Assembly (NCBI GenBank): GCA_021201315.1 | Contig: JAJQFG010000126.1 | Coordinates: 1 to 33,671, forward strand | Direction: 5' to 3' | Source of the DNA: Erysipelotrichaceae bacterium | GTDB taxonomy: Bacteria > Bacillota_I > Bacilli_A > Erysipelotrichales > Coprobacillaceae | Length of the DNA stretch: 33,671 nucleotides | Shown here: positions 1 to 33,671 of the stretch, piece by piece | Layout of the letters: each line of letters starts with the position of its first letter | Numbering within the stretch: position 1 is the stretch's first letter | The notes under the pieces: generated by a model | Told to the model about the DNA's origin: nothing | Seen by the model: only the letters and a program-made list of their open reading frames with translations | Databases searched by the model: none | Translations under genes and position numbers: made by a program

Positions 1-84
1 AAAATTTATGAAATGGCTAAATATATAAACTTATAGTTTATAAAAAATAAAAAAAATTTAACTTGACTTGAGGAGGTGCGTACC

Positions 85-1635
85 ATGTTTTATTTAAATG
101 TTAACAAATCACAACGTATGTTAAAAAAGTATTTAAGAAATAAAATATATGTTGATAAAAGCTTGTTGATTGAAGAGATTAACCCATATCTTGATACAGG
201 CGATAATAGTATATGTATAACGCGTCCTCGTCGTTTTGGAAAGACTTACAATGCTAACATGTTAGCTGCTTATTATACGAAAGGGTTTGATTCTAAAGAA
301 CTATTTGATGGTTTAAAAATATCTCAATGTGGTGATTATTTAACACATCTCAATCAATATAATGTTATTTACATTGATTTCAGTAGAGGTGCTGGTCAAA
401 GTGTTTCGTATGATGAATATATATCAACTATAAAAGATAAACTGCAAGAAGATTTAAAATCTCAATATCATATAACCATAGAAAGTTATGATCATGTATA
501 TGACTGGTTTGATAAAACAGATGATTCTTTTATATTCATATTAGATGAATGGGATTCTATTTTTTATAAAGCTTTTATGAGCGAAAAAGATAAAATTGAC
601 TATTTAGAATTCTTAAAAGATTTAGTCAAAGACCAATCATATGTAGTTTTAACTTATATGACAGGAGTACTTCCAATAGCCAAATATTCATCTGGTTCTG
701 CTCTCAATAATTTTAAAGAATTTAATTTTATTAATGATCAAAAATTTGTTGATTATTTTGGATTTAATGAAGATGAAGTAAAAGATTTGTGCACACAATA
801 TCCTGGTATAAAATATGACGAATTGGAATACTGGTATGATGGTTATTATGGAAGAAATGATAAAAAATTATTTAATCCACGTAGCGTATCTAATGCAATG
901 GATAATGGTTATTTAGAGAATTATTGGACTGAAACTGGACCAATGAGTGAGATATCAGATTGTATTAAAAATAATGTAGATGCCGTTAAAAAAGATATCG
1001 TCCAATTAGTATCTGGAATACCTGTCAAGATTAAACTAGAAGGATATTCTGCTACTGATAAGGAATTAAAATCAAGAAATAATATTTTATCAGCTATGGT
1101 TATATTTGGTTTTCTAACGTATCACAATGGCTGTCTTTATATCCCTAATCATGAACTCATGCTCAAATATGAACAAGTATTATCACAAAAGAATATGGGA
1201 GGAGTTTATGATGTAGTTAAACGTAGTGAACAAATATTAGATGCTACACTAAATTTTGAAGAAAATACACTTGCCAAGCTGATTGAAGAATCTCACGATA
1301 AAGAAATAGATTTATTTAGCTACAATGATGAAAATAGTATGGCTTGTTTACTTACATTATGTTATCTTAAAGCCAGAGATGATTATGATATCAAACGTGA
1401 AGATAAAACTGGCAAAGGTAGATGTGATATGATATTTAGACCAATGAATGATGGCCCTGCTATAATTATTGAACTTAAAGTTGATGCTACTCCTGAATCT
1501 GCTATTCAACAAATTATTGATAAAAACTATATGCAAGAAGTAGAAGACTATAATGAAATACTATTAGTTGGTATCAGCTACAATAAGAAAGATAAAATAC
1601 ATAAAGCCAAGATTGAGAAATTCGATGCTAAATAA
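85..1635 (+). CDS. AAA-ATPase-like / PD-(D/E)XK nuclease-like protein
   Basis: A 516-residue protein resembling the abundant family with an N-terminal AAA-ATPase-like domain (Pfam AAA-ATPase_like type) and a C-terminal PD-(D/E)XK nuclease-like domain; its biological role is unknown. A P-loop of the form RPRRFGKT lies at about residues 47-54, a Walker B strand ending LDEWDS at about 153-158, and near the C-terminus D448 followed by the E463-L-K465 pair, the usual nuclease triad. I start at ATG 85 rather than the upstream in-frame GTG at 76, because AGGAGG (71-76) overlaps that GTG and sits 8 bases before the ATG. The stop lies in the loop of a terminator hairpin. Members are often multicopy and patchily distributed, suggesting mobility or defence, but nothing here proves either. 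Family call fairly sure; function not assigned. Confidence 0.8.
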   Translation: MFYLNVNKSQRMLKKYLRNKIYVDKSLLIEEINPYLDTGDNSICITRPRRFGKTYNANMLAAYYTKGFDSKELFDGLKISQCGDYLTHLNQYNVIYIDFSRGAGQSVSYDEYISTIKDKLQEDLKSQYHITIESYDHVYDWFDKTDDSFIFILDEWDSIFYKAFMSEKDKIDYLEFLKDLVKDQSYVVLTYMTGVLPIAKYSSGSALNNFKEFNFINDQKFVDYFGFNEDEVKDLCTQYPGIKYDELEYWYDGYYGRNDKKLFNPRSVSNAMDNGYLENYWTETGPMSEISDCIKNNVDAVKKDIVQLVSGIPVKIKLEGYSATDKELKSRNNILSAMVIFGFLTYHNGCLYIPNHELMLKYEQVLSQKNMGGVYDVVKRSEQILDATLNFEENTLAKLIEESHDKEIDLFSYNDENSMACLLTLCYLKARDDYDIKREDKTGKGRCDMIFRPMNDGPAIIIELKVDATPESAIQQIIDKNYMQEVEDYNEILLVGISYNKKDKIHKAKIEKFDAK

Positions 1636-1651
1636 AGCATCTTTTTCTTTT
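1624..1651 (+). terminator. Intrinsic terminator overlapping the stop of the AAA-ATPase gene
   Basis: A 6-bp stem GATGCT/AGCATC (1624-1629 and 1636-1641) with loop AAATAA is followed by TTTTTCTTTT. The TAA stop at 1633-1635 lies inside the loop. The stem is short, so termination may be partial. Confidence 0.5.
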
Positions 1652-1659
1652 GGTATGAT
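1651..1659 (+). promoter_or_regulatory. Possible extended -10 promoter for GNAT-xpt
   Basis: TGGTATGAT is a TGN extended -10 with five of six matches to TATAAT, directly after the terminator and about 35 bases before the GNAT start. No convincing -35 is seen. A second TGCTAAAAT at 1668-1676 is an alternative, but it would leave almost no leader. Confidence 0.3.
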
Positions 1660-1693
1660 AACGAATATGCTAAAATACTTTCGGGTGATGACT

Positions 1694-2203
1694 ATGATAA
1701 AAGAAATCCATGATATAAAAGAAACTTATAAGTTTTTACAAAAAGCTTTTGATCCATCAGAGTTAAGAGAATATGCATGGATGAAAGCCATATATGATCA
1801 AAACAAATTTAAAATATATGGATATGTAGATAATAATCAATTATTAGGTATTATTACATTATGGGAGTTTAATGATTATGATTATATTGAACATTTCGCA
1901 GTAGATGAAAACTATAGAGGACAAGGTATTGGTTCTCAAATTATTGAGGATATAAAACAATTATGTGATAAACCAATTGTTTTAGAAGTTGAAGAAATTG
2001 TGGATGATATGACAAAAAATAGAGTTCATTTTTATGAAAAACATGGTTTTCAATTAAGTTCCTATCTTTTCATTCAACCACCATTAAGAGAAAATGTCAA
2101 AGATGTCCCATTAATATATATGAGTTATCCTAGATTATTTAATAATGAGATGTATGATAAAATATTTGATGAATTAAAAAATAAAGTATATTCAAGGAGT
2201 TAG
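1694..2203 (+). CDS. GNAT family N-acetyltransferase
   Basis: A 169-residue acetyltransferase-like protein of the GCN5-related (GNAT) fold. The acetyl-CoA pyrophosphate loop is visible as VDENYRGQGIGSQII, the R/Q-x-x-G-x-G/A signature, preceded by the strand carrying IEHFAV; the late HFYEKHGF segment is typical of the C-terminal part of the domain. The substrate cannot be predicted. The open frame extends upstream into the previous gene, but GGTGAT (1684-1689), matching the extended anti-Shine-Dalgarno, favours ATG 1694; ATG 1688 is possible. One base separates its stop from the xpt start, so the two genes are probably co-transcribed and translationally linked. Confidence 0.8.
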   Translation: MIKEIHDIKETYKFLQKAFDPSELREYAWMKAIYDQNKFKIYGYVDNNQLLGIITLWEFNDYDYIEHFAVDENYRGQGIGSQIIEDIKQLCDKPIVLEVEEIVDDMTKNRVHFYEKHGFQLSSYLFIQPPLRENVKDVPLIYMSYPRLFNNEMYDKIFDELKNKVYSRS

Positions 2204-2204
2204 T

Positions 2205-2789
2205 ATGAAAACATTAGAAGAGAAGATAATTAAAGAAGGAGTAGTAAAAAGTGGTGATGTTTTAAAGGTTGATAGTTTTTTGAATCATCAAATTGATGTT
2301 GCCTTTTTAAATGAAATAGGGAAAGAGTTTTATCGTTTGTTTAAAGATGAAGATATTACAAAAATTGTGACTATTGAAGCTAGTGGGATTGGTGTGGCAG
2401 TAATGACAGCCCAATATTTTGATAATGTTAAAGTTATATTTGCGAAAAAAAGCAAGACATCTAATATATCTGATGATGTTTATCATACACATGTATATTC
2501 TTATACGCATCAAATCAATAATGAAGTTATGGTTTCTAAGTCATATTTAAATAAAGATGACAAAATTTTGATTATCGATGATTTTTTAGCAAACGGTGAA
2601 GCTGTAAAAGGATTGATTGATATTGTTAATCAAGCACAAGCTAAGATTGCTGGTATTGGTATTGTGATAGAGAAAGGATATCAAAAGGGTGGAAAATATT
2701 TAAGAGAACAAGGTTACCATGTTGAATCATTAGCGATTGTTGAACAAATGAATGATATTACTGGTGAAATTACTTTTAAAAATGATTGA
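2205..2789 (+). CDS. xpt: Xanthine phosphoribosyltransferase
   Basis: Transfers the phosphoribosyl group from PRPP to xanthine, giving XMP in the cytosolic purine salvage pathway. The 194-residue length matches the family. The early segment LKVDSFLNHQID is nearly the same as in Bacillus subtilis Xpt (from memory). The PRPP-binding loop ILIIDDFLANGEA has its acidic pair at D125-D126, followed by the IAGIGIVIEKGYQ segment. AAGGAG lies just before the ATG. Bacillus xpt is controlled by a guanine riboswitch; here the gene starts one base after the GNAT stop, so there is no room for a leader riboswitch. Control, if any, acts on the GNAT promoter or at another level. Confidence 0.95.
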   Translation: MKTLEEKIIKEGVVKSGDVLKVDSFLNHQIDVAFLNEIGKEFYRLFKDEDITKIVTIEASGIGVAVMTAQYFDNVKVIFAKKSKTSNISDDVYHTHVYSYTHQINNEVMVSKSYLNKDDKILIIDDFLANGEAVKGLIDIVNQAQAKIAGIGIVIEKGYQKGGKYLREQGYHVESLAIVEQMNDITGEITFKND

Positions 2790-2814
2790 ACTAATGACAT
2801 AAATGTTGTATGAT
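2786..2814 (+). promoter_or_regulatory. Sigma-A-like promoter for the aspartate kinase gene
   Basis: TTGAAC (2786-2791), a 17-base spacer, then TATGAT (2809-2814). The -35 overlaps the xpt stop codon. Spacing is ideal, with four of six and five of six consensus matches. The leader before ATG 2841 is about 20 bases, too short for a lysine riboswitch. Confidence 0.5.
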
Positions 2815-2840
2815 TCTAATACATTAACGGAGGGAGATTT

Positions 2841-4157
2841 ATGAGTAAAGTTGTTAAATTTGGAGGTACATCTTTAGCTGATGCGGGACAATTTAAAAAA
2901 GTATATGATATTATTAAAAGTGATCCTGAGCGTATCTATGTTGTACCAAGTGCACCAGGAAAAAGTTTTAAAGATGATATAAAAGTAACAGATTTATTAT
3001 ATAAAGCTTATAATGCTAATACTGAATCAGAAATGCATATGGTTTTTGCACAAATTAAAGAAAGATTTACTGATATTATTGAAGGTTTAGGATTAGATTT
3101 TTCTTTAGATGAAGATTTTGAAATTATGCGTAAAGATTTTGAAAATCAAATTGGTGAAGATTATGCAGCTAGTCGTGGTGAATATCTTAATGGTAAATTA
3201 TTAGCTTATTATTTAGGTTATGAATTTATTGATGCTAAGGATGTTATTTTTATTGATGAGCATGGTAATTATGATATATCTAAGACAGAACGCCATCTTA
3301 CTAGAAAATTGAAATCAGTTAAAAATGCTGTTATACCAGGATTCTATGGATCATTAAATGATCGCAGTGGTAAAATTAAAGTGTTTACTAGAGGTGGTAG
3401 TGATGTGACTGGCTCTATAGTTGCTAAGTATGGAAAAGTTGATGTTTATGAAAACTGGACGGATGTGTCAGGATTTTTGATTGTTGATCCAAAGATTGTT
3501 AAAAATCCTTCAGTGATTGAAACAATTACTTATGGAGAACTTCGAGAATTAGCTTATATGGGTGCTTCTGTTTTACATGAGAATTCTATTTTCCCTGTCA
3601 AAAATGAAGGTATTCCGATTAATATTAAAAACACCAATCATCCCGAAGATCCAGGAACAATGATTGTAGAAAGTACTTGTCATAAACCATCACATGTGAT
3701 TACAGGTATTGCTGGTAAAAAAGGATTTGCTACAGTAACTATTGAAAAAGAAATGATGAACTCTGAAATTGGTTTTGGTAGAAGAGTTTTACAAGTATTT
3801 GAAGACTATAATTTGTCTTTTGAACATATGCCTTCAGGCATTGATACCATGACTATTGTCCTTAATACTGATGATTTTATTGATAAGGAACAAAATGTTA
3901 TTGCAGGTATTCATAGGGCTGTACAACCTGATTCCATTGTATTAGAATCTGATTTAGCTTTAATTGCAGTTGTTGGTAGAGGTATGAAAGCCAGTCGTGG
4001 TATTGCTGCTAGAGTATTTACAGCTTTAGCTAATAAAAAGATTAATATTAAGATGATTGATCAAGGTTCTAGTGAATTGAATATCATTATTGGTGTTAGA
4101 AATGTGTATTTTGAGGATGCTATTAGAGCTATCTATAATGAATTTTTTAATGATTAA
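2841..4157 (+). CDS. Aspartate kinase (monofunctional, YclM/ThrD-like)
   Basis: Phosphorylates aspartate with ATP, the first step to lysine, threonine and methionine (and, in spore-formers, dipicolinate). The 438-residue protein starts with the amino-acid-kinase signature KFGGTS (residues 6-11), has the FTRGGSD and YENWTDV substrate segments, then IGFGRR and the two C-terminal ACT regulatory domains ending near INIKMIDQGSSE. Layout and motifs are closest, from memory, to B. subtilis YclM (ThrD), the threonine-sensitive type, rather than to DapG or LysC. It has its own promoter, a strong GGAGGGAG ribosome site and its own terminator, so it is a single-gene unit; no other pathway genes are nearby. 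Feedback specificity is inferred from similarity only. Confidence 0.92.
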   Translation: MSKVVKFGGTSLADAGQFKKVYDIIKSDPERIYVVPSAPGKSFKDDIKVTDLLYKAYNANTESEMHMVFAQIKERFTDIIEGLGLDFSLDEDFEIMRKDFENQIGEDYAASRGEYLNGKLLAYYLGYEFIDAKDVIFIDEHGNYDISKTERHLTRKLKSVKNAVIPGFYGSLNDRSGKIKVFTRGGSDVTGSIVAKYGKVDVYENWTDVSGFLIVDPKIVKNPSVIETITYGELRELAYMGASVLHENSIFPVKNEGIPINIKNTNHPEDPGTMIVESTCHKPSHVITGIAGKKGFATVTIEKEMMNSEIGFGRRVLQVFEDYNLSFEHMPSGIDTMTIVLNTDDFIDKEQNVIAGIHRAVQPDSIVLESDLALIAVVGRGMKASRGIAARVFTALANKKINIKMIDQGSSELNIIIGVRNVYFEDAIRAIYNEFFND

Positions 4158-4178
4158 GCAAGATTTTCTTGCTTTTTT
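4156..4178 (+). terminator. Intrinsic terminator after aspartate kinase
   Basis: Perfect 8-bp stem AAGCAAGA/TCTTGCTT (4156-4163 and 4167-4174), TTT loop, then a six-T run ending at 4178. The last two bases of the TAA stop form the base of the stem. Confidence 0.85.
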
Positions 4179-4195
4179 CTTGTAAAGGAGACGAC

Positions 4196-5158
4196 ATGAA
4201 AGTATTAAATATTTCACCTTTAAAAAATGAAGAATTAAAGAAAATAGAAGAACAATGTCCAGAATTTGATTTTATCACTATGAAAAGTAAAAATGTCACT
4301 CAAGATATCATTGATAGTGTTGATATTGTTGTTGGTAATCCTGATACAAAGTTGAATCTCAAACATCTTAAAGCAATATTACTATGTAGTGCTGGCAGTG
4401 ATCAATATATTAAAGATAATATTTTAAGTTCTAATACTATTTTAACCAATGCCTCAGGCACCTATGGTAAAGCGATAGCCGAACATATTATTGGCATGAT
4501 ACTTGCGATAGATAAGAATTTTATAGGTTATATGAAAAACAAAAATCACCATCAATGGCAAATGATTTATGGTGGTAAGGAAATTTATCATAATACAGTA
4601 TTAATTGTAGGACTTGGTGATTTAGGTTATGAAACAGCGAAGCGTTTAAAAGCATTTGATTGTCATATTATTGGTGTCAAAAGAAGAGTATGTGATTCTT
4701 TAAAATATGTTGATGAGATTGTAACAACCAATTATATCAACGAAGTATTACCAAAAGCTGACTTTGTGATATTAACATTACCTCAAAATCAATCTACTTA
4801 TCATATAATGAATGAGGAAAGATTGCGTTTAATGAAAAAAGATAGCGTTCTAATTAATGCAGGCAGAGGAAGTGCTATTGATACATCAGCTTTAAAGAAA
4901 GTATTGGATGATGGCTATTTTTATGGCGTTGGGTTAGATGTGGTTGAAGAAGAACCGTTGGATAAATATGATACTTTATGGGATTATGATAATGTTTTGA
5001 TGACGCCACATGTTTCTGGAGGCTATGAATGGGATAGTTGTAGGGAATATTTTGTAAATTTAACCATTAGGAATTTGCATCACTTATTAAATAATGAAAC
5101 ATTAGAAAATATTGTTGATAAAGATACAGGCTATCGAGAAAAGGTTATATTAAAATAG
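4196..5158 (+). CDS. D-2-hydroxyacid dehydrogenase family protein
   Basis: An NAD(P)-dependent oxidoreductase of the D-isomer-specific 2-hydroxyacid dehydrogenase family, interconverting a 2-keto acid and a D-2-hydroxy acid; the substrate is not predictable. The 320-residue protein has the Rossmann motif GLGDLG from residue 139 and the catalytic trio R224 (in NAGRGS), E253 (before the Pro of EEEP) and H272 (in TPHVSGG), so it looks active. The domain order (split substrate domain around the central cofactor domain) and length are normal. The start is ATG 4196, 6 bases after AAAGGAG; an in-frame upstream extension would begin inside the preceding terminator. It is followed 8 bases later by the ABC exporter genes and may be transcribed with them. 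Confidence 0.88.
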   Translation: MKVLNISPLKNEELKKIEEQCPEFDFITMKSKNVTQDIIDSVDIVVGNPDTKLNLKHLKAILLCSAGSDQYIKDNILSSNTILTNASGTYGKAIAEHIIGMILAIDKNFIGYMKNKNHHQWQMIYGGKEIYHNTVLIVGLGDLGYETAKRLKAFDCHIIGVKRRVCDSLKYVDEIVTTNYINEVLPKADFVILTLPQNQSTYHIMNEERLRLMKKDSVLINAGRGSAIDTSALKKVLDDGYFYGVGLDVVEEEPLDKYDTLWDYDNVLMTPHVSGGYEWDSCREYFVNLTIRNLHHLLNNETLENIVDKDTGYREKVILK

Positions 5159-5166
5159 GAGTTTTT

Positions 5167-6894
5167 ATGAAGTTAATCATAAATTATTTAAAACATTATA
5201 AAAAATGGTTATTCATGGATATGATATCTGTTTTAGGCTTTGCCTTAGTGGAATTAGGTTTACCAACAATTATATCAAATATGATTGATGGTGGTATTAC
5301 TAATAATGATATTCATTATCTTTATCAAATGTGGGCATTAGCCATAATCATAGCTATTATAGGTGTTTTAGGAACAATTTCTTTAGGCTATTGCAGTGCG
5401 CGTATTTCGACATCAATTACACGTGACATTCGTAATGATATATTCTCTAAAGTTCAGAGCTTTTCACCAGCTGAATTTGATAAATTTGGCATATCATCTC
5501 TTATTACTCGAACCAATAATGATGCTTATCAAATACAATTATTTGTTAATACATTATTAAGAACAGCATTATTGACTCCAGTCATGGTTATTGTGAGCTT
5601 TGCTTTGACATTTACAACATCTTTAGATTTATCCATGATTATTGTCGCAACCCTACCTATAATCATTATTGGAGTCATTGCCATTGCTAAAGTATCACAA
5701 CCACTATCATTACATCAACAATCATCATTAGATGCTCTCAATCGTATTTCCAGAGAAAATCTCACTGGTTTAAAAATCATTCGTGCCTTTAATAACGATG
5801 CTTATGAACAAACCCGTTTTAATGAAACTAATGATGACTATACCAAATATACGAAAAAAATCTTTCGTTTAATGACATTATCTCAACCGATATTCTGGTT
5901 ATTTATGAACATTATCATTATGATCATCTATTATATATCAGCAACCATGATTGATGCCAACACCCTTCAAGTAGGTAAAGTTGTTGCTTTTCAGGATTAT
6001 GTTTTTCATGCCATGTATTCGATGATGCTATTTTGTACTGTCTTTATGATGTATCCTCGTGCGAATGTTTCAGCCAAACGTATTATGGCAGTATTAAATA
6101 CTTCCAATAGTATGATTGATGATGGTAAAGATATCGATAATAGTGATCATTGTTCTATTATTTTTGATCATGTGTGTTTTGCTTATCCTAATAGTACTGA
6201 TTATGTTTTAAAAGATATCTCTTTTAAAGCTCAAGCAGGCGAAACGATTGCCTTTATTGGCTCAACAGGTTCAGGTAAAAGCACGCTTATTAATCTCATA
6301 CCACGTTTTTATAATATAACAAGTGGAAATATTTATATTGATGATATGAATATTAATGAATATAGTATGACATCTTTACGTCAAAAAATAGGTTTTGTAC
6401 CTCAAAAAGCTACATTATTTACAGGAAGTATTGCTGATAATATGAAGTATGGTAAACATGATGCTAATGATGAAGAATTAATGCATGCTGCCAAGATTTC
6501 TCAAAGTTTAGATTTCATTATGGAAAAAGAAAATGGCTTTGATGAACAAATCAGTGAAAATGCTACTAATATATCAGGTGGACAACGTCAACGTTTATCC
6601 ATTGCTCGTGCCATTATTAAGAAGCCTGAAATTTATATTTTCGATGATTCTTTTTCAGCCTTAGATTTTAAAACTGATGCTGCTTTACGTCTTGCATTAA
6701 AACAAGAAACAAAACAAGCTATTGTTATGATTGTAGCACAGCGTATTTCTACGATTATGGATGCATCTAAAATTATTGTTTTAAACGAAGGTCAAATTGT
6801 AGGTATGGGGACTCATCAACAATTATTAAAAAATTGTGATATTTATCAACAAATAGCTTATTCACAATTAAGTGAGGAGGAGTTATATGGATAA
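5167..6894 (+). CDS. ABC exporter subunit with degenerate catalytic site (YheI/TM287-like)
   Basis: Half-transporter of 575 residues: an N-terminal six-helix exporter membrane domain (about 1-300), then a nucleotide-binding domain. Walker A GSTGSGKST begins at G365 and the signature is canonical ISGGQRQ (469-475). Walker B reads IFDDS, with D494 where the catalytic glutamate normally sits, and the switch histidine is replaced by Gln (VAQRIS). These two changes are the known mark of the degenerate-site subunit in heterodimeric exporters such as TM287/288 or BmrCD, so it should work only with the next gene product. It overlaps that gene by 8 bases. Likely role: export of drugs, lipids or peptides across the membrane; the substrate cannot be read from sequence. 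Confidence 0.9.
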   Translation: MKLIINYLKHYKKWLFMDMISVLGFALVELGLPTIISNMIDGGITNNDIHYLYQMWALAIIIAIIGVLGTISLGYCSARISTSITRDIRNDIFSKVQSFSPAEFDKFGISSLITRTNNDAYQIQLFVNTLLRTALLTPVMVIVSFALTFTTSLDLSMIIVATLPIIIIGVIAIAKVSQPLSLHQQSSLDALNRISRENLTGLKIIRAFNNDAYEQTRFNETNDDYTKYTKKIFRLMTLSQPIFWLFMNIIIMIIYYISATMIDANTLQVGKVVAFQDYVFHAMYSMMLFCTVFMMYPRANVSAKRIMAVLNTSNSMIDDGKDIDNSDHCSIIFDHVCFAYPNSTDYVLKDISFKAQAGETIAFIGSTGSGKSTLINLIPRFYNITSGNIYIDDMNINEYSMTSLRQKIGFVPQKATLFTGSIADNMKYGKHDANDEELMHAAKISQSLDFIMEKENGFDEQISENATNISGGQRQRLSIARAIIKKPEIYIFDDSFSALDFKTDAALRLALKQETKQAIVMIVAQRISTIMDASKIIVLNEGQIVGMGTHQQLLKNCDIYQQIAYSQLSEEELYG

Positions 6895-8641
6895 TATCAA
6901 ACAACTATGGCAATTTTTAAAACCTTATAAATGGTATTTTTTTACAGCTATACTTATGATTATTACAACTTGTTTTGCACTGTCTATTTCACCAAACTTT
7001 GAAGGTGACTTAACTTCATTACTCATGGCTAATGCCACAGATATTATCAATGGTGTAGAAAATGCTCGTGTTGATTTTGAGGCTTTCTTTGATATCGTAA
7101 AAATACTCATGGGTATCTATATCCTAAAAACCATTTCTCAATCCATCACAACAATTACTTTAACCCATTCGATTCAATCAGCCATGCATGATTTAAGAAA
7201 TGAACTATTAGAAAAAGTAAGAAAACTACCTGTTTCTTACTTTGATAAACACCAATATGGTGACGTCTTAAGTTATATAACCAATGATGTAGATACATTA
7301 TCTACAGCTTTACAACAAACCCTTTCTGAACTTATTCGCGGCTCTTTGATGCTTATTCTAGGTATTATTATGATGCTACGTATTAATGTAACGATGACAT
7401 TACTGGTGTTATTAATTATACCTTTAGGTTTAATCATAACTCGTATTGATATCCATTTTTCTCAAGCTAAATTTGATGCCCAACAAGAAAAATTAGCTGA
7501 GCTTAATGCTACAATTACAGAAATGTATACAGGTTACAAGGAAATCATGTTGTTTAATAAGCAGGAAAGTGCTATTCACCAATTTGAATCCATTAATGAA
7601 GAATTAAGAGAGAATGCTTTTATGGCTCAATTTCTTTCATCAATTATTTCTCCATGTATTTCACTTATTACATATATTATTATAGGGAGTATTGGTTTTA
7701 TGGGATGTATGAATGTGCTGAAAGGTACCATGCTTGTAGGAGAATTACAGGCTTTTATTCGTTATATCTGGAATGTTAATGATCCAATATCACAAGTCAG
7801 TCAATTATCTTCACAAATTCAATCGGCCTTTGCTGCCATGCATAGAATTGTGACATTATTAAATGAGAATGAAGAATGCGATTTAATTGAATCCAAGGAT
7901 ATATCTATTAAACAAAGTGTTGATTTTCATGATTTATGTTTTGGTTATAATGATACGGAAATTATTCATCATCTTGATTTGCATATAAAAAGTGGACAAA
8001 TGGTTGCAATAGTAGGGCCAACAGGAAGTGGTAAGACTACATTAATTAGTTTATTATTACGTTTTTATGATCCTACGAGTGGTTCTATTACAATTGATGG
8101 TGTAGATATTAAGGATATGACTAGAGAAGATTTAAGAAAAATGTTTGGCTTAGTTTTACAGGAAACCTGGTTATTTTATGGCAGTATTTATGATAATATT
8201 CATTATGGCCGTTTAGACGCTTCTAAGGATGAAGTCTTACAAGCTGCCAAAGATGCCAATATCGATTCATTTATTCATACGCTACCTCAAGGATATGATA
8301 CAATCATCAATGAAGAAGCCAATAATATCTCCCAAGGTGAAAAGCAGCTTTTAACCATAGCACGAGCTATTTTAAAAGATCCCCAAATTCTTATATTAGA
8401 TGAAGCTACCTCATCAGTGGATACCCGTTTAGAACAAATGCTTCAAAAAGCTATGAACAATGTTCTAAAAAATCGTACCAGCTTTGTGATAGCCCATCGT
8501 TTATCAACTATCAAAAATGCTGATCTTATTGTTGTTATTCATAATGGTAAGCTTATTGAACAAGGAACCCATGAAGAATTGATGAACAAGAACGGATTCT
8601 ACACCCAACTCTACAATGCACAATTTGAAGATTGTCTGTAA
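6887..8641 (+). CDS. ABC exporter subunit, catalytically competent partner (YheH/TM288-like)
   Basis: A 584-residue half-transporter with an N-terminal membrane domain (about 1-320) containing an extra extracellular stretch after the first helix (about residues 35-65), then an ATPase domain. Walker A GPTGSGKT starts at G377; Walker B LDE carries D505 and the catalytic E506; the switch histidine is H537. Its signature ISQGEKQ has Gln483 in place of the first Gly, the TM288-type variant that pairs with the degenerate site of the partner. Thus the two genes supply one competent and one impaired ATP site. The start is ATG 6887, 6 bases after GAGGAGG (6874-6880); the in-frame GTG at 6872 overlaps this ribosome site and is rejected. 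Translation is coupled to the upstream subunit. Confidence 0.9.
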   Translation: MDNIKQLWQFLKPYKWYFFTAILMIITTCFALSISPNFEGDLTSLLMANATDIINGVENARVDFEAFFDIVKILMGIYILKTISQSITTITLTHSIQSAMHDLRNELLEKVRKLPVSYFDKHQYGDVLSYITNDVDTLSTALQQTLSELIRGSLMLILGIIMMLRINVTMTLLVLLIIPLGLIITRIDIHFSQAKFDAQQEKLAELNATITEMYTGYKEIMLFNKQESAIHQFESINEELRENAFMAQFLSSIISPCISLITYIIIGSIGFMGCMNVLKGTMLVGELQAFIRYIWNVNDPISQVSQLSSQIQSAFAAMHRIVTLLNENEECDLIESKDISIKQSVDFHDLCFGYNDTEIIHHLDLHIKSGQMVAIVGPTGSGKTTLISLLLRFYDPTSGSITIDGVDIKDMTREDLRKMFGLVLQETWLFYGSIYDNIHYGRLDASKDEVLQAAKDANIDSFIHTLPQGYDTIINEEANNISQGEKQLLTIARAILKDPQILILDEATSSVDTRLEQMLQKAMNNVLKNRTSFVIAHRLSTIKNADLIVVIHNGKLIEQGTHEELMNKNGFYTQLYNAQFEDCL

Positions 8642-8666
8642 TAAAAATAGAATTTTGTCATATAGT
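8639..8666 (+). promoter_or_regulatory. Weak candidate sigma-E-type promoter for cotE-like gene
   Basis: TAATAAA (8639-8645), 13 bases, then CATATAGT (8659-8666), resembling the mother-cell sigma-E pattern (roughly KMATATT, 14-15 bases, CATACAMT, from memory). The spacer is one base short and the -35 match is partial. B. subtilis cotE also has a sigma-E promoter, which supports the idea only by analogy. Confidence 0.25.
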
Positions 8667-8682
8667 ATATTGAGGTGGAACA

Positions 8683-9183
8683 ATGAATAACATACGTGAA
8701 ATATATACAAAGGCGATAGTAGCTAAAGGAAAAAAACTATCGAGAAATACGTATACATTTACTTTAACTCAATTACCTGATGAAATTTTAGGATGTTATG
8801 TAACCAATCATCATTATGAACCATTAATTAAAAATCATAATCCAAAAATTAAAGGTACATTTGATATTCATGTTTGGTATAATTATCATGATGAAAAAGA
8901 TACGATTGTAGATAAATATCAAATCTCATATAATGATGATATGCAGGTTTCTAAAAAAGATAATCGTGACTTTGAGGATGATGATACTTTAAAAGCACGA
9001 TGTCTACAAAAACCAAAATGTATATCAACTACATTCGATAGTCAAACTATCAATATTGAAATTGAAAAAGAAATGCTACTAGAAATCAGTGGCGAAACAT
9101 GTATCAAAGTCGAAGTCAAAAATGAAGACGAAGCTTGGGATGATTTCTTGGATAACGAAATCAATCCCAACTTTATTAAATAG
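8683..9183 (+). CDS. cotE: Spore coat morphogenetic protein CotE-like
   Basis: In Bacillus, CotE is the morphogenetic protein that organises the outer spore coat in the mother cell. This 166-residue protein lines up along its whole length with B. subtilis CotE (about 181 residues, from memory): an opening REI-TKA-VAKG segment, ILGCYVTNHHYEP, then IHVWYNYHDEKDT, the LQKP-C segment and an acidic tail ending INPNFIK. It lies just upstream of mutS, with one HAD gene between, as cotE lies beside mutS in Bacillus. No signal peptide or membrane segment is visible. GAGGTG precedes the ATG. Presence of this gene is one of two independent signs that the organism forms spores. Confidence 0.85.
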   Translation: MNNIREIYTKAIVAKGKKLSRNTYTFTLTQLPDEILGCYVTNHHYEPLIKNHNPKIKGTFDIHVWYNYHDEKDTIVDKYQISYNDDMQVSKKDNRDFEDDDTLKARCLQKPKCISTTFDSQTINIEIEKEMLLEISGETCIKVEVKNEDEAWDDFLDNEINPNFIK

Positions 9184-9191
9184 GAGACATT

Positions 9192-9962
9192 ATGTATCAA
9201 ATTATTTTTAGTGATGTGGATGGAACTTTACTTAATTCATCCCATGTCGTTACCCCAAAAACCAAAGAAGCTATTCAAAATTTAGAAGTACCATTTGTTA
9301 TTGTATCAGCACGAAGTCCTTCAGGTATTTATCCGATATTAAAAGACAATGATCTTCATTGTGCTATCATTGCATATAGTGGTGCACTTATATTAGATGA
9401 AGATGGACAAGTTTTATTTCATCAAGGAATCCAAAAATCAAAAGCTCAAGAAATCATTGATTTCATTGAACCATTGGATTGTTCTTGGTGTGCATATTCT
9501 ATGGATGAATGGATTGTTAAAGATAAAAATGATCCTAGAATTATCAATGAAGAAAATATTGTTAAAGCTTATGCCATGCAAGGAAACATAGATGATTTTA
9601 AAGATGATCAAATCAATAAAATACTATGTATTTGTAATCAGTCTCAAACCAATATTATCGAAAAAAAGCTTAAAGAAAAATTTCCTCAATATGCCATTGT
9701 TAAATCATCTAATATTCTTATTGAAATCATGCATCAAGGAATTAATAAAGCAACTGCAATTGAAAGATTATGTGATATATGGCATATAGATATCAATAGT
9801 ACCTTGGCTTTTGGTGATAATTATAATGATTATGAGATGTTAAAAGCATGTGGTAAAGGTATACTAATGGGAAATGCACCTGATGATTTAAAAAAAGTGT
9901 TTGATGATATTACTTTAGATAACGATCATGATGGTATCTATGAGGCATTAAAAAGCAAATGA
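9192..9962 (+). CDS. Cof-type HAD-superfamily hydrolase
   Basis: A 256-residue haloacid-dehalogenase-type phosphatase of the Cof/YwtE-like subgroup (large C2-type cap), probably dephosphorylating sugar phosphates, FMN or similar small molecules. Motif I is FSDVDGTLL with nucleophile D8 and acid/base D10; motif II is the serine in IVSARS; motif III lysine is probably the one in GINKATAI; motif IV is GDNYND with D209. All catalytic elements are present. It lies between cotE and mutS, 8 bases after cotE, with its own TAGGAGA site, and ends in a strong terminator, so cotE and this gene form one unit separated from mutS. Its substrate and any tie to sporulation are unknown. Confidence 0.9.
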   Translation: MYQIIFSDVDGTLLNSSHVVTPKTKEAIQNLEVPFVIVSARSPSGIYPILKDNDLHCAIIAYSGALILDEDGQVLFHQGIQKSKAQEIIDFIEPLDCSWCAYSMDEWIVKDKNDPRIINEENIVKAYAMQGNIDDFKDDQINKILCICNQSQTNIIEKKLKEKFPQYAIVKSSNILIEIMHQGINKATAIERLCDIWHIDINSTLAFGDNYNDYEMLKACGKGILMGNAPDDLKKVFDDITLDNDHDGIYEALKSK

Positions 9963-9976
9963 TTCATTTGCTTTTT
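9950..9976 (+). terminator. Intrinsic terminator after HAD gene
   Basis: Perfect 12-bp stem, left arm 9950-9961 and right arm 9965-9976, ATT loop; the right arm ends in five T. The TGA stop spans the end of the left arm and the loop. The A-run at the foot of the left arm would also allow termination on the opposite strand. Confidence 0.85.
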
Positions 9977-9992
9977 AAATAGTCATAATTTA

Positions 9993-10001
9993 TGTTATAA
10001 T
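9993..10001 (+). promoter_or_regulatory. Extended -10 promoter for mutS
   Basis: TGTTATAAT: a perfect TATAAT with an upstream TG. The -35 region (TTTTAA at 17-base spacing) is poor and overlaps the tail of the previous terminator. The leader to ATG 10025 is about 17 bases. Confidence 0.65.
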
Positions 10002-10024
10002 AGGGCGGATGATGAGGTGATAAG

Positions 10025-12514
10025 ATGAAAGAAAAATATTCGCCAATGATGATGCAATATTTGAAAATAAAAGAAGAAAATAAAGATTCTATAGTGATGT
10101 TTCGCTTAGGGGATTTTTATGAAATGTTTTTTGATGATGCGATTCTTGTATCTAAAGCATTGGATTTAGCTTTAACAGGTAAAAATGCTGGTGCTAAGGA
10201 ACGTGTACCTATGTGTGGTGTTCCTTATCATTCAGTAAGTGGTTATATTCAAAGATTGATTGATTTAGGACATAAAGTAGCCATTGTTGAACAATTGAGC
10301 GAACCTGGTAAAAAAGGAATTGTGGAAAGAGGTGTTGTTCAAATTATTACACCTGGGACGATTATGGATGATTCTTTAAATGAAAAAAGGAATAATTATA
10401 TCGGTGCTTTAGGGGTTTTTGATTTTAATTATACACTTTCTTATTGTGATATTTCGACAGGTGAGTTTTATGTTATCAATATAGATAAGAAGGAGCATTT
10501 ATTAAAGAATCAAATTGAATCATTGGGTTTAAAAGAAATAGTAGTGATGGATGAAAATATCACCTTTGATCATATTTTTGTATCTTATTATCAAAATGAT
10601 AAATTTAATGATGCTTATAAAAAATTATTTGAAAATATAACAGATTTAAAACAAATCAAAATATGTTCTTTATTATTAAACTATATGTTAGAAACACAAA
10701 AAAGAGAACTAGGACATATACAAGCTATTATCGAAGTGAATACTGAAGACTATATTTATATGGATTCTTATACTAAAAAGTCTTTAGAATTGGTTAAAAC
10801 AAGTGATCATGAATATTATGGGACTCTACAATGGCTATTAGATGATACAAAATCTGCTATGGGTGGAAGATTACTTAGACAATGGATTGAAAGACCACTG
10901 ATTAATCAAGAAAAAATAGAAAAAAGAATGGATATTATTCAAATATTCTTAGATAATTTTATTGTTAGAGAAACGATTAAGGATATGATTAATGATATCT
11001 ATGATTTAGAAAAACTCGCAGCTCGTATTGCCTTTGGTAATGTCAATACTAGAGATTTGAAATGGATTGGAGCTTCTTTAAAAGTTATTCCTGAATTAAA
11101 ACATCAACTATTAGCTTTAAATCAAGCTTATACGAATGAATTAGCTGAACAATTGGTTGATTTATCTCATATTACTTCACTGATTGATGAGGCTATTGTT
11201 GATAATCCACCATTAGTGATTAAAGAAGGTGGCATTATTAAAGATGGCTATAATGAAGAATTGGATGAATTACGCTATATTAAGGAAAATGGTAAACAAT
11301 GGTTAAGTGATTTCGAGATTAAAGAAAGAGAAAGAACAGGTATTAAAGGTTTAAAAATAGGCTATAATCGTGTCTTTGGCTATTATATTGAAGTAACAAA
11401 AAGTTATTTACCACTTGTAAAAGATGAATTCCAATATACCAGAAAACAAAGTATATCTAATGCTGAAAGATTTGTAACACCAGAACTGAAAGAGATGGAA
11501 GCTAAAATACTAAGTGCGAATGAACGTAGTCAAGCTTTAGAATATGAAATTTTTGTAGGTATTAGAGAAACAATCAAAAAAGATGTTCATCTTATTCAAG
11601 ATGTTGCATCTGTTGTTGCTCAAATTGATGTCTATCGATCTTTAGCTTCAAAGGCCAGTCTTAATGGCTATGTTAGACCAACATTCAATTATGAACATAA
11701 AGTTGACATTGTGAATGGACGTCATGGTGTGATAGAACAAGCTATTTACAGGCAAAAGTATGTTCCTAATGACTTACATATGGAAAATGAATCAATTTTA
11801 ATGATTACAGGACCAAATATGGGTGGTAAATCTACCTACATGCGTCAAATTGCTTTAACTGTTATTATGGCGCAAATAGGTTCATTTGTTCCTTGTGACA
11901 GTGCTAATTTACCTATCTTTGATCAAATCTTTACCCGTATTGGTGCTAGTGATGATTTAATTAGTGGTCAATCAACATTTATGGTAGAAATGATTGAAGC
12001 TAATAATGCTTTAAGATATGCCACACAAGATTCACTCATTATCTTTGATGAAATTGGTCGAGGTACAGCCACATTTGATGGTATGGCCATTGCTCAATCA
12101 ATGATTGAATATATCGCAACTAAAATCAAATGTATCACATTATTTTCAACCCATTATCATGAACTAACAATGATGGATCCTTCTTTTCATATTCAAAACG
12201 TTCATGCTAGTGCTGATATTGAAAACGAACAAATTGTTTTCTTATATAAAATTAAACCAGGTCGTAGTCAACGTTCCTATGGTATTAATGTTGCAAAACT
12301 AGCTAAATTACCACAAGAAGTCATTGATCGTTCAAAAGTAATCCTCAATGATTTAGAAAACAATACCATAGAAAAAACAATTAGTGAATCTAAAGAAGTA
12401 GAATATATTGAAAAAGAAAGTGCAGTGGAAAAAGCCTTGGCTCATATTGATCCAATGACTTTATCACCACTTGATGCACTTAGTACCTTAATAGAACTAA
12501 AAAAATTATTATGA
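10025..12514 (+). CDS. mutS: DNA mismatch repair protein MutS
   Basis: Recognises base mismatches and small loops and, after ATP binding, recruits MutL. The 829-residue length is normal for MutS1. The N-terminal mismatch-recognition motif is GDFYEMF (F31-x-E33), then the connector, lever and clamp regions, and the ABC-type ATPase with Walker A GPNMGGKST from G596, Walker B LIIFDEIGRGT and the STHYHEL switch segment. A helix-turn-helix dimerisation tail follows. GAGGTGAT precedes the ATG. The stop TGA overlaps the mutL ribosome site, so mutS and mutL are one operon and probably translationally coupled. All catalytic motifs are intact. Confidence 0.97.
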   Translation: MKEKYSPMMMQYLKIKEENKDSIVMFRLGDFYEMFFDDAILVSKALDLALTGKNAGAKERVPMCGVPYHSVSGYIQRLIDLGHKVAIVEQLSEPGKKGIVERGVVQIITPGTIMDDSLNEKRNNYIGALGVFDFNYTLSYCDISTGEFYVINIDKKEHLLKNQIESLGLKEIVVMDENITFDHIFVSYYQNDKFNDAYKKLFENITDLKQIKICSLLLNYMLETQKRELGHIQAIIEVNTEDYIYMDSYTKKSLELVKTSDHEYYGTLQWLLDDTKSAMGGRLLRQWIERPLINQEKIEKRMDIIQIFLDNFIVRETIKDMINDIYDLEKLAARIAFGNVNTRDLKWIGASLKVIPELKHQLLALNQAYTNELAEQLVDLSHITSLIDEAIVDNPPLVIKEGGIIKDGYNEELDELRYIKENGKQWLSDFEIKERERTGIKGLKIGYNRVFGYYIEVTKSYLPLVKDEFQYTRKQSISNAERFVTPELKEMEAKILSANERSQALEYEIFVGIRETIKKDVHLIQDVASVVAQIDVYRSLASKASLNGYVRPTFNYEHKVDIVNGRHGVIEQAIYRQKYVPNDLHMENESILMITGPNMGGKSTYMRQIALTVIMAQIGSFVPCDSANLPIFDQIFTRIGASDDLISGQSTFMVEMIEANNALRYATQDSLIIFDEIGRGTATFDGMAIAQSMIEYIATKIKCITLFSTHYHELTMMDPSFHIQNVHASADIENEQIVFLYKIKPGRSQRSYGINVAKLAKLPQEVIDRSKVILNDLENNTIEKTISESKEVEYIEKESAVEKALAHIDPMTLSPLDALSTLIELKKLL

Positions 12515-12527
12515 GGAGGATTCAATT
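12514..12527 (+). promoter_or_regulatory. mutL ribosome site and ATT start codon
   Basis: AGGAGG at 12514-12519 is followed after five bases by ATT (12525-12527) in the mutL frame. A TTG at 12526 overlaps it by two bases but is in another frame that stops after six codons. This placement decides the start, because it is the exact position of the conserved MutL methionine. Confidence 0.7.
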
Positions 12528-14306
12528 GCTAAAATTAAACAATTAGATGACAATCTTATCAATAAAATAGCAGCTGGAGAAGTAGTTGAAAGGCCAGCTA
12601 ATGTCATTAAGGAACTTGTAGAAAATGCAATTGATGCGCATGCTTCTAGAATAGAAATAGCAGTTATTGAAGGTGGCTTTCAAAGTATGAAAGTGACAGA
12701 TAATGGTGATGGGATGGAAAGTGTTGATGCAAGGCTCTGTTTTATGCGACATGCTACCAGCAAGATTAAAGATGATAATGATTTATTCAATATCATGACC
12801 CTTGGTTTTCGCGGTGAAGCCATACCTTCAATTGCTTCAGTTAGTCATTTTAACCTACAGACATCTACTGGCAACAAAGGTATACAAATAGACTATGAAT
12901 TCGGTAAATTCATTGATGAAAAAATATCTGATTACCCTAAAGGAACAACTATTACAGTAACCAAACTCTTTCAAAACGTTCCTGCTAGACTCAAATATCT
13001 CAAATCAGTCAATAGTGAATTTTCACAAATTCAAAGAGTTGTTGAACGTATATCTTTAGCTTATCCAAATATTGCTTTTAGGCTTTATCATAACGAAAGA
13101 CAAATATTTCAAACGAATGGACAAGGTAATCTTTTAGAAGTTATTGCCAGTATGTATGGACTTACAACAGCTAAAAACATGATACCAGTACACATTGAAA
13201 ACGATGAATTTATCATCGATGGCTATATCTCTAAAATAGATACCAATCGAGCTACAAAAGCTAATATTATAACACTTGTCAATCATCGTTATGTCAAAAA
13301 CTATATGAGCATCAATGCTATTAATAATGCCTATCGTGCTTATTTAGCTGATAATCGCTATCCAATAGCTGTTGTAAATATTCAAGTAGACCCTTATTTA
13401 GTTGATGTCAATGTACATCCATCAAAACTAGAAGTCAGATTTTCTAAAGAATATGAACTAAAAACACTCATTGAACAAGGTATAACTGATTCCTTAAAAC
13501 AAGTCAATCTAACATATCAACAAAAAAATAAGGAAACCGAAAAAGAAAAACCAAAATCTGAACAATTATCATTTGTATTAGAAGAAACATCATCTTCAGA
13601 AATTATCCAACCACAAACCACACAACATATTATCAAAGAAGAAACCACACCTTATCAAGAAACCATATCTATTGAAAAAATAGATAACTACCAACCACAA
13701 AAGCAAGTTGAAACACTCAAACCAATCAAAGAAAAAATCTATGCCAAAGCTCAAATACATGGTACATATATGATTGGTGAAAACGAAAAAGGTATGTATC
13801 TATGTGATCAACATGCTGCTCAAGAAAGAATCAATTATGAATACTATAAAGCAAAATATGCTAATCTAGATTTAACTATGCAACCACTTATTGTACCATT
13901 ACAATTAGAATATCCATTAAGTGATTTTATGCTGATAGAAGAAAGAAAAGAACTATTAGAACAGGTGGGTATTCATTTAGAGGTTTTTGGCGAACATGGT
14001 TATATTGTTAGGAGTTTACCTTTGTGGATGAAAAATATTGATGAAAATATTTTTATAGATGAGATGATACAAGAGGTTTTACATAATAATAACTTGGATG
14101 TTATCGCAATGCAAGAATATGCAATTGCTACCCTTAGTTGTAAAGCTTCTGTTAAAGGAAATACTTATTTAACCATGAATGACATGCAAACGATTTTTGA
14201 TAATTTGATGCGTTGTGATAATCCTTATGTTTGTCCTCATGGTAGACCAACATTAATCTTTTATAGTGATTATGAATTAGAAAAATTATTTAAGAGGGTG
14301 ATTTAA
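12525..14306 (+). CDS. mutL: DNA mismatch repair endonuclease MutL, apparent ATT start
   Basis: Mismatch-repair GHKL ATPase and nicking endonuclease, partner of MutS; 593 residues. The sequence matching family N-termini (IAKIKQLDDNLINKIAAGEV) begins exactly at ATT 12525, five bases after AGGAGG (12514-12519). No in-frame ATG, GTG or TTG lies between the preceding stop codon (12498) and codon 55. Beginning at ATG 12687 would remove catalytic E30 and Mg-binding N34 (ELVENAIDA), leaving only the DNGDG box at 59-63, so it would be inactive. The C-terminal endonuclease motif DQHAAQERINYE, a clamp-binding-like QPLIVP segment and late SCKASVKG and CPHGRP metal-site motifs are intact. Alternatives are a lost G after a TTG start, or a sequencing error. 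Confidence 0.93.
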   Translation: MAKIKQLDDNLINKIAAGEVVERPANVIKELVENAIDAHASRIEIAVIEGGFQSMKVTDNGDGMESVDARLCFMRHATSKIKDDNDLFNIMTLGFRGEAIPSIASVSHFNLQTSTGNKGIQIDYEFGKFIDEKISDYPKGTTITVTKLFQNVPARLKYLKSVNSEFSQIQRVVERISLAYPNIAFRLYHNERQIFQTNGQGNLLEVIASMYGLTTAKNMIPVHIENDEFIIDGYISKIDTNRATKANIITLVNHRYVKNYMSINAINNAYRAYLADNRYPIAVVNIQVDPYLVDVNVHPSKLEVRFSKEYELKTLIEQGITDSLKQVNLTYQQKNKETEKEKPKSEQLSFVLEETSSSEIIQPQTTQHIIKEETTPYQETISIEKIDNYQPQKQVETLKPIKEKIYAKAQIHGTYMIGENEKGMYLCDQHAAQERINYEYYKAKYANLDLTMQPLIVPLQLEYPLSDFMLIEERKELLEQVGIHLEVFGEHGYIVRSLPLWMKNIDENIFIDEMIQEVLHNNNLDVIAMQEYAIATLSCKASVKGNTYLTMNDMQTIFDNLMRCDNPYVCPHGRPTLIFYSDYELEKLFKRVI

Positions 14307-14665
14307 TGAGAAAAAGCTTTGGTGATTTATTGATTGAATTTATATTAGGAGCAGCTGTTATTTTGATTGTATCTTATATGTTTCCTGGAGTTTATGTGAA
14401 AAACTTTACAGTGGCATTTTTGATTGCAGTGATTTTAGCTATCTTAAATACATTTGTTAAACCTATATTAACAGTTATAGCTTTACCTTTTACGATTTTA
14501 ACCTTAGGATTGTTTCAATTAATTATTAATGGTTTTGTTTTGTCTTTAGCTGAAGTGATTTTAGCACCTGATTTTTATATTTCTTCATTTTCATTGACCA
14601 TTATTATTTCTTTGGCTATTAGTTTATTTTATAGTATTTTAGGAATAGGAAATCTCAATGAATAA
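14306..14665 (+). CDS. YvlD/phage-holin-4-family integral membrane protein
   Basis: A 119-residue membrane protein with four predicted hydrophobic helices (about residues 9-27, 33-52, 56-80 and 90-113) and the characteristic AILNTFVKPILTVIALPFTILTLGLF stretch in the middle (split here: AILNTFVKPIL, then TVIALPFTILTLG). This matches the small-protein family often labelled phage holin family 4 or YvlD, which in Firmicutes is chromosomal and not phage-derived; its role is unclear, possibly in the envelope. The start ATG overlaps the mutL TAA by one base, and its end overlaps miaA by eight, so it belongs to the mutS-mutL-miaA operon. No phage genes are nearby. Confidence 0.8.
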   Translation: MRKSFGDLLIEFILGAAVILIVSYMFPGVYVKNFTVAFLIAVILAILNTFVKPILTVIALPFTILTLGLFQLIINGFVLSLAEVILAPDFYISSFSLTIIISLAISLFYSILGIGNLNE

Positions 14666-15563
14666 GGTATTAGTTGTTATTGGACCAACCAGTGTTGGTA
14701 AAACAAAAATGGGTGTAGAGCTCGCCAAAGCTTTAAATGGCGAAGTTATTAGTGGTGATTCTATGCAAATCTATAAGCATATGGATATTGGTACAGCAAA
14801 AGTTACAGTAGATGAAATGGAAGGTATCAAACATCATTTGATTGATATTATTGAACCAACACAATCATTTAGTGTTAAAGATTTTCAAGATGAAGTTAGA
14901 TCAAAAATAGATGATATTACTTCTAGAAATAAATTACCTATTATTGTTGGTGGTACAGGTTTATATATCAAAGGTGCACTTTACGACTATACCTTTAGTG
15001 AAACTCAAACTAAACATGAAGAATACAAAGAAAAGTTTAAAGACTATACCAATGAACAACTGCATAACTACTTAAAAACCTTTGATGAAAAATCAGCCTC
15101 AGAACTTCATCCCAACAATCGTCAACGTATCTTGCGTGCTATTGAAATCTATGAAACCACAGGTACAACCAAAAGTGACATTCATGCTACGCAACAACAT
15201 ATATGTCTATATGACGCTTTCTTTATAGGCTTAACACTTGATCGTGACATACTCTATCAACGTATCAATAAACGTGTAGATATCATGATAAAAAATGGCT
15301 TAGAAGAAGAAGTTACTTCTTTATATCAACAAGGCCTTACAAAAGACTATCAAAGTATGAAAGCCATTGGCTATAAAGAATGGTTTGATTATTTTGAAGG
15401 CAATCAATCTAAAGATGAAGTCATTGAACTCATCAAACAACATTCACGTCAATATGCTAAAAGACAATATACATGGTTTAAAAATCAATTTGATGTTCAT
15501 TGGTATGATGTCAATCTTCAAAATTTTAATGAAACAGTGAATAATGTATTAAGGGATGTTTAA
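14658..15563 (+). CDS. miaA: tRNA dimethylallyltransferase MiaA
   Basis: Adds a dimethylallyl group to the exocyclic amine of A37 in tRNAs reading UNN codons. The 301-residue length is typical. The P-loop is GPTSVGKT (residues 9-16), followed by SGDSMQIYKHMDIGTAK, the HHLIDI segment, the GGTGLYIKG motif, the RQRILRAIEI segment and, near the end, the substrate-tRNA-contact region SRQYAKRQYTWFK (all standard). It is the last gene of the mutS-mutL operon, starting within the previous gene, and is followed by a perfect hairpin. mutL-miaA linkage is common in Firmicutes and beyond, which agrees with the identification. Confidence 0.95.
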   Translation: MNKVLVVIGPTSVGKTKMGVELAKALNGEVISGDSMQIYKHMDIGTAKVTVDEMEGIKHHLIDIIEPTQSFSVKDFQDEVRSKIDDITSRNKLPIIVGGTGLYIKGALYDYTFSETQTKHEEYKEKFKDYTNEQLHNYLKTFDEKSASELHPNNRQRILRAIEIYETTGTTKSDIHATQQHICLYDAFFIGLTLDRDILYQRINKRVDIMIKNGLEEEVTSLYQQGLTKDYQSMKAIGYKEWFDYFEGNQSKDEVIELIKQHSRQYAKRQYTWFKNQFDVHWYDVNLQNFNETVNNVLRDV

Positions 15564-15576
15564 TAAACATCCCTTT
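15551..15576 (+). terminator. Hairpin terminator after miaA
   Basis: Perfect 11-bp stem AAGGGATGTTT/AAACATCCCTT (15551-15561 and 15565-15575) with AAT loop. The T-run is only three long, so efficiency is uncertain. The TAA stop lies at the top of the stem and in the loop. Confidence 0.65.
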
Positions 15577-15604
15577 CATAATTTCTGCTTATTTTGCATA
15601 AGAT
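15576..15604 (+). promoter_or_regulatory. Candidate sigma-E-type promoter for spoIIP
   Basis: TCATAAT (15576-15582), exactly 14 bases, then CATAAGAT (15597-15604). This matches the mother-cell sigma-E pattern (KMATATT, 14-15 bases, CATACAMT, from memory) at six of seven and six of eight positions. Transcription would begin near 15611, just before the AAGGAAGAG ribosome site. B. subtilis spoIIP is sigma-E dependent, in agreement. Confidence 0.45.
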
Positions 15605-15632
15605 ATGATGTAAGATGGAAAGGAAGAGATAA

Positions 15633-16325
15633 ATGAAAAGTAATCTTAAAATTGTTTTTAAAATCATCCTTATAACAATGATTATCTTCAATCTTCCAAT
15701 GTTAGAAGTTAAAAGTGAAACAATTGATACTAGTAAAGAAGTATCAACTCAAAGTAACGGAAAATCTATCTATATTTATAACACCCATCAAAGCGAAAAA
15801 TATGCAACAAACTCAGTCAAAGAAGGGAGCCGATATCTTATGCAATTATTACAACAAAAAGGGTACAGTGTAGACTATGAAACAACAGACTTCGAACTCT
15901 ATAAAACAACAAACAACATAGATTATTCATATTCCTATACTGTATCAAAAAAATATTTAAATATAGCATTATCCAATCATGGTACTTACGATTTAGTTAT
16001 AGATTTCCATCGAGATTCCATCGATAAATCATTATCTACATTAACTACTAATGATAAAAGTTATGCAAAATTGATGTTTGTGGTTGGAAAAGGTAGTGAA
16101 AATTATGAAACAGTCAATACAAGATGTGAAACATTAACTGATATGTTAAATGATAAGGTTGATGGAATATGTCGAGGTGTTTATCTTAAAAAGAACGATT
16201 ATAATCAAGGCGTGACTGATAATATGTTACTTATTGAAGTGGGTGCCAATGAAAACACATATGAAGAAGTTCAAAATTCTTTGCAAGTATTTGCATCAGT
16301 TATAGATGAGTATCTCAATTCATGA
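15633..16325 (+). CDS. spoIIP: SpoIIP-like sporulation engulfment hydrolase, short form
   Basis: In Bacillus and Clostridium, SpoIIP is a membrane-anchored amidase/endopeptidase that cuts peptidoglycan together with SpoIID during engulfment. This 230-residue protein has one N-terminal hydrophobic anchor or signal (about residues 7-24), then the SpoIIP landmarks: an HTH-x-SE-like motif IYNTHQSEKY (H52, E55), VIDFHRDS (H126, D128) and the late LIEVGANENTYEEVQNS block (E202). The catalytic domain therefore looks complete, but the protein is much shorter than the roughly 400 residues usual in Bacillus, lacking most of the N-terminal extension. AAGGAAGAG precedes the ATG. Its end overlaps a small membrane gene (ATGA), and a sigma-E-like promoter lies upstream. 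A related cortex-type amidase is the main alternative. Confidence 0.82.
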   Translation: MKSNLKIVFKIILITMIIFNLPMLEVKSETIDTSKEVSTQSNGKSIYIYNTHQSEKYATNSVKEGSRYLMQLLQQKGYSVDYETTDFELYKTTNNIDYSYSYTVSKKYLNIALSNHGTYDLVIDFHRDSIDKSLSTLTTNDKSYAKLMFVVGKGSENYETVNTRCETLTDMLNDKVDGICRGVYLKKNDYNQGVTDNMLLIEVGANENTYEEVQNSLQVFASVIDEYLNS

Positions 16326-16594
16326 AACAATTTTTAATTAATTTAGGATTGGTTATTTTTCTTATGTGTTTATTAACCATCTTTTTTGGTAATCATCAAG
16401 TAACTCAAACCATGTTTCAAAGAAGGATTGATACTTTTGAAGAAAGTGACATTATTTCTTCAAATTATATTACTATCTCAGATACAACTGATAATCACAT
16501 TTCTTCATTAGTTGGTATTATAAGTGAATATTGTATTTATATGATTGAATTTATAGGAGAATTATTTTCTAATTTTATAAGTCTTTTTTTATAG
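16322..16594 (+). CDS. Small membrane protein coupled to spoIIP, function unknown
   Basis: I do not recognise this 90-residue protein. It has a strong hydrophobic helix at about residues 5-23, a polar middle (about 24-58) rich in Ser, Thr and Asp, and a second hydrophobic stretch at about 60-89 running to the C-terminus, so both ends probably sit in the membrane. Its ATG overlaps the spoIIP stop as ATGA, with no good ribosome site of its own, which suggests expression by translational coupling with spoIIP and hence only during sporulation. That link is inferred from position. It could be a dedicated partner of the short SpoIIP. A terminator begins within its stop codon. Confidence 0.6.
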   Translation: MKQFLINLGLVIFLMCLLTIFFGNHQVTQTMFQRRIDTFEESDIISSNYITISDTTDNHISSLVGIISEYCIYMIEFIGELFSNFISLFL

Positions 16595-16621
16595 CAAGGA
16601 TTTGACGAATCTTTGCTTTTT
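16593..16621 (+). terminator. Intrinsic terminator after spoIIP unit
   Basis: A 10-bp stem, AGCAAGGATT (16593-16602) with AATCTTTGCT (16608-16617), containing one G-T pair, loop TGACG, followed by a T-run to 16621. The TAG stop overlaps the base of the stem. Confidence 0.8.
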
Positions 16622-16645
16622 CATTAGATATAATTATGATATAAT
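16618..16645 (+). promoter_or_regulatory. Promoter for the Sel1-repeat genes
   Basis: TTTTCA (16618-16623), 16 bases, then perfect TATAAT (16640-16645) with an upstream TGA extended element (16637-16639). The -35 overlaps the preceding terminator T-run. The leader is about 15 bases before ATG 16668. No promoter was found before the second Sel1 gene, so both are probably transcribed from here. Confidence 0.65.
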
Positions 16646-16667
16646 GACCGAAAAGGGGAGAAATACT

Positions 16668-19600
16668 ATGTTTGAAAATGATAATACTTTAATGATCAAA
16701 GCATTAAACGATATGCTAGAACGAAACTATGATAAAGCCGAAAAAAGATTCAAAAAACTTGCCAGAAAGAATAATGCTCAAGCATTATATTGGTTAGGAG
16801 AAATCTATGTCAGTAAAGATTATCGTTATTATAATGCAGTTCAAGCTTTAGCTTATTATGAACGATCAGCTAATTTAGGTTATGTTTTAGCTATGAGTAA
16901 AGCAGGTAATTTGTATTTTAATAATGATTATCAAAAAGCTATTTATTATTATCAAATGGGTGCTAATAATAATGATACTTATTGCTTAAATAAAATGGGT
17001 TATAGTACTGCTAATTTTAATGGTGATACTCATGATTATGCAAAGGCTATTCAATATTTTGAAGCTACTTTAAATGATAATAATGAAGATAACAGTAAAA
17101 TAGTTGCTGATAGTGCTAATGTATTAGGTCAAATGTATTGGAATGGTATAGGTGTTGATAAAAATCAAGCTAAAGCTTTTCAATACTTTGAAAAAGCAGC
17201 TCAATTAAAAAATAGTAAAGCATTATTTATGATAGGGACATTTTATCATTATGGTACATTTAAAGATAAAGATCTTACTAAAGCAATTCAATACTATCAG
17301 GGAGCTTATCATCTAGGTTATATACAAGCAGGAATTGAATTAGTTAGAATATATGTTGAAGATCTTGATGATATAACTAAAGCCAAGGAATTGATAGATA
17401 AGTTATGTGATGAAGAGACATTAGCAGATGATGAAGTATTACAAATAAAGTATTATTTAGCAAGGGTGTCACCAAAGGAAGTAGCCGTAGAAGCCTATTT
17501 TGAAATTGTAAGTGAATTAGCAAATAGACTAGATAAACTATCAAATGATGAAGTTTTTTATTATGCTAATAGCTGTTATGAACTTGGCAATATCTTTATT
17601 GAAAACGATATGAAGAATGCTATTATGTCTTATGAAATGGCGGCCCGTGTTGGTCATGAAGAATCATTAGATGTTCTTACAAGACTTTATCAACAAGGTC
17701 AATATGATAATAAGTTAGGGCTTATTAAAAATATCCAAAAAGAATCTAATGATATACATTATGAAGGTAATGATGATCAACAAGCTAATCAATATTATTT
17801 AGAAGCTTTAAAACATCCTGATAAGTTAAGTGATGATGATTTAAGTGATATTTATTGCAAGCTAGGATTGAATTATTTGGCTGGTAAAGGTATTGAACAA
17901 GATGAGAGTAAAGCTATTGAAATGCTAAAAGAATCAGTAAATCTTAGAAATAATTATGCAATGTATATGTTAGGCTTATGGTATGAAGTTAAAAAAGAAT
18001 ATGAACTGGCTAATTTATATTTTGCTCAAGCAATCATGGAAATCAATAATGATCATAATCTATTAACTGATAAAGATAAAGCCGATCTTTATTTTAATAG
18101 AGGTTATAATTATGAATATGGCAATGGTGTCGAAGCTAATGTTAATAAAGCCTTAGATTATTTACTAGAGGCTGCACATCTTCATCATAATCATGCCATG
18201 TGTATTTTAGCAAGTGATTTAGAAACTGCTGATATGTTTGATAAAGCCAATCAATGGTATATCAAAGCTATTGGTGAAATAGATAATGGTAATAATCGTC
18301 TTGATGATAAACAAATAGGTATGGTCTATACCAATTTAGCTATCAATTATATATTAGGTAGAGGTATTGAAAAGAATATGGCTAAAGCTTATGAATTACT
18401 TAAAAAAGCCCAACCTTATGGTGATGAAGGTGCCTTAAATATTCTTAATGATTATTTTGATGAAAATGGAAACTATTTAGGATACGAAGAAGATAGTGAA
18501 GAAACAGTTAGAGAATATGAAAGAAAAGCTCAACGAGGTAATCTAGAAGCCATGGATTATATGGGTGATTATTATAGATGTCATGATGATGAACAACAAG
18601 CTATTTATTGGTATAAAAAATCAGCAGCTAGAAATGATAACTATGCAATGTATCGATTAGGTCTTATGGATTTTGGCAAAGAAAATAGTGAATCTCGTCA
18701 ATGGTTTACTAAAGCTATGCAGGAAATTGATAAAGGCAATAATATGATTAAAAAGGATGAAGATTTAGGTAATTTTTATTCTATATTAGCTATGTATTTT
18801 CATCAGGCGGCCACTTCAGGTGATGATAGAAATAAAAAATGGACAGTAGAATACTATACAAAATCTGCTAACTTGAATAATGCAGCAGCTATGAATAGTT
18901 TAGGTGAACTATACTTTAAAGGTGACTGTGTAGCTCAAAATTATAATACTGCTGTTAATTGGTTTCAAAAAGCTGCAAATAAAGGAAATATCGATGCTAT
19001 TAGTCATTTAGGATATTGTTATAGATGTGGCTTAGGGGTTAACTATGATTATCAAAAAGCTTATGAATTATTTAAGCAAGCTATTGATAAAGGTGATACT
19101 TATAGTATGATTCAAATGGGCTTTATGTATGAATTTGGTCAATATGTTGAAAAAAGTACAAAGGAAGCCAATCAATGGTATATCAAAGCAATAGATGCTA
19201 TTGATAAAGATGAGAATCTATCCTTTTTGATTGATTATGAGACTTTAGGCTATTTATATAATAATTTAGGTTATAATTACTACGCTGGTGATGGTATTGA
19301 AAAAGATGATGATAAAGCCTTTCAATTATTGAAAAAATCAGCTCATGTTTATAATAATGAGTATGGTATGACAAATCTTGCTCAAATGTATCTAGATGCT
19401 GATCATATACTACCTGATACTGTAGATTACAATCTTGCAGCATATAGTATGGCTAATGATTATTTATATCCTAATCATAAAACAGCCTTTGAGTTATTAG
19501 AAAAAGCTGATAAGAAGGGATATATATATGCTACTAACCTTTTGGGTTATTATTATCGCAATGGAAAGTTTTGTATGCAAAATTATAAGAAGGCTTTTGA

Positions 19601-19718
19601 ATATTTTGAAAAATCAGCTAAAAATAATAATGCCTATGGTATGTATTCATTAGGCCTCATGTATGATTTTGGTGAATATAAGGAAAAAATTCTTCCATTG
19701 CTAATAATTGGTATATGA
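16668..19718 (+). CDS. Giant Sel1-repeat protein, N-terminal part (gene split by frameshift)
   Basis: 1016 residues made almost wholly of Sel1-type tetratricopeptide-like helical pairs (about 36 residues each, pattern A-x-x-x-LG-x-x-Y-x-x-G-x-x-V-x-x-D-Y-x-K-A-x-x-x-Y/W), a scaffold for protein-protein binding. No signal peptide, membrane segment or enzymatic domain is visible, so it is probably cytosolic. The first 300 or so residues are more diverged and parallel the start of the second Sel1 gene (MFENDNTL here, MFESDETL there). The last 9 residues are off-frame: at an A6 run (19684-19689) the frame is lost and stops at 19716; one more A would join it to the next frame, giving about 1620 residues. 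Start: ATG 16668, 7 bases after GGGGAG. The partner or process is unknown. Confidence 0.85.
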   Translation: MFENDNTLMIKALNDMLERNYDKAEKRFKKLARKNNAQALYWLGEIYVSKDYRYYNAVQALAYYERSANLGYVLAMSKAGNLYFNNDYQKAIYYYQMGANNNDTYCLNKMGYSTANFNGDTHDYAKAIQYFEATLNDNNEDNSKIVADSANVLGQMYWNGIGVDKNQAKAFQYFEKAAQLKNSKALFMIGTFYHYGTFKDKDLTKAIQYYQGAYHLGYIQAGIELVRIYVEDLDDITKAKELIDKLCDEETLADDEVLQIKYYLARVSPKEVAVEAYFEIVSELANRLDKLSNDEVFYYANSCYELGNIFIENDMKNAIMSYEMAARVGHEESLDVLTRLYQQGQYDNKLGLIKNIQKESNDIHYEGNDDQQANQYYLEALKHPDKLSDDDLSDIYCKLGLNYLAGKGIEQDESKAIEMLKESVNLRNNYAMYMLGLWYEVKKEYELANLYFAQAIMEINNDHNLLTDKDKADLYFNRGYNYEYGNGVEANVNKALDYLLEAAHLHHNHAMCILASDLETADMFDKANQWYIKAIGEIDNGNNRLDDKQIGMVYTNLAINYILGRGIEKNMAKAYELLKKAQPYGDEGALNILNDYFDENGNYLGYEEDSEETVREYERKAQRGNLEAMDYMGDYYRCHDDEQQAIYWYKKSAARNDNYAMYRLGLMDFGKENSESRQWFTKAMQEIDKGNNMIKKDEDLGNFYSILAMYFHQAATSGDDRNKKWTVEYYTKSANLNNAAAMNSLGELYFKGDCVAQNYNTAVNWFQKAANKGNIDAISHLGYCYRCGLGVNYDYQKAYELFKQAIDKGDTYSMIQMGFMYEFGQYVEKSTKEANQWYIKAIDAIDKDENLSFLIDYETLGYLYNNLGYNYYAGDGIEKDDDKAFQLLKKSAHVYNNEYGMTNLAQMYLDADHILPDTVDYNLAAYSMANDYLYPNHKTAFELLEKADKKGYIYATNLLGYYYRNGKFCMQNYKKAFEYFEKSAKNNNAYGMYSLGLMYDFGEYKEKILPLLIIGI
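19682..19718 (+). other. Single-base frameshift window in the first Sel1 gene
   Basis: The upstream frame reads GAA AAA ATT and ends at TGA 19716; the downstream frame is open back to 19682, where a TAA lies just before it. Reading -1 in the A6 run (19684-19689) yields KEKNSSIANNWYMKA, which aligns without gaps to the equivalent loop of the second gene (HRNDQMATFWYLNA). The lesion is therefore one missing A, a slippage site, or an assembly error. Confidence 0.85.
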
Positions 19719-21529
19719 AAGCTATAGAAAAAGTAGAAAAAGGTGATCACAACTTAAGTGATGTTGATTTAGGTATTTTATATAATAATTTAGGTAATAA
19801 TTATCGTCTTGGTGATGGTGTTGGACAAAATTATAATAGAGCTTTAGAATTACTTACAAAAGCAGTTCAATATGATAAAAAATATGCATCTCGTAATTTA
19901 GGTCATATGTATTACTATGGTCAAGGTGTTAGTATTGATTATGATAAAGCCATGGAACTTTATGAACAATCTGCCAATGCAGGAAATGTTAATGCTATGA
20001 GTGATATGGGTTATTATTATAAATGGGGTGAACATGTTCAACAAGATTATCAAAAAGCATATTATTGGTTTGAACAGGCAGCAAATCAAAAAGATAATTA
20101 TGCTATGTTACAATTAGGTTTTCTTTATGAATATGGTAAAGGTGTTGAAAAAAGTGACGAAAAAGCGAATGAATGGTACTTGAAAGCTGTACAGGAAATT
20201 AATAATGATAATAATCAACTTAGTGATGAACAGCTAGGTACTTTATATAATAATCTTGGTAATAATTATCGTAATGGTACAGGAATTAAACAAAATTATG
20301 AGAATGCCTTATTCTTATTGAATGAGGCTATGGAATATAATAAAGAATATGCTGCTAGAAATTTAGGCCATATGTATTATTATGGACAAGGTGTTGAAAT
20401 AGACTATGCTAAAGCTTTTGAACTTTATGAAGAAGCAGCAAATGCTGGTAATACTACTGCTATGAATGATTTAGGCTTTTATTATAAAACAGGAAAAAAT
20501 GTTAAAAAAGATTATGCAAAAGCATTAGAATGGTTTGAAAAATCAGCTTATGAAGGTAGTGCTTATGGTATGTATCAATTAGGGCAAATGTATAACTATG
20601 GTAATGGTGTACCAAAAGATCATGTAATAGCTAATGAATGGTATGGTAAAGCTATTGAAATAGCAGAAAGCAAACACGAAAATATAGGTGAAATCAATTT
20701 AGGCCTTTTATATGGTAATTTAGGAGTTAATTATAGACTTGGCAATGGTGTAGAAAAAAATTATACAAAAGCTTTTGAATTATTATCAAAGTCAGTTGAT
20801 TATGGTAGTGCTTATGGTATGCGTCAATTAGGTTTAATGTATTTTAAAGGTCAAGGTGTTGAAATAAATTATGCTAAAGCATTTGAACTCTATGAACAAG
20901 CAGCCAATAAAGGAAATACATCTGCTATGAATGATTTAGGTTTCTATCTAAAAAAAGGTCAGCATATAGAAAAAGACTTACAAAAAGCATTTGAATGGTT
21001 TAGTAAGTCAGCTAAGTTAAACTCTACTTATGCTATGTTCCAATTAGGAATGATGTATGGTTCTGGTCAGTATGTCGAAAAAGATTATCAACAATCCAAT
21101 AGTTATTATCAAAAAGCCATTGATAATCTTTCTCAAAATAATGATATGGGTGGTAAAACTAATATGGGTATTTTATATAAAAATTTGGCCTTACATTATT
21201 ATGAGGGAAAAGGTACTACTCAAAATCATCAGAAAGCTTATGAATTATTCTTAAAAGCAGAAAACTATGGAAATAGTGAAGCTATGTATCATTTGGGATT
21301 AATGTATAATAATGGAGAATATGTTGAAAAAGATCCGTATAAAGCTATCACATATTTTGAAGAAGCAGCTAATAAAGGACAGAAGAATTCTTTAATTATT
21401 ATGGGTAAAGCCTATGAAAATGAATTGTTTGTACCAATGGATCTTGACAAGGCTTTAAGCTATTATAAGCAAGCTGCTGATAAAGGTTTTATGAGTGAAG
21501 AATATGAACGATTAAAGGGGAAGATGTGA
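19715..21529 (+). CDS. Giant Sel1-repeat protein, C-terminal part (downstream of frameshift)
   Basis: 604 codons continuing the preceding Sel1 protein after the frameshift. The first ATG lies in the middle of a repeat (WYMKAIEKVEKG), overlaps the upstream stop as ATGA and has no ribosome site, so it is unlikely to be an original gene start; coupled re-initiation might still make it. The sequence consists of regular Sel1 repeats grouped in units of exactly 155 residues, each starting with LY-x-NLG-x-NYR (codons at 19778, 20243, 20708 and 21173). The final residues lack special features. It ends 6 bases before the second Sel1 gene. If the frameshift is real, this piece may be untranslated or may serve as a separate repeat protein. 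Confidence 0.8.
   Translation: MKAIEKVEKGDHNLSDVDLGILYNNLGNNYRLGDGVGQNYNRALELLTKAVQYDKKYASRNLGHMYYYGQGVSIDYDKAMELYEQSANAGNVNAMSDMGYYYKWGEHVQQDYQKAYYWFEQAANQKDNYAMLQLGFLYEYGKGVEKSDEKANEWYLKAVQEINNDNNQLSDEQLGTLYNNLGNNYRNGTGIKQNYENALFLLNEAMEYNKEYAARNLGHMYYYGQGVEIDYAKAFELYEEAANAGNTTAMNDLGFYYKTGKNVKKDYAKALEWFEKSAYEGSAYGMYQLGQMYNYGNGVPKDHVIANEWYGKAIEIAESKHENIGEINLGLLYGNLGVNYRLGNGVEKNYTKAFELLSKSVDYGSAYGMRQLGLMYFKGQGVEINYAKAFELYEQAANKGNTSAMNDLGFYLKKGQHIEKDLQKAFEWFSKSAKLNSTYAMFQLGMMYGSGQYVEKDYQQSNSYYQKAIDNLSQNNDMGGKTNMGILYKNLALHYYEGKGTTQNHQKAYELFLKAENYGNSEAMYHLGLMYNNGEYVEKDPYKAITYFEEAANKGQKNSLIIMGKAYENELFVPMDLDKALSYYKQAADKGFMSEEYERLKGKM
19778..21172 (+). repeat. Three 465-bp higher-order Sel1 units
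   Basis: The LY-x-NLG anchor codon recurs at 19778, 20243, 20708 and 21173, precisely 465 bp apart each time. Each unit holds three 36-residue Sel1 repeats plus a 47-residue section containing a spacer rich in Asn, Asp and Glu. Units are clearly similar at protein level and partly at DNA level. Confidence 0.85.
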
Positions 21530-21535
21530 TTCAAT

Positions 21536-24500
21536 ATGTTTGAAAGTGATGAGACTTTACTTAACAAGGCTAGAAATGAAATATATAATGGTCGTTACAA
21601 TTCGGCTGAAAAGAAACTGTTAAAGCTTATCAATAAGAAATACAAAGCAGCTTATTATTTATTAGGTGATTTATATGAACGTCAAAATTTACTATCACAA
21701 GCAGTTAAATATTATCAATTTGCAGCTAATGATGGCAATATAGATGCTATGATTAAAGTAGCCGATTTATGTGCTGATAAGCATAATCCTAGTTATAATT
21801 ATCAAAAAGCGATACTTTATTACGAAATGGGTGCAGAAAATGATAATGCATATTGTTTATATCAATTAGGCATTATGGCTGCTAATTTTGAGGGCAAAAC
21901 ACACCATTATCAAAAAGCTATCACTTATTTAGAAAAAGCTTTGAACAATGATTATTCATCTATTAATGATATCGCTTATATACTCGCAAAATGTTATCGA
22001 GCTGAAAATCAAGATATCGATACAGCTTTATCATGGTATGAAGATGCCTATAAAGCAGGCAATATGGAAGCTGGTTATGAATTGGCACAGTGGTATGAAG
22101 AACTTCATGAAATCGATAAAGCAAAACAAATATATCAGGATATACTTATTTATACCAATGATATAAAAATACAAATAAAACTTGCCAAAATCTCAAAACA
22201 ACAAAACATAAAAAGAGATGCTATTTTCTATTATCAACAAATCATCAATGATTTAGAATCTAAAACATCATTAAATAATGAAGAAAATCAAATCTATCAA
22301 ACAAGTCTATATGAACTTGGAAACCTTTATTATGCTAATGAACAAGTCATCAACATATATACAGCATCTGTTTCTTATGACGATTATCCAGAAAATAATG
22401 ATAATGAAAAAGCCATAGCATTTTATGAAAAAGCAGGCCAATTAGGACATGATGAATCATTACAAAAATTAACACAACTCTATCAAATTGGAAAATACAA
22501 TGATCCATTAGGATTAGTTAACCAAAAAACATTGGTTGAAGAACCAATAAAAGAAGAACCTCAACAATCCAAAGATGGAGCATCATTATATAATATGGGT
22601 ATGATGTATTATGATAAGAAAGATTATGAAACTGCCTTTAAATGGTTTAAAAAATCAGCAGAAAATGATTATACTTATGGTATGTTTCAGTTAGGACTCA
22701 TGTATGATTTTGGTGAAGGCGTTCATAGAAATGATCAAATGGCAACATTTTGGTATTTAAATGCTTATATGCAGGTAACTGTTGATGGTGATTTGAATAA
22801 TAATGATTTAGCGGTTCTTTATAATAATTTAGGTAATAATTATTTACATGGAAGAGGCATTGAAAAGGATTATAAAAAAGCTTTTGATTTATTAAATAAG
22901 GCTCTTGTATATGATAAAAAATATGCATCTAGAAATTTAGCTGAAATGTATTATTATGGTTATGAAGTTTCATTGGATTATCAAAAAGCTTATCAATTAT
23001 ATGAACAGAGTTCTAATGCTGGAAATATTAGTTCAACACTTGATTTAGCATTAATGCATGAATTTGGAAGAGGTGTTCCTAAAAGTTATACAAAAGCGAA
23101 TAGTTTTTATCTTCAAATTATTGAAGAACTAAAGAAAGGAAACATTGATATTTCAGATTACAATTTAGGTATTCTATATAATAATTTAGGCAATAATTAT
23201 CGTAGAGGTCATGGTATAGAACAGGACTATCAAAAAGCTTATGAGTTATTAAGTAAAGCTTTAGAATATGATAAAGAATATGCAGCTAGAAATTTAGGCC
23301 GTATGTATTTTTATGGTGAATGGGTTGAGAAAGATTATACAAAAGCCATTCAATTATATGAACAAAGTGCTTATGCTGGTAATGTTTATTCTATGGATGA
23401 TATGGGTTATTATTATAGACATGGTAAATATGTTGATAAAGATTATCATAAAGCTTATGAATGGTTCAAAAAATCAGCAGATTTGAATGATAATTATGGT
23501 ATGTATCAGTTAGGATTAATGTATGATTTTGGCGAAGGTGTTAAGCAAAATGGTCAACAAGCCAGTTTTTGGTATATTAAAGCTTATGAACAAATTCTAA
23601 ATAATAATAACTATATTAGTGATAATGGGCTAGGCACTTTATATAATAATTTAGGTAATAATTATCGTAATGGTGCTGGTGTTGAAGTAGATTATCAAAA
23701 AGCTTATGAATTATTAAATAAAGCCTTAGAGTATGATAAAGAATATGCAGCTAGAAACTTAGGCCATATGTATTTGTATGGTCAAGGTGTAGAAGTTGAT
23801 TATAATAAGGCTTTTGAATTATATGAACAAGCAGCTGTTGCTGGAAATGTTAATGCTATGGATGATATTGGTTTTTATTATAAGATAGGTAAATATGCTG
23901 ATAAAGATTATCAAAAAGCATTTTATTGGTTTGAAAAGGCAGCAGCTCAAAATGATACTTATGCGATATATCAATTAGGTCTGATGCATGATTATGGTCA
24001 ATATGTTGCAAAAAACTATACTAAAGCTAATGAATGTTATACAAAAGCTATTCAACAAGTCGAAACGAATCATGAAACGATTGGTGGAAATACCAATTTA
24101 GGTCTTTTATATGGCAACTTAGGTGCTAATTATCGTCTTGGCTATGGTGTAGAAAAGAATTATACTAAAGCTTTTGAATTATTATCAAAAGCTGTTCAAT
24201 ATGGTCATGTTAACAGTATGCGTAATTTAGGTCTAATGTATTTTTATGGTCAAGGCATCAATATAGATTATACCAAAGCATTTGAACTATATGAAAAGGC
24301 GGCTAATCAAGGAAATATCAATGCTATGAATGATATGGGTTATTATCATAAGATTGGTAAATATATAGAAAAAGACTATGATAAAGCATTTTACTGGTTT
24401 AAGCAAGCTGCTTCTAAAAATGATGCTTATGCCTTATTTCAATTAGGTACGATGTATGATTTTGGTTATGGTGTCAATGAAGATTATAAAAAGGCTAGTG

Positions 24501-24817
24501 AATGGTATCTTAAAGCTGTAGCACTTGTTGAAAAAGATGATTCTATTATGAAAAATAATAGAAGTTCTCTTTATAACAATTTAGGTAATATTTATCGTAA
24601 TGGAGTGGACGTACCACAAGATTATCAAAAAGCTTATGAATTATTTATAAAAGCTGAAAGTTATGATAGTATGTATGCTATGTATAATCTAGGTTTAATG
24701 TATAAAAACGGAGAATATGTTGCACAAGACTATACAAAAGCTTGTTATTACTTTAAAAAAGCTGCTCAAAAAGGACATAAAGCAGCTACAACTGAATTAG
24801 GTAAACTAACATTATAA
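21536..24817 (+). CDS. Second giant Sel1-repeat protein
   Basis: 1093 residues of Sel1-type repeats, a paralogue of the preceding gene: same opening (MFESDETLLNKARNEIYNGRY), same diverged first 300 residues including an AANFEG segment matching TANFNG in the other copy, then a linker rich in Glu, Lys and Pro (about 325-345) and regular repeats from about residue 350. Repeats fall into the same higher-order units, anchors at 22817, 23174, 23639, 24107 and 24569. No signal peptide, membrane helix or catalytic domain is seen. The ribosome site is GGGGAAG 12 bases upstream, a little distant, with GTGAT closer. It ends in a long hairpin shared with the convergent AbiE genes. Likely a cytosolic scaffold or adaptor; the partner is unknown. 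Tandem duplication with the previous gene is likely. Confidence 0.9.
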   Translation: MFESDETLLNKARNEIYNGRYNSAEKKLLKLINKKYKAAYYLLGDLYERQNLLSQAVKYYQFAANDGNIDAMIKVADLCADKHNPSYNYQKAILYYEMGAENDNAYCLYQLGIMAANFEGKTHHYQKAITYLEKALNNDYSSINDIAYILAKCYRAENQDIDTALSWYEDAYKAGNMEAGYELAQWYEELHEIDKAKQIYQDILIYTNDIKIQIKLAKISKQQNIKRDAIFYYQQIINDLESKTSLNNEENQIYQTSLYELGNLYYANEQVINIYTASVSYDDYPENNDNEKAIAFYEKAGQLGHDESLQKLTQLYQIGKYNDPLGLVNQKTLVEEPIKEEPQQSKDGASLYNMGMMYYDKKDYETAFKWFKKSAENDYTYGMFQLGLMYDFGEGVHRNDQMATFWYLNAYMQVTVDGDLNNNDLAVLYNNLGNNYLHGRGIEKDYKKAFDLLNKALVYDKKYASRNLAEMYYYGYEVSLDYQKAYQLYEQSSNAGNISSTLDLALMHEFGRGVPKSYTKANSFYLQIIEELKKGNIDISDYNLGILYNNLGNNYRRGHGIEQDYQKAYELLSKALEYDKEYAARNLGRMYFYGEWVEKDYTKAIQLYEQSAYAGNVYSMDDMGYYYRHGKYVDKDYHKAYEWFKKSADLNDNYGMYQLGLMYDFGEGVKQNGQQASFWYIKAYEQILNNNNYISDNGLGTLYNNLGNNYRNGAGVEVDYQKAYELLNKALEYDKEYAARNLGHMYLYGQGVEVDYNKAFELYEQAAVAGNVNAMDDIGFYYKIGKYADKDYQKAFYWFEKAAAQNDTYAIYQLGLMHDYGQYVAKNYTKANECYTKAIQQVETNHETIGGNTNLGLLYGNLGANYRLGYGVEKNYTKAFELLSKAVQYGHVNSMRNLGLMYFYGQGINIDYTKAFELYEKAANQGNINAMNDMGYYHKIGKYIEKDYDKAFYWFKQAASKNDAYALFQLGTMYDFGYGVNEDYKKASEWYLKAVALVEKDDSIMKNNRSSLYNNLGNIYRNGVDVPQDYQKAYELFIKAESYDSMYAMYNLGLMYKNGEYVAQDYTKACYYFKKAAQKGHKAATTELGKLTL
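22817..24571 (+). repeat. Higher-order Sel1 units in the second gene
   Basis: Anchor codons at 22817, 23174, 23639, 24107 and 24569 give spacings of 357, 465, 468 and 462 bp. The 357-bp unit equals 465 minus 108, which is exactly one 36-residue Sel1 repeat lost. This indicates in-frame gain and loss of single repeats as well as of whole units. Confidence 0.8.
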
Positions 24818-24845
24818 GAGGTAAGATCAATATCTTACCTCTTAT
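24814..24845. terminator. Shared hairpin between convergent Sel1 and AbiEii genes
   Basis: Perfect 14-bp stem (24814-24827 with 24832-24845) and a CAAT loop. Both stop codons lie in it: TAA 24815-24817 of the Sel1 gene and the minus-strand TAA at 24842-24844 of the toxin gene. Only two bases of T follow in either direction, so it may act mainly as an RNA 3'-end stabiliser or a weak bidirectional terminator. Confidence 0.7.
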
Positions 24846-25753
24846 TGCATATGATTTTTTAAATATACTCTTACTTTATCTAATGAAGGAATAACTTCAT
24901 CATAAGGAATAGGTTTAAAGCATATTTGTAATGTTTTATTGTTATAATCATCTTCATAGTATTTACTAGTTATTATATCATTTAATACATCACTTACAAT
25001 AACATCATCTTTAGACGAAGGACAAATACTTAGTGATTTGCGATCTTCTCTTACTTTTAAAAATAATTCCAATAACTTATCGTTTAATTCAACATGTTTT
25101 AATAACATGTTAATATCATAAATATGTCTAGAATGTGCTTCTTTTCTTTTTGTCATATAATAATCACATAATGCAAAAGTTTTATCGACTAAAGTTCTTT
25201 CTAATGATAACGCTTTAACATTGAAAGGTTGAAGATTATATTTTTCAATAATATCATTTAATCCTTTTTTATAAAGAAAATCATAAATCATGGAATTAAC
25301 ACTTTTAATATTGCTAGGGTAGGCATCAGATTGAAATGCAGTCTCAACAATGAGAGTTGGTTTTATACTGTCTATTGATTCAAAAAATGATGGGTAATCT
25401 ATACGATATCGATTAAATGCTCTTCGACTTTTTGTTTCATCTAGATTTAATAGAGTTAGTTGATGTTTATCAATTACAGATATAATTTCTTTTTTTATAC
25501 GTTTTCTTCGGCCAGTTGTTAATAAACTAAAAGAATAACTTAAATCGATATCTTCGCTAAATCTATCAATGATTTTATAAGCTTTTGATAAACATGTACC
25601 ACCCTTAAATATAAAGTCATTATCTAATGCAATTAAATCTTTTAAAAATAATGTTACATAGTAATCTTTTTCAATTATTTTAGCGTCAATATTGATATCA
25701 GATGCTTCTTGAATAATGTTTAGGAACAATTCATTGTTTTCATATAAATTCAT
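24842..25753 (-). CDS. AbiEii-type nucleotidyltransferase toxin
   Basis: 303-residue protein of the AbiEii/AbiGii nucleotidyltransferase family, the toxin of type IV-like AbiE toxin-antitoxin and abortive-infection systems; characterised members transfer nucleotides to tRNA (known for related MenT enzymes). The fold signature is clear: KGGTCLSKAY (G51-G52-T53, K57) and SEDIDLS with metal-binding D68 and D70, then a basic LERTLVDKTFAL segment containing the conserved lysine, and the later RHIYDI segment. Length is normal and the active site intact, so it should be active. Its ATG, 5-10 bases after an AAGGAG site, overlaps the antitoxin gene by 14 bases, so the pair is co-translated, antitoxin first. 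Phage defence as its role is inference from family. Confidence 0.88.
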   Translation of the reverse strand: MNLYENNELFLNIIQEASDINIDAKIIEKDYYVTLFLKDLIALDNDFIFKGGTCLSKAYKIIDRFSEDIDLSYSFSLLTTGRRKRIKKEIISVIDKHQLTLLNLDETKSRRAFNRYRIDYPSFFESIDSIKPTLIVETAFQSDAYPSNIKSVNSMIYDFLYKKGLNDIIEKYNLQPFNVKALSLERTLVDKTFALCDYYMTKRKEAHSRHIYDINMLLKHVELNDKLLELFLKVREDRKSLSICPSSKDDVIVSDVLNDIITSKYYEDDYNNKTLQICFKPIPYDEVIPSLDKVRVYLKNHMQ

Positions 25754-26357
25754 AAATTAATCCACTCCTTATCATAAGATTCTTTACTTCATTTGAATAA
25801 TAGGCTAAATATTCGATAACCATTTCTTTAGTTAATTGAAATCTTTGTATATATTGAACAAGTTCCTTTTTATAACAATTAACCTCATCTAATGTTAAGT
25901 CTTTAAATAAATCAAAAAATTGTAAAATTTTAGCATTTGATTCATTGATTTCAATATTACTCTTCCTAACGATAGCTTTTCTGCTTCTCAGTTCTATTGT
26001 TCGTTTTTTTGATGATTCTTTATTGGTAGTAATTTCAGGAATGTTGGTCATTTGTGTAGTAAGACCAATTACATTTTTAAAATAGAGTCCAGTAAAATAG
26101 CCAAAAGTTTCATTATCATTAGAAACATATTTCTTTTTAAGAACATCTTCGAATATAAGCTTAGATTCACCAAATATCGTTTCAGTAGGGATATAATAGA
26201 TACCTCTATCATAATGTTTTATTTTTCCTTCTTTTTCTAATTTAAATATATTTTGTCTAATATTATTAGATGTATAATTTTGTATCTCAATATCTGCTAC
26301 AAATATAGGTTCATCCTCTCCATAGTTATCTAATAAAAATTTATATAAATTCATCAT
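25740..26357 (-). CDS. AbiEi-like antitoxin / transcriptional regulator (DUF6088-type)
   Basis: 205-residue partner of the downstream toxin. The N-terminal half resembles a winged-helix domain (about residues 15-55, with TSNNIRQNIFKLEKEGKIKHYDRGIYYI, quoted in part: NNIRQNIFKLEKEG) as in AbiEi and DUF6088 antitoxins, which bind inverted repeats in their own promoter and repress it. The C-terminal half carries the antitoxin-like region with a KKRTIELRSRKAIVRKS stretch. I start at ATG 26357 (26354 is possible) because AGAGGTGAT lies immediately upstream; the longer frame from 26384 would begin inside the -10 promoter element. Both genes are on the minus strand, unlike everything else in the window, suggesting acquisition as a cassette. 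The family assignment is moderately sure. Confidence 0.8.
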   Translation of the reverse strand: MMNLYKFLLDNYGEDEPIFVADIEIQNYTSNNIRQNIFKLEKEGKIKHYDRGIYYIPTETIFGESKLIFEDVLKKKYVSNDNETFGYFTGLYFKNVIGLTTQMTNIPEITTNKESSKKRTIELRSRKAIVRKSNIEINESNAKILQFFDLFKDLTLDEVNCYKKELVQYIQRFQLTKEMVIEYLAYYSNEVKNLMIRSGLIYEFI

Positions 26358-26374
26358 AATCACCTCTTGAAAGT

Positions 26375-26404
26375 ATTCTAACATTATTTAACCTATATAG
26401 TCAA
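26375..26404 (-). promoter_or_regulatory. Promoter of the AbiE operon
   Basis: On the minus strand: TTGACT (26399-26404), an 18-base spacer, then TAGAAT (26375-26380) preceded by TGT, an extended -10. Transcription would start near 26368, leaving about ten bases before ATG 26357. The surrounding AT-rich palindromic stretch is a plausible place for antitoxin binding, but no clear operator repeat was resolved. Confidence 0.6.
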
Positions 26405-26505
26405 TATATATTAATAATAAAAATTTACCATATAAATTAAAATATATTATTCAAATAATTCAGAGATTTAGCTCTTGATAATTCCTATGAAAAAATGTCT
26501 AATCG

Positions 26506-26514
26506 TGCTATAAT
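26506..26514 (+). promoter_or_regulatory. Extended -10 promoter for mutM
   Basis: TGCTATAAT: perfect TATAAT with TGN. No good -35 at 17 bases. It implies a leader of about 87 bases before ATG 26608, containing a small TCATAG/CTATGA hairpin (26545-26550 and 26557-26562) with no recognised function. The intergenic stretch 26358-26607 otherwise holds only this and the divergent AbiE promoter. Confidence 0.55.
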
Positions 26515-26607
26515 ATTGAAGATGATTAAGTTTTAATTATTATATCATAGAGTATGCTATGAGTAAATATATATTTGCAATAAATAAATTTGATAGAAGG
26601 AAAGAAG

Positions 26608-27417
26608 ATGCCAGAATTACCAGAAGTAGAAACGGTTAGACAAACATTAAGAAGTTTTATATTAGGAAGACAAATTATAGGTATGGATATTTATTATTCT
26701 AAGATGATAGAAAATGATATTGATGATTTTTATAGATTAGTGAATCAGCATTTTATTGAAGTTGATAGATTGGGTAAATATTCGATTTTTATTTTGGATG
26801 ATGATGCTTTTATTTCTCATTTAAGAATGGAAGGAAAGTATCATATTGTAAATAGTAGTGAGCCTGTTAGTAAACATACCCAAGTTTCTTTTCATTTAGA
26901 TAATGGTGAGGATTTAAGATATTTAGATACTCGTAAGTTTGGTAGAATGAGATTGGTTGATAAAGATCATTATTTAGAACAATTACCATTATCAAAGTTA
27001 GGTAAAGAACCTTTTGATATTACAACAGATGAATTATATGATTTATTGCATCATAGTTCTTTATCTATTAAAAGTGCATTACTTAATCAAAATATTATGA
27101 GTGGTATAGGTAACATCTATGCTAATGAAATATGTTTTGCAATGCGTATAGATCCTCGAACTAAGGCTTCTAGATTATCTAAGAAACGTTGTAACGAATT
27201 AAGAGAAGTTTCTATAGATATTTTAAATAGAGCTATTCAACAAGGTGGAACAACGATTTCAAGCTTTGATGCTAATGGTATTCATGGTTTGTTTCAAGTA
27301 GAATTAAAAGTTCATGGCAAAGAAAAGTGTCCTGTTTGTAATCATCAAATAAAAAAGATATATATCAATCAAAGAGGGACTTATTTTTGCCCTATATGTC
27401 AAAAGAGGAGGTATTAG
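26608..27417 (+). CDS. mutM: Formamidopyrimidine-DNA glycosylase MutM (Fpg)
   Basis: Removes oxidised purines such as 8-oxoguanine and cuts the abasic site by beta,delta-elimination. The 269-residue protein opens with PELPEVE, whose proline becomes the catalytic N-terminal nucleophile after Met removal and whose E3 is also catalytic, so the start must be ATG 26608 rather than the upstream in-frame codon at 26590. Lysine in RLGKY, the helix-two-turn-helix region (NQNIMSGIGNIYANE) and the C-terminal zinc finger C-x2-C-x16-C-x2-C ending FCPICQ are all present. AGAAGGAAAG precedes. It begins a run of overlapping genes to dnaI, and its stop is 3 bases before the next start. Confidence 0.95.
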   Translation: MPELPEVETVRQTLRSFILGRQIIGMDIYYSKMIENDIDDFYRLVNQHFIEVDRLGKYSIFILDDDAFISHLRMEGKYHIVNSSEPVSKHTQVSFHLDNGEDLRYLDTRKFGRMRLVDKDHYLEQLPLSKLGKEPFDITTDELYDLLHHSSLSIKSALLNQNIMSGIGNIYANEICFAMRIDPRTKASRLSKKRCNELREVSIDILNRAIQQGGTTISSFDANGIHGLFQVELKVHGKEKCPVCNHQIKKIYINQRGTYFCPICQKRRY

Positions 27418-27419
27418 GT

Positions 27420-28361
27420 ATGATTCATTGGGGAATTATTGGATATGGTAGAATAGCCCAAAGATTTGAAAAAGGGTTATCTTATAGTACAACTGGAAAG
27501 CTTTATGCCATAGGTACAAAATCTCAATATCAAAAAGCAATGGATAACCATCCTGAATGTCATATTTATACTGATTATGATACACTTATTCATGATGAAA
27601 ACATTGATGCCATCTATATTGCCTTACCTCATAAATATCATTATATATGGGCTAAAAAAGCATTGCTTAATCATAAAGCAGTATTAGTAGAAAAACCATC
27701 AACATTATCAGTTGATGAAATAGAGGAATTATGTGAAATAAGTGAAAATAATAATGTATTTTTTATGGAAGCTATGAAATCAAGATTCGTTCCTATGGTT
27801 ATTGAACTAAAGAAATTACTTAATCAAGGTATTATAGGTGATATAATATCTATAGAAAATAGTTTTTGCTATAATGTATCATATGATGATCATAGTTATC
27901 TTTTTGATAAGGAACAAGGTGGTGCATTATATGATGTAGGCATTTATAATATTGCTATGATTTTAGATTTAGTTAAAAAGCCTTTATTAGATATGAAAGT
28001 AGAATATATTAAAAAATATGATTTGGATATTGATGATAAAGTTACTTTGATATATGATAATTGTGAAGTAATGATGCATAATGCGATTATGAGTGATTAT
28101 GATACATCGATGACGATTATTGGTGAAAAAGGTAAAATAGTATTATCACCATTTTATCGTCCTACCAAAATAACAGTGATATATTTAGATGGGAAAATCG
28201 AAAATTATCAAAAAGATTATGAATTTGATGATTTTTATGGCGAAATTGAAGCTGTGCATCAAGGTATGATAGATAATAGATTTGAGTGTTTAGAGTATAG
28301 TCATAAAGATATGATTCAAGGTATTAAAATTATGAAAAAAGCAAAGGAAATGATGTTATGA
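27420..28361 (+). CDS. Gfo/Idh/MocA family oxidoreductase
   Basis: 313-residue NAD(P)-dependent dehydrogenase-like protein; family members act on sugars, inositols or dihydrodiols, and the substrate here is unknown. The N-terminal Rossmann fold starts at once with WGIIGYGRIAQRF, followed by the family signature VLVEKPSTL (EKP motif), and then the C-terminal alpha/beta substrate domain with GGALYDVGIYNI. Such DVGIY-type signatures fit the dimeric-dihydrodiol-dehydrogenase-like branch. The start is ATG 27420 after GAGGAGG; the in-frame ATG at 27387 lies inside mutM. It overlaps coaE by four bases. Its place between mutM and coaE is not typical of Bacillus, where other genes lie there, and suggests lineage-specific insertion. 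Confidence 0.88.
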   Translation: MIHWGIIGYGRIAQRFEKGLSYSTTGKLYAIGTKSQYQKAMDNHPECHIYTDYDTLIHDENIDAIYIALPHKYHYIWAKKALLNHKAVLVEKPSTLSVDEIEELCEISENNNVFFMEAMKSRFVPMVIELKKLLNQGIIGDIISIENSFCYNVSYDDHSYLFDKEQGGALYDVGIYNIAMILDLVKKPLLDMKVEYIKKYDLDIDDKVTLIYDNCEVMMHNAIMSDYDTSMTIIGEKGKIVLSPFYRPTKITVIYLDGKIENYQKDYEFDDFYGEIEAVHQGMIDNRFECLEYSHKDMIQGIKIMKKAKEMML

Positions 28362-28945
28362 AAGTCATAGGGATTACAAGTTCTATAGCAGGTGGTAAGA
28401 GTACTGTTACTAATTATTTAAGACAAAAAGGATATGTTGTTTTGGATGCTGATGAAATTTCTCATCATGCTTTAGATAAAGGAGAAAGAAGTTATTATCA
28501 AGTTAAAGAGATGTTTAGAGAATGTGTGGATGAGGATAGAAATATAGATCGTCAAAAACTTGGAAAAATCGTTTTTAATGATCAAAGGATGAAAAAACAA
28601 TTAGAAGATATTATCCATCCTTATGTATCTAGTACCATGAAAAAACAGATTCAACAATGTCATCAGGATGTTATCTTTTTGGATATTCCATTGCTATATG
28701 AGGCACATTTTGAATATCTTTGTGATAAGATAATTGTAGTATATGTTGATGAAAATACACAGTGTGAACGTTTAATGAAACGTAACCATATTGATAAACA
28801 AGAAGCAAGACATCTTATGCAACAACAAATGTCAATTGAAGAAAAGAAAAATAAAGCTGATTATATATTAGACAACACATTAGGCTTTGAAGATTTATAT
28901 CAAAATATAGAAAGGATTTTAAATAGTGAAATTGTACATGAGTGA
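28358..28945 (+). CDS. coaE: Dephospho-CoA kinase CoaE
   Basis: Phosphorylates the 3'-hydroxyl of dephospho-CoA, the last step of coenzyme A synthesis. 195 residues, normal length. The P-loop reads ITSSIAGGKST with GKST intact (13-16), although the first Walker A glycine is replaced by Ser8; then the DADEISHHAL segment, the VFLDIPLLYEA motif with its Asp and the RMK-like ERLMKRNHI lid segment. The order mutM-(oxidoreductase)-coaE-dnaB-dnaI recalls the polA-mutM-coaE-dnaB-dnaI neighbourhood of Bacillus. It overlaps the previous gene (ATGA) and the next by about 20 bases. Confidence 0.93.
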   Translation: MKVIGITSSIAGGKSTVTNYLRQKGYVVLDADEISHHALDKGERSYYQVKEMFRECVDEDRNIDRQKLGKIVFNDQRMKKQLEDIIHPYVSSTMKKQIQQCHQDVIFLDIPLLYEAHFEYLCDKIIVVYVDENTQCERLMKRNHIDKQEARHLMQQQMSIEEKKNKADYILDNTLGFEDLYQNIERILNSEIVHE

Positions 28946-30158
28946 TTTTTATCGATGTGAGATATTTTATCCCCTCGATGAAATACAAAATGATATACTC
29001 TATTATCTATATCAACCTTTAATAGGATCCCAAGCTGTGCATTTATATATGATGCTTCATGTAGAAGGCAAACGTATGAAAAAGACCAAAACGTCTTCTT
29101 CTTTGTCGAGACTTATTAGTTTTTTAACCATTAGTATGGTTGATTTAGAAAAACAACTAAGATCATTAGAAGCCATTGGTTTATTAAAAACCTATGTTAA
29201 ATATCAAGATAATATAACCCAATATATCTTTCAACTCATGTCACCACTATCATTAAAAGCATTCTTTCACAATCAAATCTTAACATCATTATTAGAAGAA
29301 TCTTTATCTTCAGATGATTTAAAAAAAACAATCCAATATTTTAAAGTTTATCATGAAAATACCAATGACTATGAAGAAATCACTGCTAAATTTCAAGATG
29401 TTTTTACAATTAATCAGATCAAAAATGGTCGTATGCTTAAATATAATGAAGATATGCCAGAAGAAAAAAATAATGATATGAAATTGGATTATGATTATGA
29501 ATTGTTTTATCAAACTTTATCGGATTATCAGGTTAGTCGTAAAAAACTAAGCAATGAAGATGAAAAATATGTTATTCAATTAGCACAAGTATATCATGTG
29601 GATGCTTTAACTTTAGCAGGTTTTGTAAAGGAATCGATGGAATCACAGGGTATTAATAAGCAAATATTAAAAAATAAGATTAAAGAATATTATGATATAG
29701 ATAAACAATCAACTTTAAGTGAAGTATATCATAAGCAACCTTTACAATATCAAACCAGTGATAACAATGACTCTCCATTAGTATTACATATGAAATATTT
29801 GGATAGTATTACCCCTTATGAATTATTAAAAGATAAACAGGGTGGTAAAGAACCTGTTTATCGTGATTTAATGATTGTAGAAACATTGATGAATCAATTA
29901 GGGTTAAAACCAGCAGTGGTTAATGTATTATTAGAATATGTTTTAGGTAAAAATGATAATCGTTTGTCTAAACGCTATTTAGAAACAATTGGCTCTTCAT
30001 GGACAAGAAAACATATTGAAACTGCTATGGATGCTTATAGAGAACTTATGCATGAAGATGATATTGTTGAAGAAAAGAAGGAGATAAAAGAAGTAGAAGA
30101 TATTGATAATGAGGAGGTTAAGTCATTGTTATATAAGTTGAAAGGTGGTAGTGTATGA
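28926..30158 (+). CDS. dnaB: Replication initiation and membrane attachment protein DnaB (Firmicutes type)
   Basis: Primosome co-loader that, with DnaD and DnaI, brings the replicative helicase (DnaC in Bacillus) to oriC and stalled forks; it is not the E. coli DnaB helicase. 410 residues, slightly shorter than the Bacillus protein (about 470). The N-terminal winged-helix-like dimerisation region covers about 1-110 (FYPLDEIQNDILYYLYQPLIG), then a middle helical part and a C-terminal DnaB/DnaD-type DDBH2 domain at about 290-380, where RYLETIGSSWTRKHIETAMDA (split: YLETIGSSW, TRKHIETAMDA) resembles the Y-x-x-x-I-x-x-x-W motif. The start is GTG 28926, 9 bases after AAAGGA; ATG 28938 is an alternative without a ribosome site. 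The C-terminal tail is acidic, and it is followed by overlapping dnaI. Confidence 0.88.
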   Translation: MKLYMSDFYRCEIFYPLDEIQNDILYYLYQPLIGSQAVHLYMMLHVEGKRMKKTKTSSSLSRLISFLTISMVDLEKQLRSLEAIGLLKTYVKYQDNITQYIFQLMSPLSLKAFFHNQILTSLLEESLSSDDLKKTIQYFKVYHENTNDYEEITAKFQDVFTINQIKNGRMLKYNEDMPEEKNNDMKLDYDYELFYQTLSDYQVSRKKLSNEDEKYVIQLAQVYHVDALTLAGFVKESMESQGINKQILKNKIKEYYDIDKQSTLSEVYHKQPLQYQTSDNNDSPLVLHMKYLDSITPYELLKDKQGGKEPVYRDLMIVETLMNQLGLKPAVVNVLLEYVLGKNDNRLSKRYLETIGSSWTRKHIETAMDAYRELMHEDDIVEEKKEIKEVEDIDNEEVKSLLYKLKGGSV

Positions 30159-31048
30159 TTAAAGTGAGTAGTGAAGTGAAATATCAAGATATTTCACAAA
30201 TGAAACAAGAAAGTATTTTACGCTTATCTAAGAATAAAAACATTAAGTCTTTTTTACAAGCACACCATCTTAATGGTGATATAATGAATGATTATTGGGT
30301 AGAGTTTTTGGATTATGAAGAAGATAGTCAGATGTGTGAAAACTGTCAGTCTTTAAAGTCGTGTCCTAAAGCAAGTATCGGTATGCATAAAGTATTAAGT
30401 TATTATGATGGTCAAGTTGTTTTGGAAATGGAAAGTTGTGAATTAGGAAAAGAGTTACAGGATAAAAGAGAACTATTAGAAAAGTTTACAAGTAATATGA
30501 ATGAGGAGTTATTATTAACTAATTTGTTTGATTTGGATATTGTTAAAAATATTGATAAACTTCCACCTAATAATATAAGGGCACTTACAATGATACTTAA
30601 ATATGTTGATCATCCAACTGATAAAGGTTTATTTTTACATGGCGATGATCCTTTAAGCAATATTACTTTAATGTGTGGTATGATGAATCAGTTAGCAAGA
30701 CAAAATCATCATATTGGTGTTATTCATTTTCCTACATTTTTAATTGATTTAAAGTCAAGCTTTTCTACTAATGAAAGTAATGATTTAGAAGAAATTATGA
30801 AGATTGATTATCTTTTATTAGATAGTTTAGGTGAAGAAAATGTGACTGGTTGGTCAAGAGATGAAATATTATTAACGATATTATCTTATCGATTAATTAA
30901 TCATTTACCAACGTTCTTTACAAGTATTTATGGTTATAATGATTTAAAAAAGGTCTATACTTTAAGAAAGGGCGATGAAATGAAGGCAAAAGCTATTATT
31001 TCAAAAATACAAACACTTACATTAGAAATAATGCAAGATTTAACGTAA
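30155..31048 (+). CDS. dnaI: Helicase loader DnaI-like protein with degenerate ATPase site
   Basis: Position after dnaB and overall alignment identify the primosomal helicase loader DnaI (297 residues; Bacillus about 311). The N-terminal zinc-binding domain is kept, with C61, C64, C70 and probably H78, the spacing matching C67, C70, C76 and H84 of B. subtilis (from memory). The AAA+ domain keeps its landmarks in order but has lost catalytic ones: Walker A reads GDDPLSNITL with S168-N169-I170 in place of Gly-Lys-Ser/Thr, Walker B ends D223-S224 rather than Asp-Asp, sensor-1 Asn is Ile258 (FFTSIYG), and the C-terminal Arg segment is changed to KAKAIISK. WSRDEIL and PTFFTS are retained. Probably an ATP-independent loader or a structural adaptor; another loader may exist elsewhere. 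Confidence 0.85.
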   Translation: MIKVSSEVKYQDISQMKQESILRLSKNKNIKSFLQAHHLNGDIMNDYWVEFLDYEEDSQMCENCQSLKSCPKASIGMHKVLSYYDGQVVLEMESCELGKELQDKRELLEKFTSNMNEELLLTNLFDLDIVKNIDKLPPNNIRALTMILKYVDHPTDKGLFLHGDDPLSNITLMCGMMNQLARQNHHIGVIHFPTFLIDLKSSFSTNESNDLEEIMKIDYLLLDSLGEENVTGWSRDEILLTILSYRLINHLPTFFTSIYGYNDLKKVYTLRKGDEMKAKAIISKIQTLTLEIMQDLT

Positions 31049-31085
31049 TCATTAAACGAAAAGTATAGAATCTAAGAAGTTTTTA

Positions 31086-31094
31086 TGTTACAAT
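31086..31094 (+). promoter_or_regulatory. Extended -10 promoter for pfkA-pyk
   Basis: TGTTACAAT, five of six to TATAAT with TGN; no clear -35. The leader to ATG 31133 is about 30 bases and carries GAGAGGAG as ribosome site. No convincing terminator for dnaI was found in 31049-31085. Confidence 0.5.
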
Positions 31095-31132
31095 TTAAGT
31101 AATAATTCGGATGAATTGAGAGGAGAATAATT

Positions 31133-32095
31133 ATGGTAAAATGTATTGGTGTTTTAACATCAGGTGGAGACGCACCTGGTATGAACGCTGCTATTCGAGC
31201 TGTTACAAGAACTTGCTTGAATAAAGGTATTAAAGTTTATGGTGTTAGATTAGGTTATAAAGGTTTACATGAAGGTGATTTTATCGAATTTGACAACCAT
31301 AGTACACGTAATATTATCAATCGTGGTGGTACTTTCTTGAAGTCAGCACGTTTCCCTGAATTTAAAGAAGAAAGTGTTAGACAAGAAGCTATTGAACAAA
31401 TGAAAAAGGTTGGCATGGAAGCATTAGTTGTTGTTGGTGGTGATGGTAGCTACCAAGGTGCTTTAGCTTTAACAAAGATGGGTATTAACTGTATTGGTTT
31501 ACCAGGAACAATTGATAATGATATTCCTGATACTGATTTTACAATTGGTTTTGATACAGCATTGAATACCATCGTTGATGCTTTAGATAAGTTACGTGAT
31601 ACATCTAGTTCTCATCAAAGATGTACTATTCTTGAAGTTATGGGAAGAAGATGCGGAGATTTAGCTGTTTATGCAGGATTGTCTTGTGGTGCTGAAGATA
31701 TTATCACAAGCGAAAGTGGCTTTGATGAAAACGAATTAATCGAAGCTTTAAAACAATCTAAAGCTACCGGAAAGAAACATGCATTGGTTGTTATTACTGA
31801 ACATATTACAGATGTTCATGAATTAGCTAAGAGAATTGAAGCAGCTACTGGTTTTGAAACACGTGCTAATGTATTAGGACATATGCAACGCGGGGGAAGT
31901 CCTACTGCAAGAGATCGTGTTTTAGCTACTCGTATGGGTATTAAAGCTGTTGAATTATTAGAAGAAGGTAAAGGTGGCCTTTGTATTTCTCAACAAGGTA
32001 GTGAAATTGTTGGATTGCCTATTACTGAAGTGTTAGGACATAAACGTCAATATGATAAAGGCATCTATGAAGATGTATTAAAGATTCGTTATTAA
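31133..32095 (+). CDS. pfkA: ATP-dependent 6-phosphofructokinase
   Basis: Converts fructose 6-phosphate and ATP to fructose 1,6-bisphosphate, the committed step of glycolysis. 320 residues, the standard length of bacterial tetrameric PfkA. ATP-binding GGDAPGMNAAIR, GGDGSYQG and the catalytic TIDNDIPDTD block (Asp 127-like acid in TIDNDI) are present, with later MGRRCGDLA, the effector-site EHITDVHEL region and RANVLGHMQRGGSPTARDR. The ATP-using rather than pyrophosphate-using form is indicated by GGDGS (Gly at the specificity position) instead of GGDDS. The next gene is pyk, 22 bases downstream, so both control points of glycolysis are in one operon, as in many Firmicutes. Confidence 0.97.
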   Translation: MVKCIGVLTSGGDAPGMNAAIRAVTRTCLNKGIKVYGVRLGYKGLHEGDFIEFDNHSTRNIINRGGTFLKSARFPEFKEESVRQEAIEQMKKVGMEALVVVGGDGSYQGALALTKMGINCIGLPGTIDNDIPDTDFTIGFDTALNTIVDALDKLRDTSSSHQRCTILEVMGRRCGDLAVYAGLSCGAEDIITSESGFDENELIEALKQSKATGKKHALVVITEHITDVHELAKRIEAATGFETRANVLGHMQRGGSPTARDRVLATRMGIKAVELLEEGKGGLCISQQGSEIVGLPITEVLGHKRQYDKGIYEDVLKIRY

Positions 32096-32117
32096 TAGGG
32101 TATAGGAGATTAAGTGA

Positions 32118-33545
32118 ATGAAAAAAGATAAAATGAAGAAAACTAAGATTGTATGTACAATTGGACCAGCTTCTGATTCAGAAGAGATGATGACTAAGTT
32201 AGTTAAAGCTGGGATGAATGTTATGCGCTGTAATTTTTCTCACGGTTCTCATGAAGAACATGGAAGAAAATTTGATTTAATTCGTCAGATTAATGATAAA
32301 TTAGGAACAAATTGTGCCATCCTTTTGGATACTAAAGGTCCTGAAATACGAACTGGTGATTTTGAAGGAGGAGCTACTGGTTTTCAAAAAGGACAAACTT
32401 GTGTTATATGCGTTGAAGATATTGTAGGTACATCTAAACGTTTTACTACCACTTACAAGGATTTATATAAAGATGTTAAAACTGGGGGATTTATTCTTGT
32501 AAATGATGGACAAGTAGAATTAATGGTTGATCATGTAGATGGCACTGATATTGTTTGTGTATGTGCTAATGATGGTGTTGTAAAAAATAAACGTGGTATC
32601 AATGTTCCAGGTATCGAATTAGGTTTTGATTTTATTTCAGCTAGAGATCGTGCTGATTTGGTGTTTGGTTGTCAACAGGATGTTGATTATATTGCGGCAT
32701 CTTTTGTTAGACGTCCTCAGGATGTTTTGGATATTAAGAAGGTTTTAATTGAACATGGAAAGCCTAATATTCAAATCATTGCTAAGATTGAAAATAGTGA
32801 AGGTGTTGAAAAGGTTGATGACATTTTAAAAGTAGCTGATGGTATTATGGTTGCCAGAGGCGACTTAGGTGTTGAAATACCTGCTGAAGATGTACCATTA
32901 ATCCAAAAAGATATTATCAAAAAATGTAAAGCAGCTGGTAAAGTCGTTATTACTGCAACACAAATGCTTGAATCTATGCAAGAAAACCCAAGACCTACTA
33001 GAGCTGAAGTTTCTGATGTCGCTAATGCGATATTTGATGGATCTGATGCTATTATGTTATCAGGTGAATCAGCACAAGGTAAATATCCAGAAGAAGCTGT
33101 AGAAACAATGAGTAAGATTGCATTAAAAACAGAAGCAGCTTTAGATTATGTAGCTTTACATGACGATGCTGTAAAAACAGCACCGAAAGATCCTAGTGAA
33201 GCTATCTGTATGTCAGTAGTAGAAATCGCTAATAGATTTGATATTGCAGCTATTATTGCTTATACTGAATCTGGTTATACAGCTAAGAAGATGTCAAGAT
33301 ATAGACCTGAATGTCCAATTATTGCACCAACGCCATTTGATAAGACGACTAAGAGATTAGCGCTTAACTGGGGAATTACTTCTTGTACTGTGGCTCATAT
33401 GGATACAAAAGAAGCTTTAATGAATTTAGCTGAAGTCGTAGCTAAAGAACATGGTATTGAAGCTGGTGAAAAAATTCTTGTTACTGGTGGTACTCCTGGT
33501 GTAGAAGGAACAACAAATTATTTACAACTTATTACAGTAAGATAG
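32118..33545 (+). CDS. pyk: Pyruvate kinase
   Basis: Transfers phosphate from PEP to ADP, giving pyruvate and ATP. 475 residues, the single-module form without the extra C-terminal PEP-utilising domain found in Bacillus Pyk (about 585). Landmarks: KIVCTIGPAS at the start, NFSHGSHEEH with the K+/substrate Arg-Asn region, LDTKGPEIRTG, the B domain at about 75-170, the catalytic signature IIAKIENSEGV, MVARGDLGVE with metal-binding acids, and TATQMLESM. The C-terminal allosteric domain ends TPGVEGTTNYLQ. The start is ATG 32118, 10 bases after TAGGAG. Downstream is a perfect palindrome and then a strong terminator. The protein looks fully functional. Confidence 0.97.
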   Translation: MKKDKMKKTKIVCTIGPASDSEEMMTKLVKAGMNVMRCNFSHGSHEEHGRKFDLIRQINDKLGTNCAILLDTKGPEIRTGDFEGGATGFQKGQTCVICVEDIVGTSKRFTTTYKDLYKDVKTGGFILVNDGQVELMVDHVDGTDIVCVCANDGVVKNKRGINVPGIELGFDFISARDRADLVFGCQQDVDYIAASFVRRPQDVLDIKKVLIEHGKPNIQIIAKIENSEGVEKVDDILKVADGIMVARGDLGVEIPAEDVPLIQKDIIKKCKAAGKVVITATQMLESMQENPRPTRAEVSDVANAIFDGSDAIMLSGESAQGKYPEEAVETMSKIALKTEAALDYVALHDDAVKTAPKDPSEAICMSVVEIANRFDIAAIIAYTESGYTAKKMSRYRPECPIIAPTPFDKTTKRLALNWGITSCTVAHMDTKEALMNLAEVVAKEHGIEAGEKILVTGGTPGVEGTTNYLQLITVR

Positions 33546-33564
33546 GAACTTCTTAAGAAGTTCC
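33545..33564. repeat. Perfect 20-bp palindrome at the pyk stop codon
   Basis: GGAACTTCTT followed by AAGAAGTTCC; starts on the last base of the TAG stop. There is no T-run after it, so it is not a classic terminator on its own and may protect the mRNA 3' end. Confidence 0.7.
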
Positions 33565-33570
33565 CAATGG

Positions 33571-33614
33571 CATGAACTTTAGAGATTCGCATTTCTTTAG
33601 CTCATGTTTTTTTT
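33571..33614 (+). terminator. Strong intrinsic terminator of pfkA-pyk
   Basis: Left arm 33571-33586 and right arm 33591-33606 pair over 16 positions with one G-T and three mismatches; TCGC tetraloop; eight T follow (33607-33614). The rest of the window (33615-33671) has no recognisable gene. Confidence 0.85.
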
Positions 33615-33671
33615 ATACCGTTAACTTGCCAAAAAAAGATAACTAGAATGCTTTAAAAGTGAAAAAAAGTT

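Follow-up and report, generated by a model that had tools for sequence, protein, structure and literature searches.

A resident DnaI helicase loader with a degenerate ATP site in an Erysipelotrichaceae bacterium, and repeated Walker A loss among its relatives

The dnaB-dnaI locus

The window analysed here is a stretch of 33,671 nt from an Erysipelotrichaceae bacterium (contig JAJQFG010000126.1). It contains a dnaB-dnaI gene pair in which the dnaI start (30155) overlaps the dnaB end (30158) by 4 bases (Table 1). Start and stop agree with the initial annotation, which described dnaI as an intact frame in operon with dnaB. The dnaB gene also shows matches to NCBIfam DnaB models (E-value = 1.9e-55 and 4.5e-50, the latter under the cut-off). 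A frame for a Gfo/Idh/MocA-like oxidoreductase, recognised by eye at positions 27387–28361, is situated upstream of the pair between mutM-like and coaE-like genes.

Table 1. Features of the dnaB-dnaI locus, with positions in the window.
Feature	Position	Strand	Basis
dnaB (DnaB_2 family helicase-loading partner)	28926..30158	+	PF07261, E-value = 6e-11
dnaI, 297 aa, resident helicase loader, AAA+ fold apparently without ATP site	30155..31048	+	PRK08939, AF2 model, Foldseek
N-terminal zinc helicase-binding domain, residues ~10–97; C61, C64, C70, C95 (H78)	30182..30445	+	PF07319 DnaI_N, weak match below cut-off
Degenerate Walker A, residues 163–170 GDDPLSNI (relatives GxxGxGK[ST])	30641..30664	+	Alignments, AF2 model
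Retained ssDNA-contact positions K200, F203 (E. coli DnaC K143, F146)	30752..30763	+	hhalign with DnaC
Walker B: D223 retained, second acid replaced by S224; T231 and W233 retained (DnaC S177, Y179)	30821..30853	+	Alignments, hhalign
Sensor-1 position I258 (canonical DnaI: Asn)	30926..30928	+	Alignment
Arg coupler A280 and Arg finger K284 (canonical DnaI: Arg)	30992..31006	+	Alignment

The dnaI open reading frame is the resident DnaI of the bacterium. It displays DnaI homology from end to end together with a DnaI-type AAA+ fold: the NCBIfam DnaI model PRK08939 matches residues 8–292 (E-value = 1.2e-42, under the curated cut-off), the AF2 model has a pLDDT of 88.8, and the best Foldseek matches to that model are DnaI structures, with 2w58 at the top (TM 0.83 by target). 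The protein can be aligned with the solved DnaI chains 4m4w, 2w58, 5he8, and 2qgz. The Pfam IstB/DnaC ATPase model PF01695 was not reported for it in the Pfam search.

ATP-site residues and predicted structure of the P-loop

The alignment to the solved DnaI chains bears out each replacement first noted by eye: S168-N169-I170, S224, I258, and the altered C-terminal Arg segment. Opposite GKFGVGKT of the solved chains the window protein carries G163-D-D-P-L-S168-N169-I170; G163 is kept but the Lys, both later loop glycines, and the Ser/Thr are absent. The second Asp of Walker B aligns with S224, the sensor-1 Asn with I258, and the R-x3-R coupler/finger pair with A280 and K284. Thus four signatures of an active AAA+ ATPase, the Walker A GxxxxGK[ST], the second Walker B acid, the sensor-1 Asn, and the Arg finger, are all missing. 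The aligned sequences show that the catalytic ATP residues acting in cis, namely those of Walker A, the second Walker B acid, and sensor 1, are gone, as are the Arg coupler and finger that act in trans.

In the AF2 model, which rests on a 41-sequence alignment, the helix that follows the P-loop strand begins at P166. A control model of a Walker-A-intact relative (L013) has a loop up to position 169 and a helix from K170 (169 in window numbering). The prediction suggests that the phosphate loop has turned into helix in the window DnaI.

A rearranged pocket might still bind ATP or another nucleotide and serve a non-canonical regulation, since the AAA+ fold, D223 of Walker B, and G163 are retained. 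We regard this as unlikely, given the residues missing from the loop, the additional loss of the Arg residues acting in trans, and the predicted helix. The substituted loops also differ by lineage (GDDPLSNIT, DEDSSRATL, G--GPNRTR), which is unlike a conserved new site.

Spread of the loss

Each of the genus's four genomes has lost Walker A; the corresponding sequences are GDDPLSNIT, GDDPISNIT, and, twice, GDDPLQNIT; the three genomes other than that of the window are MAGs. The same state in four species makes chance untenable and rules out sequencing error as the source of the motif loss.

Relatives in the Coprobacillaceae-like family (Massilimicrobiota, Longibaculum, Stoquefichus, Kandleria, Sharpea, Eggerthia, Thomasclavelia, and Faecalibacillus) show intermediate steps. 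Among 42 family DnaI sequences the Walker A GK[ST] is retained in 35, the Walker B acid in 24, the coupler Arg in 20, the finger Arg in 10, and the sensor-1 Asn in one. Outside the family, 122 DnaI sequences (43 named loci and 79 sister-family loci, with a few genomes common to both sets) all carry Walker A and the finger Arg, and each of the other ATPase residues is present in 121. The alignment of relatives proposed in the initial annotation finds a genus-wide loss, with intermediates in the family. The same annotation had described the hallmark positions as changed at once. The changes are real, but relatives with an intact Walker A already lack sensor 1, the Arg finger, and in many cases the Walker B acid, so the loss is stepwise and family-wide, with the window DnaI as an end point.

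Several observations concern other genomes. An altered Walker A also occurs in DnaI-like proteins that score low and belong to other families of the Bacilli (f8, f16, f26), among them L358, L367, L368, and L375 (examples are NVEGSGAS, LKNAKIRL, GDYASLRS, and SNNNVARE). In L352, L357, L363, and L370 the Walker A Lys is replaced by Arg, and L372 and L374 have an altered Walker A with the Lys kept. Several small f16 genomes (0.7–1.0 Mb, 99% completeness) give no DnaI match at an E-value of 1e-12 and may lack the loader or have one that escapes recognition. Two sister-family genomes, G137 and G141 (98–99% complete), yield zero DnaI candidates, which may be a data artefact. In a one-contig Massilimicrobiota-like genome (genus g2), dnaI (L022, G004:C1:1881554-1882425) is frame-shifted at PTFF, either by error or in reality.

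Independent losses and their apparent order

Walker A is disrupted in four lineages: the window genus, Eggerthia catenaformis (DEDSSRATL), G013 (G--GPNRTR), and G024 (APMSKEKLL). G024 is the weaker case, as the lysine is present (APMSKEKL) while the glycines and Ser/Thr are gone. E. catenaformis is an isolate. A DnaI tree built with the motif columns removed gives four Walker A changes, all forced by well-supported branches, and the helicase tree also gives four, three of them so forced. A single ancestral loss of Walker A is ruled out by the two trees.

All four lineages also lack the sensor-1 Asn, the finger Arg, and the coupler Arg. The coupler Arg is found in 20 of the 35 Walker-A-intact family proteins and in no Walker-A-disrupted member, and Walker A therefore seems to be the last to go. 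Taken from present-day states of the aligned sequences, the order of loss appears to be sensor 1 almost everywhere, then the Arg finger, then the coupler and the Walker B acid, and finally Walker A. This pattern suggests that hydrolysis was given up before nucleotide binding. In all four lineages a DnaB_2 gene is found beside dnaI, and Walker A of the helicase is intact in the genomes where DnaI has lost it.

Selection on dnaI

Within the genus the pN/pS is 0.20–0.22 for the whole gene and 0.16–0.21 for the AAA+ part; Walker-A-intact Massilimicrobiota pairs of comparable divergence give 0.19–0.22 and 0.14–0.18, all of these ratios being approximate because dS is high (about 0.8–1.1). The AAA+ part thus evolves like that of the intact relatives, and dnaI is maintained. 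Ratios of DnaI distance to helicase distance overlap between lineages that lost Walker A (1.9–2.7) and those that kept it (1.8–2.6); Eggerthia and G013 lie at the top of the range. These values, obtained for the selection check put forward in the initial annotation, show dnaI under normal purifying selection.

The many conserved residues lost, together with the existence of other small Bacilli genomes without any DnaI match, could be read as decay of dnaI under relaxed selection, with loading now dispensable. Such decay is very improbable: the AAA+ pN/pS is close to that of intact relatives, rate ratios against the helicase are not clearly raised, the frames are continuous in the congeners (that of G001 is broken only by assembly Ns) with the operon kept, and the zinc cysteines and ssDNA-contact residues are conserved.

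Zinc domain and ssDNA-contact residues

C61, C64, C70, and C95 are invariant in 41 family sequences. As zinc ligands the initial annotation had listed C61, C64, C70, and H78; the three cysteines hold, but H78 varies within the family and the invariant C95 had been omitted.

Residues K143, F146, S177, and Y179 contact ssDNA in E. coli DnaC (PMC8213410). The window DnaI carries equivalents of all four, namely K200, F203, T231, and W233, as placed by hhalign (for T231 and W233 by reading the alignment it gave). Among the 42 family proteins K200 is present in 42, F203 in 40, T231 (or Ser) in 41, and W233 in 42. Contact with ssDNA is at least as likely as helicase binding to be the conserved function. 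This conservation fits a loading role, and speaks against a DnaI that no longer loads and acts instead as inhibitor or chaperone of the helicase, with loading left to DnaB/DnaD or to self-assembly of the helicase ring. For the helicase of B. subtilis a ring-making mode of assembly has been put forward (PMC13220808), which would leave room for such a role, yet we hold this role to be the least probable of the alternatives.

Other loaders in the genomes

DciA (DUF721, PF05258) has no match in any of 43 genomes, the family included, which gives no sign that DciA has replaced DnaI. The window genome (G000) has one second loader, a DnaC-like gene with the Walker A GSVGVGKS on contig C97. It matches phage loader families and adjoins a gene for a phage-type DnaD-like initiator. 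A different DnaC-type loader with intact Walker A, 41% identical to that copy, is present in the congener G001 (C308), and Eggerthia carries a mobile-element-type DnaC loader with intact Walker A (C5). No DnaC/IstB-type loader besides DnaI was found with three queries in the congeners G002 (100% complete) and G003 (96%), where every PF01695 match listed belongs to a protein of DnaA size or above, one low G002 match falling outside the listing.

These copies raise the prospect that a mobile-element loader with intact Walker A took over loading and left the resident DnaI as a non-catalytic accessory. The phage-type surroundings of the G000 gene and the lack of a find in G002 and G003 make this quite unlikely, and with only 41% identity the G000 and G001 copies do not represent one fixed replacement. 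The initial annotation had named a second intact loader, combined with relaxed selection on dnaI, as the opposing case; the loader exists, beside a phage-type neighbour, but dnaI gives no sign of relaxed selection and two congeners gave no such gene. An unrecognised non-AAA+ loader could be present in the genus.

A probable ATP-independent loader

The reading that we favour, at a probability of roughly 0.7, is that the resident DnaI is a functional helicase loader that works independently of ATP, with no ATP binding or hydrolysis of its own. The first proposal for this gene, that selection maintains helicase binding in the absence of ATP hydrolysis, agrees with the genus-wide loss, the family intermediates, the pN/pS, and the lack of a second loader found in two congeners; the biochemistry and mechanism are what we infer. 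The protein would dock on the helicase through its N-domain and keep the ring open through binding energy, while ssDNA would be guided by the retained K/F/T/W patch. Release would not depend on ATP hydrolysis by DnaI itself; its trigger would be primase, the DnaD-DnaB system, or the helicase turning over ATP.

A precedent comes from E. coli, where DnaC needs no ATP hydrolysis to open DnaB and place it on ssDNA, and where the helicase-binding domain of DnaC suffices to activate DnaB (PMC8213410). The DnaI of S. aureus hydrolyses ATP under stimulation by ssDNA and loses this activity in the K170A mutant (PMC4887207). This counts against an ATP-independent loader, as the ATP site is active or needed in model species.

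It is also probable, somewhat less firmly than for the window protein itself, that chromosomal AAA+ loaders of the Bacilli repeatedly become ATP-independent, stepwise in the Coprobacillaceae-like family, where Walker A went in four lineages, and possibly in further families with small genomes, so that initiation is run by a pseudo-ATPase loader. The loss in the genus, together with the independent losses in relatives, suggests that ATP use by an essential loader is dispensable in nature. What DnaC/DnaI-type loaders need ATP for has been asked for a long time: in vitro, DnaC of E. coli can load in the absence of hydrolysis, but mutants of its ATPase are impaired. A natural, stepwise, and repeated loss of the ATPase with fixed DNA-contact residues separates a structural from a catalytic role. 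The family offers intermediates that can be tested (sensor-1-less, Arg-finger-less, and Walker-A-less), including the isolate Eggerthia catenaformis.

Relation to known loaders

DnaI of Bacillus, Geobacillus, and Staphylococcus (4m4w, 2w58, 5he8) shares with the window protein the zinc N-domain, the AAA+ fold, the dnaB-dnaI neighbourhood, and the ssDNA-contact and WxRDE segments. The window DnaI differs in lacking all catalytic ATP-site motifs and in scoring below the curated cut-offs of the DnaI family models. The fold of DciA is unrelated to that of DnaI, and lambda P is not an AAA+ ATPase. As an ATP-independent loader DciA (PMC5109545, PMC8213410) resembles the mode of action proposed here, but it is absent from the family. 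The phage loader lambda P opens the helicase (PMC6391071) and is a protein unrelated to DnaI. A further parallel is with ATPase mutants of E. coli DnaC (K112R and others; PMC8213410), which bind helicase and load on ssDNA without hydrolysis, as the window DnaI presumably does. Those mutants are laboratory-made and impaired in activation or delivery, whereas the loss in the window genus is natural and fixed. The literature searched, whose coverage is incomplete, gave no example of a DnaI that lacks its ATPase by nature. ATP-independent loaders of another kind (DciA) and ATPase-dead DnaC mutants are already known.
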